Shown here piece after piece: positions 1 through 64,000 of a stretch of DNA of 64,000 nucleotides. How positions within the stretch are numbered: position 1 is the stretch's first letter; the number at the start of each line of letters is the position of its first letter. Below the pieces are notes generated by a model, which had not been told where the DNA came from, did not search any database, and saw only the letters and a program-made list of their open reading frames with translations. Both the position numbers and the translations under genes were made by a program. Source of the DNA: Flammeovirgaceae bacterium BBD 1991-12 (GTDB lineage: Bacteria; Bacteroidota; Bacteroidia; Cytophagales; Cyclobacteriaceae); NCBI GenBank assembly GCA_001657315.1, contig LYSV01000013.1, forward strand, positions 1 to 64,000, read 5' to 3'.

Positions 1-412
1 TTTGATTCTGTTCCCCATAATTGGCTCTGCTGGACCGGATGATCTTTCTTTCGTTCAGCAGGTTGGAAAGTGCTTCCCGCTCTATGGGGACAAACCATCC
101 GGATTCCTCCATTGCCCTCAACAGAATAGAGGTAGCTCCCTGGGTAACAGCGGTAGACCAGCTCGTTCCCACATTGGATTCCTTGTACTGTCCGGTTTGG
201 TCCCGAAATTTATAAACAGAAGCCACGATCTTTTCTCTCGGTGAGGGAAGGGATGTCATTTCCCTGAAGGCACCAGTCTCAGCGCCCAGCCTTGCTCCTG
301 CAATCCTTGCGGGCTGATGAAAATACGGGCTGCACCCTGATAGTAGTAGAATTCCGAAAAAAAGGGTCCTGAAAAAAAAACCTGAAGCCGGGATCATCCA
401 TTTGTCAGGCAT
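1..412 (-). CDS. csgG: Curli secretion channel CsgG, N-terminal part (cut by window edge)
   Basis: This is the outer-membrane lipoprotein that forms the curli export pore. Only the first 137 codons are inside the window; the gene continues beyond position 1. The reading frame was translated by hand because it has no stop here. It starts with a lipoprotein signal whose lipobox reads LLLSGC. Family-typical blocks follow: a conserved strand KIVASVYKFRDQTGQYK, then TQGATSILLRAMEESGWF and PIEREALSNLLNERKIIR, both hallmarks of CsgG. The gene is third in the order csgE-csgF-csgG, all on the minus strand. The start at 412 gives a 27-residue signal peptide; ATG at 397 is an alternative, and an in-frame ATG at 469 lies just after the csgF stop. 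The family call is firm; the exact start is not. Confidence 0.9.
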   Translation of the reverse strand, partial: MPDKWMIPASGFFFRTLFFGILLLSGCSPYFHQPARIAGARLGAETGAFREMTSLPSPREKIVASVYKFRDQTGQYKESNVGTSWSTAVTQGATSILLRAMEESGWFVPIEREALSNLLNERKIIRSSRANYGEQNQ

Positions 413-480
413 TCGCCAAACGGTGAGTTTGCAGATCACCGATAGTATAACATTAAAGCCAACTGACATATCCTTACAAA

Positions 481-882
481 CTATAAAGGCACCACAATAG
501 TGGTTCTGCCACCATCCAGCGTGTTGAGTATATCAATATTTACACCCTCCAGGCCTTCTGCTACATCTATTCTGAACGAGCCTATCTCAAAGGTTCCCTG
601 CTGAATATCACCATCCTCTCCAAACAACTCACCGATCAGCTCACGGGATAGTTGATTGATGATCTGGCGGTTGAGGTTTTCCTCAAAATCAGCCAGCGGA
701 TCATTGAAGGTATCTGCGTCGTCCTGAAATCTGTTTTGCTCCACCGCAGAGCTCAGCATCCATTGATAATTGAAGGGGTCACCACCAAAGGCCGGGTTGA
801 TCGGTCTGTATATCAGATCCTGTCCCATCGATCCGATGGCCGACACAAACATGAATAGAAGGGTTGTTGTGATTGTTTTCAT
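481..882 (-). CDS. csgF: Curli assembly factor CsgF
   Basis: CsgF is a small secreted protein that caps the CsgG pore and couples curlin export to nucleation at the cell surface. The 133-residue product has a Sec signal peptide ending near SMGQ, followed by the family's pore-binding segment LIYRPINPAFGGDPFNYQW, which matches the conserved N-terminus of CsgF. The middle is rich in Asn, Gln and Asp, and the C-terminus ends GGRTTIVVPL. It lies 12 bp after csgE and about 70 bp before csgG, so the three are probably one transcript. No curlin gene (csgA or csgB) is visible in this window. Confidence 0.92.
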   Translation of the reverse strand: MKTITTTLLFMFVSAIGSMGQDLIYRPINPAFGGDPFNYQWMLSSAVEQNRFQDDADTFNDPLADFEENLNRQIINQLSRELIGELFGEDGDIQQGTFEIGSFRIDVAEGLEGVNIDILNTLDGGRTTIVVPL

Positions 883-894
883 GGGTTTGAATTT

Positions 895-1443
895 TTAGTA
901 TATTCCTGAGCCTGAGAGATCATCTCCCTCAAGCTGTTTTACCAGTTCATTGTAGTTGGCCAGATAGTTCCCAACAACCTGAACTGCCTGCTGCGCCATT
1001 GCCTCCAGCACATCATACCGTGGCTGCACAAAGTTTTGGAATACCATATAATCATTGATCCTGATCTCCAGCTGAGTGGAGGTTCCCCGGAAGGGTTTTT
1101 CTGATATGGTGATCAAAAACTGCCCTTCAATATTAGTGGGCCATGACCACAGCGAATAAAATATTTCCTGAAAATCTATGCCTGCCTTTGAAACAACTTC
1201 ATGCACTATGAGTTGATCAAACTCAGCATGCATCTCGTCGAGATCACCCTTTTCAGGTGCCTGTACAGAGTCCTGTTCTGCCTTGAGTCTGAGTAGGTTC
1301 TTTATGAGCTGCTTTGCCTTTGGATTATCCAGTAGAACGGTGTCCTTTCCGGATGTATCTGCATCATGCACCTGGCTGCTTGCTTTGATAAAGCAAACGT
1401 GCAATAATGCCATGCCAAGGACTATATAATGTGATTGGGGCAC
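895..1443 (-). CDS. csgE: Curli export accessory factor CsgE
   Basis: CsgE is the periplasmic factor that closes the bottom of the CsgG channel and directs curlin subunits into it. The 182-residue protein has a short hydrophobic signal region, a charged spacer of about 50 residues, then the CsgE domain with FYSLWSWP, FLITISEKPFRG, TQLEIRIND and VFQNFVQPRYDVLEAMA. Order and spacing with csgF and csgG support the assignment. The longest frame starts with GTG at 1443; an internal ATG at 1413 also leaves a hydrophobic N-terminus, so the start is uncertain. It is the first gene of the curli export operon; no TAnnTTTG box was found directly upstream. Confidence 0.9.
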   Translation of the reverse strand: MPQSHYIVLGMALLHVCFIKASSQVHDADTSGKDTVLLDNPKAKQLIKNLLRLKAEQDSVQAPEKGDLDEMHAEFDQLIVHEVVSKAGIDFQEIFYSLWSWPTNIEGQFLITISEKPFRGTSTQLEIRINDYMVFQNFVQPRYDVLEAMAQQAVQVVGNYLANYNELVKQLEGDDLSGSGIY

Positions 1444-1689
1444 AATAATCGAAGCCTACTACAAACTCCATTAAGTTAGGCATTATCATTATTCCATCAA
1501 ACTTTTTCTGCGGTTAATCCTTCAACGGATCCAAATAAATCTCATATTTATCCATCAAGGTCAGTGAAACAAAATTGCGTCCGATATAGCGGTGTTTTCT
1601 TTAAAAGATTGTTAATACAAGGAAAATAGTTCTATCTACGATTTACAACCTCTCCGCCATGTGGTTCCCTGTAGGCGTAGCGTGATCTC

Positions 1690-2328
1690 CTACCTCTTCT
1701 TTTTTCGCTTAAGCGACTTGAAGAAGTTGGCCCAGTTGAAAGGATTGAGGAAAGGGTTGGGAGCCGGGCCAAAACGATTAGCCTGTGTTTGTGCCCACAG
1801 GTCCTGTGAATAACGGTAGTTCAGGGCGCCATCATAAGGAGTGGTTCGAAGCATAAGCGCCAACAGGTCTTCATTGTAACTGTCACTGGTTATGCCCTTA
1901 TCCACCGGCAGATTCAGGGCTACAAGTGCCTCTTTAAATATCTCTTCTGTAGGAAAAGGCATAATTTCTACCGTTTCCAGATAGGTGGTGTCGGAAACCA
2001 GCTCAATGATGATGGTCAGGTTATCTTTATCATAATCGGGTACCCTGAAGTATTGTTTTTCATAGCCAATGGCACTTACCACCAGTTCGTCCCCTTCAAG
2101 GACCGGCAGGCTAAAATATCCCACCCTGTTGGACGTTGTTCCTCTACCGGCTTTGGGCACATAAATGTGAACACCAGGTATACCTGATACACTATCTTCA
2201 CCAAGAATAATTCCAGAAAGTTGGATTATTTTTTTTTGTCCTTGTGCATAAAGGGTATTATTGCCTGCTAATACTACGGAGGCAATTAAAAATGAAAGGG
2301 CAAATATAATCTTTGGGCAATACTTCAA
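1690..2328 (-). CDS. Secreted carboxypeptidase-regulatory-like domain protein
   Basis: The 212-residue product has a Sec signal peptide (first 28 residues, ending LYAQG) and one CarboxypepD_reg-like beta-sandwich at roughly residues 35-110, recognisable from ISGIILGEDSVSGIPGVHIYV, GRGTTSNRVGYFSLPV and VVSAIGYEKQYF. The same fold is found at the N-terminus of SusC proteins, but no plug or barrel follows here. The rest (about 115-212) is specific to Bacteroidota proteins of this layout and ends in a strongly basic tail, KSLKRKKKR. It is probably a periplasmic or surface protein of unknown function. It is on the same strand as the curli genes, but a 246-bp gap separates them, so co-transcription is not implied. 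Confidence 0.75.
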   Translation of the reverse strand: MKYCPKIIFALSFLIASVVLAGNNTLYAQGQKKIIQLSGIILGEDSVSGIPGVHIYVPKAGRGTTSNRVGYFSLPVLEGDELVVSAIGYEKQYFRVPDYDKDNLTIIIELVSDTTYLETVEIMPFPTEEIFKEALVALNLPVDKGITSDSYNEDLLALMLRTTPYDGALNYRYSQDLWAQTQANRFGPAPNPFLNPFNWANFFKSLKRKKKR

Positions 2329-2410
2329 CGTATCTTAGGAATATGTGCGATAGAATTTCTAAAATTATCAATAGAACGGTAATAATCCTTACAATGTTCT
2401 CTATTTCTTA

Positions 2411-2418
2411 TAAATTTG
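2411..2418 (+). promoter_or_regulatory. Bacteroidota -7 box upstream of the ArsR-like gene
   Basis: TAAATTTG fits the Bacteroidota -7 consensus TAnnTTTG and lies 10 bp before the ATG at 2428. An alternative TTG start at 2416 would fall inside this box, which argues for the ATG. Confidence 0.5.
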
Positions 2419-2427
2419 ACATCACGC

Positions 2428-2811
2428 ATGAGACTTAAAAATTTTAGTCTGTCTATAGGTTCGCAAATTTTCAAAGCATGCTCGGACGAGTCGCGGTTAA
2501 GAATCCTGAGTCTTATTTTTCAAAATAAGGAAATGTGCATCTCCGATCTGGAGCAAATACTGGATTTCACGCAGACAAAAACCTCACGGCATCTGATCTA
2601 CCTCAAAAATTCCGGGATACTGACTACCCGCAAGATGGACCAGTGGGTGTTTTATTCCCTGAAGGATGAAGTCTTTGAGATCGTAAGCCAGATATTCCAG
2701 TTTTTGTCAAAAGACCAGACCCTGAAGCAGGATTATGAGATCTTCAAAACGATGTATTCCAATAGAGAGCTCGCCCTCAACCGGTTTGAAAACAAAAACT
2801 GGCAGCGCTGA
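2428..2811 (+). CDS. ArsR/SmtB-type winged-helix transcriptional regulator
   Basis: This is a 127-residue single-domain DNA-binding protein. The winged helix covers about residues 8-85: KACSDESRLRILSLIF (helix 2), MCISDLEQILDFTQTKTSRHL (helix-turn-helix), then the wing YLKNSGILTTRKMDQWVFYS. The usual ArsR metal-binding motif ELCVCDL is replaced by EMCISDL with a single cysteine, so metal sensing by that site is unlikely. Its stop codon is directly followed by the ATG of the HAD phosphatase gene, so the two are almost certainly co-transcribed. The start was set at ATG 2428 rather than the in-frame TTG at 2416 because the TTG overlaps the -7 box. The ligand and targets are unknown. Confidence 0.82.
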   Translation: MRLKNFSLSIGSQIFKACSDESRLRILSLIFQNKEMCISDLEQILDFTQTKTSRHLIYLKNSGILTTRKMDQWVFYSLKDEVFEIVSQIFQFLSKDQTLKQDYEIFKTMYSNRELALNRFENKNWQR

Positions 2812-3507
2812 ATGAAACGTTACAAAGCCGTTTTCTTTGATCTGGATCATACTTTGTGGGATTATGAGAAGAATTCGGTCGAGACGCTAACGGAATTGTA
2901 CGAGGAATTTGAACTGTCCAAACGCCCAAAGCCGGAGTTAAAGGATTTCATCGAGACTTTTGATAAGGTGAACACCCGGCTGTGGGCCAATTACAATAAG
3001 GGACATATTGGTCGTGAGGTCATCAGAGATCAGAGGTTCAAAAAAATATTGGCGGTATTCAACATTCGTAATGATGTAATGGCACGTAAAATGTCTGAAG
3101 AATACATCAAAAGATGTCCTACCAAAACACACCTCTTTCCACACGCTGAAACAACGCTGCGCTACCTGCAACCACGGTATGATCTTTACATCCTGACCAA
3201 TGGCTTCAACGATGTTCAGGACGAAAAACTGCGCCGGTCAAAACTAAAGGGATTCTTCAGGAATATTATTACTTCCGAATCTTCAGGGCACAGAAAGCCA
3301 TCCGCTCAAATATTTCATCATAGTCTGGACATCGCCAGAGTTTCCGCCCATGAGGCTGTAATGATAGGTGACAATCTGCATGCTGATATTATAGGGGCAA
3401 GGAATGCAAACATGGATCATATATATTTCAACCCGTCACGGTCCGGTCACAAAGAGTCCGTTACCTACGAAATAAACTGTTTGAGCGAGTTGCCCAATAT
3501 CCTCTGA
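2812..3507 (+). CDS. HAD-family phosphatase, YjjG-type pyrimidine nucleotidase
   Basis: This is a 231-residue haloacid dehalogenase-type hydrolase of subfamily IA. Motif I is FFDLDHTLWDY (nucleophile and acid/base aspartates), motif II is YILTNGF, motif III contains the lysine of GHRKPSAQIF, and motif IV is MIGDNLHADIIGA. A helical cap occupies residues 20-90. The pattern DLDHTLWD with this cap is typical of YjjG, a house-cleaning 5'-nucleotidase acting on non-canonical pyrimidine nucleotides, but the substrate cannot be read from sequence alone. The ATG follows the regulator's TGA without a gap, so expression is tied to that gene. Confidence 0.85.
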   Translation: MKRYKAVFFDLDHTLWDYEKNSVETLTELYEEFELSKRPKPELKDFIETFDKVNTRLWANYNKGHIGREVIRDQRFKKILAVFNIRNDVMARKMSEEYIKRCPTKTHLFPHAETTLRYLQPRYDLYILTNGFNDVQDEKLRRSKLKGFFRNIITSESSGHRKPSAQIFHHSLDIARVSAHEAVMIGDNLHADIIGARNANMDHIYFNPSRSGHKESVTYEINCLSELPNIL

Positions 3508-3537
3508 ACGCACTGTGGTGGTTTAGCACCTATTAAC

Positions 3538-3545
3538 TACCTTTG
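3538..3545 (+). promoter_or_regulatory. Bacteroidota -7 box of pruA
   Basis: TACCTTTG matches TAnnTTTG and lies 38 bp before the pruA ATG, which gives a normal short leader. It directly follows the HAD gene, so pruA appears to have its own promoter. Confidence 0.5.
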
Positions 3546-3583
3546 CGCACCGAAAACGATTTAAAACCTAAAATTTTGCAGAT

Positions 3584-5215
3584 ATGCCAAAAGGTGTGTT
3601 CCAGATACCTACTCCATCCAATGAACCCGTTCTTTCCTATATGCCCGGCAGCCCTGAAAAGGCGGCTGTAAAACAGGCACTTGAAGAAGCACGAAGCAAG
3701 GAATTGGATATTCCCATGTATATAGGTGCCGAAGAGGTGAGGTCCGGAGATAAAAGGCCCCTTTCACCTCCGCACGATCATAAGCACATCCTGGGGTATT
3801 TTCATGAAGGCGACGCCTCACACGTAGAGCAGGCCATCAACGCTGCGCTTGGGGCCAAAACAGCCTGGGCAGAGTTGGCATGGGAGCAAAGAGCAAGCAT
3901 ATTTTTAAAGGCTGCTGACCTGATAGCAGGCCCCTACCGTGCCAGGATCAACGCAGCTACCATGCTCGGACAGTCAAAGAGCGTATTCCAGGCAGAGATA
4001 GATTCAGCGTGTGAATTGATCGATTTTCTCAGATTCAATGCCTGGTACATGATGCAGATCTATCAGGAGCAACCAGAATCCTCCCCTAGTATCTGGAACC
4101 GGCTCGAATACCGGCCTCTTGAAGGATTCGTATTTGCGCTGACTCCATTTAACTTTACCGCCATTGCGGGTAACCTTCCGGCTTCCGCCGCTTTAATGGG
4201 GAATACCGTGGTGTGGAAGCCTGCCCATACCCAAATATATTCGGCCAACGTGATCATGCAGGTCTTCAGGGAGGCAGGGCTGCCGGCTGGTGTGATCAAC
4301 CTTGTCTATGTGGAGGGACCTGTGGCAGGAGATGTGATCTTTAATCATCCTGATTTTGCAGGATTGCACTTTACAGGAAGCACAACGGTTTTCAGGCACC
4401 TGTGGAAAACCATTGGAGAGAATATTGCGAAATACAGAAGTTATCCCAGAATAGTAGGAGAAACAGGAGGTAAGGATTTTATCATGGTCCATAAGTCTTC
4501 TCATGCCAGAGAGGTAGCCACTGCTATCACAAGGGGAGCCTTTGAATACCAGGGGCAGAAATGCTCCGCTGCATCCAGGGTATACATCCCTGCCAACCTC
4601 TGGGAGGAGGTGAAACGCTACCTGCTTGAGGATCTGGCGACGGTCAGGATGGGGGGTACGGAAGATTTTTCGAACTTCTTCAATGCCGTTATCGATGAAA
4701 AAGCCTTTGATAAAATAACAGGATATATAGAAAAGGCGAAAGCCAATGAGATGACTGAGATCATTGCCGGAGGTGGCTATGACAAATCAAAAGGATATTT
4801 TATTGAACCTACGGTTATTCACACTCAGGATCCGGCTTCTCTGACCATGTGCGAGGAGATATTCGGACCTGTCGTCACGATATACGTTTACCACGAAGAG
4901 CGTTTTGAAGAGACCCTGGAGTTGGTCAACGACACATCACCCTATGCTCTTACGGGTTCCATTTTTTCACAGGACCGTTACGCCATAGACCATGCTACGA
5001 AGAAACTGGTCAATGCAGCCGGCAACTTTTACATCAACGACAAACCTACCGGAGCAGTGGTAGGGCAGCAGCCGTTTGGCGGAGCCAGAGGGTCCGGTAC
5101 CAATGACAAGGCCGGATCAGTACTCAACCTGCTCAGGTGGGTTTCACCACGCACTATAAAGGAAACTTTCGTGCCTCCTGTAGATTATCGTTACCCATTC
5201 CTTCAGGAGGAATAA
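3584..5215 (+). CDS. pruA: 1-pyrroline-5-carboxylate dehydrogenase (L-glutamate gamma-semialdehyde dehydrogenase)
   Basis: This enzyme oxidises L-glutamate gamma-semialdehyde to glutamate with NAD+, the second step of proline catabolism. The 543-residue length and whole-protein pattern match stand-alone PruA. Aldehyde dehydrogenase motifs are intact: the nucleotide-site segment TPFNFTAIAGNLP, the general base E293 in VGETGGKDF, the catalytic C327 in GQKCSAASR, and EEIFGPVVTIYVY near residue 430. The C-terminal substrate-anchor region includes INDKPTGAVVGQQPFGG. No proline dehydrogenase gene is adjacent, so it is not the bifunctional PutA arrangement. It is monocistronic, with a -7 box 38 bp upstream and a strong palindromic terminator 24 bp downstream. 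Confidence 0.97.
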   Translation: MPKGVFQIPTPSNEPVLSYMPGSPEKAAVKQALEEARSKELDIPMYIGAEEVRSGDKRPLSPPHDHKHILGYFHEGDASHVEQAINAALGAKTAWAELAWEQRASIFLKAADLIAGPYRARINAATMLGQSKSVFQAEIDSACELIDFLRFNAWYMMQIYQEQPESSPSIWNRLEYRPLEGFVFALTPFNFTAIAGNLPASAALMGNTVVWKPAHTQIYSANVIMQVFREAGLPAGVINLVYVEGPVAGDVIFNHPDFAGLHFTGSTTVFRHLWKTIGENIAKYRSYPRIVGETGGKDFIMVHKSSHAREVATAITRGAFEYQGQKCSAASRVYIPANLWEEVKRYLLEDLATVRMGGTEDFSNFFNAVIDEKAFDKITGYIEKAKANEMTEIIAGGGYDKSKGYFIEPTVIHTQDPASLTMCEEIFGPVVTIYVYHEERFEETLELVNDTSPYALTGSIFSQDRYAIDHATKKLVNAAGNFYINDKPTGAVVGQQPFGGARGSGTNDKAGSVLNLLRWVSPRTIKETFVPPVDYRYPFLQEE

Positions 5216-5239
5216 TGACCATGGCAAATAGAATAGTGG

Positions 5240-5268
5240 ATAGCAGGCCCGGGCCTGCTATTTTATTT
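5240..5268 (+). terminator. Intrinsic terminator of pruA
   Basis: Positions 5240-5261 are a perfect 22-nt palindrome (ATAGCAGGCCC and its complement), followed by a T-rich tail. It begins 24 bp after the pruA stop. Confidence 0.8.
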
Positions 5269-5313
5269 TACACCAAATAACGCTTGTTTCCCAAGAGGGA
5301 ACTTAAATTATTA

Positions 5314-5321
5314 TATATTTG
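5314..5321 (+). promoter_or_regulatory. Bacteroidota -7 box upstream of the receiver-like gene
   Basis: TATATTTG matches TAnnTTTG, 60 bp before the ATG at 5382, between the pruA terminator and the next gene. Confidence 0.45.
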
Positions 5322-5381
5322 CAGGGAAAGGTATAAGGTGAAATATAATCTGTTTGATCTAACCCGTAACCCTGCGCATTT

Positions 5382-5894
5382 ATGCGATTCTTTCCATTGA
5401 GCAAAATCAGTCAGCTACGTAAAGCCAGCTCAAAAAATGTTCCGGATGTTGTGGACATAAAGTTCCCTTCGGAGCTAAAGGATGGCGACCAAACGGAAAG
5501 GGAAGTACTGATTTTTATTGTGGATGATGACCCGGGTTTCATGCAGATCCTCAACACCCATCTGCTGAACTTTTCCTATGAAAAGAATAATGTCATTTAC
5601 CGTTTCAAGGTAAAAAACTACGCTACCGGCGGCAGTTGCCTGAAGGACCTGAAGGAGAACCCCAATGTACTTTTGGTCAACTATCACATCAATGATGGCC
5701 TGAAAAATGTAATGACCGGGCGGCAGCTCCTCGATACTATCCTCGAAGCTGATCCTGCTCAGAAAATCGTAGTAATGAATGATCTGGAGGACCATCTCAA
5801 AGGCATCCATCTGGCTAAAGGCCTCCGGGAAGAGATCCGCCGCGATACCAAAGCTCTCAAAAAACTGGAAAGGATCCTGCAGGAGCTGGTGTAG
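5382..5894 (+). CDS. Degenerate CheY-like receiver protein
   Basis: The 170-residue protein has an N-terminal extension of about 45 residues and then a receiver-like fold. The first strand and acidic pair are present (LIFIVDDDPGFMQIL). The strand that should end in the phospho-accepting aspartate reads NVLLVNYHIND, with asparagine in its place. The next strand, KIVVMND, lacks the conserved Ser/Thr, and the invariant lysine after strand 5 cannot be placed. It is therefore probably a pseudo-receiver that does not take part in normal phosphotransfer, perhaps a protein-interaction module. No output domain follows; the C-terminus is a basic amphipathic helix. It stands alone, with no kinase gene nearby. 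Confidence 0.65.
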   Translation: MRFFPLSKISQLRKASSKNVPDVVDIKFPSELKDGDQTEREVLIFIVDDDPGFMQILNTHLLNFSYEKNNVIYRFKVKNYATGGSCLKDLKENPNVLLVNYHINDGLKNVMTGRQLLDTILEADPAQKIVVMNDLEDHLKGIHLAKGLREEIRRDTKALKKLERILQELV

Positions 5895-6028
5895 GGTTTG
5901 TACTTGCTATTAGTTGAAGGTTGTTGGTTGATTGTAAATTAAAAAACAATTATCTGTTTTTCTGTTCGGAGCACCAACCAACGACTATCAACAAATTTCC
6001 GTTTTTACGCTGCATGCATAATAAATTC

Positions 6029-6036
6029 TATTTTTG
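6029..6036 (+). promoter_or_regulatory. Bacteroidota -7 box of the fatty-acid-hydroxylase-like gene
   Basis: TATTTTTG matches TAnnTTTG, 21 bp before the ATG at 6058. An in-frame TTG at 6034 overlaps it and is therefore unlikely to be the start codon. Confidence 0.5.
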
Positions 6037-6057
6037 TATATTTACCTATACAACCCT

Positions 6058-7332
6058 ATGGAACAGTACGCCGCCATATTGAACTATGCTATTCCCTTTT
6101 TTATGTCACTTCTTGTCATAGAAAGACTGGTGGCATGGAAAATGGGAGCCAGAGTCATTAACAGTATGGATACTCTTTCCAGCCTCAGTTCCGGGATCAC
6201 CAACGTAATAAAAGATGTCCTTGGCCTTACGTTCGTGATCGTTTCATATAACTGGTTGGTAAGCCACATTGCCCTTTTTGGCATTGAAACTACATGGCTT
6301 TTGTATGTACTCGCGTTTATCGGCCTGGATTTTGCCGGATACTGGAACCACAGGCTTTCACATCAGGTCAATTACTTCTGGAATGTTCACATCATCCACC
6401 ACAGTAGTGAGGAATTTAACCTGGCCTGTGCGCTCAGGCAATCCATATCCAACATCTTCTCTACGCTCACATTTTTCCTGATCCCCACAGCGCTGATAGG
6501 GGTGCCTGCGGAAGTCATTGCCGTTGTTGCTCCGCTGCATTTGTTCGCTCAGTACTGGTATCATACCCGCCTGATCGGGAAAATGGGTTTTCTGGAGAAG
6601 ATCATTGTCACTCCGTCGCATCACAGAGTGCATCACGCCATCAATGAAGAGTACCTTGACAAAAATATGTCCCAGATATTCATTATATGGGATAAGCTGT
6701 TCGGTACTTTTCAGGAAGAGCTGGAGGATGTTCCGCCGGTATACGGAGTAAAAAGGGCGGTAAGGACATGGAATCCCATTATCATAAATTTCATGCACCT
6801 GTGGTTGCTCATAAAGGATGCATGGCGTACCAGAAGCTGGAAAGACAAGCTGAGGATCTGGATCATGCCCACGGGCTGGAGACCGGCTGACGTGGTTGAA
6901 AAATATCCTGTAAAGGTAATAGACGAGGTGTATGAATACAAAAAATACGGTCCGTCATCCTCCAGATGGCTGCACCTGTGGTCATGGACACAGTTTCTAA
7001 TGGTCTTTCTTTTAATGATGTACCTTTTCAACAATTTTTCAAACATTGGTTTTCCCGGAGTTTTAATATATGGGCTCTTCCTTGTATTCTGTATTTTCAG
7101 TTACTCCATGTTGATGGACAGAAATCCTTACAGCGCTTACGTAGAAATTCTCAAGTCAGCTACCGGAGTTTTTCTTATCTGGCAGCAGGGTGATTGGTTC
7201 CACTTAAATGATATATTACCGGAAGGAGCATACTGGTTGGGTGCTTTTTTCATCCTGTCAGCGCTGGTCACTACAGGTTTTGTCGCCTTTGAATTAAAGT
7301 CTGCGAGTCAAAAGACCTTGTTTCAAGGGTAG
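6058..7332 (+). CDS. Sterol desaturase / fatty acid hydroxylase family membrane protein
   Basis: This is a 424-residue integral membrane di-iron oxygenase-like protein. The histidine boxes of the family are all visible: HRLSH (about residue 100), HIIHHS shortly after, and HHRVHH near residue 190, with an additional pair in the loop QYWYHTR. Hydrophobic segments flank the boxes, and three or more further membrane segments lie in the C-terminal 150 residues. Family members hydroxylate or desaturate lipid chains or sterol-like and ether-lipid substrates; the substrate here is unknown. The C-terminal membrane extension makes it longer than minimal hydroxylases (about 250-300 residues). The start was moved to ATG 6058 because the longer frame overlaps the -7 box. 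It is monocistronic. Confidence 0.85.
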   Translation: MEQYAAILNYAIPFFMSLLVIERLVAWKMGARVINSMDTLSSLSSGITNVIKDVLGLTFVIVSYNWLVSHIALFGIETTWLLYVLAFIGLDFAGYWNHRLSHQVNYFWNVHIIHHSSEEFNLACALRQSISNIFSTLTFFLIPTALIGVPAEVIAVVAPLHLFAQYWYHTRLIGKMGFLEKIIVTPSHHRVHHAINEEYLDKNMSQIFIIWDKLFGTFQEELEDVPPVYGVKRAVRTWNPIIINFMHLWLLIKDAWRTRSWKDKLRIWIMPTGWRPADVVEKYPVKVIDEVYEYKKYGPSSSRWLHLWSWTQFLMVFLLMMYLFNNFSNIGFPGVLIYGLFLVFCIFSYSMLMDRNPYSAYVEILKSATGVFLIWQQGDWFHLNDILPEGAYWLGAFFILSALVTTGFVAFELKSASQKTLFQG

Positions 7333-7575
7333 TCCACCTCCTTTTACACAAGGACTCAGGGCACCTTGAGCATGCCGCTTACCACATAAATTATGAATAT
7401 GCAGGTAGGAATTTTTGCATGTCAAATGTTCTATTTTCAGACAAAAGGTACATCTGTCTGTACAGGGTAGTAAAATCTATAATTATGCCTGAAAGAAACG
7501 ATGTGGATCAGGCCTGACAGACGTGTTAAACCTTAACGTATTTTAATTCGTAATGAAAATAATCTGTATGACTCT

Positions 7576-8265
7576 ATGGAAACACCAAACCTAAAGACCT
7601 GCCTGGATTTTCTATCCACATTAAAAAAGAATAATAACCGGGAATGGTTTAACGGTAACAAGCCCGTGTATATGGCTGCTCATGAGCAGTTGATCCTGTT
7701 TGCTGATCAGTTGCTGGAAAAAATGAACACCCATGACAGCATCGAAACACCTTCCGGCAAAAAGAGTCTCTTTCGCATTTATCGTGACGTTCGCTTTTCC
7801 AAAGACAAAACCCCTTACCAAACTCATTTTTCCGGTGGTTTCAGACGAGCAACGCATTTGCGAAGAGGCGGGTATTATTTCCGGATACAACCGGGGAACT
7901 CTTTGATAGCCGGTGGCTTTTGGGGACCTTCTTCTGACGATCTAAAGCATATACGCTCACAAATTGCTCAGGATGACGCGCCATTAAGAGAGTTGCTGGC
8001 GGATAAAAAGTTCAAATCATATTTTGGCAATCTGGAAGGAGAAAAGGTAAAAACAGCGCCCAAGGGATTTACAAAGGATGATCCTGCCATTGACCTGATA
8101 CGGCACAAGCAGTTCCTGCTGGTCCACAGCTTTCAGGATGATGAAATAATCAAGAGTGATTTTGCCAAAAAGGTGGATCAGGGATTCCGCAATATGAGAC
8201 CCTTTTTCGATCATATGAGTGAAATGCTCACCACCGATCTGAACGGCACTCCATTGTATCAATGA
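7576..8265 (+). CDS. DUF2461 family protein
   Basis: This 229-residue soluble protein shows the typical DUF2461 pattern: FLSTLKKNNNREWFNGNKPVY at the N-terminus, SLFRIYRDVRFSKDKTPY near residue 65, and GGYYFRIQPGNSLIAGGFW near residue 100. The family is widespread in bacteria and fungi without an assigned biochemical activity. No signal peptide or membrane segment is seen. It stands alone between a 243-bp gap and a 368-bp gap, so the neighbourhood does not help to assign a role. Confidence 0.88.
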   Translation: METPNLKTCLDFLSTLKKNNNREWFNGNKPVYMAAHEQLILFADQLLEKMNTHDSIETPSGKKSLFRIYRDVRFSKDKTPYQTHFSGGFRRATHLRRGGYYFRIQPGNSLIAGGFWGPSSDDLKHIRSQIAQDDAPLRELLADKKFKSYFGNLEGEKVKTAPKGFTKDDPAIDLIRHKQFLLVHSFQDDEIIKSDFAKKVDQGFRNMRPFFDHMSEMLTTDLNGTPLYQ

Positions 8266-8633
8266 TCAGAAGGATCTAAGCGATACGCTGGTGGAGTTCA
8301 GGCTCCGGACTCGGTTTTGTTTAAAATTTCTTTACTGAATTTGAACTCCCACATCTCAAAAAGTTATTATATGAAATTTTTTTGTTCATATTTTGATTTT
8401 TTGACACATGAAATCGGAAAGAGCAGAACTGCCCAAATTTTCCCTAAAAACTGACAGAAAATTTTCATTCCACCCTCATGATCAGATAACTCAATGGCTT
8501 TAAGACGATTATGCGAGTATTGGTCAGAACGTCAAAACCAAATTAACCCTTTTCTGTTGGCATACTACACTTAAAAAAGGTAATAAACGATTACAAACCT
8601 TACATCAGTTGCGACCTATAAATAAAAAAGAAA
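8266..8633. other. Intergenic gap before the poly-Asp lipoprotein gene
   Basis: This AT-rich gap has no open frame with coding character on either strand. I see no clear hairpin, repeat or TAnnTTTG box. It presumably carries the promoter of the following gene. Confidence 0.4.
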
Positions 8634-9530
8634 ATGTTAAAAATGAGAATACCCTTTTTATTGTCTTTAGTTGTTTTATTCATGGCCTGTGAGGATGATG
8701 ATAATGGCAACAGTTCGCCCCCTCCTCCGGGAAGTACAAATTGTTCAGTCTTTAGTTATTCTGATACGATCTTCTTTCTGCGTGAGCAGGCTACCGATTA
8801 TATCGAATCCACCACCAGTTCACTGTCCGGTACCTTCGGAGCTATTCCTGAGGGTTTGAGTATAAATTCTACAAACGGTGATATTAATGTAACACAGAGT
8901 GAATCCGGTGTAAAGTATGAAGTTTTCTATGTACCCACAGGCACCACAGATACCTGCAGGGTAAATGTGATCATCTCGGGGATCAACTACCTGAGTGGAG
9001 TGCGCATTCTTGATCAGAATGATACATTGGCCGTACCGTTTTATAACGCCCAGCAGGGTCTTTTACCTCCCTGTTCGGATGATGACGATGACGACGATGA
9101 TGATGACGACGACGATGATGATGAATGTGAATTCGATGACGGGCCGGATGACGACGATGGGGACGGCACAGGTGATGAACCTCCTCCTGGACAGCAGATC
9201 AGGCCTCAGGGTGTGGAGATCGATACATTGACAGGTGTGATCAATCTGAGACAAACCGTGGCCAATGGGACCTTTGGTATCACACCGGTAAACGGAACTA
9301 CGAAAAGTGTGAGGCTCTTTTACCGGATCAATGATGTGAGTAATGGGACGTTGAATTTCATTGATTTGGATCTTACGTACTATGAGACACTTGCTGATGT
9401 ACCTCAAAGTGTGTTGGATGATATAGGTGACAAAAATGGCAGCCTTCTACGTCGTAAGAATCCGCTCAATGCCAGAGCTCTTGCCAGACCAAGGCCACCT
9501 GCAATTGTCATAGTAGGAAGACAAAACTAA
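8634..9530 (+). CDS. Putative lipoprotein with a 15-residue poly-aspartate run
   Basis: This 298-residue protein is of unknown function. The lipoprotein signal ends with the lipobox LFMAC, directly followed by an acidic linker (EDDDNGN) and a run of prolines. Residues about 35-140 look like a beta-rich domain with two possible disulfide cysteines. Residues 149-163 are 15 consecutive aspartates encoded by mixed GAT and GAC codons, followed by a second acidic patch and a second proline patch that separate the two halves. The C-terminal half ends in a basic, proline-containing tail. The acidic run resembles Ca2+-binding or spacer segments of surface proteins, but this is inference. A CHAT protease gene lies 51 bp downstream beyond a terminator. 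Confidence 0.7.
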   Translation: MLKMRIPFLLSLVVLFMACEDDDNGNSSPPPPGSTNCSVFSYSDTIFFLREQATDYIESTTSSLSGTFGAIPEGLSINSTNGDINVTQSESGVKYEVFYVPTGTTDTCRVNVIISGINYLSGVRILDQNDTLAVPFYNAQQGLLPPCSDDDDDDDDDDDDDDDECEFDDGPDDDDGDGTGDEPPPGQQIRPQGVEIDTLTGVINLRQTVANGTFGITPVNGTTKSVRLFYRINDVSNGTLNFIDLDLTYYETLADVPQSVLDDIGDKNGSLLRRKNPLNARALARPRPPAIVIVGRQN

Positions 9531-9548
9531 TTTCTTTTATAATCTTGC

Positions 9549-9578
9549 AGTGCTTACTAACTTAGTAAGCACTTTTTC
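9549..9578 (+). terminator. Intrinsic terminator between the lipoprotein and CHAT genes
   Basis: A perfect 10-bp stem (AGTGCTTACT at 9549-9558 with its complement at 9564-9573), a 5-nt loop and a T-run. It ends only a few bases before the CHAT ATG at 9582, so it could also act as an attenuator in that leader. Confidence 0.75.
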
Positions 9579-9581
9579 ATT

Positions 9582-12347
9582 ATGACAAAAAAGCCTGCCT
9601 GTGTCTTAATTTTGGCTATATTGATCATTACCCATTCATGGTCTCAGGAAAAAACGCCTGAGAAAGGTGAATCTTATGAATTTTATAAAAAAGCGGAAGA
9701 ACTTTGGGAAGTAAATACAAATGAAACGGACAGTCTAGCCCTGATCTATTATCTTGAAGCCATATCCAAGGCAACTGAGGAGACCTCAACAAATCAGGAA
9801 TTTCTTTATGACGCGTATATTAAGTCAGGACGGTTAAAACAAACCGAAGGTTCATTGCGCGAAGCTATTAAGTTATATCTCGATGCAATCAAAATCTCAT
9901 CGTCTCTTGATCTATCTGACAGTACACGATTTCATCCTTGCCTTTTTATAGGAATGGCATATTATATTTTTCAAGAGATAGATTCTTCCATAATATATCT
10001 GGAACAAGCTCAAACTATTTCAGAAAATTATTCTAATGTTTCCGAATTGGACCAACTCTATAATACACTCGGAGTAGTTAATTATGAGCTGGGCAATTAT
10101 GCACAAAGTATAAATTTTTTCAGAAAAGCTATAAAGGTCACTCCTAATTTGCCAGGTTACAGCGAGTATCAGCTGGAAGCATATCAAAGCAATATTGCTT
10201 CAGCCCTGAGAAGGTTAGGAGAGTACGATTCGGCCATAACAGCGTATCGTGCAATGCTATCAGGGGGATTGAATTCGGACGATTTATTTATCAACCTCGG
10301 AGTGAGCTACAAAGAATTGAGTAATTTTGATAGTTCATTATATTTTTTCAACAAAGTAAGTTCCCTAACAGCCATTTTATACAACAACCTGGCAGCCACC
10401 AACCTTGACAATGGTAATGTGGAGGACGCCATGGACAACATAAACAAAGCTCTTTCATTTGCAGAAGATAGCCTGGCTGGAAAGATCACCATGGGCACAA
10501 GTTATAGATTATTGGGAGATACTTATATCAAAAGACAATCTCCTATTGAGGCGCTCGAAAATTACCAAAAGGCATTGAACAAATTGGTACATGGATTCAA
10601 TGACAGCTCTGTTTACAGCAATCCCAAAAGTCAGTTCATATTGGGTAGTTACAATTTGTTTGATGTGTTGATTGCCAAGGCCTCAACTTTTGATAAAGAA
10701 TACAGGCGATCCAATGACTCAACCATGCTCCATGGTGCCATAGATGCTTACGATGCCGCCATTAAGGTATCGGATTATATCGCCAAGAATTTTGACAATG
10801 ATGATGCAAGAATATTTCATTCCTCTGTTGTACTGCACGGATACGAACAGGCCGTAGAGCTTTTGATCTATGCACATGAGCAATCAGGTTCGGTTCCTAT
10901 TTTGGAAAAGGCATTTGTATGGAGTGAAAAGAGCAAAGCCAATACACTGGCCATCAATCTTAAGGAAGGGCAGCTCAAACGTAAGAATAGCTTACCTGAT
11001 TCACTGTTAAGAACAGAAAACAACCTGAAATTCCAGCTATCAAGATTATTGAGGCGGTTAGACAGAGCCGCTAGTCTTGAAGAATCGAATCTTATTGAAA
11101 ATGAAATACTTAACGCAGAGCTTGCCCTGTCCCGGGTAAGGAACCGATTCCACAACTATCCCGAGTACTACGAGGAAAAATTTGCCTTCGACAGTGTCAA
11201 TGTCGATTTTATACGCCAACATGTATTGGATAAAACCACAGTACTCCTATCCCATTTCTACAGCGATTCCATCCTTTACCAGTTCGTTCTTACCAAAGAC
11301 CGGACATCTGTTCACAGGATATTAAACGATCAAAAATATCAGGATGCTCTTTCGGCTTTTAAAAGTGAACTGCACATTATTGAGCCAGGGCGGTCATATC
11401 AGGGTGGCGCACCTTCAAAATTTGTGTATGAAAAATTGTTTGGCCCTCTTAAAAATGATCTGAAGGGTATCAAGTCCCTGATCATAGTCCCTCACGGTCC
11501 CCTTCGTGATCTGCCGTTTGAAGCGCTGGAAGATGCAACCGGACGTTATGTGATCGAGAAATTCGATATTTCCTATCAATATGCTGCCTCTTTTCTTCAG
11601 GAATACAAAAACGGTGGGTTAGACCTGAAAAAGACCATAGCCATAGCGCCTTTTGGTTCTGAAACCGTGGTAGAATCTCATGAAAATTTTCTACCACTGT
11701 TTTTTTCAGAAACTGAGATCGAGGGCTTAAAGGGTATAAAGCTGATCCGTGAAAACGCCACAAAAGAGAATTTTTTAAGGTATAAGGACAGTGTCTCGAT
11801 CATTCACCTAGCCACACATGCCATAGCCAACGGTGACGATCCCTCCCGTTCGTTCATTGCCTTTTACCCCAGCCTTGCATCAGACAGCAGTTACAAACTA
11901 TTCGCCCATGAACTGTACAATACGTCCATGAGCCAGACGAAGCTGGCCTTTCTCAGCGCCTGCGAAACAGCACAAGGGAAGCTGATCAGTGGTGAAGGAA
12001 TAATGAGCCTTTCACGGGCGTTTGCCTATGCCGGTTGCCCTAATATGATCACGTCGCTATGGAAAGCTGAAGACCATGCCACCGCTTTTATCAGCCAGCG
12101 GTTTTATACTCATCTTCAAAGTGGTCTCGGATTTTCCCAATCCCTTCAGCAGGCAAAAATTGACCTGATAAGAAAACCCGAATATGCTCAGTTCCATTCT
12201 CCGTCCTACTGGTCTCACCTGGTATTTGTGGGTAGTCCGCTTGTCCATGATAGCCGGGGGTCGGCATGGGTGTATGCGGTCCTTTCACTTGTGCTGATCA
12301 GTATCGTTGTGTTCAGAGGCAGGAAGGTATTTGGTCCTAGGGGTTAG
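9582..12347 (+). CDS. TPR-repeat protein with C-terminal CHAT (caspase-like) protease domain
   Basis: The 921-residue protein has a signal peptide ending near THSWSQ and many tetratricopeptide repeats over about residues 30-420, including LYNTLGVVNYELGNYAQSINFF. A helical linker of about 150 residues follows, then a CHAT domain over roughly 600-890. The catalytic dyad is intact: H746 in IIHLATHA and C794 in LAFLSACETAQG, followed by GEGIMSLSRAFAYAG and the SLWKAEDHAT segment. A single membrane helix (VYAVLSLVLISIVVF) and a basic tail close the protein. The domain is therefore probably periplasmic or surface-facing and anchored in the inner membrane. CHAT domains are caspase/separase-type peptidases often switched on by partners bound to the TPRs. 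The substrate is unknown; the acidic lipoprotein next door is a speculative partner. Confidence 0.92.
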   Translation: MTKKPACVLILAILIITHSWSQEKTPEKGESYEFYKKAEELWEVNTNETDSLALIYYLEAISKATEETSTNQEFLYDAYIKSGRLKQTEGSLREAIKLYLDAIKISSSLDLSDSTRFHPCLFIGMAYYIFQEIDSSIIYLEQAQTISENYSNVSELDQLYNTLGVVNYELGNYAQSINFFRKAIKVTPNLPGYSEYQLEAYQSNIASALRRLGEYDSAITAYRAMLSGGLNSDDLFINLGVSYKELSNFDSSLYFFNKVSSLTAILYNNLAATNLDNGNVEDAMDNINKALSFAEDSLAGKITMGTSYRLLGDTYIKRQSPIEALENYQKALNKLVHGFNDSSVYSNPKSQFILGSYNLFDVLIAKASTFDKEYRRSNDSTMLHGAIDAYDAAIKVSDYIAKNFDNDDARIFHSSVVLHGYEQAVELLIYAHEQSGSVPILEKAFVWSEKSKANTLAINLKEGQLKRKNSLPDSLLRTENNLKFQLSRLLRRLDRAASLEESNLIENEILNAELALSRVRNRFHNYPEYYEEKFAFDSVNVDFIRQHVLDKTTVLLSHFYSDSILYQFVLTKDRTSVHRILNDQKYQDALSAFKSELHIIEPGRSYQGGAPSKFVYEKLFGPLKNDLKGIKSLIIVPHGPLRDLPFEALEDATGRYVIEKFDISYQYAASFLQEYKNGGLDLKKTIAIAPFGSETVVESHENFLPLFFSETEIEGLKGIKLIRENATKENFLRYKDSVSIIHLATHAIANGDDPSRSFIAFYPSLASDSSYKLFAHELYNTSMSQTKLAFLSACETAQGKLISGEGIMSLSRAFAYAGCPNMITSLWKAEDHATAFISQRFYTHLQSGLGFSQSLQQAKIDLIRKPEYAQFHSPSYWSHLVFVGSPLVHDSRGSAWVYAVLSLVLISIVVFRGRKVFGPRG

Positions 12348-13010
12348 CTGGCTACGGTCCCGTACAGTTCACTCTCATTATATCTTTAGTAAAAGTAAGT
12401 GACGTGAATATCGGGTAAGGATCTCCAAACCCCATTTTTAATCGTCACTGCGACCCTTTTGGCTGATATGAGGGGTGGAAAAGGCGCGGCCCACAGGACT
12501 CTCCACGGGATTCTGTGAACGTGAGCAGTCCCCTGATTAAGGAGATCGCCACGACTTTTCAACACAAAAAGCTTTCCCAAAGTCTCGCGATAACGGCCAT
12601 TTTAGGGTAGGAAGTACTTTTGACCTTTTCCTTAACCGATATTCACGTTAAGTATCCACTGAGGGTACAGGCATGGATATTTATACCCCATACCATAACT
12701 CCGATTCTCTGATACAAAGCTTTTGCCTGAAAAGACAAAAAATTGTAAAACTTTATCACACACCAGCCCTCGCATTGAACATGAGCCTGCCGGTTGAAAA
12801 TCAGCAGCTTGTATCGTAAATGGTTTTTCGTGAATGTTTTCTCCAGTCATCCCTGCTCCTTCTGTATCTAAAAAAAAGTATTCTCACTGGATTACAAACC
12901 GGTCTGTTGTACAGACTAATCATCACAGGTATTGAACAGGACTGGTTGAATCCAGGAAACCGAAGTAAGTACCATCAGCATAACCAACATTACAACAAAC
13001 AAGAAAAACC
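12348..13010. other. Non-coding gap with one degenerate palindromic element
   Basis: No convincing gene is present. The short frames here have no family features and partly overlap the element at 12443-12595. The remaining sequence up to 13010 has no hairpin or box I can name. Confidence 0.5.
12443..12595. repeat. Degenerate solo copy of the approximately 152-bp TIR element
   Basis: It begins with CGTCACTGCGA, the same end as the elements around 34.4 and 34.9 kb. It contains AGCAGTCCCCTGAT, shared with them, and ends with a decayed inverted end (AGTCTCGCGATAACG). Its length of about 153 bp matches the intact copies. No nuclease gene is adjacent. Confidence 0.6.
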
Positions 13011-13469
13011 ATGATTAAAACAAAATCAGTTGCCGTTGTCTTTAGCCTTGGCCTTGTTCTGGTCATTATGTGGCCGGTTCATCAAAATTGGGCGGAAAAC
13101 CCCAAAGATGATTTCCCTTTATCCTATTATCCGATGTTCTCACACAAGAGAAAAACCACCCACTCCCTACCCTACTTCGTGGGCTACGATGCTTCCGGCC
13201 AGCGGTATTGCATCCCCTACAAGTATGTGGGGCCCGGTGGTTTTAATCAGGTACGCCGGCAGATCAATAAGCGAGCCAGAGCCGGCAACGTGGAGAAGAT
13301 CACAAAAAAGGTGGCCCGCAGGCTGGCCAAATGCAAGGATGCTCCCCTGAACAATCTGGTGAGGGTGGAAATGGTGAGAGGGAAATATGATCTGGACGAG
13401 TATTTTCTCACAGACAACAAGTCTCCGATCAAGGAAAAGGTATACGCATATCAAAACATTGAAAAGTAA
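13011..13469 (+). CDS. Small membrane-anchored protein paired with the HTTM-DCC protein
   Basis: The 152-residue product has one N-terminal hydrophobic helix (VAVVFSLGLVLVIMWPV) and then a basic, soluble domain with DFPLSYYPMFSHKRK and two cysteines. I do not recognise a characterised family. Its TAA overlaps the ATG of the next gene by one base, so the two are translationally coupled and probably act together. Proteins of this size with an FPLSxYPMF motif are often seen next to HTTM (vitamin K-dependent carboxylase-like) proteins, which I recall from gene neighbourhoods rather than derive from the sequence. The likely location is the inner membrane with a periplasmic domain. Confidence 0.7.
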   Translation: MIKTKSVAVVFSLGLVLVIMWPVHQNWAENPKDDFPLSYYPMFSHKRKTTHSLPYFVGYDASGQRYCIPYKYVGPGGFNQVRRQINKRARAGNVEKITKKVARRLAKCKDAPLNNLVRVEMVRGKYDLDEYFLTDNKSPIKEKVYAYQNIEK

Positions 13470-14809
13470 TGAAAGATCTATTGTTAAAACTCGAAAAATT
13501 CTGGTTCATGCCAGCCCCGGCCGAGCGCCTGGCCATCTTACGTATAGCCTCAGGAGGATTTTCGCTATGGTATTTATGGACCCGGTTTGACATGGTACAG
13601 CGGATAGCCCGTTCTGACAGCTCCATGTTCGAGCCTGTAGGGCTGTCAAACCTCCTGACCGAACCGCTTCCGCCAGCGTTGTTTACGGCGCTGTTCTCAT
13701 TTGGAATAGCACTGAACATCGCCTACATACTTGGTTGGAAATTTAAGTGGACAGGACCTGTTTTCGCTATTCTGCTTTTATTTCTGCTCAGCTACAGAAA
13801 CTCGTGGTCCATGATCTACCATAGCCGCATTGCGCTCGTATTGCACGTACTGGTGATCGGCTTTGTTTCGGCGGCCGATGCGTGGTCTTTTGATGCCTGG
13901 TGGAAAAAAAAGAAGGGCTCGGTGGCCAATGTTGTCAGCCACTGGCGCTACGGATGGCCCATTAAGCTGGTATGTGCCGCTACCGTATTGACCTACTTTC
14001 TGTCCGGAGTAGCCAAGGTATTGGGTGAACTCGCATGGGATTGGGTGACAGGTGATGCCATGCGCTCTCAGGTGGCCATAGATACACTCAGAAAGCAAAT
14101 GCTCGGAGAGATGTCTTCCCCCCTGTTTGAATGGTTGTATCCACATACGGAGTTGTTCCTGATCATGGGCATCACCACTTTCATACTGGAGCTGGGCGCA
14201 CCACTGGCCATGGTAAACAAAAGGACAGGCATGATCTGGGCTGTGTTGACCTGGTTGATGCACTGGGGCATCTTTTTTATCATGGGTATCAGATTCCGGT
14301 ATCAGATGACCGGCCTCATCTTTCTGCCGTTTTTCGATACCGAAAAGGCGGTTCCCTGGTTTAAAAAGCTTGTCTCCGGAAGAAGTAAGTCTCCGGCTAC
14401 CCGGTTGCAACCCGGGGCAGGTTCGTCAGTAGTATTGTTTGACGGGATCTGCAACTTTTGTGACAGCACTGTCAGGTTTGTTCTTGACCATGATCATCGG
14501 AATGCTTTCAGGTTTGCATCACAACAATCCGAAGCAGGACAGAAATTACTGGCAGAGTACAAAGCGCCAAATGATGCGTCCACCATTGTGTTGATTGAAA
14601 ATTCAAAAATATACACACGTAGCACAGCCATCCTGCGTATACTGCGCAGGCTGCGGAGTCCGTGGAATTTGCTTTATGTTTTTATATGGACGCCTAAACC
14701 GATCCGTGAAGCAGCCTACAGATGGTTTGCAAGGCATCGCTACCGCTGGTTTGGCGTAAAGGATGCCTGCGAGATACCCGAACCCCACATACAGGCCCGG
14801 TTCCTGTAA
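13469..14809 (+). CDS. HTTM membrane protein fused to a DCC1-type thiol-disulfide domain
   Basis: This is a 446-residue fusion. Residues about 1-300 form a multi-helix membrane domain of the HTTM / vitamin K-dependent gamma-carboxylase-like type (RLAILRIASGGFSLWYLW, then repeated hydrophobic helices including YFLSGVAKVLG). Residues about 315-440 are a DUF393/DCC1 thiol-disulfide oxidoreductase-like domain, recognised from VVLFDGICNFCDSTVRFVLDH (CxxC pair) and, near the end, the arginine-rich RHRYRWFGVKDAC. Both domains often occur as separate genes. A redox or post-translational modification role at the membrane is likely, but no substrate is known. It is coupled to the small upstream gene and followed by a perfect terminator hairpin. 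Confidence 0.85.
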   Translation: MKDLLLKLEKFWFMPAPAERLAILRIASGGFSLWYLWTRFDMVQRIARSDSSMFEPVGLSNLLTEPLPPALFTALFSFGIALNIAYILGWKFKWTGPVFAILLLFLLSYRNSWSMIYHSRIALVLHVLVIGFVSAADAWSFDAWWKKKKGSVANVVSHWRYGWPIKLVCAATVLTYFLSGVAKVLGELAWDWVTGDAMRSQVAIDTLRKQMLGEMSSPLFEWLYPHTELFLIMGITTFILELGAPLAMVNKRTGMIWAVLTWLMHWGIFFIMGIRFRYQMTGLIFLPFFDTEKAVPWFKKLVSGRSKSPATRLQPGAGSSVVLFDGICNFCDSTVRFVLDHDHRNAFRFASQQSEAGQKLLAEYKAPNDASTIVLIENSKIYTRSTAILRILRRLRSPWNLLYVFIWTPKPIREAAYRWFARHRYRWFGVKDACEIPEPHIQARFL

Positions 14810-14816
14810 ATAAAGT

Positions 14817-14866
14817 CTGACCTTGCCTGATACCCCGAAAAAAAACAGGCAAGGTCAGCAAACTTT
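14817..14866 (+). terminator. Intrinsic terminator after the HTTM-DCC gene
   Basis: A perfect 13-bp stem (CTGACCTTGCCTG at 14817-14829 with its complement at 14846-14858) is followed a few bases later by a T-run. It begins 7 bp after the stop codon. Confidence 0.8.
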
Positions 14867-14993
14867 TTTCCAAAAAACTGATTACAACCTTCCTTCCAGC
14901 CTCGACTAATAATAAAGATCAAACGGTAGAACTACAGAACACTACGACCTGATCTGCTTCTTTTTTTTTGACTGCGAAAATAGTAACACTACC

Positions 14994-15758
14994 ATGATTA
15001 AAAATAAAACGATACTATTGGTTTTCTTAGCTATCTCATTGTATAGCAATACATTCTCCCAGAACGCCACCAAGGTCTGGTTCGGTCTGAGCGCTCAGGC
15101 CAGGATCACCAGGGAATGGCGCGTTTCCGTTGGGCAGTTATACATGTTCAATCGCGGACCGTTGGATTGGGCTACACTTCAGAACAGTGTGAATATAACC
15201 TACCGGCACAATAGAAAATTGAGAACAGGACTGGGATATCAACAATCCACTGCCCCTTTTGATCAGAGCAGAGAGGCCAGAAACCGACTTACCGGACGAC
15301 TAAGCTACTACGGAAACCTGCAACGGGTCCGAATCCTGCATTCCTTTCGCGCAGAGTGGCACTTTCCCGAAAGAAGTAAATTCGAATACCGCCTGCGCTA
15401 TGCATTTCGTCTCCATCTAAGGAACTGGGACCTGCCTTACGGAGCCAGACCTTTCATCACCAACGAATTTCACTACTACCTGTCAGGCAGGCCCCTCTCC
15501 TACCGTAACGAAAGCGGTGAGCGTGTGGCACGGCAATCGCCTAACGGGCTCCATGCACATCGCCTGACACTGGGTATACGTTTTTCACCTCTGAGAAGAA
15601 CAAATATCACCGTCCGGTTCATGCGGCAGAGAGAATTTAACATAGGCCACAAATACCGGCGAATCAACGTAGAAGATCCGAGAAATGGCAAAATACGACG
15701 GAAGTTCAACAATTTTTCTGCCATTGTTATTAGTACCTCCTATCGATTTAGCTTATAA
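14994..15758 (+). CDS. DUF2490 family outer-membrane-type protein
   Basis: The 254-residue product has a signal peptide ending NTFSQ. It then shows alternating hydrophobic and polar strands with many aromatic and arginine residues, as in outer-membrane beta-barrels: VWFGLSAQARITREWRVSVGQ, RIRHRYR-type strands later, and a C-terminus ending in phenylalanine-containing SYRFSL. This fits DUF2490, a Bacteroidota/Proteobacteria family of predicted barrels without an assigned role. It sits 88 bp before the P-loop gene on the same strand, so it may belong to the same functional group as the NTPase and ABC exporter, although a shared transcript is not shown. Confidence 0.8.
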   Translation: MIKNKTILLVFLAISLYSNTFSQNATKVWFGLSAQARITREWRVSVGQLYMFNRGPLDWATLQNSVNITYRHNRKLRTGLGYQQSTAPFDQSREARNRLTGRLSYYGNLQRVRILHSFRAEWHFPERSKFEYRLRYAFRLHLRNWDLPYGARPFITNEFHYYLSGRPLSYRNESGERVARQSPNGLHAHRLTLGIRFSPLRRTNITVRFMRQREFNIGHKYRRINVEDPRNGKIRRKFNNFSAIVISTSYRFSL

Positions 15759-15846
15759 CAAACATGTATTAAGAATACAAATCTCCACAACCTGTTTGTC
15801 TGTTGGTTTGACCAAAAATGATCATAAAAAAACTAAAATCTGAATT

Positions 15847-16929
15847 ATGAAAACTATCAAGAAATCAATTATCTGCAAAAGCATTAAGGATTACAGTATT
15901 AACGAGGCGATTATCAGAGATTATCAACCCAAGGCGGGAGATGTAGCCATCTTTGAAGTACTGGAGCTGGGAAGTTTAACTGCCATACAGGACGAGGATG
16001 GAAGGAACTGTCACATTTTTGAAGGGGACAGGATCATGGTGACCTTTGGCAACCGGTATGCCAGCAATCAGTTTGAAGGTTATGTGCCTGTAGGCTACCA
16101 TGAAGAATATGATCTGATGGGAAAAGGCGGTGTAGCAGGTATAGTAAAGTCCATGTATTACAAGCTGGAGCTTACCGGCCCTACAAAACTCAAGCTGATC
16201 GGTTATGCCACCAACAGCAAGGGTGAGGTGATCAATACTATCTACCATGGTGTCAAAACCACAAGGTTCAGACCCGGAAAGGAACGTAAGTACCAGACCA
16301 TTCTTTCCATAGGTTCCAGTATGGATAGTGGCAAGACCACCTCAGCAGCATATCTCTGCCGTGGATTAAAGGCGGCTGGCAACAAAGTGGCCTTCATTAA
16401 GCTTACCGGCACTGTTTTCAATAAGGACCGTATGCTCGCCTATGACTGTGGCGCTGACTACTCCACGGATTTTTCGGAATTAGGCTTCCCTTCTACCTAT
16501 CTGTGTTCCATGGATTGCCTTATGGACCTTTACGCGGCGTTGCTCTCACGGGTAACAGAAATGAATCCTGACTATGTGGTAATGGAAATCGCCGATGGAC
16601 TGTTACAAAGGGAAACAGAGATGCTGATCAGTGATAAAACGTTTATGTCTACCATCGATCATGTACTGTTCTCCTCCGGTGACAGCCTGAGCGCCCTGCA
16701 GGGAATAATCACATTAAGGGACAAAGGCATAGAGCCTTTCGGGCTCAGCGGTATGATCAACACGCGGCCCCTGCTGGTGGATGAAGTGAATGAAAACCTG
16801 AAGCTGCCTGTACTTAACCTCGCAGATCTCGCTTCTCCGGCCGTAGTGGAATCGCTAAAGGGGGTATCTGCCGGAACCACGGTGGAACAGAATCTGGCAT
16901 CAGCCCAATTCATACTGGAGGTAGCCTGA
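15847..16929 (+). CDS. P-loop NTPase of the dethiobiotin-synthetase-like fold (DUF1611-like?)
   Basis: The 360-residue protein has two parts. Residues 1-150 are a beta-rich N-terminal domain (EVLELGSLTAIQDEDGRNCHI). Residues 155-360 carry a Walker A motif, SIGSSMDSGKTTSAAYLCRGL, followed by KVAFIKLTGT and YVVMEIADGLLQRETEML, where a Walker B-like acidic strand is expected. The order resembles the dethiobiotin synthetase/MobB group and the C-terminal half of DUF1611 proteins, but I am not certain of the family. It ends one base before the ATG of the ABC exporter, so the two are almost certainly co-expressed. It may energise or regulate export, or modify the exported substrate. Confidence 0.7.
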   Translation: MKTIKKSIICKSIKDYSINEAIIRDYQPKAGDVAIFEVLELGSLTAIQDEDGRNCHIFEGDRIMVTFGNRYASNQFEGYVPVGYHEEYDLMGKGGVAGIVKSMYYKLELTGPTKLKLIGYATNSKGEVINTIYHGVKTTRFRPGKERKYQTILSIGSSMDSGKTTSAAYLCRGLKAAGNKVAFIKLTGTVFNKDRMLAYDCGADYSTDFSELGFPSTYLCSMDCLMDLYAALLSRVTEMNPDYVVMEIADGLLQRETEMLISDKTFMSTIDHVLFSSGDSLSALQGIITLRDKGIEPFGLSGMINTRPLLVDEVNENLKLPVLNLADLASPAVVESLKGVSAGTTVEQNLASAQFILEVA

Positions 16930-16930
16930 T

Positions 16931-18631
16931 ATGTTGACCAGGGCCGGCATATTATCCCGCTTTATCAGAGAGAATAAGCTTACCATCTTCATCACTTTTG
17001 GGGTAAGCTTGTTCTCCAACCTTTTTACCATCATTATTCCGGTAAGTATAGGTAAGTTTTACAATCTGGTTTTCGGATTGAATACTCACCGTTCAAGGAT
17101 CCTGAATTTCCTGCCGGAGTGGTTCTGGGATACCGCACCCCGGTTCCTTACCTTTTTCATAACACTGGTCCTTCTGAAGATCATTTTCGATTTTCTGCAG
17201 CGTTATCAGGTAGGCATAGTGGGTGAGAAGATGCTGTTCACCCTCAGGAACAAACTCCTGGAAGCGCAGCTGCACATGCCCATGCAGGTCTATGATGAAA
17301 AAGGCATTGGCAAGTACCTGCTGCGTCATAGTGGCGACCTTAAAAGCATTCAGAACTACATTACCAAAGGTCTTGTGGGCTTTGGCGTGGATGTGCTATT
17401 GCTCATACTGGTTTTTACGACTATTGGAATGCTGGATGCAGGGCTACTACTCATTATGCTGGTCTTTTTCCCGGTCTTTGGGGTACTCATGTTTTTCATG
17501 AATAAAACCCTGCATACCCTTAGCCTTCGTCAGCGAAATTACAAATCCGGCCTGCTGTCTTTTGTAAACAGTACTTTACGGAGTATTCTGTCACTTAAGG
17601 CCTTTAACCGGCTTACCCCGGAGATGAACCGGTATGCTAAAAGATCGCAGAAGGTTTATGATGCCGGGGTAAAATACCATAGGGTCCGCAGTGCCATTAT
17701 GGCCGTCATTCCCGGGCTGTTGTATGTCATGCTGTTTGCCATTTTGTTGTATACCTGGTATCAGCATGAGTCCGGCACCGTGAATATCGATGCGGGATCA
17801 CTGCTTACTTCTATTTTATTGCTGATCACGGCTATGCCGGTATTCCGCCGTTCCCTAAGAGTAAATACCGTCTGGGAGCTGGGCAATATCTCCTTTACAA
17901 AGCTGCTGGCAGTGCTGAACCACACCAAAGAAGAGGATCCATCACACGTCGACTTCCGCTTCGAGCGGGGAGAGATCGCCTTTCAGGAGGTCAGGTTTCA
18001 ATATTCCGGCGCTGAAAAGAGCATTACCTTCCCTGATTACTTCATTGAATCCGGTAAGATAACACGTATCCATGGTGGGACCGGCTCCGGCAAAACCACC
18101 TTACTGAAACTGCTCATCGGGCTTTATGTCCCCACGGAAGGCCATGTTTTGATCGACCGGCAGGACACCCGGCTAGTTTCCAGAAAATCCCTGCGCAAAG
18201 CCATCACGCTGGTGCCGGAAGACTGGCCTCTGTACGGAAAAACGGTTTTTGAGGCCATCAGCTATAGCCGCAAACCGGAGCGGAGACCGAAGGCAGAGGC
18301 CGTTCTGAACCTCGTCCAGGCCGGTTGCCCAGAGCGTTCAAAGCTTACCCTGGACACCAAAACAGGCGACCTTGGGTGCAACCTCTCCAAAGGGCAAAAG
18401 AAACTGCTCGCCTATGCCCGGGCATTGCTCTGTGACAAACCCATTTTAGTCATCGATGAGCCCTTTAGTGGCCTTGATGGATCTGCCCGGTATCATCTGA
18501 CCAGACTGATCCACGAACTGAGGGGTAAAAAGACTATCGTCATTCTGGATCAATACGAACAGGATGATCACCTGCAGGCGGATAAGGTGCTATCGATAGA
18601 TCGTGATGCTCTGGAAACTACACCTGCTTGA
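16931..18631 (+). CDS. ABC exporter-type transporter (membrane domain plus ATPase) with altered Q- and H-loops
   Basis: This is a 566-residue half-transporter: about six membrane helices in residues 1-310, then an ATPase domain. Walker A (GGTGSGKTTLLKLL), the signature (LSKGQKKLLAYARAL, LSKGQ in place of LSGGQ) and Walker B with the catalytic glutamate (PILVIDEPFSGLD) are present. The Q-loop glutamine is replaced by glutamate (LVPEDWPLYGKT). The switch histidine after the D-loop is missing (KTIVILDQYEQDD instead of a TH motif). A half-transporter should dimerise; the changes suggest slow or regulated hydrolysis. It is coupled to the upstream P-loop NTPase gene. The substrate is unknown. A long hairpin lies 40 bp downstream. 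Confidence 0.85.
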   Translation: MLTRAGILSRFIRENKLTIFITFGVSLFSNLFTIIIPVSIGKFYNLVFGLNTHRSRILNFLPEWFWDTAPRFLTFFITLVLLKIIFDFLQRYQVGIVGEKMLFTLRNKLLEAQLHMPMQVYDEKGIGKYLLRHSGDLKSIQNYITKGLVGFGVDVLLLILVFTTIGMLDAGLLLIMLVFFPVFGVLMFFMNKTLHTLSLRQRNYKSGLLSFVNSTLRSILSLKAFNRLTPEMNRYAKRSQKVYDAGVKYHRVRSAIMAVIPGLLYVMLFAILLYTWYQHESGTVNIDAGSLLTSILLLITAMPVFRRSLRVNTVWELGNISFTKLLAVLNHTKEEDPSHVDFRFERGEIAFQEVRFQYSGAEKSITFPDYFIESGKITRIHGGTGSGKTTLLKLLIGLYVPTEGHVLIDRQDTRLVSRKSLRKAITLVPEDWPLYGKTVFEAISYSRKPERRPKAEAVLNLVQAGCPERSKLTLDTKTGDLGCNLSKGQKKLLAYARALLCDKPILVIDEPFSGLDGSARYHLTRLIHELRGKKTIVILDQYEQDDHLQADKVLSIDRDALETTPA

Positions 18632-18670
18632 CAGTTTTAAGACTTTATATCTGTTCTATTATTGTGAATA

Positions 18671-18744
18671 GTCTATGGTAATTCAGTCGATGGTCCATAG
18701 TATCTTTCTCATCCCTATGGGCCATCGACTGAATTACCATAGAC
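18671..18744. repeat. Long inverted repeat: 30-nt arms, 14-nt loop
   Basis: Arms 18671-18700 and 18715-18744 are complementary at 29 of 30 positions; the single exception would be a G-U pair in RNA. There is no T-run after it, so it is not a standard terminator for the ABC gene, although it lies 40 bp after that stop. It could be a miniature element or a stable RNA hairpin. Confidence 0.85.
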
Positions 18745-19302
18745 CACCTGTCCACATATATCTCAACCCCTTTTTCTACCCTTCACCGAAAATAATGGAA
18801 ACGTTTGCAGTTCAGGCATTGAAAATGAGTGCAAGACTTGTCAAAAAAGGGAAAATTTTTTAATCTTTGCCTGTTACAAAACGGAACCTGTGTTTGTTCT
18901 TGAATAAGTTGCACAGCTACGTTCATTGTAAACACGATAACACACGCGTCTCATGAATGCTTTATTTACGAAAGTCTGGCCTATGAGAACACTGCTATAA
19001 TTGTTATGGAACCATACTGAAGTTGGCAACAATACATAACAATTTCCAATATGATTTTCATCACAATTTTTTTGTGACATTATCAGAAAATTTAATGATC
19101 CGGTTTTAACAGAAACCGTGATCGTCCCGAATCTGTGATCCTGCCGTGCTGGTTTTAAAAGAGCGGGATCATACTGGTTGTCCCTTATTGGGTTTGACGA
19201 AGAACAGATGTATTCGATCTGAACAAGGTCGATAGTATCCAGAGTTTCGCCATTTCCCTATTGATATTACCCATAGTATATACAACCTATAACCCCTGAC
19301 CC
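18745..19302. other. Non-coding gap before the ECF sigma gene
   Basis: No convincing gene is present. The short frames here lack family features. I see no clear promoter box before 19303. Confidence 0.4.
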
Positions 19303-19878
19303 ATGAAAACAAAGGCCGGCGAAACACTCCATTCCAACGGAAGACGGCAGGAAGAATGGGTGGATACTTCCACCATGACGATCTCCTATATGTACAAAAT
19401 GCACTTTGACCAGCTCACCCGGTACGGCTTGAAATTCGCCGATATTGACCGTGTACAGGACTGTATACAGGAGTTGTTCCTTGACTTTATCCGAAAACCT
19501 CTGAAAACAGACCAGCCACAGTCCATACAGGCGTACCTGAAAGGCTGTCTGAAATATAAGCTGATGAAAAAACCGAAACACGAGCAGCAGGAGATCTCTG
19601 AAAGCCAGCTCAACCAGCAAATGCTGGGCAGGATTGCTGCCATACAGGACGAAACTACCATACCCGACCGGCTGATCGAAACCCCTGAGAGCAACCTTTC
19701 GATCGCCTTCCGCCGGCTGTCCTTCCGTAGCCGCAAAGCGCTGTTGCTACACTATGTGAAAGGCCTTTCCCACAGACAGCTGGCCGAAACCTTCGACCTG
19801 AATACGGAAGAAGCCGCCCGTTCTGTAGTACATCGGGCCAAGGAGCAGCTGAGGAAAATGATCAAGGAGATGGGGTGA
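19303..19878 (+). CDS. ECF-type RNA polymerase sigma factor
   Basis: This 191-residue sigma-70 family protein has both functional regions. Region 2 spans about residues 25-85, with DIDRVQDCIQELFLDFIRKP as the core-binding and -10 recognition segment. Region 4 spans about 125-190, with RRLSFRSRKALLLHYVKGLS, HRQLAETFDL and VVHRAKEQLRKMI as the -35-binding helix-turn-helix. No anti-sigma factor is adjacent, which is unusual in Bacteroidota. The start at ATG 19303 gives a normal length. The next genes (MauE-like, DUF6520) lie 650 bp away, so a regulatory link is possible but not shown. Confidence 0.85.
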   Translation: MKTKAGETLHSNGRRQEEWVDTSTMTISYMYKMHFDQLTRYGLKFADIDRVQDCIQELFLDFIRKPLKTDQPQSIQAYLKGCLKYKLMKKPKHEQQEISESQLNQQMLGRIAAIQDETTIPDRLIETPESNLSIAFRRLSFRSRKALLLHYVKGLSHRQLAETFDLNTEEAARSVVHRAKEQLRKMIKEMG

Positions 19879-19879
19879 A

Positions 19880-19924
19880 GGTTTAATGTTTTAAGTTCAA
19901 CGTTCTAAGTTCAATGTTGAACTA
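19880..19924. repeat. GTTGAAC-type degenerate short repeats after the sigma gene
   Basis: Imperfect alternating copies of a 7-8-nt unit (AAGTTCAACGTTCTAAG, TTCAATGTTGAAC) that can fold into a weak hairpin. Similar sequence is found at other gene ends in this window. Confidence 0.5.
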
Positions 19925-20536
19925 ATTTGAATTTGGGATAACAATTCATAAAAAAGACTATTATCGTCGCTGAGAGAACGTAATATTCAAAAAATGCTGA
20001 AAGCGGGATGGCATGTGTCAACTCAACTTAAAACGCTGAACTCCCGCAACACTTAATGGGATGAAAAGTTCCGACAGGGAAGTAAAAAGATCCAGAAGGT
20101 CGCTGAATAACTGCCTGCGCAGATAAATGGTCGTTTCTCACAGATAAAGTCCTGATTTATAATAAAATCACAAAAAATTAGCGTTTCAATAATATTGAAA
20201 TTTTTTCACACTGACTATGAATGAGTTAAAGGCAATCCGAAAAAATAAATCCATTTTGCACGAAACGTTTGGCCCCTTTTACTACTCATATAGACGAAGG
20301 GCAACCAAAAGATTCGGACAACGCCCAACTGCAAACGAGCAGATAAACCAGCAAGTAAATTTAACCTAAACCAATCGTGTGAACAGTCGGGTGGCGACAC
20401 TCGGCTGAGCACAAATCCTTAATTATTAAATGATGAATTTGAATAGTAACGTCACGTAACCGTAACCAACCTTAAAACAGAAAACCGGAAAACACAAAAC
20501 CAACAGCAAACTACCATCTAACAACGAAACGCCCCC
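19925..20536. other. Non-coding gap before the MauE-like gene
   Basis: No supported gene; the one minus-strand frame here has no domain or homology signal I recognise. It presumably contains the promoter of the MauE/DUF6520 cluster. Confidence 0.4.
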
Positions 20537-21031
20537 ATGAAAAGAATCACGTTAGAGATCATCTGCTTTCTTTTTATACTCTTGTTCACCTACGCTGCGG
20601 TGACGAAGCTGATGGACTACCAGAAATTTACGGTGCAGATAGGGCAATCGCCCCTGCTCACCAACTATGCCGGCGTGCTGGCCTGGGCGGTGCCGGTGGT
20701 AGAGTTGATCATAGCCGGCATGCTGGCATTGTCCCGGCTGCGGCGGATCGGATTATATGCAGCATTTACCCTTATGGTAATGTTCACGGCCTACATCGTG
20801 GCCATCCTGCAGCTGGACTCCGGCATCCCCTGCTCCTGCGGCGGCGTACTGGAGGCCATGGGCTGGACCGAGCACCTGATCTTTAACAGCGTATTTGTAC
20901 TGCTCGGCATAGCAGGCATCCTGCTCCACGCCGGAGAAGAAGATAGTAACAGTCCCTTGACAAAAGAACAAAAACAGGAAAAACAGGAAAACACAGTACC
21001 ACAAGACCTCGGGGTCTCCAACCCCACCTAA
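20537..21031 (+). CDS. MauE/DoxX-like redox-associated membrane protein
   Basis: The 164-residue protein has four membrane helices (residues about 5-25, 45-65, 75-95 and 115-135), as in MauE and DoxX-like proteins. The MauE-type feature is the paired-cysteine loop SGIPCSCGGVLEAMGW between helices 3 and 4. MauE supports disulfide formation in methylamine dehydrogenase; in Bacteroidota, small MauE relatives of this size occur beside DUF6520 genes, which is the case here. A role in electron transfer or disulfide formation for the secreted neighbours is therefore a reasonable inference. The C-terminal tail is charged and cytoplasmic-looking (KEQKQEKQ). Confidence 0.82.
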   Translation: MKRITLEIICFLFILLFTYAAVTKLMDYQKFTVQIGQSPLLTNYAGVLAWAVPVVELIIAGMLALSRLRRIGLYAAFTLMVMFTAYIVAILQLDSGIPCSCGGVLEAMGWTEHLIFNSVFVLLGIAGILLHAGEEDSNSPLTKEQKQEKQENTVPQDLGVSNPT

Positions 21032-21184
21032 TAACTTAATAACCAATAACTAACAACTAACAACGACTACATGACCTAAACTCTACCAAACCGGGCTACA
21101 CACGACTACACAAGGCCCAAACGAAATTTTGACGCGCGACAAGATCAGGGATAAGCCGAAAACCTGTAAACAGAGTAGGCGATA

Positions 21185-21203
21185 TTAGTTTAACCCAAAT
21201 TTT
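21185..21203 (+). promoter_or_regulatory. Leader motif shared by the two DUF6520 genes (copy 1)
   Basis: TTAGTTTAACCCAAATTTT lies 13 bp before the first gene; the same motif with two changes lies at 21545-21563 before the second. The upstream sequence was probably duplicated together with the gene. Confidence 0.55.
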
Positions 21204-21216
21204 AAATTTTACGATT

Positions 21217-21489
21217 ATGAACAGATTAAAAAATGTTTTGGCAGGATTGGCTTTTGTATTTGCTATCAGCGCAGCTTTTGCTTTTACTACCAGAACCGGT
21301 TATGTATACAATTCGTCGACAGGTGGCGCTGATGCAGTTACAGTTGAACAGGAATGTCAACTTCAAAATCCTGTTATTTGTACAGCTTTCGGCCAGTGGG
21401 TTTTTGATACACCCCTTGATGCTATCAATGCAGCAGGAAGTCAAAGTGACCCAAATGCCACTGGTCTACTGAAAAAGCCAATGCAATAA
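21217..21489 (+). CDS. DUF6520-type small secreted protein, copy 1
   Basis: The 90-residue protein has a signal peptide (residues 1-22, ending AAFAFT). The mature region of about 65 residues contains YVYNSSTGGADAVTV, the conserved QNPVICTAFGQWVF and DPNATG. It is about 60% identical by eye to the next gene, so the pair is a tandem duplication. Copy 1 keeps two cysteines (ECQ and ICT) but has lost two others found in copy 2: glycine replaces Cys in TRTGYVY, and leucine replaces Cys in TGLLKK. The function is unknown; it may be a secreted peptide matured with help from the MauE-like protein. It is followed by a terminator hairpin. Confidence 0.8.
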   Translation: MNRLKNVLAGLAFVFAISAAFAFTTRTGYVYNSSTGGADAVTVEQECQLQNPVICTAFGQWVFDTPLDAINAAGSQSDPNATGLLKKPMQ

Positions 21490-21506
21490 TTAAAAATTGA
21501 CAAGAG

Positions 21507-21546
21507 ATGAACTGGCGGCTCAATGCTGCCAGTTCATTTGTTTTTT
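21507..21546 (+). terminator. Intrinsic terminator between the two DUF6520 genes
   Basis: A 10-bp perfect stem (ATGAACTGGC at 21507-21516 with its complement at 21528-21537) is followed by TTGTTTTTT. It should give copy 1 higher expression than copy 2 unless copy 2 has its own promoter. Confidence 0.75.
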
Positions 21547-21563
21547 AGTTTAATTCAAATTTT
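21545..21563 (+). promoter_or_regulatory. Leader motif shared by the two DUF6520 genes (copy 2)
   Basis: TTAGTTTAATTCAAATTTT matches the copy 1 motif at 17 of 19 positions and lies 15 bp before the GTG start at 21579. Confidence 0.55.
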
Positions 21564-21578
21564 GGAAATAAAAATACC

Positions 21579-21854
21579 GTGAAAAGAGTAAAGAATGTCC
21601 TAGTTACCTTGGCCTTTACTTTTGCCATAGGGGCTTCATTTGCTTTTTCTGGCACCAAGACCTGCTACGTATATAATTCATCAACAATGGGTGCTGATCC
21701 GGTCACAGTATTTCCAGATTGTCAAATTCTTCAAAATCCTATTATTTGTACTGCTTTCGGCCAATGGGTTTTTAGCACACCTATTGATGCTATCAAGGCA
21801 GCTGGGAGTCAAAGCGATCCGAATGCTATTGGCCTCTGCAAAAAAACCATTTAA
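21579..21854 (+). CDS. DUF6520-type small secreted protein, copy 2
   Basis: This 91-residue paralogue of the preceding gene has a signal peptide (residues 1-23, ending SFAFSG). The mature part has four cysteines: TKTCYVY, FPDCQI, IICTAF and GLCKK. Copy 1 lacks the first and the last of these, which suggests that those two form one disulfide and the inner two another. Strong conservation of NPIICTAFGQWVFSTPIDAI indicates selection on the mature peptide. The start is GTG; no in-frame ATG gives the signal peptide. It precedes the beta-rich membrane-anchored protein by 109 bp. Confidence 0.8.
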   Translation: MKRVKNVLVTLAFTFAIGASFAFSGTKTCYVYNSSTMGADPVTVFPDCQILQNPIICTAFGQWVFSTPIDAIKAAGSQSDPNAIGLCKKTI

Positions 21855-21963
21855 TATATCCATATCAACCCAAAACCATGATGAAAGATCTGTCATTAAA
21901 CATTATCTCTAAAGTATAACTCAACGTATTGGAAATTATATCTTAGAATCAAATTCTGAAAAG

Positions 21964-23040
21964 ATGAAAAAAAAGATAGTGCCAATATTAATGTTATTCC
22001 TTTTTAGTCTGATCACTGTATTTTTTCTGTATTTTACTTCCGACAAAAAATCCTATAAACCTCACCCGTTTGAACGTTCTTTTCCCAAGAGGCCCGTTTT
22101 AGAGAGGTCGGGACAAATAGATACTAAGTACAATACTTACTACATTGCTGGTTTTACAGCTAGTGATATTTATCTGGGAAACACAACTGCTCCTTTACAT
22201 GTACTTAAGATTAATTTTGCATTACGGGATACTCAACATATTCAAATTCGGAAACCGAAAGAAACACAGTTAAAAGCAAGCCAGTTAGCAATTGATTCAC
22301 CGTATGTCTACATATCAGATCTGCATCTCCATAAACATTTTCGAGGAACGTTATTGGATTTTTCAATAAAGCCAGTAGCAACCCAGCAAGCCTTCTTAGC
22401 AGAAGCTGTACCGATGAATAACACCTCTTTTGCCATCAGAACATGGAAGGACAGTGCGAGAGAACTTGTATTGGCAAAACAAACGAACTACCGTCCATAT
22501 CTAAAAAAAGCTCCTGAAATTCTTGAGAAACAGGTGGACGGTGTGTTTTGTACCGATGGTATGTTGCACTATAATCGGGAATTGGAGAGGTTGATATATG
22601 TGTATTTTTATCGTAATCAGTTTATATGTATGGATACCAGTTTAAATGTGATTTTCCGGGAGAACACAATAGACACTGTAAGCCAGACTCAAATAGAACT
22701 TGCGAAAGTTAAATCAAATGAGTCCATTACTACTTCTGCTCCACCTCTCATTACGAACGGGATCAGTTGTACATCCAGCAACTTACTTCTCATTAACTCC
22801 AAACTTTTGTCCCAAAATGAAGAACCAGATCTGTTTCATGCCAACTCTGTGATTGATGTGTATGATCTTACCAGGCACGGCAATTACCTGTTTAGTTTTT
22901 ATCTACCAGCCTTCAGAAAAAATAAAATGAGAACTTTTAAAGTATTTAGGAACAAACTCGTAGCCATTTATGATCATTATATTGCTATATTCGACTTACC
23001 CGATGAGTTCGGCCAACAGACCATAGGGTCTCCCATGTGA
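21964..23040 (+). CDS. Membrane-anchored beta-propeller-like protein of the MauE/DUF6520 cluster
   Basis: The 358-residue protein has one N-terminal membrane helix (IVPILMLFLFSLITVFFLYF) and a periplasmic domain of short strands: YYIAGFTASDIYLGNTTAPL, SPYVYISDLHLHKHFRG and NYLFSFYLPAFR. These recur in a pattern suggestive of a beta-propeller, without a clear named repeat. Proteins that begin the mature part with YIAGxTxxxIYLGNxTAP are, from memory, usually found beside MauE-like and DUF6520 genes in Bacteroidota. The function is unknown; a substrate-binding or sensor role for the secreted peptides is a guess. The gene ends the plus-strand cluster. Confidence 0.7.
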   Translation: MKKKIVPILMLFLFSLITVFFLYFTSDKKSYKPHPFERSFPKRPVLERSGQIDTKYNTYYIAGFTASDIYLGNTTAPLHVLKINFALRDTQHIQIRKPKETQLKASQLAIDSPYVYISDLHLHKHFRGTLLDFSIKPVATQQAFLAEAVPMNNTSFAIRTWKDSARELVLAKQTNYRPYLKKAPEILEKQVDGVFCTDGMLHYNRELERLIYVYFYRNQFICMDTSLNVIFRENTIDTVSQTQIELAKVKSNESITTSAPPLITNGISCTSSNLLLINSKLLSQNEEPDLFHANSVIDVYDLTRHGNYLFSFYLPAFRKNKMRTFKVFRNKLVAIYDHYIAIFDLPDEFGQQTIGSPM

Positions 23041-23306
23041 TCATGTAAGCAATAAGGATTGATTATTTCGATTTAAAGCCAAGCTCAAAGTTAACAAGAA
23101 TAAAAGGAGGCTTCCACTCAACTAAAATGGTGGAAAGGGAGCTATAGATTGCCAAACTTCCATTTCAGCTATAAATATTTGTTAGGCAGCTAATGAAAGT
23201 TATGGCAATTATTAACCTAAACCAAAATTTTACTCCGCTGACCTCCTCTTGTTTTGTTCAAATTCCTGTCAGAATTAATTCATATTGTAGTTAGCTTCAT
23301 TTAACA

Positions 23307-24017
23307 TTAGTAGCTGTTTATCTGTCTCACTGATAAACTGTTTATACCATTGTTATCCCTGAACCCTACCAACGCCAGCGTCAGGCTTTTGAACATGGGT
23401 GCGAACAGGAATCCACCGGCCAGAGAATTTCCGCCAATATCCTTTACCTGTACTGAGTAAAATACATTAGCGCTGGTAGCCATCACCGATTCAAAGGAAG
23501 ATATCTCCCTATAGGAAAGTGTTTCAAATTCCTGTTCTACCCCTGTTAATTCGAAACGAACTTCTCCCGAATCAGGTGAAAGATTAATAAAACGAACACC
23601 GATTACACTGTCAGCAGTAACCAATGGTTCGTCCCTCAGTAATAGCCCTTCAACATTTTCAGATTGACCGGTTAAAAAAAGTGTATAGACATCACCAGCT
23701 TGAAAATTCACTACCTCTTGGTAGATAGTAGATAGTGTATCGCTAGACGGCACAACAACAAGATCATTCGCAACGTTTGACAACAACGTCAACCTAGTAC
23801 TACTACCTAACGTTAATATAGAATTATTGGAATAATCTATATCTCTTCCAAAATAATTGACATGGACACCCGGAGCATCAGGAATGCCATTTACAACTTT
23901 TAACGACGCAGGAAAAAGCGTCTCCTCATTTTCTTCACACGAAAAAGTAAAGCAACATAATAGGGTCAGAATGATCAATTTGTAATAATTTTCCATAATT
24001 AAACTTTTTATATTCAT
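23307..24017 (-). CDS. DUF4397 domain lipoprotein
   Basis: The 236-residue product has a lipoprotein signal (LLCCFTFSC lipobox) and an acidic linker. The repeat-like beta domain of DUF4397 follows: SLKVVNGIPDAPGVHVNYFG, then VNFQAGDVYTLFLTG and IGVRFINLSPDSGEVRFELTG. Members are surface or periplasmic proteins of unknown role, common in Bacteroidota. An in-frame ATG at 23996 would shorten the signal to a more usual length; I list the longer frame. It lies 170 bp downstream of the protease gene on the same strand and may be read from the same transcript. Confidence 0.82.
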   Translation of the reverse strand: MNIKSLIMENYYKLIILTLLCCFTFSCEENEETLFPASLKVVNGIPDAPGVHVNYFGRDIDYSNNSILTLGSSTRLTLLSNVANDLVVVPSSDTLSTIYQEVVNFQAGDVYTLFLTGQSENVEGLLLRDEPLVTADSVIGVRFINLSPDSGEVRFELTGVEQEFETLSYREISSFESVMATSANVFYSVQVKDIGGNSLAGGFLFAPMFKSLTLALVGFRDNNGINSLSVRQINSY

Positions 24018-24187
24018 TAATGTTTATTCTGCGATACTCATGCCCCTTCTTTAGAACCTGACCAGCATTCAGAACTGCCATAGGGACTTTTCTGAGTCTC
24101 TCTTTTAAAAATTTTACCAAAACCAATGGGATCATATTATCCTCCCTATAAGGAGCAGAATAAATGTGTTATATGATTGATCTGTTC

Positions 24188-25720
24188 TCATATACCTTTT
24201 GATATTTTATGTGCCATGAGCAGGGCGTTGTAGGCATTGAGTATACGACCGGATTGGCAGAGTTCAGTGAAGGGTTTCATTTCATTGGTGCCGGGCACTA
24301 TCACTTTAAAGGGGACTTCTATTCCTGAGTCCATGATGATCTTTTTTACATGGATGGCGGTGAGCTCCGGATAGTAAGACCGGATCAAAACCGCCACACC
24401 TGCCACAGCTGGAGCAGCCATGGAAGTACCCTGCTGAAAGCCATATTCATTATTAGGTAAGGTGGAGTAGATATGGGAACCCGGAGCAAAAATGTCTACA
24501 TTTTGTCTGCCATAATTGGAAAATTCTGACACCAGCTTCTCGTTAAAATAGCGGGTGGTGGCTCCCACTGTGATAACGTTATTGGCAATCTCAACGCCAT
24601 CCTTGTTATCGGAAGGAAAGTTGTCTTCCAGATCAATATTCTTTTGATCATTTCCGGCGGCATGGATAAGCAACACATCTTTTACCGCTGCATATTGAAT
24701 CGCTTCCTGCACCCAGTCAGCATGCTCTGAATACCCCTTGCCAAAACTCATATTGACCACCTTTGCTCCATTGTCCACGGCGTAACGAATTGCTAAGGCC
24801 ACATCTTTATCATACTCATCTCCGTCAGGGATAGTACGAATCGGTATGATGGTTTCATTCCTAGATATTGCTGCCAATATCCCTGTTACGTGAGTACCAT
24901 GAGACTCCTTGTCCTTAAAACCAATAATATTAGGATTGCCATAATCCTGGTCAGACCAATCATGAGGATCGTCTCCTATATACACTTCACGAGGGTCGTA
25001 GTACAGATTGTAATGATACATAGCCTGGGCTTCCAAATGTTGGAAATACTTTTTAGTACCTTCCGGCACAGAAGACATATCCAATGCTGTAAACCTTGCA
25101 TACTGCTCCCCAACCTGTGTGGATCTCATCTCGTATTCCTGTAGCAGACTATCATAATTATAAATGCCTTTCCTCTGATTATATTCGTGGCGGGCGACTA
25201 TGCGGCTGATAGCATACGGAGCATAAAGCATATCGTACATTTTGTTTCCCAAAAAGTTCCATCCAAGGGTATCATCTACGTAGCCGTTTTGATCATCATC
25301 TACCTGATTACCTGAGATCTCATCATCATTTATCCATACATTTTTTTTCAGGTCCTTATGCTCGATATCTATACCTGAATCAATGACACCTGCTATGATT
25401 TGTATACCTTCTCTATTCTTGAGAAAATCATAGGCTCCGTAAAGATTGATACCTGGGATTGAATCTTTTCTAATATCCATAAATGGCCATATTTTGACTT
25501 CCTCCTCTGTCAAAGCTGCTTGCTTATAGATAATGTCGCTGGTGTCAGTGATAGGTCGCAGCGTGGTGCAACTTGAAATAAATATCAGAGCCGCTATTAA
25601 GCATAAAGGCTCCCTTGCTCTTGCTATGAAACATGGGATGTTTACAACTTGCCTGAAATATTTCGAGAGAAAGATAGAAACTCCTAAGGGTTGCCGTTTG
25701 CACTGATACTTTTTGCTCAT
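24188..25720 (-). CDS. S8 family serine protease (subtilase), lipoprotein
   Basis: This is a 510-residue subtilisin-type endopeptidase with an intact catalytic triad: D114 (GVIDSGIDIEHKDL), H274 (ESHGTHVTGILAA) and S433 (GTSMAAPAVAGVA). An oxyanion-hole region is present at AAGNDQ. About 160 residues separate D and H, more than in plain subtilisins, so an insertion is present there. The N-terminus has a basic stretch and then a lipobox (IFISSC, C51), so the mature enzyme is probably anchored at the outer membrane. It follows the TlpA-DUF3738 gene by 4 bp and is the last gene of the SusCD-type locus, where it could process peptide substrates. Confidence 0.93.
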   Translation of the reverse strand: MSKKYQCKRQPLGVSIFLSKYFRQVVNIPCFIARAREPLCLIAALIFISSCTTLRPITDTSDIIYKQAALTEEEVKIWPFMDIRKDSIPGINLYGAYDFLKNREGIQIIAGVIDSGIDIEHKDLKKNVWINDDEISGNQVDDDQNGYVDDTLGWNFLGNKMYDMLYAPYAISRIVARHEYNQRKGIYNYDSLLQEYEMRSTQVGEQYARFTALDMSSVPEGTKKYFQHLEAQAMYHYNLYYDPREVYIGDDPHDWSDQDYGNPNIIGFKDKESHGTHVTGILAAISRNETIIPIRTIPDGDEYDKDVALAIRYAVDNGAKVVNMSFGKGYSEHADWVQEAIQYAAVKDVLLIHAAGNDQKNIDLEDNFPSDNKDGVEIANNVITVGATTRYFNEKLVSEFSNYGRQNVDIFAPGSHIYSTLPNNEYGFQQGTSMAAPAVAGVAVLIRSYYPELTAIHVKKIIMDSGIEVPFKVIVPGTNEMKPFTELCQSGRILNAYNALLMAHKISKGI

Positions 25721-25724
25721 TATT

Positions 25725-27107
25725 TCATCCTTTTTTCGGGTCGCGGATCACTATTACTTTCAGTTCCTTCTCACCTTTTTCTAGTACCAATCCTATCTCC
25801 ATTAGACCCCTTCTAAAAGATTCAAAATCCTCTAAGTTTGCTTTGATCTCAAAATCTATTTCACCCTTGATCCCTGTTTCATCAATAAAGGGTGCTCCTC
25901 TTTGATCCTGACTCCACAATAGCATAATAATAGCCTCGACTGGCACATTAGTCATTGAACCCCCACTCTCATTATTGCCACTTGACCGATAGGGTTGGCC
26001 AGGTGTCCTAGTACGAAGATTTTTCAGTGCCTCAGGAGTGGCTTTTAATTTCCAGCATGGCATTTTTCTCAACTCTACGGACACTTCATATCCAAAATAG
26101 GTCTTAAGGTCTCTTTGCATAGCTTCCTGAAGAAATCTGGCTGAAGCCCTATTCTCAGGTACTTTTAAATTATAGTTCCATCGGTTAACAGGTGGATTGT
26201 AGGAGCTTTCAAATAAACCGGAGTCTCTCACTTCCAATATTGGTTCGATCCAGTATTTCCCGTAGGATGTTTTCCATTTCATCCATTGACCATTGATACT
26301 TCCATTGGGCCAAGGCCAAAGTGTATCCGCGTAGGCGATACGATACAAATAGCGTAAATCAACACCCACCAATTGTATTTTTTTGGCTTCAGAGGAAATA
26401 AACTCTGGTACTCCGGCTACTATATCGCCTTTAAACTCCGTCAGGAGAGAGCGAAACTTAAAATCCATTTCATCACCCCCATTACCATCTATCAGTAACA
26501 ATTTCTTGGGATCATATTTAGTCGTTTCTCGATCGTTCTTCAATTTGGATACTGCTTCTTCCAAACGATAAGATCCATTGATCATGCTATTGATCATTTT
26601 CTCCGCAATCTCCATACTGTTTCCGATCCAGGCAATGTGTCCTTCTTTATCAACAATATAAGTATGAGGAACACCAGAGCGCCCTGCTGCCCTTATCCAA
26701 TCTTTTTCCGTAGCCCTTTGAGGTATATCAACGAATACAGAATACCCCATCTCTCCACCCATTCTATCTACATACTTTTCGACTTGTTGCACATATTTTG
26801 GATTCCCAGTTTCGGGCGGTTCATGATTCAATTCCATTACAAAACCACCGATAACAGTAACTTCATTATTATATTTTTTTTGAAGCTCTGTCAACTTTGG
26901 AATCGCTTTTTTGCAGGGACCGCACCATGTAGCACCAAATTCCACTACATATATCTGCCCTTTCCTGAATTCTGCCACTGGGTCACCTTTGAACCATTTG
27001 AAGGCAGTAATCAAAGGAGCTTTGTCCCCAACTTTGAGGTTTGGTTGGGCGAATAAATTAACACATATAGAAAGCAACCCAACTAAAAAAGATAGTTTTA
27101 TATTCAT
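25725..27107 (-). CDS. Exported TlpA-like thioredoxin fused to a DUF3738 (TIGR03435-like) domain
   Basis: The 460-residue protein starts with a Sec signal peptide (ending VNLFAQ) and then a TlpA/ResA thioredoxin domain with the active site FGATWCGPCKKAIP. The last 200 residues fit the TIGR03435/DUF3738 family, with MPCWKLKATP, GEIDFEIKANL and the final GLVLEKGEKELKVIVIRD. Both parts are periplasmic. ATG 27107 was chosen because it begins the signal peptide; the longer frame adds 18 untypical residues. It lies 73 bp after susD and 4 bp before the S8 protease, so it belongs to that operon, where a disulfide-reducing role during import or processing is plausible. Confidence 0.85.
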   Translation of the reverse strand: MNIKLSFLVGLLSICVNLFAQPNLKVGDKAPLITAFKWFKGDPVAEFRKGQIYVVEFGATWCGPCKKAIPKLTELQKKYNNEVTVIGGFVMELNHEPPETGNPKYVQQVEKYVDRMGGEMGYSVFVDIPQRATEKDWIRAAGRSGVPHTYIVDKEGHIAWIGNSMEIAEKMINSMINGSYRLEEAVSKLKNDRETTKYDPKKLLLIDGNGGDEMDFKFRSLLTEFKGDIVAGVPEFISSEAKKIQLVGVDLRYLYRIAYADTLWPWPNGSINGQWMKWKTSYGKYWIEPILEVRDSGLFESSYNPPVNRWNYNLKVPENRASARFLQEAMQRDLKTYFGYEVSVELRKMPCWKLKATPEALKNLRTRTPGQPYRSSGNNESGGSMTNVPVEAIIMLLWSQDQRGAPFIDETGIKGEIDFEIKANLEDFESFRRGLMEIGLVLEKGEKELKVIVIRDPKKG

Positions 27108-27180
27108 CTGATTTTTTCGATAATATTCAATGAGAGTACACGGCAGGCCAAGGAAACGCACTTATCACCTCCTAAGTAGG

Positions 27181-28614
27181 TTAATATCCAAGATTTTGTG
27201 GCAAAAGGTTTGGATTATTTAGGATCTCCTGCTCCGGGATAGGCCAAAGCACATCGGTAGATTGCCAATCCTTTTCAGGTATTGCTGACAGAATGGCATC
27301 AACCCTACCAGTACGCTTCAAATCAAACCACCGGTGTCCCCATTCCGCGAAAAGCTCGACCCTGCGATCTTTTTCGATAGCAGTAAGTAATGAGTCAGGA
27401 TCACTAGCAGGTGTATCCCCTAGGCCTGACCGGTTACGGATCACGTTCAGATCCTGCTGAGCCCCGGTAATGTTATTTTGCTGGGTGCGTGCTTCCGCTC
27501 TTATCAAATACTGTTCGGCAAGGCGAAATACCACAGAATACTCCGTAAGAGGCTCCAAAGTTCCTCTGATCTTATACTTGTTAGGAAAATGAAATGTATT
27601 TCCACCATCATCGACTTCTCCAATCCACATCATCCTGCGATTGTCATTGGTTTCAAAGTCGTTTACCACATTTTGCGATAAATAAACCGGATTAATAAAC
27701 CCTCCAAAAGACCTACCCTCTAAAACAAACAGATCACCTTGTGGGGTATTTGTATTGGGAATCACCGGTTTCAGTTGCCAGATGGTTTCCCTGCTACTGC
27801 TTACAAATACATTGTTCAGATTATCCTCCAAACCATATACGTCCACCTGTTCAATAATCATGGTGGCCTGTTCTTCCGCCTTTACCCATTCTTCATTGTA
27901 GAGATACACTCTGGCTAACAGCGCAGTGGCAACCGACTTATTGGGTCGTATACGCTCTCCATTGGCAAATGAAAAATCATCAACAAGGAGCTCGGTTGCC
28001 TTGAGCAGATCCATGACAATTTGTTCATATATCTGAGTGACAGGTTCCCTAGTTACCCGTGAGTTTACTTCAAAGTCAGTACTTGTGATATACGGAACAT
28101 CACCAAACAAGTTCACCAAATAAAAATGACAGAATGCCCTTATGAACAGTGCTTCCCCCCTTAGCTGTTGCCTAGTTAGATCAGTGATTCCAGTTGCATT
28201 TCCCAAGCCCTCCAAAATGACATTGGCGTTGTTTATATATACATAGGGTTCCTGCCAAAAAAGCTGAAAAACATTTCCATTTTCCGGCACTAAATTATTA
28301 AAGGCAAACTCAGCATCCTCCGTACGAAACGAAAGGTTAATCAATTCATCGGAGTATAATCCTGTATACTGTTCCAGACCTGCTCTTGTGAAGCTAATAT
28401 TGGTCATCATCAGGCTATAAATTCCATTCACAGTAGAAAGAGCTGCTTCATCGTTACTGAATACCGTTTCATTGATGACCTCTGTCCGTGGAGGGTTTAT
28501 ATCGACAAAGTCTTCGCAAGACACCATTATATTCATACATAGCACGATCAGAGTTTTTACAAGTAACCGCCCGGTAAAAATGATTATCAATGGTTTATAT
28601 TTTATTTCTCTCAT
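27181..28614 (-). CDS. SusD/RagB-like nutrient-binding outer-membrane lipoprotein
   Basis: This is a 477-residue SusD-family protein. The lipobox is NIMVSC, followed by EDFVDINPPRTEV, the typical N-terminus. The SusD TPR helices include EALFIRAFCHFYLVNLFGDVP. The C-terminal signature is visible as EYSVVFRLAEQYLIRAEA, followed by VELFAEWGHRWFDLKRTG. SusD proteins sit on top of a SusC channel and deliver glycans or peptides. The gene begins 13 bp after the susC stop. The substrate cannot be deduced, but the neighbouring protease and thioredoxin favour a peptide or protein rather than a sugar. Confidence 0.95.
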   Translation of the reverse strand: MREIKYKPLIIIFTGRLLVKTLIVLCMNIMVSCEDFVDINPPRTEVINETVFSNDEAALSTVNGIYSLMMTNISFTRAGLEQYTGLYSDELINLSFRTEDAEFAFNNLVPENGNVFQLFWQEPYVYINNANVILEGLGNATGITDLTRQQLRGEALFIRAFCHFYLVNLFGDVPYITSTDFEVNSRVTREPVTQIYEQIVMDLLKATELLVDDFSFANGERIRPNKSVATALLARVYLYNEEWVKAEEQATMIIEQVDVYGLEDNLNNVFVSSSRETIWQLKPVIPNTNTPQGDLFVLEGRSFGGFINPVYLSQNVVNDFETNDNRRMMWIGEVDDGGNTFHFPNKYKIRGTLEPLTEYSVVFRLAEQYLIRAEARTQQNNITGAQQDLNVIRNRSGLGDTPASDPDSLLTAIEKDRRVELFAEWGHRWFDLKRTGRVDAILSAIPEKDWQSTDVLWPIPEQEILNNPNLLPQNLGY

Positions 28615-28627
28615 GATTATTCAAAAT

Positions 28628-31600
28628 CTAAAAAGTGAGTTGAATACCGGTTGTGACAAAACGCAGAGGAGGCAGAGATGTAGATTGGCTCTCAGGATCA
28701 AGACCTTTATAAGGTGTGATGGTTAAAAGGTTTTGTGCTCTCAAGAAAACTTTGCTGTTCTCAATATAAAGTTTATTGATCCAATTCTCCGGCAGATACC
28801 ATGATAAAGAAACATTTTGCAACCTTATAAAAGATGCATCTACAACTGATGCATCTGAACCTCTGTACCGGTCATAAAAAATAACTGAATTATTGGCAGT
28901 ATATAGCTGTGTGTCTGTTATATCACCAAAGTTTTGCCAGCGATCCACAACATCAGTGTGTTGATTCGTGAGCCCTGACCCAGGGGCACCAAAGTTTAAT
29001 AAAAAATCCCTTCCATCCTGTTTCACAAATTGGAAGAATACATCCAATTGAAGACTTTTAAAGCGAAAACTATTGTTCACTCCACCAAAATATTCCTGAT
29101 CTATTTCTATAAAGTTTTGCCTGTCTAGACTGGAAATACCTCCATCCGCATCCATATCCAGAAAACTATGTTGCCCCGTTTCAGGGTTAACCCCCAAAGA
29201 TGTATAACCCTTGAATCCCGAAAGGGATCTTCCTACTTCAAATAAATTGTCAAAACCGGGGAACGTTTCAATATTCGGGAAATCGACCAGTTCATTTTCT
29301 GGTATAGTTAAATTGGCGCTCGAAGACCATTGAAAATCATCCGTTTGTACATTTATGGTGCCTAGCTCTAATTCCCATCCCCGGTTTTCGATTAACGCCG
29401 GAAGATTGAACTGAATAGATGACTGACCAGTTGTGATAGGCAATGGGCGACCAATTAATTGATTGGACGAGCGGTTGCGAAACCAACTGGTCGTTACAGA
29501 AATCCGATTATTGAAAAGGCCTAGTTCAAGTCCTGCTTCAAGCTTTTTATTGGTTTCCCAGGAATAGTCAGGATTACTCAGGCGCGTTAACACCAATCCT
29601 GTTACCCCTCCATAAGGGTGTTCCGTAGCCTCATAAGAGTTCAGATACTGATAGTCTCCAATCTGGTCGTTCCCTGTCGTACCATAACTACCTCTTATTT
29701 TCCCAAAACTCAAAAAAGGCAAAGAATTCCTGACCAACTGTTCACTCGAAAACACCCATGCGCCCCCAATAGCTCCAAAATTGCCAAACTGGTTGCCGGG
29801 ACCAAAACGACTCGATCCGTCTCTACGTCCGGTTAGGTTTATTATGTATTTATCCTGCCACGAAAAATTGATCCGTGCAAATGCAGCGTTATACCTATAT
29901 TGTGAATAATTGGTTGACCTCAAAGTAATTTCAGAAGCTGATAAAATATCCCTTAAAAGGGCATCGCTTGTATAACCACTAGCCTGGATAGTTTGTCTTT
30001 GAGTGATAGACTCCTGAAAAGTTGCTCCTACCAAAAGGCTTATTTGGCCCTTATCTAAGCTTCTGTTATATTCTATCTGTGGTTCCACACTCCAAGTCTC
30101 GGTAGCTCCATCAGCAAAAAATGTTGTGCCCGTTCTTCCACTTCTAGCACTTGGTCTGACCGCTACAATGGAGTTTGTACTAATTTCTTCAACTTGCAAA
30201 TTGTTATAACCGAAGGTACCTTTTAAGTAAAGACCAGGAATCAATTCATAAAAAAGTAGCGCATTGGATATTAAATTTTTGGAAGTATTTTCATAATCAT
30301 TTCCCAACAGTCCTAATGGATTGTTAAAAGTACTATTTTCCCAGTTAAGGTTGCCTAAGGAATCATATAATGCCGGTGCACTTGGAGGGAGAGTCAGCGC
30401 GGAAAAAGTAAAGTCAATATTTAATCCGTTGGAATTGGTTATATATTGGGTTGATGCATTTAATCTAAACTTATTATTTCTGGACCGATGATTAATATTC
30501 ACCCGCCCCGAGCCTCTTTTAAATTCATTATCATCAGGAAAAACCGTGGTCTGCCTGAAATAATCACCACTGATTAAAAATTGAGTTTGGGCGTTTCCAC
30601 CAGAAACTGATAAACTTGCATTCGTTTGATTCGCAGTTCCACCAATAAGTTCATCTTGCCAGTCCGTAAAACGAGTTGAATCCCATACAAACAAATCAGG
30701 GTAGAAGTTTTGAATAAAACCAGGCGGCGGCCAAAAGCCGTCATTTTGCAGCCCTTCTCTACGCATTTGTATATATTGTTCAGTATTCAGAAGATCTACC
30801 CTGTTGGCTACCTCACCAATACCCTGCGATAAATTAACATTAAATTGGGTTTTTCCCGATCGGCCTTTCTTGGTAGTTATCAGCACCACTCCGTTGGCTC
30901 CACGAGACCCATAGATAGCCGTAGCATCAGCATCCTTTAATATTTCTATACTCTCAATGTCAGAAGGATTTATGGCAGTTAAGGGGTTGCCATTTGACAA
31001 AGTCAGAAAATCAGAGTTTAGCGAAGAAGATAGATAAGGTACCCCATCTATTACATAAAAAGGCAGATTTCCATTTTGAAGCTGTTCACCATCCACAAAT
31101 TGACCATTTCTTATACTGTTTTTCCCGCGAATTTGAATATTTACAGCACTACCCGGTATCCCTGAAGTTTCCTGAATCTGCACTCCGGCTACTCGCCCTT
31201 GTATTGCAAGTAACGGGTTGGTAATAGGTTGCTGCTCTATTTCACTTGCTGTAACTTTACCAATATTACCAGGGTTCAGCTTCTGATCTACCTTCCAGTA
31301 TCCCGTACTAACGATAACTTCGTTCAGCGAGGTAATGTCCGGCGTCAGCATGATATCAATCACAGATTGACTACCGATCACTATCTCCTTCGTAATGTAC
31401 CCCACAAAAGAGATCAGCAGGGTATCCGCCTCGTCCGGAACATCCACGGCATAGTTGCCTTCCACATCAGCCACAGCACCGATGATGGTACCTTTTACCA
31501 GCACGTTGGCACCGGGGAGTGGAGCACCGTTCTCATCGGTTATTTTCCCACGAATGATCTTGAACGGAGCCGGCACTGCTTTTACCTTGTTTTCTGTGGT

Positions 31601-31957
31601 AGGCGGAGGAACCGGTGCATTTACAATGATCTGATCGTTGCGCTGCCGGAAGGAGGCTCCTGTTTCCCTGGAGAGGTCTTTCAATACCTTGGCTACACTT
31701 ACATTGTCTGCCTTGATGGTGACCTTGCGGGTGTTGGCTAACGTGAGCGCTTCCTTACTGATGACAAAGCTGAATTCCGTCTTCCGATCTATTTCCAGAA
31801 AGGCATCCTTCATAGTGACGTGCCGTAGGTCCAGCGTGACATTCACCTTATCGATCCCCTGTGTCCTGCCGTTTCCCGCCAGTAGCACTCCTGAGAAGCA
31901 ACATACCATACACATCACCCTGATCATAACGACTAGGTTGAGTAAAACTATTTTCAT
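28628..31957 (-). CDS. SusC/RagA TonB-dependent outer-membrane receptor with STN domain
   Basis: The 1109-residue receptor has, in order: a signal peptide; an STN domain (residues about 35-110, VTLDLRHVTMKDAFLEI to FRQRNDQIIVN) that usually signals to FecR; a carboxypeptidase-like domain (IIRGKITDENGAPLPGANVLV); a plug with EVIVSTGYWKVDQ and ESIEILKDADATAIYGSRGA; and a 22-strand barrel ending IQLTF. This layout marks a transducing importer whose STN talks to the anti-sigma FecR encoded upstream. ATG 31957 is preferred because it begins the hydrophobic signal. It is followed at 13 bp by susD. Confidence 0.95.
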   Translation of the reverse strand: MKIVLLNLVVMIRVMCMVCCFSGVLLAGNGRTQGIDKVNVTLDLRHVTMKDAFLEIDRKTEFSFVISKEALTLANTRKVTIKADNVSVAKVLKDLSRETGASFRQRNDQIIVNAPVPPPTTENKVKAVPAPFKIIRGKITDENGAPLPGANVLVKGTIIGAVADVEGNYAVDVPDEADTLLISFVGYITKEIVIGSQSVIDIMLTPDITSLNEVIVSTGYWKVDQKLNPGNIGKVTASEIEQQPITNPLLAIQGRVAGVQIQETSGIPGSAVNIQIRGKNSIRNGQFVDGEQLQNGNLPFYVIDGVPYLSSSLNSDFLTLSNGNPLTAINPSDIESIEILKDADATAIYGSRGANGVVLITTKKGRSGKTQFNVNLSQGIGEVANRVDLLNTEQYIQMRREGLQNDGFWPPPGFIQNFYPDLFVWDSTRFTDWQDELIGGTANQTNASLSVSGGNAQTQFLISGDYFRQTTVFPDDNEFKRGSGRVNINHRSRNNKFRLNASTQYITNSNGLNIDFTFSALTLPPSAPALYDSLGNLNWENSTFNNPLGLLGNDYENTSKNLISNALLFYELIPGLYLKGTFGYNNLQVEEISTNSIVAVRPSARSGRTGTTFFADGATETWSVEPQIEYNRSLDKGQISLLVGATFQESITQRQTIQASGYTSDALLRDILSASEITLRSTNYSQYRYNAAFARINFSWQDKYIINLTGRRDGSSRFGPGNQFGNFGAIGGAWVFSSEQLVRNSLPFLSFGKIRGSYGTTGNDQIGDYQYLNSYEATEHPYGGVTGLVLTRLSNPDYSWETNKKLEAGLELGLFNNRISVTTSWFRNRSSNQLIGRPLPITTGQSSIQFNLPALIENRGWELELGTINVQTDDFQWSSSANLTIPENELVDFPNIETFPGFDNLFEVGRSLSGFKGYTSLGVNPETGQHSFLDMDADGGISSLDRQNFIEIDQEYFGGVNNSFRFKSLQLDVFFQFVKQDGRDFLLNFGAPGSGLTNQHTDVVDRWQNFGDITDTQLYTANNSVIFYDRYRGSDASVVDASFIRLQNVSLSWYLPENWINKLYIENSKVFLRAQNLLTITPYKGLDPESQSTSLPPLRFVTTGIQLTF

Positions 31958-32155
31958 TATTTTTACACTGTTTAATTTTATTGAATGCAAAAGGGCTTCC
32001 GGCATCAATTGGCGTTGAGAGAGGGAGTCCTTTTGGTTTTATACGTGGGGATTTCATCCTCCATGTCCTCGACACAAAGGTGCGGCACGCACAGCGTCTA
32101 TGTTTTCATAAGGGTCTTTTCTTTTTGGTTATACACAGTATTTTATAGGTTTATT

Positions 32156-33193
32156 TTATTGCGGGCAACCTTCGTTGCCATCTATAGCTACACTTATTTC
32201 GCCGCCATTTTCACGGAATTCATACTGGAAATCCACCATGGAAAGCTGAATGACTTTCAGCACTTCAGCGAGATTTTTATTTTGAAATTGTGCCGCGATC
32301 AGACAGTTGCCCATCGCTTTATTTTGCAGGGTGATCGTGGTGCCGTACCATCGCTCCAGCGCCGTGATCACATCGCTCAACCGGGCATCGTCAAACCGCA
32401 GGCGGCCTTCCTTCCACGCCAGGTACCGGTCCAGCTCCACCGCCTTTTTCTCCAGCGTGCCCAGGCGGGTGTCGAAGACAGCCTGTTCACTGGGGGTGAG
32501 CAAAACGCCGGAGCCTTCCTCCGCGGCAACACGCACTTTACCCGTGGCCACGGTGACCTGTACATCCTCTTCCGGAAAGGCCCGGATGTTAAATGAGGTG
32601 CCCAACACCTCTGTAACTACCCCAGAAGTGCTAATAATAAAGGGCTTTCGTTCATTTCTTATGACCTCGAAAAAGGCCTCTCCTTCCAGCGATACCTCGC
32701 GGCTATTGCCGGAAAATACCTTTGGGTAGGTGAGACGGCTCCCTGAATTGAGCCTCACGACGGATCCGTCACTCAGGGTGATCGTAGACTTTTGACCGGC
32801 CCGGGTTTCGTATACCAGCATGCTGGTACTGGTTTCAGTCGGGCCGGTTGCTGACGGGTACAATATCCAAGTAGCTGCTATAGCCAGTACGATCACCGCC
32901 GCAGCCTTGTACCACACAAATTTTTTCTTCTGAGGAGCTTTTGGAATTTTGGGCAGGGGGCTTTCCTCCTGCCCGAAATCGCTCATCAGGTCGTTATATA
33001 CTTCATCAAACGCTTCTGAATAATCAGCATCCTCAGCACTCTCACTCGCCGCTGACCGTGCAGCCGATAGCAATTCCTTTTCCTCCTTCGGATCGGTAAT
33101 CCCTTTGATACGATTCAGGAGCTTTCTGAACTCACCAAATGAACTGACATTCAGGACATGCTTTTCAATAAGCCGTTTGAAACTATTTTTCAT
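32156..33193 (-). CDS. FecR-type anti-sigma factor / transducer
   Basis: The 345-residue inner-membrane protein has a cytoplasmic N-terminal part (residues 1-85), one membrane helix (WYKAAAVIVLAIAATWILYP), the FecR domain (YETRAGQKSTITLSDGSVVRL, SGSRLTYPKVF, EVSLEGEAFFEV) and a DUF4974 C-terminal domain (LSDVITALERWYGTTITLQN). It transmits the substrate signal from the SusC STN domain to a sigma factor. The ATG at 33193 removes an 11-residue extension. It lies 131 bp after the truncated sigma gene and 198 bp before susC, in the usual order. Confidence 0.92.
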   Translation of the reverse strand: MKNSFKRLIEKHVLNVSSFGEFRKLLNRIKGITDPKEEKELLSAARSAASESAEDADYSEAFDEVYNDLMSDFGQEESPLPKIPKAPQKKKFVWYKAAAVIVLAIAATWILYPSATGPTETSTSMLVYETRAGQKSTITLSDGSVVRLNSGSRLTYPKVFSGNSREVSLEGEAFFEVIRNERKPFIISTSGVVTEVLGTSFNIRAFPEEDVQVTVATGKVRVAAEEGSGVLLTPSEQAVFDTRLGTLEKKAVELDRYLAWKEGRLRFDDARLSDVITALERWYGTTITLQNKAMGNCLIAAQFQNKNLAEVLKVIQLSMVDFQYEFRENGGEISVAIDGNEGCPQ

Positions 33194-33324
33194 AGTAAAC
33201 ACATATAAGCGAACACCATAACACAACAGGTGTATGGGATTATCATCCAGGTGAAAAAGAAATTATGAAAGTAAAAAGGAGGGTAATTAAAAACCGTCAG
33301 ACAAGCGGAGTGCCAATTAAACGG

Positions 33325-33756
33325 TTATCCCTCGGTGGAAAGTTTTGGCGTGAGCTGCCATTGCAGAATGTTGTTATGGATGGTTTTGATGGAATTCTCC
33401 TGTTCACTACTGATCGTGACTTCCTCCGCTTCGCTGCTCCTTGTTCTCAAACAGTTATTCCAGACTTCCGTCTGCAGGGTTTCGTCATCTGCTACCTGCT
33501 TCAGGTAGTTCAGGCTCAGGTCACCGGCTGTTTCAAACAAGTAGTTTTCGAGCGATTCAGTGGAATCGAACGAGAGGCGGTTTTTCCAGGCTTGCCGGAA
33601 GGCCTCTTTCACAATGGTTTTGGAAATTTCCTCGGATTTCGTGAGAGATATTACATGATGATAGACCTCCTTGAAGTAAAGGTGGATGATCTGCTGAAAG
33701 CATTCCTTCGATCCTCCTGATAATCCTGCCGATAAGTCTAACTCTCTCACTATCAA
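33325..33756 (-). CDS. ECF sigma factor remnant: region 2 only, region 4 missing
   Basis: The 143-residue product shows sigma-70 region 2 (CFQQIIHLYFKEVYHHVISL, then EEISKTIVKEAFRQAWKNR and ENYLFETAGDLSLNYLKQ). It stops at the point where region 4 should start (LQWQLTPKLSTEG). The roughly 100 bp after the stop contain no helix-turn-helix in any frame I read. There is also no ATG start: the frame opens with TTG at 33756, with GTG at 33750 as the alternative. It is placed as the sigma gene of the FecR-SusC locus. It may be a decayed gene or a deliberate short form that binds RNA polymerase or FecR without promoter recognition. A full ECF sigma at 19.3 kb could serve instead. Confidence 0.65.
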   Translation of the reverse strand: MIVRELDLSAGLSGGSKECFQQIIHLYFKEVYHHVISLTKSEEISKTIVKEAFRQAWKNRLSFDSTESLENYLFETAGDLSLNYLKQVADDETLQTEVWNNCLRTRSSEAEEVTISSEQENSIKTIHNNILQWQLTPKLSTEG

Positions 33757-34229
33757 ATATTCAACCCAGACCAGCGAAGACGTGCATTAATCTTTCACTG
33801 TGAACAATGGTGTTAAGTTTATGTTATCACTAAGTTTCGAATATAGTTAAATAGGAACGAAAAATCCAAAAATCCTACATGCTACGGCGGCTATATTTAT
33901 CCTAGCAAATACGCTGAAGATGTAAATAATATTATAAAAAAACACGATAAATTCTAGTCGTAACAAAAAAGTAATATTAAATTTTTAATAAAATTTACCT
34001 TATTATCTAATTGATATTTTTTTAAAAAAATTTTTTCCCACCTTGAAATCGACTGCCTGAAAGTCCGGCTAAGCGCCGGTTTTTACGAAAAGTATCCATG
34101 CTATCGGAATCGTGCTGGTCAGGTTGTTTTTTTTGTCCGTGGGTCCTACCCCTGATCCCCCGAAGTGTTGTAACCAGGCCCGCCCAGACGGCAGTCAGGA
34201 TGACTTGAACACGGGTGCCGACCATTTTC
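33757..34229. other. AT-rich non-coding gap upstream of the sigma remnant
   Basis: The first 270 bp are very AT-rich with no open frame; they probably contain the promoter of the minus-strand locus, although I cannot point to a convincing -7 box. A GC-rich section from about 34050 leads into the repeat cluster. Confidence 0.4.
34065..34084 (+). terminator. Short terminator-like hairpin
   Basis: CCGGC and GCCGG with a 5-nt loop, followed by TTTTT. No plus-strand gene precedes it closely, so its role is unclear. Confidence 0.4.
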
Positions 34230-34360
34230 ACGTCACTGCAAGGACGGCAGGACGAAGCAGTCCCCCTGATACCGGAAACCAAACCGAGTTCATACTGCAA
34301 AATCTGAGGAGGAGATTGCCGCGCTGCACCCCAAATACCCCAGACACTTGCTCGCAAAAA
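34230..34360. repeat. Partial copy of the 152-bp TIR element
   Basis: The left half (ACGTCACTGCAAGGACGGC to about 34300) matches the intact elements; the right half is diverged and lacks the terminal inverted repeat. The end coordinate is approximate. Confidence 0.65.
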
Positions 34361-34371
34361 TGATCATATTT

Positions 34372-34523
34372 ACGTCACTGCGAGGACAGCAGGACGAAGC
34401 AGTCCCCTGATACCGAAGACCAAACCGGGTTCATGCTGCGAAATCTAACAGGGAGATGATTACGCTTCCCCTCCCGATCAGGAGACTGCTTCTTCGCTCG
34501 TGCCTCACTCATCGCAGTGACGT
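34372..34523. repeat. 152-bp element with 12-bp terminal inverted repeats, copy left of the GIY-YIG gene
   Basis: The ends are ACGTCACTGCGA and its exact complement. Inside is a second inverted pair (GAAGCAGTC and GACTGCTTC). It is nearly identical in sequence and identical in length to the copy at 34937-35088. The roughly 48 bp after it (TTTGTCATTCC...) also resembles the sequence after the other copy. Confidence 0.85.
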
Positions 34524-34600
34524 TGAATTTTTTATTTGTCATTCCAACTCCAGGCATTTTTTGAAAATGTGGCAACTCTTAATGATGAATAAATTTAAAA

Positions 34601-34903
34601 TTACCAATCCTTAACATGATCTTCAAACAGATCCTTCCATTCGGGATTCATAGACTGGATCAGTCCAATCTTTTTACCTCTGGATCCTGCTTTTATCTGT
34701 TTTTCTCTTTCAATCGCCTCTTCTATGGAATGAAACAATTCATAATAAACCAGTTTTGAGCAGTTGTATCTGGCTGTAAAACTGCTTGGAAAGGTTTTAT
34801 CACGGTGTTGGATTGTCCTTGCAACCAGGTCTTCACAGACACCCGTATATAAAGTTGTATGATGGGCATTCGTAATGATGTAAACTGCACCTCCTTTGGT
34901 CAT
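34601..34903 (-). CDS. GIY-YIG single-domain nuclease
   Basis: This is a 100-residue stand-alone GIY-YIG domain of the URI/YhbQ-like type. The signature strands are VYIITNAHHTTLYTGV (GIY as VYI, YIG as YTG). The catalytic arginine region is ARTIQHRDK and the metal-binding glutamate lies in EEAIEREKQIKAGSR. The family ending NPEWKDLFED is present. Such proteins cut or nick DNA, but most stand-alone members have no assigned biological role. The gene is bracketed by two same-orientation 152-bp elements, which suggests that the enzyme acts on, or spreads with, these repeats. No transposase is nearby. Confidence 0.9.
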   Translation of the reverse strand: MTKGGAVYIITNAHHTTLYTGVCEDLVARTIQHRDKTFPSSFTARYNCSKLVYYELFHSIEEAIEREKQIKAGSRGKKIGLIQSMNPEWKDLFEDHVKDW

Positions 34904-34936
34904 GTGTTAAAGGTAGTGAACTTTAAAAAACAAACC

Positions 34937-35088
34937 ACGTCACTGCGAGGACGGCAGGACGAAGCAGTCCCCCGATACCGGAGACCAAACCGAATTTATA
35001 CCGCGAAATCCAACAGGGAATTGATCACGTTTCCCTTCCCGATCAGGAGACTGCTTCTTCGCTCGTGCCTCGCTCATCGCAGTGACGT
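34937..35088. repeat. 152-bp element with 12-bp terminal inverted repeats, copy right of the GIY-YIG gene
   Basis: It has the same ends and length as the copy at 34372-34523. It begins 33 bp upstream of the GIY-YIG start codon, so it may also overlap that gene's promoter. The following 48 bp continue the similarity to the left copy. Confidence 0.85.
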
Positions 35089-35607
35089 TTAATTTTTTGT
35101 TTTGTCATCCCAGCTTCAGGTATTTTTTAAATGTGCTCACTCGCAACAACGTATTTTGATCGTTTTAAAGAGGTTTTAAATCTTCCTTATCCCAAATTCA
35201 CGTTAGTTTTAAGCCGTTTAGCTCCGGTGGCTTAACAAAAGCAGGACTAAATTACCACGTCAAACATTTCCTTACATCTTGCTGAACCAGCCTCGCGGGT
35301 CGTAGAAGATCCATGAATATGCGCAGACCCGTGCGAACAGGTCCACTAACCTCAGTTTCAGAGGTTTTTGGAAAGTCAGACAGTTACAACCTTATCATTT
35401 CTACCAGGCTGAATCTCCTCAGGAATGAATAAACCGAGACGTCAGAGGCTGTCAGACGCTGAATTCTGCTAAAGAGGTACGGACATGCAGAATGTTGCGG
35501 ACAACCGTTGGAATTACCTGGTCAGTTGAAAATGAGGGAGTTACCATAGCTCCCAAAGCTCCCGAACTGGTCATGATCAGCAGATAGGTGACGGATATAG
35601 GATTTTA

Positions 35608-35631
35608 CTTACATGAGAATTTTTATGTAAG
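35608..35631. promoter_or_regulatory. Inverted repeat CTTACAT-N10-ATGTAAG
   Basis: Two perfect 7-bp half-sites separated by 10 bp. A related palindrome lies 52 bp downstream. It is a possible binding site for a dimeric regulator. Confidence 0.4.
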
Positions 35632-35682
35632 AAAACGACAATTAAAAGAAATGAGAATGCCGTATACTTGAGTGGTCATCTA

Positions 35683-35700
35683 TTTACATTCAAATGTAAA
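35683..35700. promoter_or_regulatory. Palindrome TTTACATT-CA-AATGTAAA
   Basis: Perfect 8-bp half-sites with a 2-bp centre, sharing the TTACAT core with the site at 35608. Confidence 0.45.
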
Positions 35701-35970
35701 CAAAAAATAAAGGATGAAATATTATTTCGTTATATGCTGAAACCTGCAAATAAAATGTAATATTCTGATCAAAATGTTTATATACTAAGGCAAAAAGTAT
35801 CACACAGCATTTCAACCTTACAGCAAAAGTACAGGTTTCTTCTTTTCGTATAGTTGCCTAATTGCATGATAACGGGTACTCTGCCTGTCACAGATCATAC
35901 ATCTTTATAATATTCTTTACTCAAGTAATTTAACTTTTCCAATAGTATACTCCCCTGTTTAGAAACAAAT

Positions 35971-35978
35971 TAACTTTG
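35971..35978 (+). promoter_or_regulatory. Bacteroidota -7 box of the small lipoprotein gene
   Basis: TAACTTTG matches TAnnTTTG, 23 bp before ATG 36002. It places the alternative GTG at 35981 at about the transcription start, which favours the ATG. Confidence 0.5.
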
Positions 35979-36001
35979 GAGTGAACCAACTATTTAACGC
36001 A

Positions 36002-36163
36002 ATGAAAATCAGAAAATTACTTCTTTTACCCGCAGTAGCAGTAGCTGTGTTTGCGCTATCCTCATGTTCAGATGAGTTGACGAACATTGTACCGGAGCCG
36101 GTTAATTCCGATGACACCTCCTATACCGGTGGCACCGGAGGTGAGGATATTGAAACAGAATGA
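36002..36163 (+). CDS. Very small lipoprotein
   Basis: This 53-residue product is mostly a lipoprotein signal: basic N-terminus MKIRK, hydrophobic LLLLPAVAVAVFAL and lipobox SSC. A mature part of only about 30 residues follows, acidic and glycine-rich (EPVNSDDTSY, GGTGGEDIETE). There is no recognised family. The -7 box and clean signal make it likely to be real. The mature peptide is too short for an enzyme and may be a surface-tethered peptide. It lies about 115 bp before the frameshifted TPR gene; a functional link is possible but not shown. Confidence 0.6.
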   Translation: MKIRKLLLLPAVAVAVFALSSCSDELTNIVPEPVNSDDTSYTGGTGGEDIETE

Positions 36164-36252
36164 ATCGAAGGAACATTGATAATATAACACAGCCTTGTAA
36201 GGTTCCTTTTATATTATAAATGTTTTAAGATTAGGCTAAAATTTCTCATTTT

Positions 36253-36260
36253 TATACTTG
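36253..36260 (+). promoter_or_regulatory. -7-like box before the TPR gene
   Basis: TATACTTG fits TAnnTTTG with one mismatch and lies 19 bp before ATG 36280. Confidence 0.3.
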
Positions 36261-36279
36261 TGAACTGCAGGTTGTGAGA

Positions 36280-37649
36280 ATGAGAAATTTTTTTTTATGT
36301 ATTCTGATCTTCTTTGGTTCCGGTGGATTTCATAATGCTCTGTCCTACAGCGATGATCTCCCCAAAAAACCTGAGGAACTAAAACTAGCCCTTGAAACAA
36401 CTTCCGACGATCAAGTCAAACTGGAGATCTACTGGCGTCTGTACAAGGCACTAAAATCCACCGACAAAAAGGCCGCACTGGAAAACCTGGATGCGCTTGA
36501 AGCGCTGGCCGAAGAGCTCGGTGAACATGAATACTCGGGAAAGGCCCATCACGGAAAAGCTTTATTCCACAAAAGAGATGGAGAGTACGGAAAGGCTATC
36601 AGTGAATACCTCGTCGCCATAGATCATTACACCCTATCAGGATCGTACACACCGCTGGCCAATGATCTGAATAACATAGGTGTAATTTTTCTCGATGTGG
36701 AAGACTATAGCTATGCCATTGAATTTTTTCAGAGAGCCCAGGAGCATTATTTGGAGACCGATAACAAATTTTCTGCGATGATCACCCATATGAACCTGGG
36801 GACATGTTTCCTGGAACGTAATCGACCGGATCATAGTAAGGCCATGGAACATTTCCGGAAAGCGCTGGACCTTAATCAGGCAAATGAAAAAAAACAGACA
36901 TACTATTTCTATAAGATCAACAATCAACTGGGATCTTTACTCTACCGGAAAGGCGAGTTCAGGAAGGCCATTGAACACTACAGAACGAGCCAGCGCTATG
37001 TATCGACATTAAATGACTCTGCAGAAAAGGAGATGATACTGCTAATGAACATGGGTGAGGGACGGCTGACGGGCAGCTTGAAGAGGCTGAGGCCATGCTG
37101 CAAAAAGCTATTGATAAGGGTGAATCAGCAAAGGTCACTAGTGGGGAAATGGTGGAATGCTACAACATCATGGGAGAGCTTAAACAAAGGCAGAACGAAC
37201 ACATGGAAGCTATCACTTTTTTCGAGCGTGGCATTGCCACTGCAGATAAAAGCATGGTTAACACATCCCTGCAAAAGGCGTTGAACTCCATTACAATCTC
37301 ATTTGATCACCTCATACGCAACGGATACCAGGTGGGCGACAGGAAAATGGTGGCCATATTAATGCGTAAAATGGAACAAGAACAGTTAATGAAGCAATTT
37401 GACAAAGGTATAAAGCTATCGGTGACACAGGACGTTCTGCGAAAACAGGTACAGATCAGTGGGTTGGAAAAAAACCTGACAACTTCCATAGCTAAAGGTA
37501 ACTTCAATTTCCGGATAGCTGCAGTGATCCTTGTCATCACCGTTGTACTCACTGTGATCCTCGTGACCATCATGAAGGTCTATCGCCCGATAGCTTCCAG
37601 GAGACTGATCGCAAATACCTACAAGATGTTAAACGCTGAAAACGAATAA
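36280..37649 (+). pseudogene. TPR protein with membrane helix, broken by a frameshift
   Basis: Two overlapping frames together encode one TPR protein. The first frame carries a signal peptide and five or so TPR units (GKALFHKRDGEYGKAISEYL, NDLNNIGVIFLDVEDYSYAI) up to about 37058. After that the true continuation (GQLEEAEAMLQKAIDKG) is in another frame and runs through further TPR units to a membrane helix (AAVILVITVVLTVILVTI) and a 25-residue tail ending at 37649. The break lies in the GGG at 37059-37061; one extra G restores the frame. The layout resembles TPR-type sensor proteins without the kinase part. It may be a real mutation or a sequencing error in a short G-run. Confidence 0.8.
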
Positions 37650-37663
37650 AAGCAGGGCTCGTC

Positions 37664-38089
37664 TTATAGCCCCAGATGCTTTTTCATTTGTTCCGCAACG
37701 GTGCCAAGACGCCGCTCGGCCTCTTCCTTTTCCTGTTTCACCTTTTGCAGTTCCATCAGCAACAGGTCGTACTTTTCCATCAATTCCAGAAATACTTTCC
37801 TGGGCTCCGCATTGAATCTGTCCAGCAACTGCTTCTCTTCTTCTAACAGCTCCTGTTCCGGCGGAATCCCAAACAATTCATGAAGGGAAATATCAAAGAT
37901 CTCGCAAAAGACCGGCGCAAGTTCTATACTGGGAGACGAGACCCCATTTTTCCAGTTAGACACCGTGGGCTGGGATATCTCTATTCCGTATTGCTCCAGC
38001 AACAGGTCTAAAAATTCCTGCTGGGTGATTTTCCTTTGCTTGATAAAATAGGCAATCCTTCTTGCTATTCTATTGTTGGAGCGGGTCAA
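37664..38089 (-). CDS. XRE-family helix-turn-helix regulator with coiled-coil tail
   Basis: The 141-residue protein has an N-terminal lambda-repressor-type DNA-binding domain: RRIAYFIKQRKITQQEFLDL, then ISQPTVSNWKNGVSSPSIEL, over about residues 8-72. A charged helix with heptad character follows (LLMELQKVKQEKEEAERRLG), probably a dimerisation coiled coil. No ligand domain is seen. It converges with the TPR gene and is divergent from the first nuclease-like gene 372 bp away, so it could control that gene. Confidence 0.85.
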   Translation of the reverse strand: MTRSNNRIARRIAYFIKQRKITQQEFLDLLLEQYGIEISQPTVSNWKNGVSSPSIELAPVFCEIFDISLHELFGIPPEQELLEEEKQLLDRFNAEPRKVFLELMEKYDLLLMELQKVKQEKEEAERRLGTVAEQMKKHLGL

Positions 38090-38461
38090 TTTGGTATTAG
38101 GTTGTCAGGGAGTAATGGATAAATTCAAGTGAACCTTTAGTTCCCAATCCTAAAGATAAAAAAACAATTCAATAACCAAATAAGTCAGGTGCATGAATCG
38201 GCATTGAATCCAATCGATTGGCTATCAATAGCTTATGGATCAATACAGCGAGTTGATCTATGTGAACGAGCACTTCATTTTTTTGATAAAATCAGTTAAG
38301 GAGGAAGGGTATGTGATCATTTTTGGTTCTGTAATCTCAGAATGAGTGAAATTGTCAGTCCTCAGCCACTTCTCAATTTTTAAGTCCATTCTTTTGCCAT
38401 AGAAGAATTAACTCATATCTTGCCAGATACCGGATCGACCATATCTGCATAACCCCCAGTC
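38090..38461. other. Divergent gap between the XRE regulator and the first nuclease-like gene
   Basis: No gene is present. The only notable site is the 12-bp palindrome CCAATCGATTGG at 38210-38221, which may be chance or an operator. Confidence 0.4.
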
Positions 38462-39436
38462 ATGACCCACATTGTTGAAGAAACGCAATACCCGATTGAT
38501 CTTTTAAGAAAGGATAAAGTACACAGGGTTGAAGGTATTTGTACTGAAACGCTTTTTAGCAATACTATTCTTATGGACAAAGACCTGGAGGTTTCCGGGG
38601 GTTGGTGGTATGTGAAAAAGAACAATAACCATTATATGGTCAAACATGTATCGGGAGCACTCAGCAAGCTCGATATACAACTGGCCCGGATGCTTAGTAA
38701 GCAGGACATACCTGTTTGTCTCGCCAAAAGAGACCGTTCGAAACGGGGGTGGTGTTTTAAACAAGTGCTATTTGACCCCAGGCTTGATGAGGCGGGGAAT
38801 GAAGCCATGATGGAACGTGGACGATACATGAGTAAGCTAAGTGAACCCCCGGAACAAATAACCATGAATGACCATGACCGGTACGAGGAAACGTTGGATT
38901 ATCTGAAACGATCCAACGCCAATCTGGATGAGATCATTTCAGCACGGGTATTTGCCAATTATTTCGGCACCACTACAATGTGGGATATAGACTATTTTGT
39001 ATCCTATCGAAATACATTGTTCACCGTTGAGCTCAAGCATAAATACCCCGCAGACAATGGTACATTTGGTCTGAACCGGGGTTCCCGCGAATTATCACTC
39101 CTTTTGCATTCATCTGGTTTTAAAAACATTCATCTGATCCTTTCAAAACCTGTCCATAAACACAAATTTTCAGCCGTGAGATTTTTCCAGGGTCACTACC
39201 GGGAAAAGGCAAAATGGTTCATTCACCTGTTTACTGAAAATTCCTTCAAAAACCTGGCTAAAGTTAACGCACCTGCGCGAACAAGCCTTGGGAGCAACCG
39301 CAGCCAACCCTATTACACGGAAGACATAAAAAGTTTTGAGATACTTGGTACTTTTAATGATGTGACATCATCAGACCTTAAAAGGTATATGGATAAGATC
39401 ATCGATGCAGATCATCTCCAATTCAGCTCAGTATGA
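38462..39436 (+). CDS. PD-(D/E)XK-like putative nuclease, paralogue 1
   Basis: This 324-residue protein is of no named family that I recognise. The centre has a restriction-endonuclease-like signature: YFGTTTMWDIDYFVSYRN (D175/D177), then a strand with FTVELKHKYP (E190, K192), followed by a conserved TFGLNRGS. An upstream conserved glutamate lies in RVEGICTETLF, and a distinctive GGWWYVKK follows it. A late FEILGTFNDV block closes the protein. The second copy at 40262 conserves all these blocks, which supports catalytic importance. It has no signal peptide and is probably cytoplasmic. The role is unknown; possibilities are defence, DNA repair, or part of a mobile unit. An XRE regulator is divergent from it. 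Confidence 0.65.
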   Translation: MTHIVEETQYPIDLLRKDKVHRVEGICTETLFSNTILMDKDLEVSGGWWYVKKNNNHYMVKHVSGALSKLDIQLARMLSKQDIPVCLAKRDRSKRGWCFKQVLFDPRLDEAGNEAMMERGRYMSKLSEPPEQITMNDHDRYEETLDYLKRSNANLDEIISARVFANYFGTTTMWDIDYFVSYRNTLFTVELKHKYPADNGTFGLNRGSRELSLLLHSSGFKNIHLILSKPVHKHKFSAVRFFQGHYREKAKWFIHLFTENSFKNLAKVNAPARTSLGSNRSQPYYTEDIKSFEILGTFNDVTSSDLKRYMDKIIDADHLQFSSV

Positions 39437-39487
39437 ACTATAAAACCATGTCCGGCAAACACAAGATCAACGAATAAAGAAGATATT

Positions 39488-40170
39488 TTAGTGGAGCACG
39501 GTGCGGTTGGTCCGGGTATCATGTATACGGAAAGCAGCGGCAAGTCCACCCAAAAGGACCTGGTACTCTCCTGCCTCCGCTCTCCAATTCATATCCTGCA
39601 TCTACAAAAGCCAGTTGGGAGGCATGGACCTCAAAGGAGACTTCCCTAGACTCACCGGGTGCCAGAGTGATCTTCTCAAATGCTCTCAAACGTTTTGCAT
39701 CCGGTGTGACGGAGGCATAGCGATCAGCAATAAAGAGTTGTACCACCTCTTTTCCTTCACGATCCCCTACATTTTTCAAGGTAACGGAAACTTCCAGCGA
39801 TCCGTCAGCGGCAATGGTTGACGAGGACACTCTCAGGTCTGTGTACTCGAAGCGCGTATAGCTCAACCCATGGCCAAAGGGATATTGAATTGCAAAATCA
39901 GATGCATAGTCATACATACCGGCCATTTTGTTACTTCCTCCTCCCGGTATTTACCGTCGTCTATGTAAACCCCAACTCCCAGATCACATCACCGGCACTG
40001 CTGGTTTGCTGAATGGCCTCCAAAGTGGTGTTGTATTTATTCGCAAACTCTTGTACCTTTTCCCCTGCCAGGATAGGACCAGCCTCCGTTCATTGTTCTC
40101 ATGGAATGAGGATTGCACCTGCTACCAGCACACTGACTCCTTTTTAAGGGTAAAACGTTTTCATTTTTGA
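39488..40170 (-). pseudogene. Decayed C-terminal fragment of a GH3 beta-glucosidase
   Basis: On the minus strand, pieces of glycoside hydrolase family 3 can be read in shifting frames: MRTMNGGWSYPGRG and EKVQEFANKYNTTLEAIQQ near 40080-40040, then FPFGHGLSYTRFEYTDLRV-like sequence (PFGHGLSYTRFEYT) and the Fn3-like domain (SLEVSVTLKNVGDREGKEVV) to about 39570. A final shift gives the true C-terminus EYQVLLGGLAAAFRI ending at 39488. At least three frame breaks and a stop make it non-functional. The N-terminal catalytic domain is absent. It lies between the two nuclease-like paralogues. Confidence 0.85.
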
Positions 40171-40261
40171 GTAACGTAATGGACTTAATGGCTGCATCCA
40201 GGTTGGCCTAAAAAAATTTGAAATATATTTGAGTGTAATGTAAAACCTCCAAAGACAGACG

Positions 40262-41221
40262 ATGATATATGAAATTGATGAGTTTGATAATGAATTTCAA
40301 TATTTTACAAAAGACAAAATTGCCAGGCTTGAGGGAATCTGTGTAGAACAATTGTTCTTAAATGACCTATTAAGAAACGATCAATTTAAACTATCACCTA
40401 ACTGGTGGTATGTGAAAAAAAAGGACTATCGGGACAGATTGGTCAAGGAGGTAAAAGACCACATAAGCGAACTCGATATTAAACTGTCTGAGATATTCCT
40501 GGAAAGCAACAGGCTTGTATTCTTTGTTCAAAGGAAGCCAACAGCAAAAAATGTATTTGCCTACAGAGCCTGTAGGTTTAAAAAGGGACTCAATGGACCT
40601 GATCACATGGCTCTGCTAAAAAAAGGAATAGATATTCCGGTTAGAAATGCCCCATTAAAAGACAAAAGTAAGGAGGATGTGCAAAGGTATAATGAGACTC
40701 TGGAATATCTGAAAAATCACGATCCCGATGTTTCGTCTACCATAGCTTCCAGAGTGATGGCCAATTATTTTGGAACCACTGTAATGTGGGACATTGACGT
40801 TTTCCTTGCGTACAGGAACGAGTTGTTTGCGCTGGAGGTAAAACAGAAATTTCCAACATCAAACAATACCTATGGATTAAACAAAGGTTCTCGTTTCATT
40901 CTGAGCTATCTGGATCATTGTTTATTCAAAGTAATACATGTTGTACTGACCAAACCAGAAGAGAAGGACTCCTCAGCTGTTGAGCAGTTGCAAAATGAAT
41001 ACAGACAGAAGGCCAACTGGTTAATTCATCATTTCACCCGAAGATCTTTTGAAAACCTGTCCAAAAAGGAGGCCCCTGAAGAGACAAGCATGAGCGGAAA
41101 AAAGGAGGTGAGATTCTATGAAGAAGATGTAAATAGTTTTCAGGAATTGGGACACCTTAAGGAGGTGAACTCTTCCCATTTTAAATCATTCATTGACAGT
41201 ATTATATCAGGTGACAGATGA
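40262..41221 (+). CDS. PD-(D/E)XK-like putative nuclease, paralogue 2
   Basis: The 319-residue paralogue of the gene at 38462 has the same order of conserved blocks: RLEGICVEQLF, NWWYVKK, RYNETLEYLK, NYFGTTVMWDIDVFLAYRN (D177/D179), LFALEVKQKFP (E192, K194), TYGLNKGSR, YRQKANWLIHHF and SFQELGHL. The presumed acidic and lysine residues are invariant between the copies, while the surrounding sequence has diverged considerably (roughly 40% identity by eye). This is an old duplication or separate acquisition rather than a recent one. A PD-(D/E)XK nuclease fold is my inference from the motif spacing. Nothing indicates its target. Confidence 0.65.
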   Translation: MIYEIDEFDNEFQYFTKDKIARLEGICVEQLFLNDLLRNDQFKLSPNWWYVKKKDYRDRLVKEVKDHISELDIKLSEIFLESNRLVFFVQRKPTAKNVFAYRACRFKKGLNGPDHMALLKKGIDIPVRNAPLKDKSKEDVQRYNETLEYLKNHDPDVSSTIASRVMANYFGTTVMWDIDVFLAYRNELFALEVKQKFPTSNNTYGLNKGSRFILSYLDHCLFKVIHVVLTKPEEKDSSAVEQLQNEYRQKANWLIHHFTRRSFENLSKKEAPEETSMSGKKEVRFYEEDVNSFQELGHLKEVNSSHFKSFIDSIISGDR

Positions 41222-41291
41222 TCCGGTTTGTTAACCTGCCATCTTTGTGTCCTTATCTGCCGCTAAATGATCGTTTTATCACGAGCATGGG

Positions 41292-41507
41292 TCAATAATC
41301 AGGCAGTACTTCACATTTACAATTCAACTTTTCCAACACACTGATAACATTATCGTTTTGAATATTTCCTGCCTCGATCCGCAATATCCTGTCGCCATCC
41401 TGAAGGTCAAAAACCACGTTGGAATACCCCAGATACTGGTAGAGTGCAATCTTTACAATATCTGCCTTTACAGCATCCCTGACATCCGTTCTGAACACCT
41501 CCACCAT
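41292..41507 (-). CDS. Small conserved hypothetical protein (ferredoxin-like fold?)
   Basis: The 71-residue soluble protein reads MVEVFRTDVRDAVKADIVKI and then YSNVVFDLQDGDRILRIEAG, ending CKCEVLPDY. The alternation of helix and strand and the DRILRIE block are typical of short Bacteroidota proteins that resemble a ferredoxin-like or copper-chaperone-like fold without the CxxC motif. The function is unknown. It lies 6 bp after the DUF3817 gene and is the last gene of a three-gene minus-strand unit. Confidence 0.65.
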   Translation of the reverse strand: MVEVFRTDVRDAVKADIVKIALYQYLGYSNVVFDLQDGDRILRIEAGNIQNDNVISVLEKLNCKCEVLPDY

Positions 41508-41513
41508 AGTAGA

Positions 41514-41825
41514 CTACTCCTGGTCTTTCTCCTTCGGGAGGAGCCGTGATGTAAAATAAAAAGTTCCAAAAGGGAGCACAGATGCGAGCAATGCGAGCAG
41601 CATTGTCTTCATCTTCCAGGCTTTTTCAATTTTTATCTGGATCACGGCAAAGACATACATGATGAAAAACAATCCATGGAGCAATCCCAACACTTTGTTC
41701 GGCTCAGGTATATCAAGCAAATACTTAATGGGCATAGTGATAAAAATTATGAGAAGAAGTGATGTACCCTCAGCAAAAGCCAGAATCCTGAACCGGCCTG
41801 ATTGTGTTCCCAATAAATCCATCAT
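41514..41825 (-). CDS. DUF3817 family small membrane protein
   Basis: The 103-residue protein has three membrane helices. The family pattern is visible in SGRFRILAFAEGTSLLLIIF, MPIKYLLDIPEPNKVLGLLHG and LLALLASVLPFGTFYFTSRL. DUF3817 proteins are uncharacterised integral membrane proteins, sometimes next to transporters. ATG 41825 was chosen because it follows the upstream stop by two bases; the longest frame overlaps that gene by about 70 bp. The terminal residues are charged (PKEKDQE). Confidence 0.85.
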   Translation of the reverse strand: MMDLLGTQSGRFRILAFAEGTSLLLIIFITMPIKYLLDIPEPNKVLGLLHGLFFIMYVFAVIQIKIEKAWKMKTMLLALLASVLPFGTFYFTSRLLPKEKDQE

Positions 41826-41827
41826 GA

Positions 41828-42271
41828 TCAAAAACTTCTGAAAAAGGGTCTGAACCATGGTATCGCCATTAGGATCATGACCAGTGCTATGGAAAACCAA
41901 ATGGTTATACTCTTGAATTTCCCGGTGTCGGATGTGGCCCTTTTGGCTACCGATCCGCCGATCGTCATGGCCACTATGGCCAACACCATCACAATTGCAT
42001 GCCAGACCCCAAAAAAGGACATTTGCTCATTCCCCGCTGCTCCATTTTCCATGAAGTACCTGGTAATCGGGCTGAATACAAAGTATAAAGCAACCCCGAT
42101 AAGCAGCTGGGTATGACCAATCATATTGGCAAGGATCCTTACTGTATTATCCATTTTTGTATAGACCCTCCTGCTCCATAGTCCCTGTACACTGGCAATA
42201 AGTGTATAAAGCAGGCTAACCAGAAGAAGCCATCGAAAAATATTATGGATCGATAAAAGCGCGGAATACAT
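41828..42271 (-). CDS. Four-helix membrane protein (cytochrome b-like)
   Basis: The 147-residue membrane protein has four helices. It begins YSALLSIHNIFRWLLLVSLL; HNxFRW is a typical opening of Bacteroidota proteins often annotated as cytochrome b-like. Further histidines that could bind heme are in MIGHTQLLIGVALYF and FGVWHAIVMVLAIV, one per helix. Heme binding is thus possible but unproven. It is the first gene of a unit with the DUF3817 gene (2 bp) and a 71-residue protein. Confidence 0.75.
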   Translation of the reverse strand: MYSALLSIHNIFRWLLLVSLLYTLIASVQGLWSRRVYTKMDNTVRILANMIGHTQLLIGVALYFVFSPITRYFMENGAAGNEQMSFFGVWHAIVMVLAIVAMTIGGSVAKRATSDTGKFKSITIWFSIALVMILMAIPWFRPFFRSF

Positions 42272-42358
42272 CAGCTATCTGAATGTTGATTAATTGATGC
42301 AAATATCAATCTCAATCCATGATTGAAATAGAAGAAAACAGGCCATTGCATGCACTAA

Positions 42359-43306
42359 TCAATCCCTCCTGTAGCTGGTTGGTGTTATTTTGGTGTGCTT
42401 AAAAAAGAACTTCGAGAAATAGGATGGATCCTCGAATCCCAGGTTATGAGCAATCTCCGCGATAGTGAAGCTTGAGTGCCTGAGCATGAGTTGCGCTTCA
42501 ATGATCTGCCTTTTTGAGATCCATTCACTGGTAGACAGCTGAGTATTCTTCTTGAGCACCTTGTTCAGATGATTAATGCTGACATTCAGCATATCAGCCA
42601 GGTAAGCAGGCTTGGGATTGTTTCTTATGTTTTGAACCAGGAGGTTTTTAAAGTCGAGTACAATTTTCACACCCCGGGTCGTATGCGATTTACTGACGCT
42701 GCCAAATACAGGCTCAAGTTCACTCAGTAGTGTCAGCCAGTAGTTTTGAATAAGAGCGGAATTCGAGTATGGGGCATTATAAAGGTCCATCACCCTATCG
42801 CATATTGAAGTAATCACTTTCAACAACCCACCATCGGGCTGGAAGTGGGGAAAGCTCTCCGGGTTTAAGAGGGTCGAGAACATTTCTACACCTGCGGACA
42901 GTGTGGCGTTATGAAAAAAGTGATCATGGAAGGTTCCCATAAATCCGGAGGCTTCGGGACTGATCTCCAGGAAATTGTTTACCTGCCCTGCCGGCGTTAT
43001 GATGAACCAGTTTTTCTCCAGTTTATATTCCAACACGTCCATTTGCATAAGAATGACTCCTTCCTGCACCAGCACAAAACCATGCGAAGTATTCCTGAAA
43101 GGCTTATTGGGTAATTTGATATAGGGGCGGAGTTCTTCAATCCGCACGATACTAAACAATGACATATCACCCTTTAGTTTATCATCAAGGGTTTTGTCTT
43201 CCTTCAGGTATTTCTTTCGTACCTGGGTAGGGGAAAGTATCGGAATATCAGATCTCAATTTATCTAATTTACTGTATTTATGGCCTGTATAGAACCCATC
43301 CCGCAA
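42359..43306 (-). CDS. AraC-family transcriptional regulator
   Basis: This 315-residue regulator has a cupin-like N-terminal sensing domain (HGFVLVQEGVILMQMDVLEY) and a C-terminal double helix-turn-helix: YLADMLNVSINHLNKVLKK and FTIAEIAHNLGFEDPSYFSKFF, ending ITPTSYRRD. It probably activates neighbouring genes in response to a small ligand. The start is unclear: the longest frame opens with TTG at 43306 and overlaps the DoxX gene by 29 bp; TTG 43258 and ATG 43165 are alternatives. The conserved sequence begins around DIPILSPTQ, which favours a start before 43165. Confidence 0.88.
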   Translation of the reverse strand: MRDGFYTGHKYSKLDKLRSDIPILSPTQVRKKYLKEDKTLDDKLKGDMSLFSIVRIEELRPYIKLPNKPFRNTSHGFVLVQEGVILMQMDVLEYKLEKNWFIITPAGQVNNFLEISPEASGFMGTFHDHFFHNATLSAGVEMFSTLLNPESFPHFQPDGGLLKVITSICDRVMDLYNAPYSNSALIQNYWLTLLSELEPVFGSVSKSHTTRGVKIVLDFKNLLVQNIRNNPKPAYLADMLNVSINHLNKVLKKNTQLSTSEWISKRQIIEAQLMLRHSSFTIAEIAHNLGFEDPSYFSKFFFKHTKITPTSYRRD

Positions 43307-43634
43307 GAATGAGAATTACTATATTCATTGCAACAAAGCTCAATTCACCTCTTTTGATATGGACAACTATGGCACCCACCATAATCATCAAAATACCATA
43401 TCCTGCATATGTCGTAAAAGATGATGGAATGGCTTTAAGAAACTTTGGTAAAATAATAAAAAGTCCCAAAGCTATTTCCATAAAACCCAGGATACGAACA
43501 AACAGAACCGGGAAATCGCTGACCCAACCCATATTTTCGGTCAGCCGGTTGACCGGTTGGGATATCTTCATTATACCTACTGAGGTGAATATCAGCGCCA
43601 GCAATAGTTGGGCGATCCATGTAAGTGCATTCAT
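43278..43634 (-). CDS. DoxX-like membrane protein
   Basis: The 118-residue protein has four membrane helices: LTWIAQLLLALIFTSVGIMK, VLFVRILGFMEIALGLFIIL, YAGYGILMIMVGAIVVHI and FVAMNIVILILAGWVLY. The pattern, with R in the second helix and H at the end of the third, fits DoxX-like proteins, which are linked to redox or stress responses. It is transcribed divergently from the tetR gene, and the region between holds the operator candidate at 43791-43808. It overlaps the AraC gene frame, so the two may be one transcript. Confidence 0.82.
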   Translation of the reverse strand: MNALTWIAQLLLALIFTSVGIMKISQPVNRLTENMGWVSDFPVLFVRILGFMEIALGLFIILPKFLKAIPSSFTTYAGYGILMIMVGAIVVHIKRGELSFVAMNIVILILAGWVLYRP

Positions 43635-43790
43635 GATTTTTTAAGGCAAATTTCAATCGTCAAAGGGATCGGTATCGGGAACAATCAACCCAATACGAGT
43701 AAAATTCAATCATTTGAAAGACATTGGACGCTTGAAAAGGACATCTTTCAAGAGGTATGGAGTTTTTAAGTATGTCATAAAACTATTAAC

Positions 43791-43808
43791 TAAATGAATA
43801 TTTATTTA
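43791..43808. promoter_or_regulatory. Operator candidate for the TetR regulator (tetR side)
   Basis: TAAATGAATATTTATTTA is an imperfect palindrome just upstream of, and touching, the -7 box of tetR. It matches the site before the oxidoreductase gene (44408-44425, reverse orientation) at 17 of 18 positions. Confidence 0.75.
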
Positions 43809-43814
43809 ATTTTG
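43807..43814 (+). promoter_or_regulatory. -7 box of tetR
   Basis: TAATTTTG matches TAnnTTTG, 6 bp before the ATG at 43821. It overlaps the operator candidate by two bases, which fits autorepression. Confidence 0.5.
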
Positions 43815-43820
43815 TGATCG

Positions 43821-44390
43821 ATGAGACCTAAAGACGAACATAAGGAAGAAAGAATAAAACAGGCCTGTATTGATCTGGTCTACGATTATGGAGTTGAAGG
43901 AATTTCAGCTGGAAAAATATCGGAAAAAGCCAATGTATCTTCTGCCACCATATACATATACTTTGAGAGCATGATAAATATGTATAGAACAGTAAATGAA
44001 GAGATCCTTGCGGAATACTTTACCTCGATTGCCAAAACCCTGAATAACAAGAAAAGCATAAAAGACAATTTTTACGGCTTGTGGGATGCAGCGTATGCCT
44101 TTTGTTCTCAAAACCCGAAGAAATTTATCTTTACAACGCGCATGACCAACTCCTGCATCGTAGACCCTTCCACAGACAATGTTAAACCCTTTCACATACC
44201 TATAGCTGATTTGTTGAACAAAGGCATCCAAAGTAAAACCCTTAAACCATTATCCACGGTTTGTTTTATTCTTGTTGCATTCTCTCCCCTTTACGGACTA
44301 CTGAAAGCCCATATTGAGAGTAAAAGCCAGATAGAGGAGCCTGTTAAGGCCCTGCTGAAACAAGCAGCGTGGGACGCTGTAAAGCAATAA
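43821..44390 (+). CDS. TetR/AcrR-family repressor
   Basis: The 189-residue protein has an N-terminal TetR helix-turn-helix: IKQACIDLVYDYGVEGISAG, KISEKANVSSATIYIYF, over residues 10-55. A helical ligand domain follows, with no recognised ligand signature (FYGLWDAAYAFCSQNPKKFI). It is divergent from the DoxX-AraC pair and 40 bp before an NADPH-quinone-reductase-type gene. The shared 18-bp site at both promoters suggests that it represses itself and the oxidoreductase, possibly in response to a reactive or quinone-like compound. Confidence 0.88.
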   Translation: MRPKDEHKEERIKQACIDLVYDYGVEGISAGKISEKANVSSATIYIYFESMINMYRTVNEEILAEYFTSIAKTLNNKKSIKDNFYGLWDAAYAFCSQNPKKFIFTTRMTNSCIVDPSTDNVKPFHIPIADLLNKGIQSKTLKPLSTVCFILVAFSPLYGLLKAHIESKSQIEEPVKALLKQAAWDAVKQ

Positions 44391-44407
44391 TTTTTTTTAA
44401 TTTTTAA

Positions 44408-44425
44408 TAAATAAACATTCATTTA
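44408..44425. promoter_or_regulatory. Operator candidate for the TetR regulator (oxidoreductase side)
   Basis: TAAATAAACATTCATTTA; its reverse complement differs by one base from the site at 43791-43808. It ends 5 bp before the ATG of the oxidoreductase gene. Confidence 0.75.
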
Positions 44426-44430
44426 TTATT

Positions 44431-45426
44431 ATGAAAGCAGTTCAAATTAAAAACTACGGAGCTTCTGAAGTTTTAACATTCATTGAAAACCTGCCTGTTC
44501 CGGCAATTTCCGACAATCAGGTGTTGGTCAACAATTACGCAACAGGTTTAAATCCGCATGACATTTATCTGCGAAAAGGCATGTTGGCTCCCATACTAGA
44601 AGAAAGTCTACCCATTATTCCTGGATTGGACATTGCCGGAAAAATTGTAATGGTAGGTAAAGATGTCAAAAAATTCAAAGCAGGTGATATGGTGTATGGA
44701 ATGATGGATGCCAATGAGTCGTTTTCGTCATCAGGATTTGCCAAAACCGGTGCCTATGCGGAATATTCCGTCACCAGAGAAGATACATTATCCTTTATTC
44801 CGAACGGGATCTCTGCAACAGAAGCTGCATCTATCCCTCTTGTAGCCTTAACGGCCTATCAGGCATTAACAAAGAAGGCTGAAGCAAAGGCTGATCAAAA
44901 AATAGCAATTAATGGCGCTTCTGGTGGAGTCGGAAGCATGGCTATACAAATTGCCCATTATCTTAAGTTGGAGGTTACCGCAGTTTGCCACACCGATACG
45001 AATGAATTTGTATCAAAGCTACACCCCAAAAACATTATCAATTATGATCAGGATGATTTTACGGCTGGAAGTGATAAATATGACATTATTTTTGATGTAG
45101 CAGGCAACAAAAGTTATGATCTGTGTAAAGATAATCTGACAGAAACCGGGCTTTATATTTCCAATGTGCCCACTGAAAATACGTTCAAAGCCTATCATAA
45201 TCCTGAAAAAGAAAATATATTCGGATTTCATAATAAGAACAGGTACAACTGGGTGTTACCTTCAGGTGAAGACCTTGAAGAGATTTCCAAACTATTAATT
45301 TCCAGGCATATTAAACCCGTTGTAACTAAAGTTTTCGACTTTCATGCTGTACAGGAAGCGCACAGTTATATGGAGCAAAATATTGCAAGGGGAAAAGTAG
45401 TACTTGACCTGAAACCTGAAAGTTAA
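44431..45426 (+). CDS. Zinc-independent medium-chain dehydrogenase (NADPH:quinone oxidoreductase type)
   Basis: The 331-residue oxidoreductase is of the MDR superfamily. The N-terminal GroES-like domain starts MKAVQIKNYGASEVLTFIEN and includes GLDIAGKIVMVGKDVKKFKA. The nucleotide-binding motif is INGASGGVGSMAIQIAHYL (GxxGGVG). Cysteine and histidine ligands for catalytic zinc are absent, as in quinone reductases and crotonyl-type enzymes. It probably reduces quinones or enones with NADPH. It is 40 bp after tetR and has its own copy of the operator, so it is most likely controlled by that repressor. Confidence 0.9.
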   Translation: MKAVQIKNYGASEVLTFIENLPVPAISDNQVLVNNYATGLNPHDIYLRKGMLAPILEESLPIIPGLDIAGKIVMVGKDVKKFKAGDMVYGMMDANESFSSSGFAKTGAYAEYSVTREDTLSFIPNGISATEAASIPLVALTAYQALTKKAEAKADQKIAINGASGGVGSMAIQIAHYLKLEVTAVCHTDTNEFVSKLHPKNIINYDQDDFTAGSDKYDIIFDVAGNKSYDLCKDNLTETGLYISNVPTENTFKAYHNPEKENIFGFHNKNRYNWVLPSGEDLEEISKLLISRHIKPVVTKVFDFHAVQEAHSYMEQNIARGKVVLDLKPES

Positions 45427-45529
45427 ACCTGTAATGAAAGTCAGCAATGGTTGTGCGTACTGCAGGAGGAGATACCTTGAAATCCTGTGCTACGCACAGC
45501 CTGTATGATTAACGTATAATTTTAAAAAA

Positions 45530-46084
45530 ATGAGTACAGATACATCCAAAGTGACCATACACATGGTTTCAAGCCTTGACGGCTTTATCGCCAAAAAGGA
45601 TGGAAGCGTTTCATGGCTTGAATCAACTGACATCTATGAAAAGGGTGTTACGCTCACCGAAGAGCATGTGGCGGAGTTTCTTAGCGCAATAGACTGCTAT
45701 GTTATGGGCTCCCGGACTTATGAACACGCACTTGAGCTTGGTTGGCCCTATGGAGATGTGCCGGTTATCGTATTGACCCACAGAAGCCTGACCACCGACA
45801 GGAAAAATGTGGAATTCTACTCAGGTGACCTGACCAAACTGGTTAACGACCGGCTAAAACCCAGCTACAGGAACATATGGATGGTTGGGGGGCCTATGCT
45901 CACAAAAGACTTTATACGTTTGAAACTGGCAGATGATATAATATTGTCGATCATACCTGTGATGCTGGGTGACGGAATACTGTTCTTTGACTACATAGGC
46001 CAGGAACAGGCATTGCATCTAAAAGATGTGACAGCCTACAAGGATGGAATGGTAGAGCTATGGTATGAAATAAGAAAAGAATAG
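45530..46084 (+). CDS. Dihydrofolate reductase-like (RibD C-terminal domain) protein
   Basis: The 184-residue protein has the RibD_C/DHFR-like fold: VTIHMVSSLDGFIAKKDGSV at the N-terminus, YVMGSRTYEHALELGWPYG, then NIWMVGGPMLTKDFIRLKL and IIPVMLGDGILFFD. These stand-alone relatives bind NADPH and reduce unknown substrates; they are not the folate enzyme FolA. It lies 103 bp after the oxidoreductase on the same strand and could be part of the same stress response, although a shared transcript is not shown. Confidence 0.9.
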   Translation: MSTDTSKVTIHMVSSLDGFIAKKDGSVSWLESTDIYEKGVTLTEEHVAEFLSAIDCYVMGSRTYEHALELGWPYGDVPVIVLTHRSLTTDRKNVEFYSGDLTKLVNDRLKPSYRNIWMVGGPMLTKDFIRLKLADDIILSIIPVMLGDGILFFDYIGQEQALHLKDVTAYKDGMVELWYEIRKE

Positions 46085-46179
46085 AACATGCACCTATACC
46101 GGCCTGGACCGAATGCAGTGATGGAGTTTGATCAGGGTTCAAAAATAGTGATAATCGGTATCATCTTCCCCGATGGGAT

Positions 46180-46620
46180 TTAGCCGTTGGCAGCATTTTT
46201 GTCCTTTCGGTGGTTTTCAAACATTTCGATCGCAGATTTCAACATGCCAACAAGTCCAATTCCCAAAACAACAAGACCAAACGAGACCTCTTTATGGATA
46301 CTCTCCCTACTGTTTAGAAAACCTATTATTCCCATAGCAAGGAACAACAAAACCATGAAAGTCATGATAAGTATGGCAATTTTTCCTTTTTTGGGATCCT
46401 CCCATATTTTTCTGGAAAGTTTATTTTGAGTCCTGGTGGTGTCCTGTAACGTGGAAATGGCAATCGCCATGCCCAAAAAGACCAGGGCGTTATTCAATTC
46501 GATCCATTTCGGCGCTTGATTGGTTAGCGATACAATAAAAAGCGCATAATAATACAGCACCACCAGTAGTAGCGGATATTGCAAATAGCTTATGATATGA
46601 AAAACCTGTCGGGTTTCCAC
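46180..46620 (-). CDS. Four-helix membrane protein of unknown function
   Basis: The 146-residue protein has four hydrophobic helices: YPLLLVVLYYYALFIVSL, NALVFLGMAIAISTL, IAILIMTFMVLLFLAMGIIG and VSFGLVVLGIGLVGMLKSAI, with a short charged tail (ENHRKDKNAANG). I do not recognise the family. The frame opens with GTG at 46620. It stands alone between convergent and codirectional neighbours, and the context gives no function. Confidence 0.65.
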   Translation of the reverse strand: METRQVFHIISYLQYPLLLVVLYYYALFIVSLTNQAPKWIELNNALVFLGMAIAISTLQDTTRTQNKLSRKIWEDPKKGKIAILIMTFMVLLFLAMGIIGFLNSRESIHKEVSFGLVVLGIGLVGMLKSAIEMFENHRKDKNAANG

Positions 46621-46757
46621 TGCTTAACGGGTTCTGTTGCTGCCAATATCCGAATATACATCATTCTTTCGCAAACCAAATATTCATGATCTATCAAGCC
46701 CGGACTTCAGGAAATAATGGGAAAAGCCTGTGTCACATCGGCCGAATACCGGCACCT

Positions 46758-47294
46758 TCAGCCTATATTTTCTCTGACAGATCGGATCATTAGGGATGAA
46801 GTCAGTTTATCCGTCCCTACTTCCAAAACCGGCCCTGCACCGATCAATTGAAATCCGGTTTTTTCATAAAACCTTTGCGCCCTGTGGTTAAGATCCGAAA
46901 CACAGAGCCATATCCAGTCTTTTCGGGTATGCTGAACCTGTTCAATGGCCTTTTCCATCATCAATTTTCCAAGTCCGGTTCCATATTCACTGGCAAGAAT
47001 ATAAAGGTGCTTGAGTTCAGAAGCCTCAAGCTCCGGCCTTAAAGGGCAACTGTGGTGATGCAGAATGGTGACCCCTACATTTTTGGCAGATCTCGATACA
47101 AGAGTACAGGTATAGCTATCGTCTGTTAAGATCTTCTTTGCGGCAGTTGAAGTATAATGCTCCGAACAATATGACCGGATGTTTTCCGAAGAATGCAGGT
47201 CTTTGTAAGCCTGAGTAAAACTATCGATCCACAGTCTGACCAGGTGTTCCTTTGAACCAATTCCTGCTCTGGTGAACTTCAAATCATCTCGCAC
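46758..47294 (-). CDS. GNAT-family N-acetyltransferase
   Basis: The 178-residue protein has a GNAT core. The acetyl-CoA-binding motif A is LYILASEYGTGLGKLMMEKA (Q/RxxGxG/A as EYGTGLG), followed by WIWLCVSDLNHRAQRFYEKTGFQLIG, the usual motif B region. The N-terminal 70 residues contain the acceptor site. The substrate is unknown; small-molecule or ribosomal-protein acetylation are both possible. The start is GTG at 47294. Confidence 0.88.
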   Translation of the reverse strand: MRDDLKFTRAGIGSKEHLVRLWIDSFTQAYKDLHSSENIRSYCSEHYTSTAAKKILTDDSYTCTLVSRSAKNVGVTILHHHSCPLRPELEASELKHLYILASEYGTGLGKLMMEKAIEQVQHTRKDWIWLCVSDLNHRAQRFYEKTGFQLIGAGPVLEVGTDKLTSSLMIRSVRENIG

Positions 47295-47805
47295 CTCTGA
47301 ATTTTTTATAAGGGATATCCTCTCCGGAACATCCGGATATACCGTACTTCACCCTTTAAACGTACTTACTTACGGTCAGTATTTCAACAGGCCTAATCTA
47401 TACTTGCCACCATAGCCGTCAGGTTAAGCCATCCTATGGCCATCGCTCACCCCTGACTGCTGTCAGGCAGGCGTTAGTCCCCTTCCACAGGATTCCGCGA
47501 ATACCCAAACGCGCGATGGATTGCCCTTCAGGGGTTATGGGTAGCGCCAGGAAGTCCTTAAACTGACAGCCATGGCTTGCAACTGAACCCCGTTCAGGTC
47601 TCAAACCGTTTTTGTTACCGAACGAGTATCTTACTTACAGGCGAATTGACCTGAAAGTTCACATCAAAAGGCATCACAAAATGAGGAGACTCAAAACAAA
47701 GCTTTGCGCACATGTTTTTCCGAATTAAGCAGTATTTTATGATTCAATAAGCCCCATATATCAAAACAACAAGGCTAATATATTTTCACCCAAAAAACAC
47801 GTATT
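47295..47805. other. Non-coding region between divergent genes
   Basis: No gene is supported. The middle (47400-47620) is GC-richer and contains several short imperfect inverted pieces (TCAGG/CCTGA) that might be an old repeat, but I could not match it to the 152-bp family. Confidence 0.4.
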
Positions 47806-48168
47806 ATGAAATCTAAAACTCTCATTCTCCTATTGCTGGCTTTTCTAAGTGTTAATTCATTTGCGGACTACATATCGGTAGGCGCCATATGGCATGATGG
47901 TATTGGTGACACCTATGAGTCCTGGCATGGGACGGTTTATGATCAGACTACCATAGACTACTGGCTGGAATCAAATACCGGTACCCACACTGTTGTTTAC
48001 GGATCAGGTTTTTCAGAAACTGCAGGCGGCGGACAGTGGAAGCAGGGCACCCGGGAGGTGTATCCGGGCGATCATGTAGGGCTGATCGCTGAAATATATT
48101 CTGTACAGCCCGGTTATAATATCGCGACGGCCACGATCTACGTACATAAAGACAACGCCATTTACTGA
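47806..48168 (+). CDS. Small secreted protein of unknown function
   Basis: The 120-residue protein has a Sec signal peptide (LILLLLAFLSVNSFA, cleavage after about residue 20). The mature part of about 100 residues is rich in Gly, Tyr, Trp and Thr (IWHDGIGDTYESWHGTVYD, SGFSETAGGGQWKQGTRE) and ends with a beta strand, TATIYVHKDNAIY. It has no cysteines and no family I recognise. It is probably a single small beta-sandwich domain. A terminator follows directly, so it is monocistronic. Confidence 0.65.
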   Translation: MKSKTLILLLLAFLSVNSFADYISVGAIWHDGIGDTYESWHGTVYDQTTIDYWLESNTGTHTVVYGSGFSETAGGGQWKQGTREVYPGDHVGLIAEIYSVQPGYNIATATIYVHKDNAIY

Positions 48169-48192
48169 GCAGGTCAGGGAAAAGGCATCAGG

Positions 48193-48220
48193 AAGGAGGC
48201 ATTCATTGGCCTCCTTTTTT
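48193..48220 (+). terminator. Intrinsic terminator after the small secreted protein gene
   Basis: An 8-bp perfect stem (AAGGAGGC at 48193-48200 with its complement at 48209-48216), an 8-nt loop and a T-run. Confidence 0.8.
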
Positions 48221-48256
48221 GCTGAAATTCATTGAGCTTCCGGTAAAAGTATTCCA

Positions 48257-49813
48257 GTGAAACTTAGTTGGATCTATTTCCTGTCTCTCCTGGCTTTGCT
48301 GGATTGTAAGGAGGCGGATACATCTACTATTCAACATGCTGCACTGTCAGCAGAAGAGTATTCTGTTTTTAGAAAAACCCTTAGGCGAACACGGGGCAAA
48401 ACCAGGATCGACTCCATAATGGAGTCCTATCTTGCTATTTACAATTATGCCATGAAGTACAGATACGACACTTGTTCGGATTTTATACGCAAGAATAAGA
48501 TCCGGAAGTTCTTCGCCATGGGCCGGGTCAGTGAATCCATGGCCGGTGAAATCACGAAATATGTAACCCGACCCCGGGAAACCGAGCTGGATACCGTAAA
48601 AGAATTCATCAGTAAAAAGCTCACGTTTACGTCCATTGCCTCACCTGACTTTGATTATCTCCGTAACCGATTCAATGGCTCCGAAGGCAAGACAGAAAAG
48701 TTCAACGAAGTACTGGGCGAGATGACTCACAACAGTAAGCTTATTGTTCGTGAATACACCTCGGAATGGCCGCTGTACATTCCACCGCTGGATTACCAAA
48801 AAGCACTGGTGAATGCTGAAGAAAATGATATCATTGGCCCGGTACAGTCGGATGATGTGCTGTCCTATTTAAGGGTCAACAGCGTGTGGCCCGTGAACAT
48901 TGACCATATTTCCCAGGACTCAATACGAAAGATAGCTTTTGAACTGAAGAAAATACGACGGATAAACAGCGTAATTGGCAAATTCATATTTGAGTCAAAG
49001 ATCCAGATCACAGAAGAGGCAGCGGATATCCTCTCACATTATCTGGAAAATCCGGAAAATTCTGACCCAACGATTTTGAATGAAAAGAAGAAGGTACTTT
49101 TTACCTATTTAAAAGAGGGGGTTTTGCAAGAGATTACGCTCGGGTATTTTTTAAAATTTCACAACATGGAAGAGCTGTTGTCAATCAGGCAAAATCCGGA
49201 TAAGCTGACGAAAAAGGTCTCGGACTTCGGACGCCGTCAGCTGATCTATGAATTCGCCGTTAAAACCGGAATAGATGGATTGAGGATAACCAAATACCAG
49301 GATCGCATAAACTTTATCATAGCCCTGAGTAATTTCACGATAAACAAAATGGCACGTGACAGTATCGAACACAATAAGGACCTGGTCAGGGATTATTATA
49401 CAGACCATATTCAGAATTACACCGCACATACGAACGTGACCGTAGATCATCTGACTTTTTCCGATATGAACAAATGCTCAAGGGCCTACTCAAAACACAG
49501 GAATGAACTGTTTGATCTGGCCCGATCGCAGACTATCGAGGGATTACTGGCTTACAATCCCCAGGTAAAACTTGATTATTATTCATTAACAGATCCGGTA
49601 CTCAGGGAGATCCTGTTCTTCTATAAGAAGGGAGTCTTTAAAGGAAGTGTTAAGGTAAAGGAAGAAACAACAGGAAAAGCTCATATGTACTATGTGCTGG
49701 AAAAATCCGGAACTCACGAGCTTCCTTTTACAGATATACAAAAAGTAGTGGAAAATGATCTTCAAAGGGAAATGTCAGAAAAGATCATAGCACATATCCG
49801 CACCCTAAACTGA
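48257..49813 (+). CDS. SurA/PpiC-like periplasmic chaperone-type lipoprotein
   Basis: The 518-residue product has a short lipoprotein signal (LSLLALLDC lipobox; start GTG at 48257). The rest is mostly helical with beta strands near residues 165-220 (YIPPLDYQKALVNAEENDIIG, PVQSDDVLSYLRVNSVWPVN) and again near 420-500. Each pair of blocks resembles the parvulin-like segments of SurA/PpiC proteins (GxIxGPV followed by a strand), and the last residues DIQKVVENDLQREMSEKII are typical of that group. Parvulin active-site residues are not clear, so a chaperone rather than isomerase role is more likely. It stands alone, converging with the DUF4097 operon. Confidence 0.6.
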   Translation: MKLSWIYFLSLLALLDCKEADTSTIQHAALSAEEYSVFRKTLRRTRGKTRIDSIMESYLAIYNYAMKYRYDTCSDFIRKNKIRKFFAMGRVSESMAGEITKYVTRPRETELDTVKEFISKKLTFTSIASPDFDYLRNRFNGSEGKTEKFNEVLGEMTHNSKLIVREYTSEWPLYIPPLDYQKALVNAEENDIIGPVQSDDVLSYLRVNSVWPVNIDHISQDSIRKIAFELKKIRRINSVIGKFIFESKIQITEEAADILSHYLENPENSDPTILNEKKKVLFTYLKEGVLQEITLGYFLKFHNMEELLSIRQNPDKLTKKVSDFGRRQLIYEFAVKTGIDGLRITKYQDRINFIIALSNFTINKMARDSIEHNKDLVRDYYTDHIQNYTAHTNVTVDHLTFSDMNKCSRAYSKHRNELFDLARSQTIEGLLAYNPQVKLDYYSLTDPVLREILFFYKKGVFKGSVKVKEETTGKAHMYYVLEKSGTHELPFTDIQKVVENDLQREMSEKIIAHIRTLN

Positions 49814-49855
49814 GCCAGGCCACACCGGCTCATTACTCTTCGCACAACACGGAAC

Positions 49856-49869
49856 GTTGAACGTTCAAC
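49856..49869. repeat. Palindrome GTTGAACGTTCAAC between convergent genes
   Basis: A perfect 14-bp palindrome of the GTTGAAC family, with further imperfect copies on both sides. It lies between two converging genes. Confidence 0.6.
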
Positions 49870-49886
49870 ATTGAACTACCTTTGGC

Positions 49887-50570
49887 CTAATCCAGTCTTT
49901 TCAGGTCTTTTTTGAGGTCTTCAAGATCGTCTTGAAGGTCTTCGGCCACATCCTGCAGGGCATCTTTCACCTCTTCCTTCCACTTTTGCGAATGTAAACG
50001 GAACTCATCCCGGTGATCTTCCCAGTGCCATTCCCAATCCCATTGCCAGTCCCAGTCATGATCATCGATGTCCACCCTTACTTCCAGATCAATATCCTCC
50101 AGCTTGTCAAGGTCAATGTCCACATCGATATCCACATCCTCACAGTGCTCCAGCGCCAGATCAAGGTGTGTACCTATCCATGAAACAGGATCATGTGAAC
50201 GGTGCCGGGTGATAAGATAATTGCCGTTATTCCCTATAAATCCGGCGCCGTATACCTCCATGGATGCCGGCCCTTCCACTCTTTTGAGCCGGCCATTGAA
50301 TACATGCACTAAAACGTCGGTGGCTTCGGATACTTTCAGGTAAAGCACTCCAGCCTCTATACGGGCAGATACCTGCTGCGTTCCGGCGCCCTCCACAAGT
50401 ACTGACGGCTGGTCGTGCGATGAGGAGGAGACATCCACGCCGGATACATCTCCGGTCACTATCATCTTATCGAACGGATTGAGGTCGTTGAGTTTGGTAG
50501 TCTGGGCATGGAGCGGTACCAGGCACGCTGCAAAGACCAAAAAACAGAGCAGGGAAGAAAGTTTTTTCAT
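49887..50570 (-). CDS. DUF2807 (head GIN-like) protein with Asp/Trp-rich tail
   Basis: This 227-residue exported protein has a signal peptide ending VPLHAQ. Residues 25-120 fit the GIN/DUF2807 beta-helix type (FDKMIVTGDVSGVDVSSSS, VLVEGAGTQQVSARIEAGVL). The C-terminal third is highly unusual: alternating Asp/Val (DVDIDVDIDLDKLEDIDLEV), then alternating Trp with Asp, Glu or His (DWDWQWDWEWHWEDH), and a charged coiled-coil-like end. It is the last gene of the sigma/anti-sigma/DUF4097 operon. The function is unknown; binding of cations or the envelope surface is possible. The start is ATG 50570. Confidence 0.78.
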   Translation of the reverse strand: MKKLSSLLCFLVFAACLVPLHAQTTKLNDLNPFDKMIVTGDVSGVDVSSSSHDQPSVLVEGAGTQQVSARIEAGVLYLKVSEATDVLVHVFNGRLKRVEGPASMEVYGAGFIGNNGNYLITRHRSHDPVSWIGTHLDLALEHCEDVDIDVDIDLDKLEDIDLEVRVDIDDHDWDWQWDWEWHWEDHRDEFRLHSQKWKEEVKDALQDVAEDLQDDLEDLKKDLKRLD

Positions 50571-50621
50571 GATAATAAGTTTTTGACCTGTTATAAATTT
50601 AATCAACTATTCGTTAAAATC

Positions 50622-51425
50622 TTACTTCTTTCGCAGGTAAATATCACCGTTGTAGTTCTTTATCATCACCTCGGGTCCGCCTCCGTTCACGTTCCCTCTG
50701 ACCCAGTCATCAAGATATACCTTGTAGGTGCCTGACTTCCTTTCGGTCTTGGTGATGGGTTGGTTCTTTTCCACTGAAAAGTCAAATCCTGAGTAGATAT
50801 CACCCCGTGAGGTTTTCATCTTCAGCGTGGCCTTAAAATCTGCAGGCAGCGTAAGATCCACATCGCCATTGTAGGTGGTGAATGCCATGGGCGTATCCGG
50901 CGTGACCTTATCGAAGGACACCCTGATACTGCCGTTATAGGTATCGGCCACCAGTGACCCGGATATGTTCTCCGCAGCGATCTTGCCATTGTAGTTGTCT
51001 GCCACTACCTCTCCGGTCACGTTTTGAACAAAAATATTGCCGCTGTTGTAGGTTTCTACGTGAAGGTCCACATCACTGGGGATCTCCAGCACAAGGTCAA
51101 GCCCCTTATTCCACGAATCCGAGTCAATATTGATATAGTTGTTCTTCTCGCTGATCTCCAGATCCGTAGCGGCACTTGAGATCCTTTTCATTCCATCCTT
51201 GAGCTTTTCCTTGCCCCCCGAAATACGTGCCGTATACTTTACCAATACGTCCTTCCGGCTGGTTCCCTTCACATCGATCGAGCCTTTTTTAATATCAACC
51301 CGTATCTTGCCCCGCCTGCCCGGGTCACTAAAAGGCACAGTCAGCTCCCCGCTGTCCTGAGCCCATCCTGTGCTCATGGCTATGAAAACGGCCATGAAGC
51401 CTATCATTAATCTGTTGTTTTTCAT
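50622..51425 (-). CDS. DUF4097 family beta-helix-type exported protein, copy 2
   Basis: The 267-residue protein has a signal peptide ending STGWAQ and a DUF4097 domain. The series of short repeated strands is clear: GEVVADNYNGKIAAENISGS, LVADTYNGSIRVSF, FTTYNGDVDLTLP, TSRGDIYSGF and IKNYNGDIYLRKK, each with an NG or RG turn. This indicates a right-handed beta-helix or stacked-strand fold. It is paralogous to the next gene upstream. DUF4097 proteins often lie next to anti-sigma factors and PspC-type proteins and are thought to be envelope-stress related. ATG 51425 begins the signal peptide. Confidence 0.85.
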   Translation of the reverse strand: MKNNRLMIGFMAVFIAMSTGWAQDSGELTVPFSDPGRRGKIRVDIKKGSIDVKGTSRKDVLVKYTARISGGKEKLKDGMKRISSAATDLEISEKNNYINIDSDSWNKGLDLVLEIPSDVDLHVETYNSGNIFVQNVTGEVVADNYNGKIAAENISGSLVADTYNGSIRVSFDKVTPDTPMAFTTYNGDVDLTLPADFKATLKMKTSRGDIYSGFDFSVEKNQPITKTERKSGTYKVYLDDWVRGNVNGGGPEVMIKNYNGDIYLRKK

Positions 51426-51517
51426 CGTAGTCGTTGTTAAAATTTTCTGTTTGTTATTTGAGTTATTGAACCTTCCGTACATCCGAGGCATATGCCCTCT
51501 GAAGCACGGATCTGTTA

Positions 51518-52405
51518 TTATTGTTTTTTCCTTATAAACACGTCGCCATTGAAAGTTTCAAAATCCAGTAAAACACCGCCACCACCAAAACTGATCACTG
51601 ACTTCGCCTCTACCTTGAATGCTACCCCTTCTTTTCTTACCCCCTCATTTCTGGCAAGCAGCATAGGCTTTTTTTCTATCTGATCATAATCCGTGTATAT
51701 ATCACCATTGTAGCTTTTGAAAGTAACATCCGCCTTTAATGTCCCCGGGAAATATGCATCAATATCACCATTCAGTGTGTAGTAATAGGAGGATAATGAC
51801 GGTGTGGTGCTGTAATCAAGTTTCACATCACCGTTGATAGTATGGGCATAGATTTCTCCGGCCGCCCCCTCTATGGAAATGGATCCGTTGATATTATGAA
51901 TGTCCAGCGACCCCTTGAGGCCTTTGAGGTCAATATCCCCGTCGTTGATAGTAGACAAATAAACATTCACGGATTGTGGGATCTTAAGAGTGAAATCGTA
52001 CCGGAAGTCATAGCTATACTCACAGTTGTTCCAGTTATATCCCCATTTACCTTTTTTACCACGTTTGTAATTCCGGTAGCCACGGTCAAACTGCCCGCAG
52101 GGGCCTTTAATAAAAACGATCAGCGTATCATACCGGTCCATTACACCAAGATCCAGTTCATCTTTGGCTCTTTGAAGGCGGCTCTCAGTCTTGGCCCGGA
52201 TGGTCAGCTGAGCTTCCAGCAGTATTTCCGTTCCGGAATACGCTTCTGCCGTGATCGATCCGTTGATGTTGGACAGAAAAAAGACATTGGATGGATCGGA
52301 CTTTTCAAAAGCAAGCTCCTTTTTTATGGTTTCGCGATGCTGCTGTGCCTGTGCCCCGCTATAGCTGACGAGTAACGTTAGTCCTAAACAAATTATGGTT
52401 TTCAT
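51518..52405 (-). CDS. DUF4097 family beta-helix-type exported protein, copy 1
   Basis: This 295-residue paralogue of the downstream gene has a signal peptide ending SGAQAQ and repeated strands (VFFLSNINGSITAEAYSG, INDGDIDLKGLKGSLDIHNI, NGSISIEGAAGEIYAHTING, YTLNGDIDAYFP, SYNGDIYTD, ETFNGDVFIRKKQ). A basic, aromatic insertion with one cysteine pair lies around residues 105-125 (GPCGQFDRGYRNYKRGKKG), which copy 2 lacks. It follows the anti-sigma gene by 5 bp and is surely in the same operon. It is probably an exported product of the envelope response. Confidence 0.85.
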   Translation of the reverse strand: MKTIICLGLTLLVSYSGAQAQQHRETIKKELAFEKSDPSNVFFLSNINGSITAEAYSGTEILLEAQLTIRAKTESRLQRAKDELDLGVMDRYDTLIVFIKGPCGQFDRGYRNYKRGKKGKWGYNWNNCEYSYDFRYDFTLKIPQSVNVYLSTINDGDIDLKGLKGSLDIHNINGSISIEGAAGEIYAHTINGDVKLDYSTTPSLSSYYYTLNGDIDAYFPGTLKADVTFKSYNGDIYTDYDQIEKKPMLLARNEGVRKEGVAFKVEAKSVISFGGGGVLLDFETFNGDVFIRKKQ

Positions 52406-52410
52406 GTTTC

Positions 52411-53205
52411 TCAGATCAAAATTTGAATGCTCTCCCTGATTTTCTCTTTCACCTCCACGGGCGTCTCCTCTTTTTCCAGCAGCTCCCTGAATGAGTCCAC
52501 CGATCCTTTTTCCTGCAATGCTACCATCATTTCAGCCAGACTGATCTGCACCAGAGGCGATTCCTGCAGGGCAATAGAGGCAATAAGACCTTCTCTTACC
52601 CCTGGATCATTGGCATAGGGCAGCAGCGCCTCCAGAGCGGCCAGGCGGACGTTTACATTTTCATCATTGTTCAGCGTCTGCAGAAGTGCCTCGGTTACTT
52701 TCCGGCTGGCCTCGGGTAGCTCATTGGTAAGGCTCACAGCCCTCAAACGGTCACTGATCGACTCTTTTTCCAGCAGACTGAGCATCATCATTTCCTTCAT
52801 CTCCTTTACCTCCGCCGAAAGCTGGTTGATCTCGGTAGTACTTCCATTACCCGGGCCGCTCATCAGCCAACCCGCAGCCAGTCCCGTTGCCAGCAGCACA
52901 ATACTGTAGGCCCAACGCACCAAAGGCCTGGACTGCCAGAGTTCTGCAAACCACCCCCCTGCAGATACAATACGACTTTTGCTTTTTTGACGGGAGGCCA
53001 GCATTTGATAAAAGCCCAGTGTCATATTTTCCGAAGGCCCGGGGATCTGCGACACATCCAGTTTTTTATGCAGTTCATGGATATCTTCAATATCAGCAAG
53101 GTCTACTTCACCTGCCTCCAGATAAACTTCCAGCTGAGTAATATCCTCCGCAGATGCCTTGCCAGTGTTGTATTTCTGTACTAAATCCCTGATTTGTGGT
53201 TCCAT
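52411..53205 (-). CDS. Membrane-bound anti-sigma factor with HEAT-like repeats
   Basis: This 264-residue protein has a cytoplasmic N-terminus with a zinc-less anti-sigma-like helical region (residues 1-75; EPQIRDLVQKYNTGKASAED), one membrane helix (VRWAYSIVLLATGLAAGWLM), a coiled-coil segment (EINQLSAEVKEMKEMMM) and HEAT-type helical repeats in the periplasm (NDENVNVRLAALEALLPYAN, ALQESPLVQISLAEMMVALQ). It lies 11 bp after the sigma gene and 5 bp before the first DUF4097 gene. It should hold the sigma factor inactive until a periplasmic signal acts on the repeats. ATG 53205 was preferred over a 33-residue longer frame that overlaps the sigma gene. Confidence 0.82.
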   Translation of the reverse strand: MEPQIRDLVQKYNTGKASAEDITQLEVYLEAGEVDLADIEDIHELHKKLDVSQIPGPSENMTLGFYQMLASRQKSKSRIVSAGGWFAELWQSRPLVRWAYSIVLLATGLAAGWLMSGPGNGSTTEINQLSAEVKEMKEMMMLSLLEKESISDRLRAVSLTNELPEASRKVTEALLQTLNNDENVNVRLAALEALLPYANDPGVREGLIASIALQESPLVQISLAEMMVALQEKGSVDSFRELLEKEETPVEVKEKIRESIQILI

Positions 53206-53216
53206 AGTTGTATCAT

Positions 53217-53774
53217 TTATACTGCCTGCTGGATCTTCATGTACTCCTGCTTCAGCGCCTGCATGGCCCGGAACACTTTCACTTTTACAGCACCTTCCGA
53301 ACATTGCAGGACATCACCAATTTGTTTATATTTCATTCCTTCCATTTTACTGAGTACTATCACCTCCTTTTTCTCCGCATCGAGCCGGTCCATCGCCATA
53401 CCCAGTATCTTCATTTCTTCCGATTTTGTCATTTCCTGTTCCCTGTTGGCCGACTCATCCCCCAACCGCTCGCTCCAGTGCTGTACATCCTCACCCGCAA
53501 GCCTGCTTCGCTTTCTGAAATGGTCTATGTTCACATTGCGCGCTATGTGGAACATCCACACCCTGAACTCGCCATCTCCCTTGAAACCCCTGCGATACTT
53601 CAGTATCCTTTCAAAAACAGTCTGTACCAGATCCTCGCTAAGTGTCTGGTCATGATTCATATTGTAAAAAAATCCGAAAAGGATCTTTTTGTAGCGCTCG
53701 AAGAGCAGGCCCAGTTGCTCAGGCTGACCGTCCCGCACCTTTAGCATCAATGCATTGTCAGAAATCGACTCCAA
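53217..53774 (-). CDS. ECF-type RNA polymerase sigma factor
   Basis: The 185-residue sigma factor has region 2 (LGLLFERYKKILFGFFYNMN, SEDLVQTVFERILKYRRGFK, VWMFHIARNVNIDHFRKR) and region 4 (DRLDAEKKEVIVLSKMEGMK, YKQIGDVLQCSEGAVKVKVF). Both are intact, unlike the sigma at 33.3 kb. It starts the operon that continues with the HEAT-repeat anti-sigma factor, two DUF4097 proteins and the DUF2807 protein. It most probably directs transcription of this operon and other envelope genes. No TAnnTTTG box was found before it, so a different promoter class (possibly its own) is likely. Confidence 0.92.
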   Translation of the reverse strand: MESISDNALMLKVRDGQPEQLGLLFERYKKILFGFFYNMNHDQTLSEDLVQTVFERILKYRRGFKGDGEFRVWMFHIARNVNIDHFRKRSRLAGEDVQHWSERLGDESANREQEMTKSEEMKILGMAMDRLDAEKKEVIVLSKMEGMKYKQIGDVLQCSEGAVKVKVFRAMQALKQEYMKIQQAV

Positions 53775-53922
53775 TCTACAGATCTGTTTCCTTGTTAGGT
53801 TTCATCAGGGGAAACCGGGTTTCCTTCTGATGGTTACAGCAAGGTTTAAAATTTTTTATTTCTTAGCAAACCGGTAACTTCCAACCGGACTAAGTACAAT
53901 TAATGCTAAACCTGTATACACA

Positions 53923-55011
53923 ATGGTCAGAGGTTCCTTCATCACCCTGCTGCTCTTATTATCTACATTTGCCATGTCTCAGCAAAAGCCTTTAAAGATC
54001 GGGGTTGCCGGCCTTACCCATACCCACGTACACTGGATACTGGGTCGTGAAGAACGCGGAGATATCCAGCTGGTAGGAATTGCCGAACCCAACCGGGATC
54101 TGGCCGAACGCTATGTGAAACAACATGGTCTGGACCCTGCGCTGATCTACCCCAGCCTGGATGAAATGCTGGAAAAGAGTGCTCCTGATGCAGTAACCGC
54201 TTTTGGCACCATCTTCGAGCACCTGGAAGTGGTAGAGAAGTGTGCCCCCAAAGGTATCCATGTTATGGTGGAAAAGCCGCTGGCGGTAAGTCTGTATCAT
54301 GCCATTAAAATGAAAGTTCTGGCTGAGAGGTACGGTATATGGCTATTGACCAACTATGAGACCACATGGTACGCCACCAATCACCGGGCCTTTGAGCTGG
54401 TGAACAAGGATTCCATTGGTGACATCCGAAAGATCGTGATCCATGACGGACACCCGGGACCGAAGGAAATAGGCGTAAATGATGAATTTCTTGAGTGGCT
54501 GACTGACCCTGTACAAAACGGAGGCGGGGCTATCACCGATTTCGGCTGCTACGGGGCCAATTTGAGCACATGGCTGATGGGTGATGAAAAGCCGGTTTCC
54601 GTAACTGCCGTTACGCAACAGATCAAACCCGATATTTATCCGAAAGTAGACGATGAAGCCACGATCATTGTCACTTATCCCAAGTCACAAACGATCATTC
54701 AGGCCTCATGGAACTGGCCTATCCACCGTAAAGACATGCAGGTATACGGCCAGACAGGTTACATATTTGCAGACAATCGCAATGATATGCGGTATAAATT
54801 CCATGAAAAGGCCAGGGAAACCTCCGTGAAGCTACCCGAAAGGCCCGTTCCCTATGATGACCCCTTCGCCTATTTCGCAGGAGTTATAAACGGAGGTATC
54901 AAAATACCTCGCAACGGCCTCTCCTCACTGGAGAACAATATGATGGTAATGAAGATACTGGACGCGGCAATAAAAAGCGCCAAAGAAGGAAAAACCATCT
55001 ATCTGGAGTGA
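53923..55011 (+). CDS. Exported Gfo/Idh/MocA family oxidoreductase
   Basis: The 362-residue protein has a Sec-type signal peptide (SFITLLLLLSTFAMSQ), then the Rossmann domain of the Gfo/Idh family (KIGVAGLTHTHVHWILG, GIAEPNRDLAERYVKQHG) with the conserved EKPLAVSLYHAIKMK, and the C-terminal alpha/beta domain (GGAITDFGCYGANLSTWLMG). Family members oxidise or reduce sugar-like substrates with bound NAD(P). Export to the periplasm through Sec, rather than Tat, is unusual for an enzyme with a nucleotide cofactor, although such Bacteroidota proteins are known. The substrate is unknown. It is monocistronic and followed by a converging gene. Confidence 0.9.
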   Translation: MVRGSFITLLLLLSTFAMSQQKPLKIGVAGLTHTHVHWILGREERGDIQLVGIAEPNRDLAERYVKQHGLDPALIYPSLDEMLEKSAPDAVTAFGTIFEHLEVVEKCAPKGIHVMVEKPLAVSLYHAIKMKVLAERYGIWLLTNYETTWYATNHRAFELVNKDSIGDIRKIVIHDGHPGPKEIGVNDEFLEWLTDPVQNGGGAITDFGCYGANLSTWLMGDEKPVSVTAVTQQIKPDIYPKVDDEATIIVTYPKSQTIIQASWNWPIHRKDMQVYGQTGYIFADNRNDMRYKFHEKARETSVKLPERPVPYDDPFAYFAGVINGGIKIPRNGLSSLENNMMVMKILDAAIKSAKEGKTIYLE

Positions 55012-55012
55012 T

Positions 55013-55092
55013 AAAATGTTCAATGTTCAAAGTTGTAAGTTCAAAGTTGGAGGAAACTTTTGAACGTTGAACGTTGAACTTCGAACATTAAA
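55013..55092. repeat. GTTGAAC-type inverted repeat between convergent genes
   Basis: The left arm has copies of TTCAAAGTT and the right arm copies of TTGAACGTTGAAC and GAACATTAAAC; together they can form an imperfect hairpin of about 35 bp. It may terminate both converging genes. Confidence 0.6.
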
Positions 55093-55111
55093 CCTAAAAC
55101 TTTGCACGTTG

Positions 55112-55666
55112 CTATCTCCACTTGATATTACACCCCTGGCTGGGTATCTGATCTTCCGAAACAGGATTTCCCTTTAAAATATCATCCAGTGCTGTGCGCA
55201 TGTCCTTTCCGGTAAGCGGTTTCTCATTTCCGGGCCTGGAATTATCCAGTTGCCCACGGTAGACCAGTTCCATATTTTTATCGAAAATATAAAAGTCAGG
55301 AGTGCAGGCAGCGTCATAGGAATGGGCCACCACCTGGGTTTCATCATACAGGTAAGGGAACGCATATCCCCATTTTTTTGCCTCCTTATGCATGAGTTCC
55401 GGAGAGTCTTCCGGGTAGTTTTCTACGTCATTGGAACTGATGGCAACAAATCTTACCCCCTCCGGAATGTAGTCTTCTGAGAGCCGTACCAGCTCCGGCT
55501 GCACATGCTTTACATACGGGCAGTGATTGCAAATGAACATAATGACCGTGGCAATGTCTGATTTTAATTCATCCAGCGTATATGTCCGGCCTGTGATCGT
55601 ATCGGGCAATTTGAAAAAAGGAGCTTCCGTACCCAATGGAAGCATATTGGAAGGTGTCAGGGCCAT
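55112..55666 (-). CDS. Thioredoxin-like (AhpC/TSA-type) protein
   Basis: The 184-residue protein has a thioredoxin fold of the redoxin type: PLGTEAPFFKLPDTITGRTY, then TVIMFICNHCPYVKHVQPEL with the CxxC pair CNHC, and YGQLDNSRPG-like sequence (VYRGQLDNSRPGNEKPLTGK) near the end. There is no signal peptide, so it is cytoplasmic. Members of this CNHCPY group are peroxiredoxin-like reductases of unknown substrate, common in Bacteroidota. ATG 55666 (MALTPSN) removes a 13-residue extension. It is divergent from the metallophosphoesterase. Confidence 0.88.
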   Translation of the reverse strand: MALTPSNMLPLGTEAPFFKLPDTITGRTYTLDELKSDIATVIMFICNHCPYVKHVQPELVRLSEDYIPEGVRFVAISSNDVENYPEDSPELMHKEAKKWGYAFPYLYDETQVVAHSYDAACTPDFYIFDKNMELVYRGQLDNSRPGNEKPLTGKDMRTALDDILKGNPVSEDQIPSQGCNIKWR

Positions 55667-55734
55667 GATGGTTAACTTAGGTTTAGATTTTTTCAAAAGT
55701 AACAATAATTTGCCTATTGGTTGCCGTGGTATTG

Positions 55735-55781
55735 AGTTATCAGTGCTTCAGCGCATGAATAAGATCCAATAACTGATAACT
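55735..55781. repeat. Inverted repeat AGTTATCAGT ... ACTGATAACT in a divergent promoter region
   Basis: Perfect 10-bp arms (55735-55744, 55772-55781) with a 27-nt spacer, between the thioredoxin-like and metallophosphoesterase starts. It could be a regulatory site or a repeat remnant. Confidence 0.5.
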
Positions 55782-55813
55782 TAGCAACTTACAATTGAAT
55801 AACTTTACTCCCC

Positions 55814-56311
55814 ATGAAAATAGGATTGTTGTCCGATACTCACGGACATCTGGATGAACGCATATACACCCATTTTGAGCATTGTGATGAAATATGGCAC
55901 GCCGGGGATATTGGCACATCGGAGGTAGTGGGTAAACTCGAAAAGTTCAAACCCCTTAGGGCCGTTTACGGCAACATAGATGGCAAAGAGATACGTACAA
56001 CCTACCCGGAAGACCTGTGGTTCACCTGTGAGGCACTAACGGTATGGATCACCCACATTGGAGGCTACCCGCCCCGGTACAACTCCCGTACAAAGGCAAT
56101 ACTGAAGGAACGGGTCCCCGATATATTTATTTGCGGACATTCTCACATCCTGAAGATCATTCGTGATCCGAAGCTAAAACTGCTGCACATTAATCCGGGA
56201 GCCGCAGGGTTGCAGGGCTTTCACAAAGTAAAAACGCTGGTACGTTTTGAGATCAATGATGATCGGATCGAAAATATGCAGGTGATCGAGCTTGGAGGAA
56301 AAAGGGCATAA
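55814..56311 (+). CDS. Metallophosphoesterase of the YfcE/MJ0936 family
   Basis: The 165-residue phosphodiesterase has all metal-binding motifs: GLLSDTHGHLD (D, H), DEIWHAGDIGT (GD), AVYGNIDGKE (GN), WITHIGGYPP (H) and IFICGHSHILK (GHxH). The short length is that of the YfcE/MJ0936 phosphodiesterases, which act on phosphodiester compounds with Mn2+; the physiological substrate is not established. It is monocistronic. A minus-strand terminator starts right at its stop. Confidence 0.92.
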   Translation: MKIGLLSDTHGHLDERIYTHFEHCDEIWHAGDIGTSEVVGKLEKFKPLRAVYGNIDGKEIRTTYPEDLWFTCEALTVWITHIGGYPPRYNSRTKAILKERVPDIFICGHSHILKIIRDPKLKLLHINPGAAGLQGFHKVKTLVRFEINDDRIENMQVIELGGKRA

Positions 56312-56330
56312 AAAAACCCCTAAAAAGGGG
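56311..56330 (-). terminator. Intrinsic terminator of the lysine/alanine-rich gene
   Basis: On the minus strand, a 5-bp CCCCT/AGGGG hairpin is followed by six T residues. It lies 30 bp after the stop of the gene at 56360. Confidence 0.65.
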
Positions 56331-56359
56331 CTTCTGTATCTTTAGGAAAGAGAACTATC

Positions 56360-56836
56360 CTATTTCTCTTCCTTTTTGGCTTTTGGTTTTGCCTCTTTCT
56401 TTTCTGACTTTTCTGCGGCAGCTTTTGGCTCCTTATTTTCTTTTTTGGCCTTAGGCTTATCTTCTGTTTTGGCTTTACTATCAGCTTCCTTTTTCACAGC
56501 AGCCTTTTTTTCTTCCTTCTTCTCTTCCACCACCTCAGCTTCTTCTGCTTTTACCTCAGCCACTGGTTTTTCGGCTTTCTTAGCGGCGGGCCTGGCTTTT
56601 TCATCAGCTACTGGCTCTGCCTTGACCTCAGCCTTAGGCTGTTCTTTTACATCAGTCTCTTTTTTGGCAGCTTTGGCAGCCGGCTTTTTAGCCCCTTTGG
56701 CAAACTCTTCCTTGATCTCCTCGACATCTACATTCTTAAGAACAGGCTTACTGTTCAGCCTCTGAATACTCTGCTGTCTTACCTTCGCCCGGGTCTTGTT
56801 TCGCTTTGCTTTTCTTTTTAGTCTGGTAACTGCCAT
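56360..56836 (-). CDS. Lysine/alanine-rich low-complexity protein
   Basis: The 158-residue protein has a conserved-looking, basic N-terminus (MAVTRLKRKAKRNKTRAKVR, then NSKPVLKNVDVEEIKEEF). A long tail made almost entirely of Lys, Ala, Glu, Pro and Val (KKPAAKAAKKETDVKEQPK and similar) resembles the tails of histone H1-like or nucleoid-associated proteins. No enzyme motif is present. The N-terminal block is one I associate with a small Cytophagales family of unknown function. DNA or RNA binding is a reasonable guess. It lies divergently upstream of hisS. Confidence 0.7.
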   Translation of the reverse strand: MAVTRLKRKAKRNKTRAKVRQQSIQRLNSKPVLKNVDVEEIKEEFAKGAKKPAAKAAKKETDVKEQPKAEVKAEPVADEKARPAAKKAEKPVAEVKAEEAEVVEEKKEEKKAAVKKEADSKAKTEDKPKAKKENKEPKAAAEKSEKKEAKPKAKKEEK

Positions 56837-57049
56837 TTTGATGTCTTGTTAATAAAAGAGGTGCAAAGGTAAAACAATAATTTTGTTTAGGAAATAGTAG
56901 GTGAAAAATTAAAGCCACACGAATTGTACAATCGTGACATTTGGAACTGAGTGTGGATCTTCAAGCCATACTTACGGGCATGTGCGGTTTCATATTTCAA
57001 ACCATAAACAGAAAACAAGAAACAGAAAGTAGTGTTAAGCCCTTTTTTG

Positions 57050-57057
57050 TAGTTTTG
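57050..57057 (+). promoter_or_regulatory. Bacteroidota -7 box overlapping the hisS start
   Basis: TAGTTTTG matches TAnnTTTG but lies only 5 bp before the ATG at 57063, so the hisS transcript may be leaderless or nearly so. Confidence 0.45.
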
Positions 57058-57062
57058 CCGGC

Positions 57063-58433
57063 ATGAGTCAAAAACCCGGTCTACCCAGAGGAATGCGTGA
57101 TTTTGGTCCACAGCAAATGACCAAAAGAAATCACATTTTCAACACTATAAAAGGAGTTTTTCAAAAGTATGGATTCATGCCTTTGGAAACGCCGGCTATG
57201 GAAAACCTGTCTGTGCTTACCGGCAAGTATGGCGACGAAGGGGACCAGCTTCTTTACAAGGTGTTAAATTCAGGGGACTTTTTGTCGAAAACAAACAGCC
57301 ATGACCTCGGTAATGACTACAAACATCTGCTTCCAAAAATTGCCGGTAAGGGGCTGAAATATGACCTGACCGTGCCGTTCGCCAGATACGTAGTAATGAA
57401 TCGCCACGACCTGCCGCTACCTTTCAAACGCTACCAGATACAGCCGGTATGGCGTGCAGATAACCCACAGAAAGGAAGATATCGTGAATTCTACCAGTGT
57501 GATGCCGATGTAGTGGGTACGGAGTCCCTCATTTGTGAGGCAGAAATAGTATTGATGATCAATGAGGTTTTTGCACAGCTGGGCATCAGGGACTACACGA
57601 TCAAGGTCAATCACAGAAAAATACTAAAGGGCATTACAGAAACCACAGGCGCTGAAGACAAGGAAACGGCCTTTCTGGTAGCCATTGATAAACTCGATAA
57701 GATAGGTCTGGAAAAGGTAAAACAGGAGCTGGCCGAAAGAGGGCTGACGGAAGAGTCGATCACGAAAGCGGTCCGCATACTGGAGCTGGAAGGTAGTACG
57801 GTTGAGAAACTGGCAGCCTTGAAAGATCTGCTGCAGGCTTCCGAAGCAGGTACCACCGGGGTACAGGAGCTGGAGGAGTTTTTGGATATTCTTGAAAAAT
57901 TCAACCTGCCCGACCATCATGTAGCACTGGACATTACCCTGGCACGAGGACTCTCCTACTACACTGGAACGATCTTCGAAGTAAAGATCAACAACGTAGC
58001 CATGGGCAGTGTGAGTGGAGGAGGCCGATATGACGACCTCACCGGAGTGTTTGGTGTACCCGGTCTCTCCGGCGTGGGGTTTTCCTTCGGTGTGGACCGG
58101 TTATATGATGTAATGGAGGAATTAAGCCTTTTTCCTGAGGAAACACTGACCGGCACCAGAGCCCTTATCGTACATTTTGATGCAGAATCACAGGAATATG
58201 GACTACTGTCATTGAAAAAACTTCGTGATTCCGGCGTTTCCGTAGAGATCTATCCTGATCTGGCCAAGCCCAAAAAGCAGTTTGGGTATGCTGACAAAAA
58301 GGGTATCCCCTATGTAATTGTCATAGGCTCCGAGGAAATAAGCAGCGGTCTGCTTACCCTCAGGGACATGCGGTCCGGCCAGCAGGAAAAGTTGAATATC
58401 GGGCAGATCGCAGACAGGCTGGCAACATCTTGA
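57063..58433 (+). CDS. hisS: Histidine-tRNA ligase
   Basis: HisS charges tRNA-His with histidine using ATP. This 456-residue class II synthetase has motif 1 around residues 30-60 (GFMPLETPAMEN), motif 2 with KGRYREFYQCDADVVG, the histidine-specific HisA motif (LARGLSYYTGTIFEV), and motif 3 (GVGFSFGVDRLYDVM). The C-terminal anticodon-binding domain runs from about residue 365 (RALIVHFDAESQEYGL). The N-terminus MSQKPGLPRGMRDFGP is typical of bacteroidetal HisS and supports the start at 57063 despite the close -7 box. Confidence 0.97.
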   Translation: MSQKPGLPRGMRDFGPQQMTKRNHIFNTIKGVFQKYGFMPLETPAMENLSVLTGKYGDEGDQLLYKVLNSGDFLSKTNSHDLGNDYKHLLPKIAGKGLKYDLTVPFARYVVMNRHDLPLPFKRYQIQPVWRADNPQKGRYREFYQCDADVVGTESLICEAEIVLMINEVFAQLGIRDYTIKVNHRKILKGITETTGAEDKETAFLVAIDKLDKIGLEKVKQELAERGLTEESITKAVRILELEGSTVEKLAALKDLLQASEAGTTGVQELEEFLDILEKFNLPDHHVALDITLARGLSYYTGTIFEVKINNVAMGSVSGGGRYDDLTGVFGVPGLSGVGFSFGVDRLYDVMEELSLFPEETLTGTRALIVHFDAESQEYGLLSLKKLRDSGVSVEIYPDLAKPKKQFGYADKKGIPYVIVIGSEEISSGLLTLRDMRSGQQEKLNIGQIADRLATS

Positions 58434-58651
58434 GATGAAAGCGTGTCTTCAAAAAATGCTTAATATTGGTTCCTTAATAATGTCGTAAGGACTTCTAAGG
58501 GCCTTTTTTCCGATCATTTGTGTATACCATCAGCATCTGCCTCTCCTTCCTGAAGCAATTTCGACCCAAACGCAACGTTGATAAAAGATGGCCTTATCTT
58601 ATATTAGGGTATGAAAGGATCCACAAAACCAATAAAACCCATCAATTTTTG

Positions 58652-60610
58652 ATGTCCAGACTGATCAAAATAGTCATTTTCATGCTATCAGCCATGATCA
58701 CCAACAGCGCCTGGGCACAATATACCAGTGAAAACGGATGGTTTGAGGTAGATGTGATCAACGACTGTGACGGAGGTTGTTCCGGAACCACCGTGAGAGG
58801 TTGTGAAAACCTGCAGATCATCATCCGGATGACACCCTCCGCCCCCTGTGATTGTTTTTCGACCTGTGCTTCAGGTTGTGATTTTGACTATTTGGGAGAT
58901 AACTCCTTTCCCATTCTGCCTGATCCGGAGCAGTTCACCTATGATCAGGCCGGTAATTACAGACTGCAGGTACTGTTTCCTCAACCTGATGGACCAGACT
59001 TTATCAATATTGAAGTAAACAATAAACCAGCTCCTGATTTCGATATTTATTCATGTTCCAATACGGCTCTGCAGGTCAATATTCAGGACAATCAATACGA
59101 TAACTATATCATCAACTTCGGTGATGGAAGCCCTGAAGTGATCGTTCCTTTTGGTGCTCCGGATACGGAACATCAATACGCCACCACTGCACAACGCACC
59201 ATTTCCGTAAGGGGGTTGGATGATAACTCCGCTGACAACTGCTCATCCACTACAAATGCTGTAATTCCGTTGAACACTATCCCTCCCTCAGCTTTTGATT
59301 CCCTTGTCAGTCTGGACGCCGGTTCGCTCGCCTTGTACTATGACCTGCAACCTGACATCCGCCACAGGCTGGAGATCAGCGTGAACGGAGAGCCTTTCAC
59401 CACATTCAACCCTCTGCTGGATGCTGATGCCGTCGGAGATACCATCCGGAGCCTGGATATGGAAAACAACTCCTACTGCTTCAGGGTCATATCCTTCGAT
59501 CCGTGCCAGGGTTTCAATATTATTGCCAATACTTCACCTGTAATTTGCAATGTTCTTTTTGACGTAGCACTTGAAGATAATGTCAATGTATTGAACTGGT
59601 CTACCACTACACCCACCAACGATTTTGAATTTGTAAGGACTGGCGGAGGTACCGTGCTCTCCAGGCCGGGCCTCACCGGCGATACATTTGATGATACTGA
59701 CATAGACTGCAACGAGGATTACTGCTATACGTTAACGGCCAACTTCCCGGATGGATCCATTGCCAGATCGCTCGAAAGATGCGGCACTTCGTTCAGGACC
59801 ATCCCACCACAGGCTGTGGATGACCTTACAGTTAGCGTGAACGACACGAATATAGAATTAAGCTGGCCGGAGAATACCGTAGAGAACATTGCCTCGTGGC
59901 AGATACTGAGGGGAACAAATCCCGGCAACCTGGGGAGTCTGGCAACCACTGGCGAAGTCAGCTTCATTGACCAGGGTCTGAACACCGGAGAGGTCTCCTA
60001 CTGCTACAGAGTCGATGCTACGGATGAGTGTGGTAATACCAACACTTCCGGAGTGGTAGCCTGCTCCATGCTTCTTACAGGTTCCATTGCACCTGATAAT
60101 ACTGTGAGTCTTTTCTGGAATGATTATGAAGGCTGGCAGAATGGTATTTCCAACTACATCATTGAGAAGTCATACCTTAATGGAGATGCTCCGGACCTGA
60201 CCAGCACTGTATCTGAATTACAGGAAACGGATAATAACAACAATCAGCAGGTGATCATCTACCGGGTTCAGGCCATTGCTGCCGACAGATCCCTCACGCC
60301 TGCCTATTCCAATACGTTGATGCTGATAAAGTCCAACAACATCTACTATCCCAATGCCTTCACCCCGGATGGTAACAATCTTAACGATACCTTCACTGTC
60401 AATGGCAGGTTCATTGAACAGTACGAGCTCAGGATCTTCAACCGCTGGGGTGAAGAGATCTTCTTTTCAGATCGTCCGGAAATTGCCTGGGACGGCACGC
60501 TGGATGGCAAATCAGTTCAATATGGCGCCTATGCCTTTAAAGTGGAGATCGTGGATCAGGCAGGGAGGGAAATTACGGAGACCGGTACAGTATTGCTTAT
60601 GCGACGATAG
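58652..60610 (+). CDS. Large secreted protein with a gliding-motility-associated (type IX type B) C-terminus
   Basis: The 652-residue exported protein has a signal peptide ending TNSAWAQ. The N-terminal region is cysteine-rich (CDGGCSGTTVRGCENLQ). PKD- and fibronectin-like beta domains follow (about 110-560; YIINFGDGSPEV is PKD-like, ISWQILRG-type strands are Fn3-like). The last 85 residues are the gliding motility-associated C-terminal domain: YYPNAFTPDGNNLNDTF, LRIFNRWGEEIFFS, GAYAFKVEIVDQAGRE. That domain is a type B signal for the type IX secretion system, so it is probably exported to the cell surface. No secretion genes are nearby. ATG 58652 was chosen because it begins the signal peptide. 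Confidence 0.9.
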   Translation: MSRLIKIVIFMLSAMITNSAWAQYTSENGWFEVDVINDCDGGCSGTTVRGCENLQIIIRMTPSAPCDCFSTCASGCDFDYLGDNSFPILPDPEQFTYDQAGNYRLQVLFPQPDGPDFINIEVNNKPAPDFDIYSCSNTALQVNIQDNQYDNYIINFGDGSPEVIVPFGAPDTEHQYATTAQRTISVRGLDDNSADNCSSTTNAVIPLNTIPPSAFDSLVSLDAGSLALYYDLQPDIRHRLEISVNGEPFTTFNPLLDADAVGDTIRSLDMENNSYCFRVISFDPCQGFNIIANTSPVICNVLFDVALEDNVNVLNWSTTTPTNDFEFVRTGGGTVLSRPGLTGDTFDDTDIDCNEDYCYTLTANFPDGSIARSLERCGTSFRTIPPQAVDDLTVSVNDTNIELSWPENTVENIASWQILRGTNPGNLGSLATTGEVSFIDQGLNTGEVSYCYRVDATDECGNTNTSGVVACSMLLTGSIAPDNTVSLFWNDYEGWQNGISNYIIEKSYLNGDAPDLTSTVSELQETDNNNNQQVIIYRVQAIAADRSLTPAYSNTLMLIKSNNIYYPNAFTPDGNNLNDTFTVNGRFIEQYELRIFNRWGEEIFFSDRPEIAWDGTLDGKSVQYGAYAFKVEIVDQAGREITETGTVLLMRR

Positions 60611-60636
60611 GTGCCTCGCGGTATTTTGTTGATCGT

Positions 60637-60686
60637 TGTTTATCAATAGCTGAGCCTGACAACAATCAACGATCGACAATTAACCC
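60637..60686. repeat. Imperfect inverted repeat after the T9SS cargo gene
   Basis: GTTGATCGTTG and its imperfect complement (CAACGATCGAC) face each other across about 20 bp. This is the same style of short intergenic hairpin as at other gene ends in the window. Confidence 0.5.
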
Positions 60687-60779
60687 CGTAAAAATTAAGT
60701 GTAAACCTTTGATATACTCCCAAAAGGGGTCCATTTTTGCCAACCTTTTTTAAAGACTTTTAATTTAAAATGCACGGCT

Positions 60780-61112
60780 ATGTTTGACATGATGAAGATG
60801 ATGGGCAAGATGAAGGAGGTACAGGCCAAAGTAAAGGAAGCCCAGGATAATCTGGTCAACATCAGAACCACGGCAGAATCAGGGGCTGGCATGGTTAAGG
60901 CCACGGTAAATGGTAAAAAGGAGCTGGTAAAACTCGAGCTGGACCCGGATCTTATTAAACCAGAGGATCAGGATATGCTCCAGGACCTGATCGTAGCCGC
61001 GGTGAACAAGGCTACCCAGGAGGTAGAAGTACTGGCTAAGGAAGAGATACGGAAAAGCACGGAGGGTCTCCTGCCGAACATACCAGGGCTTGACCTGGGT
61101 GGATTGGTTTAG
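60780..61112 (+). CDS. ybaB: YbaB/EbfC-type nucleoid-associated protein
   Basis: This is a 110-residue DNA-binding protein of the YbaB/EbfC family. The N-terminal helix is typical (MFDMMKMMGKMKEVQAKVKE), followed by the strands (GAGMVKATVNGKKELVKLEL) and DPDLIKPEDQDMLQDLIVAA. The C-terminal helix includes KATQEVEVLAKEEI. It binds DNA as a dimer and affects nucleoid organisation or gene expression. In many bacteria it lies next to dnaX and recR; here it is coupled directly to a glycosyltransferase gene, whose ATG follows its stop. Confidence 0.93.
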   Translation: MFDMMKMMGKMKEVQAKVKEAQDNLVNIRTTAESGAGMVKATVNGKKELVKLELDPDLIKPEDQDMLQDLIVAAVNKATQEVEVLAKEEIRKSTEGLLPNIPGLDLGGLV

Positions 61113-62135
61113 ATGAGTAGGGTATCCATAGTAATCCTTAACTTCAACGGTCGTTCCTACCTGGAAAAGTTCCTGCCCGGGGTGATCAAAAACAGTAAGG
61201 ATTACGAGGTGATCGTTGCGGATAACTGCTCCACCGATGACTCCGTGGAATATCTGCAAAAACATTTTCCCGACGTAAGGCTTATCCTTCTTCCTGAAAA
61301 CAAAGGCTATAGCCAGGGTTACAATGAGGCACTTTCGCAGGTAGATGCAAAATACTATGTGCTGCTCAATTCTGACGTGGAGGTCACGCCGGAATGGATA
61401 TCGCCCGTTGTACAGATGATGGACGAAGATAACAGTATTGCTGCCGCCCAGCCCGGGGTCCTTGACTTTAACAAAAAGGATCACTTTGAATATGCCGGAG
61501 CCGCCGGGGGAATGATCGATGTTTTGGGATATCCCTTCTGCCGGGGCAGGATGTTCCTTACCCTTGAAGACGATCACGGACAGTTCAACGATGTGGCACG
61601 AATATTCTGGGCTACGGGAGCCTGCTTGTTTATTCGTTCAGACGTATATCACAAACTGGGAGGACTGGACCCGGATTTCTTCGCTCATATGGAAGAAATA
61701 GACCTGTGCTGGCGCATCAATGCAGCAGGATTTAAGGTCATGTATAACGGCATGAGTAAAGTGTACCATGTAGGAGGCGGCACACTGAAAAGGACCAATC
61801 CCCGTAAAACCTATCTCAACTTCCGTAACGGACTGTCGCTGCTTTTCAAAAACTACAGCACCAGTGATATGGTCTGGAAATTTCCGGCAAGACTGCTACT
61901 GGATGTTATCGCAGCATTGAAATTCATGATATTTGACAGCGTACCCGACGGGATTGCCGTATTTCGCGCTCATTTTCATTTTTTATTGGAACTACCCCAA
62001 AATTTCAGGAAAAGACACCAGGCCAGAGCTGTCCAGAAAGTAAGAAAGATCCCGACAATCTATCCCGGATCCATAGTTTTTCAGTATTTCCTCAAAAGGG
62101 TCAGGAAATTCGGAGAGCTGGCATGGAAATGCTGA
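61113..62135 (+). CDS. Family 2 glycosyltransferase
   Basis: This 340-residue GT2-type transferase has the GT-A nucleotide-sugar fold: SIVILNFNGRSYLEKFL, VIVADNCSTDDSVEYL (first Asp), YYVLLNSDVEVTPEW (DxD-like as SDVE), the acceptor-site FFAHMEEIDLCWRINAAGF (EEIDLCWR) and a C-terminal helix with basic residues. There is no obvious multi-helix membrane anchor, although a hydrophobic stretch near LLLDVIAALKFMIFD may bind the membrane surface. It probably adds sugars to surface polysaccharide, glycoprotein or lipid; the acceptor is unknown. Its ATG directly follows the ybaB stop. Confidence 0.93.
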   Translation: MSRVSIVILNFNGRSYLEKFLPGVIKNSKDYEVIVADNCSTDDSVEYLQKHFPDVRLILLPENKGYSQGYNEALSQVDAKYYVLLNSDVEVTPEWISPVVQMMDEDNSIAAAQPGVLDFNKKDHFEYAGAAGGMIDVLGYPFCRGRMFLTLEDDHGQFNDVARIFWATGACLFIRSDVYHKLGGLDPDFFAHMEEIDLCWRINAAGFKVMYNGMSKVYHVGGGTLKRTNPRKTYLNFRNGLSLLFKNYSTSDMVWKFPARLLLDVIAALKFMIFDSVPDGIAVFRAHFHFLLELPQNFRKRHQARAVQKVRKIPTIYPGSIVFQYFLKRVRKFGELAWKC

Positions 62136-62189
62136 GCCATAGCCATAAGAAACTACCCAATAACTCAATCACTTAATAACCAGTAACCA

Positions 62190-62405
62190 CTAATAGTACC
62201 AGACCGGATTTCTCCTCCTCAGATACTTTCTGATATTCATAACAAAGGCCAGGGCAAGGTATAATATTATAGGTGAGCCAAAAGTGATAAAGGACGCATA
62301 TATAAAGAAAAGCCTGATGGCTGAAGTGGCGATGCCCAGCTTCTCTCCAAGGTGGCTGCAAACCCCAAAAGCATACTTTTCAACAAAAACCTGTAACTTT
62401 TTCAT
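62190..62405 (-). CDS. PspC domain protein
   Basis: The 71-residue protein is one PspC domain: KYAFGVCSHLGEKLGIATSAI at the N-terminus, a hydrophobic segment (RLFFIYASFITFGSPIILYLA) and a basic end with an aromatic residue (RKYLRRRNPVWYY). PspC proteins sense or stabilise the inner membrane during stress. DUF4097 and GIN-domain proteins, present at 50-52 kb, often accompany PspC genes, but here they are 10 kb apart. It is monocistronic. Confidence 0.9.
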   Translation of the reverse strand: MKKLQVFVEKYAFGVCSHLGEKLGIATSAIRLFFIYASFITFGSPIILYLALAFVMNIRKYLRRRNPVWYY

Positions 62406-62630
62406 TTTGGGCCTTTAAATATCAAAGATACAAGCAATTGATAAACTATTCAAGGCAATTCAACCGGTATATTTAAGAACTCAACGACAAATATGCGCCT
62501 TCACAAATATAAAGGCCATAATATCAGTTTGGAACTAGTTCATTCTGATTTTTTTACTATTATTGCATTTGTTATTCAATAACCGACATATAATCGAAAA
62601 AATCAACCAAGACATTTAAATGTAAATCCG

Positions 62631-64000
62631 ATGAGAAAATTATTCTACGCTATGGCATTGTTCGCGGCACTCACCCTTTCCGGGTGTGCCCTGAATCAAA
62701 TGGTAAAAATGGCGGAGCAACAAAATTTAACTGTATCACCTAACCCTCTGGAGGTACATGCGGATACAGTTTCTTTTGAAATGTCAGCAAACCTTCCTGT
62801 CAAGATGTTGAAAAAGGGCAAGATCTATACCCTTAATACATTTTATAAATATGGCGATAATGAATCGGCGCTGGAGCCTATCCAGTTCAAGGCTGATGAT
62901 TATCCCAATGCCGCTTCGGAGCAGCCCAGGGCAAGCAAGGAATACAGCTTTGCCTACTCTCCGGCTATGAAAAGCGGTATGCTGGAAGTACAGGGTGTGG
63001 CTTCTGACCCCAAAAACGGAAAATCAAAAGAGTCGGATCGCTTGGGTGTTGCCCCCGGTATCATTGCTACCTCAAAACTGGTAGAGCCGGTATATTTTGG
63101 AGCATATGCTGACCACGGCTATAACAATCAGGAAGAACTGATCCCTGTAAAAGTTAATTTCTACTTCGATCAGGGCAGGTCTGTATTGAAATATTCAGAA
63201 AGACGCAGTGATCGCGGTAAGCAACTGGATGCCTTTATTGCAGCGAAGAACGTTACCCGCACCGTAACCATTACCGGTACTCACTCACCTGAAGGTGCCG
63301 AAAGGATCAACAGCAGACTGGCAAAAGACAGGGCCGTAGCCATTGAGACTTTCTATCAAAGGCAAATGAAAAAGTATGACTACGCCGGCATGGCCGATTC
63401 CATCAAATTCATCACTAAGGATGTAGTGGAAGACTGGACGGTTTTTAAGGATTCACTGGCTGCCTATGACGGTATATCTTCTGAAGAAAAGTCTGCCTAC
63501 CTCGATATTATCAATGGTCCTGGGTCATATGAAGATAAGGAAGACAAACTGCATGCGTTACCTACCTACAAAAAAGTATTCAGGGAGTTGTATCCTAAAT
63601 TAAGGGTAGCGAAGACAGAGATCCTGAAAGTAAAGGAGAAAAAAACCGATGCTGAAATTTCGGTACTTGCCAAGCAAATCGCCAATGGTTCAGTATCTGC
63701 TGATACGCTTAGTGAAGAGGAACTGATGTACGGCGCTACATTGACGCCGTCCCTTTCAGAGAAAGAAGCCATATTCACAGCAGCTACCAAGAAGAGCGGC
63801 AGCTGGACAGCTCACAACAACCTTGGCGCCGTATATATTGCCATGGCTACGGAAGGCAATGCTGATGCCAATGCTGATAAAGCGCTTGCTCAGCTGGAAA
63901 TTGCTGCCAACAAGAACGCAGCTCCTGAGGTGCATGCGAACCTTGCTTCTGCACATCTGATAAAAGGAAATCCTTACAAGGCCTATGAGCACGTGACCAA
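62631..64000 (+). CDS. Outer-membrane-type lipoprotein with OmpA-like segment and TPR repeats (cut by window edge)
   Basis: The open frame starts at ATG 62631 and runs off the window after 456 codons without a stop; it was translated by hand. The lipoprotein signal has lipobox LTLSGC. Residues about 30-150 are beta-rich. The segment from about residue 180 (VNFYFDQGRSVLKYSERRSD, then RTVTITGTHSPEGAERINSR) resembles the peptidoglycan-binding OmpA domain, with the expected arginine after TGTHSPEG. After a charged helical linker, TPR units begin near residue 385 (NNLGAVYIAMATE, ADKALAQLEIAAN). A peptidoglycan-tethered envelope protein is likely. The total length is unknown. Confidence 0.85.
   Translation, partial: MRKLFYAMALFAALTLSGCALNQMVKMAEQQNLTVSPNPLEVHADTVSFEMSANLPVKMLKKGKIYTLNTFYKYGDNESALEPIQFKADDYPNAASEQPRASKEYSFAYSPAMKSGMLEVQGVASDPKNGKSKESDRLGVAPGIIATSKLVEPVYFGAYADHGYNNQEELIPVKVNFYFDQGRSVLKYSERRSDRGKQLDAFIAAKNVTRTVTITGTHSPEGAERINSRLAKDRAVAIETFYQRQMKKYDYAGMADSIKFITKDVVEDWTVFKDSLAAYDGISSEEKSAYLDIINGPGSYEDKEDKLHALPTYKKVFRELYPKLRVAKTEILKVKEKKTDAEISVLAKQIANGSVSADTLSEEELMYGATLTPSLSEKEAIFTAATKKSGSWTAHNNLGAVYIAMATEGNADANADKALAQLEIAANKNAAPEVHANLASAHLIKGNPYKAYEHVT

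Follow-up and report, generated by a model that had tools for sequence, protein, structure and literature searches.

The closest described counterpart of the locus reported here is the REPtron/REPIN system of the RAYT (TnpA-REP) enzymes, in which a small nuclease gene lies amid its own palindromic repeats in inverted dimers, with one repeat family per enzyme and a patchy distribution (PMC6006769). The two systems differ in their enzyme, a GIY-YIG nuclease here and an HUH tyrosine enzyme in RAYT; in their tag, CGTC/GTCA here and GTAG in RAYT repeats; and in the tandem GA that lies inside the stem in many of the families described below. Because enzyme and tag both differ, the GIY-YIG system works like a REPtron but is not a REPtron member.

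Two groups of GIY-YIG proteins also invite comparison. Single-domain UPF0213 proteins (PDB 1zg2 and 1ywl) are the nearest solved structures to the protein studied here, but the similarity is remote, at 26% identity to 1zg2 across the aligned region. Free-standing GIY-YIG homing endonucleases have the same catalytic domain and conserved residues, with selfish behaviour proposed. GIY-YIG homing enzymes have a second DNA-binding domain, whereas the present protein is a single domain of about 100 aa, and it accompanies dispersed hairpin copies rather than one target gene.

Among repeats, REPs tagged CGTC have been described in five phyla, apparently without a dedicated transposase, and their superfamily includes Neisseria dRS3 and Rickettsia RPE-4 and RPE-6 (Di Nocera et al., 2013; PMC3733652). 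Their features are an 8-9 bp stem beginning AT and a short tail, mostly CCA, and no associated transposase had been found for them in 2013 (PMC3733652). Comparison of sequences across bacteria suggests, as our best reading, that a GIY-YIG nuclease drives a REP-like mobile system of which the locus is part, a system that parallels RAYT without being related to it.

A nuclease gene between two hairpin dimers

The window, that is, the whole 64,000-nucleotide stretch of DNA analysed, contains the following features.

34601..34903, minus strand: GIY-YIG nuclease gene, 100 aa (open reading frame; Pfam PF01541, E 5.6e-11)
34372..34523, plus strand: element copy 1, a 152-bp hairpin dimer downstream of the gene (DNA self-comparison and fold)
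34937..35088, plus strand: element copy 2, a 152-bp hairpin dimer upstream of the gene, direct to copy 1
34220..34316, plus strand: third element copy, partial (left hairpin at 34232-34262 and part of the spacer)
34374..34404, plus strand: left hairpin of copy 1, GTCA-CTGC-GA...GA-A-GCAG-TC
34484..34521, minus strand: right hairpin of copy 1, tag outward
34939..34969, plus strand: left hairpin of copy 2
35049..35086, minus strand: right hairpin of copy 2, tag outward
34524..34571, plus strand: similarity extension past copy 1
35089..35135, plus strand: similarity extension past copy 2

The original prediction, made from this DNA alone, was of two 152-bp elements in the same orientation with identical 12-bp ends around a 100-residue GIY-YIG nuclease gene, and it is borne out: copies 1 and 2 are identical at 137 of 152 positions and end in ACGTCACTGCGA/TCGCAGTGACGT, and the similarity, put at about 48 bp beyond each element, continues for about 47 bp (copy 2 with its extension, 34937-35135, matches at 88% by DNA similarity). 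The third, partial copy was absent from that prediction, as was the dimer build of the elements, each of which consists of two hairpins with GTCA tags outward, of the form GTCA–stem–GA…GA–stem'–TC. Folded as a whole 152-nt strand, copy 1 is far more stable than its shuffles (z -5.3, 0/200), whereas the five window hairpins folded singly (ViennaRNA) are not exceptional against shuffles (z -1.98 to +1.90). A hairpin-grammar scan of the whole window gave 25 partly overlapping matches, nine on the elements and the others scattered.

Compared with CGTC-REPs, the window element is alike in its CGTC tag, present at one end (the elements begin ACGTC), and in forming dimers. It differs in its shorter first stem, ACTGC followed by GA mismatches in place of an 8-9 bp stem beginning AT, and in having no CCA tail, the left hairpins ending GTCCCC and the right ones GTCTCC. 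The element family is low copy and nearly confined to this locus in the 8.6-Mb source genome, where DNA similarity places it at five sites, three of them here, and the hairpin pattern finds six hairpins, four of them here. Beside the locus, at 28628-33756, lie what we take to be SusC/TonB-type receptor, FecR-like anti-sigma and sigma-factor-like genes, an ordinary set for Bacteroidota.

PF01541 (GIY-YIG) is the sole Pfam match of the window protein, which has no HUH-type Y1 tyrosine transposase match. Across a 65-sequence alignment, residues Y19, G21, R29, H33, E67 and N86 do not vary, which points to a preserved active site; Y19, R29, E67 and N86 correspond to the catalytic Tyr, Arg, Glu and Asn of GIY-YIG nucleases. 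An AlphaFold2 model (pLDDT 94.3) was nearest to UPF0213 1zg2 in a fold search, the sole match under E 0.001, followed by Slx1 and UvrC, and a profile search likewise gave 1zg2 and 1ywl as the nearest solved structures. Phage sequences searched with the window protein at 1e-5 gave no match; PADLOC gave none for the window protein, and four of its families were each matched by one or two of the 65 members.

Hairpins beside related nuclease genes

Searching one genome per species with the window protein yielded 79 loci, many of them from MAGs, whose flanks follow one hairpin grammar with many stems: GTC, then A plus a short stem, a variable middle, and the complementary stem, whose last base is T, before a final C. 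A free-stem scanner found 2.99 matches/kb within 500 bp of the gene and 0.196/kb more than 1 kb away, compared with 0.09-0.61/kb near and 0.06-0.20/kb far for ten altered tags or tails. With two scanners together, a hairpin lies within 400 bp of the gene in 73/79 loci; where at least 200 bp of flank was available on each side (75 loci), matches were on both sides in 45, on one in 25 and on neither in 5, two of which (L054 and L064) show variant hairpins on inspection by eye. For mock genes set into these loci, the rate of a match within 400 bp was 15.7% (26.6% at most over 200 draws), and matches lay on both sides in 1.2%. UvrC genes at 30 loci (the best of 41 Bacteroidota genomes searched) gave 0.22/kb over the whole length, near background. 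Since the scanners were designed after inspecting the flanks of the same loci, the decisive controls are the altered-motif, far-flank and UvrC figures.

Of 30 further Bacteroidota loci, the best-scoring Pfam GIY-YIG places in 247 genomes, 19 had a match within 400 bp, and the GA scanner alone found 18 within 500 bp (2.84/kb near, 0.078/kb far), although a few matches, at L098 and L121, look accidental. Among window-protein-search loci in the tree table, 71/77 are flanked, and they come from 18 named phylum-level groups and others, the names being those given in the sequence records, many of which are MAGs. Thermodesulfobacteriota and Uhriibacteriota score 0/1 each by the scanners, and a looser motif is present in both. 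The association of the nuclease with hairpins is thus strongly supported: the enrichment beside GIY-YIG genes looked for across genomes is found in many phyla and is confined to certain GIY-YIG clades, and the reservation that the gene might sit between two elements by chance is ruled out by the near/far, mock-gene and UvrC controls.

Many families have the stem followed by GA on the 5′ side, and GA preceding the stem on the 3′ side. Tandem GA mismatches can form stable non-Watson-Crick pairs. When all 256 dinucleotide pairs were tried at this position, GA/GA gave 157 near matches against a median of 5; similar counts for CG/AG (166), CG/AA (149) and GA/AA (128) are read as probably the GA/GA motif shifted by one base. 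Inside the GA pair, at least two further base pairs occur in 42% of elements, compared with 13% of shuffled inner sequences (217/222 elements).

Stems are also matched across the gene. A 5-nt stem is common to both sides in 60/74 two-sided loci, a set that includes near-duplicates and congeners, against a mean of 18.8 and a maximum of 29 in 1000 partner shuffles; with 18 near-duplicate or congener loci barred the figure is 49/63 (shuffled mean 14.4, maximum 22), and in the window-protein-search set alone it is 31/37 (shuffled mean 18.9, maximum 26). The source genome has two further paralogs (L007 on contig C214 and L008 on C154), and by eye its three genes lie in three hairpin families; genomes G214 and G208, with several GIY-YIG genes each, likewise have separate families. 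The genome comparisons give good support to a functional link between this nuclease clade and GTCA/CGTC hairpin dimers.

The pairing follows the protein tree, which was built by quick search from 119/135 GIY-YIG proteins (15 omitted for length, one as a duplicate) over 99 columns, with 13/116 inner branches starred. Elements flank 76/86 rows in the clade with the window gene (support 100), 12/14 in a Bacteroidota clade with GTCA..GAG..TCGA-type hairpins (support 83), 0/10 in a clade designated C (support 88), and six of the remaining nine rows. Element presence is clustered above every one of 500 label shuffles, and clade C rules out the hairpin link as a trait of GIY-YIG genes in general.

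Clade C has neighbours of another kind. Eight of its ten loci (L100, L103, L113, L114, L116, L123, L192 and L194) have a tRNA gene (seven) or RNase P RNA (one, L113) near the nuclease gene, the tRNAs being Pro, Lys, Leu, Pro, Ser, Val and Arg; an Rfam scan of 14 loci at gathering scores found only tRNA and RNase P. Several of the clade C loci have repeated tRNA 3′ ends or tandem copies, as in G236 (five copies 450 bp apart) and G132 (three, 317 bp apart).

Relatives of the nuclease were found in 35 records of a plasmid collection, including species named in the CGTC-REP paper (PMC3733652). Of the 12 loci inspected among these 35, 11 had a scanner match no farther than 400 bp from the gene, and nine had matches on each side (4.4 matches/kb near, 0.62/kb far). 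Matches at L252, L255 and upstream of L258 look accidental; inspection by eye shows a GTCG-tagged variant at L252 (Novosphingobium) and a CTCA-tagged one at L255, and L256 has no hairpin match near the gene. The flanking hairpins in several alphaproteobacteria and Neisseria look like CGTC-REPs: by eye, this holds for Azospirillum lipoferum, Sinorhizobium meliloti and Neisseria (GTCATCCCCGCGAAGGCGGGGATCCA, GTCATCCTCGGGCTTGACCCGAGGATCC, GTCATTCCCGCGCAGGCGGGAATC), the Neisseria record being chromosome-sized and classed as a plasmid, and an 8-9 bp stem beginning AT is present by eye at the A. lipoferum and Neisseria loci. Among the papers listed in searches of open PubMed Central texts, no published link of GIY-YIG to these repeats was found.

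Another GIY-YIG cassette of the collection, at L257 (Planktothrix agardhii plasmid p1), has an MmeI-type restriction enzyme on one side and the DISARM gene drmA on the other.

Filled and empty sites, and a proposed route of spread

A. lipoferum 4B carries a dimer-gene-dimer cassette in a 617-bp gap between sufB and sufC, where it breaks up the suf operon (L249). All five congeners examined are empty at this site (5/5), with gaps of 32 to 129 bp and no cassette, and the closest of them is 97.9% identical in the aligned flanks. The A. lipoferum replicon holds 10 hairpins in five dimers, two at the gene and three away from it, compared with 0, 0, 0 and 1 hairpins on the suf-bearing replicons of four congeners; other Azospirillum records in the plasmid collection, which mostly leaves chromosomes outside, gave no match to the protein. 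For two of the three solo dimers the orthologous site is empty, in 3/3 and 2/2 relatives examined. No target duplication was seen at two Azospirillum filled/empty sites, where there are extra bases on both sides and the intergenic flanks have diverged.

Among Acidobacteriaceae, one cassette (L073) shares only gene and hairpins with three others that are mutually syntenic, and three Legionellaceae cassettes share little beyond gene and hairpins, with downstream homology ending near the GTC tag. Arenibacter and Pedobacter, among the matches listed, keep the cassette position between species while hairpins are gained and lost around the gene, which argues that not every cassette moves often. When twelve hairpin stretches were taken from each of two congeneric genomes, G186 and G049, two pairs proved orthologous among the G049 copies listed.

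A GIY-YIG match also lies between sufB and sufC in Shinella sp. PSBB067 (NZ_CP069303.1, about 1538740-1539732), as in A. lipoferum, and sufB-sufC is possibly a repeated landing site.

We consider it likely that the nuclease gene and the hairpin elements form a two-part mobile system in which the elements are recognised by the nuclease, and the spread of the dimers would be best explained if the nuclease drives it. The nuclease would most likely recognise the tag along with the hairpin and the tandem GA mismatch inside it, where the DNA is single-stranded or extruded, and nick it, after which host repair or replication would place new dimer copies elsewhere. The gene with its flanking dimers would also move or be transferred as a cassette, and stem types would be specific to nuclease lineages, in the way that every RAYT has a REP family to itself. 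The original prediction of a REP/RAYT-like unit thus stands for the association across phyla, in certain clades, and for the shared stems; its further step, to an enzyme that nicks the elements or makes them mobile, is one that we infer from these patterns.

Among other readings, the one that fares best, although we regard it as unlikely, is homing, in which the nuclease would cut solo dimers, repair over the common dimer sequence would copy the gene cassette in, and the dimers would be landing pads spread by other means. GIY-YIG homing endonucleases are a known kind of enzyme (PMC1564403). The arrangement would suit such a process, since the copies on either side of the gene are often in direct orientation (50 of 104 loci, against 17 inverted and 37 undecided), and Sinorhizobium K101 has element remnants without the gene at the site where S. 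meliloti has the cassette. However, homing leaves unexplained both the amplification of dimers and the dispersed dimers that occur where the gene does and are missing from close relatives that lack it.

We lean towards a wider proposal, in which the CGTC-REPs, and a larger GTCA-hairpin superfamily in at least 18 phylum-level groups, are mobilised by GIY-YIG nucleases dedicated to them. This would be a second REP system with an evolutionary origin of its own: its hydrolytic nuclease, with no covalent DNA intermediate, would spread dimers and its own cassette via host repair. The mover that has been lacking for a large class of bacterial repeats may then be the GIY-YIG family, and now that there is a candidate enzyme whose genomic signature is clear, the missing-transposase question of the CGTC-tagged repeats (PMC3733652) becomes directly testable. 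Were the proposal true, two unrelated enzyme folds would spread short hairpin repeats, a role could be given to genes whose sole annotation is 'GIY-YIG nuclease family protein', and one source of the intergenic repeats of Bacteroidota and other phyla would be accounted for.

Repeat copies and nuclease genes in Bacteroidota

Copies of one stem type only, the ATTGC type (GTCATTGCGA..GCAATC), were counted in 247 Bacteroidota genomes and compared with PF01541 matches, a single match in a genome being taken as UvrC. None of the 35 genomes with a single match has at least three copies (four have one or two), against 59 of the other 212 (Fisher p 5e-5, kinship not corrected). The prediction that a single extra GIY-YIG gene would be ATTGC-flanked failed in seven of the eight genomes with exactly one extra match and at least four copies: the extra gene is so flanked in one (G060), is flanked by another stem type in G157, and is unflanked in G020, G193 and G036, two of these with an internal stop; in G002, G133 and G138 the extra match is not a solo protein.

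The genome G002 has 445 ATTGC-type copies on a single contig. A search of it with the window protein at E 0.1 gave no match and no intact solo GIY-YIG was found; its one remote GIY-YIG relative (E 9.7e-4) reads as probably degenerate, with the arginine missing and the glutamate displaced. G002 rules out the strict rule of no repeats where there is no cognate nuclease: repeats can persist, and may have spread, with no intact cognate gene now present. The outcome for the original expectation that repeats would not be common in genomes lacking the nuclease is mixed: the single-match genomes fit it, and G002 and the eight-genome prediction speak against it.

The same genome lends something to a reading that we hold to be very improbable, namely that the hairpins serve the nuclease gene as terminators or regulatory structures, or that the nuclease is a host enzyme for trimming hairpin DNA, with the repeats spread by other means. 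Besides the 445 copies kept in G002 with no intact enzyme, this reading can point to one Bacteroidota family that keeps GIY-YIG-like proteins, their catalytic residues apparently lost, with no elements. It is opposed by the dimers that also occur far from the gene and by the joint change of stem type on both sides of the gene. Chance, or passive build-up of common intergenic repeats around an unrelated small gene, is hardly credible, for repeats are indeed common in some genomes but the near/far contrast is about 15-fold within the same loci, UvrC is near background and clade C scores 0/10.

The GIY-YIG-like proteins of that family occur in all six of its genomes searched, with a strong match in five and the match at E 9.7e-4 in G002 (loci L181, L182, L186, L191 and L244).

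A 400-kb sample of G002 (L219-L238) has outward-tagged dimers in 26/31 neighbouring hairpin pairs, with tandem extra heads (GTCATTGCGAGG plus about 5-12 nt) outside the dimers. In 15/26 dimers the spacer contains a nested dimer of a second hairpin family, which could reflect repeated insertions or the amplification of one composite unit.
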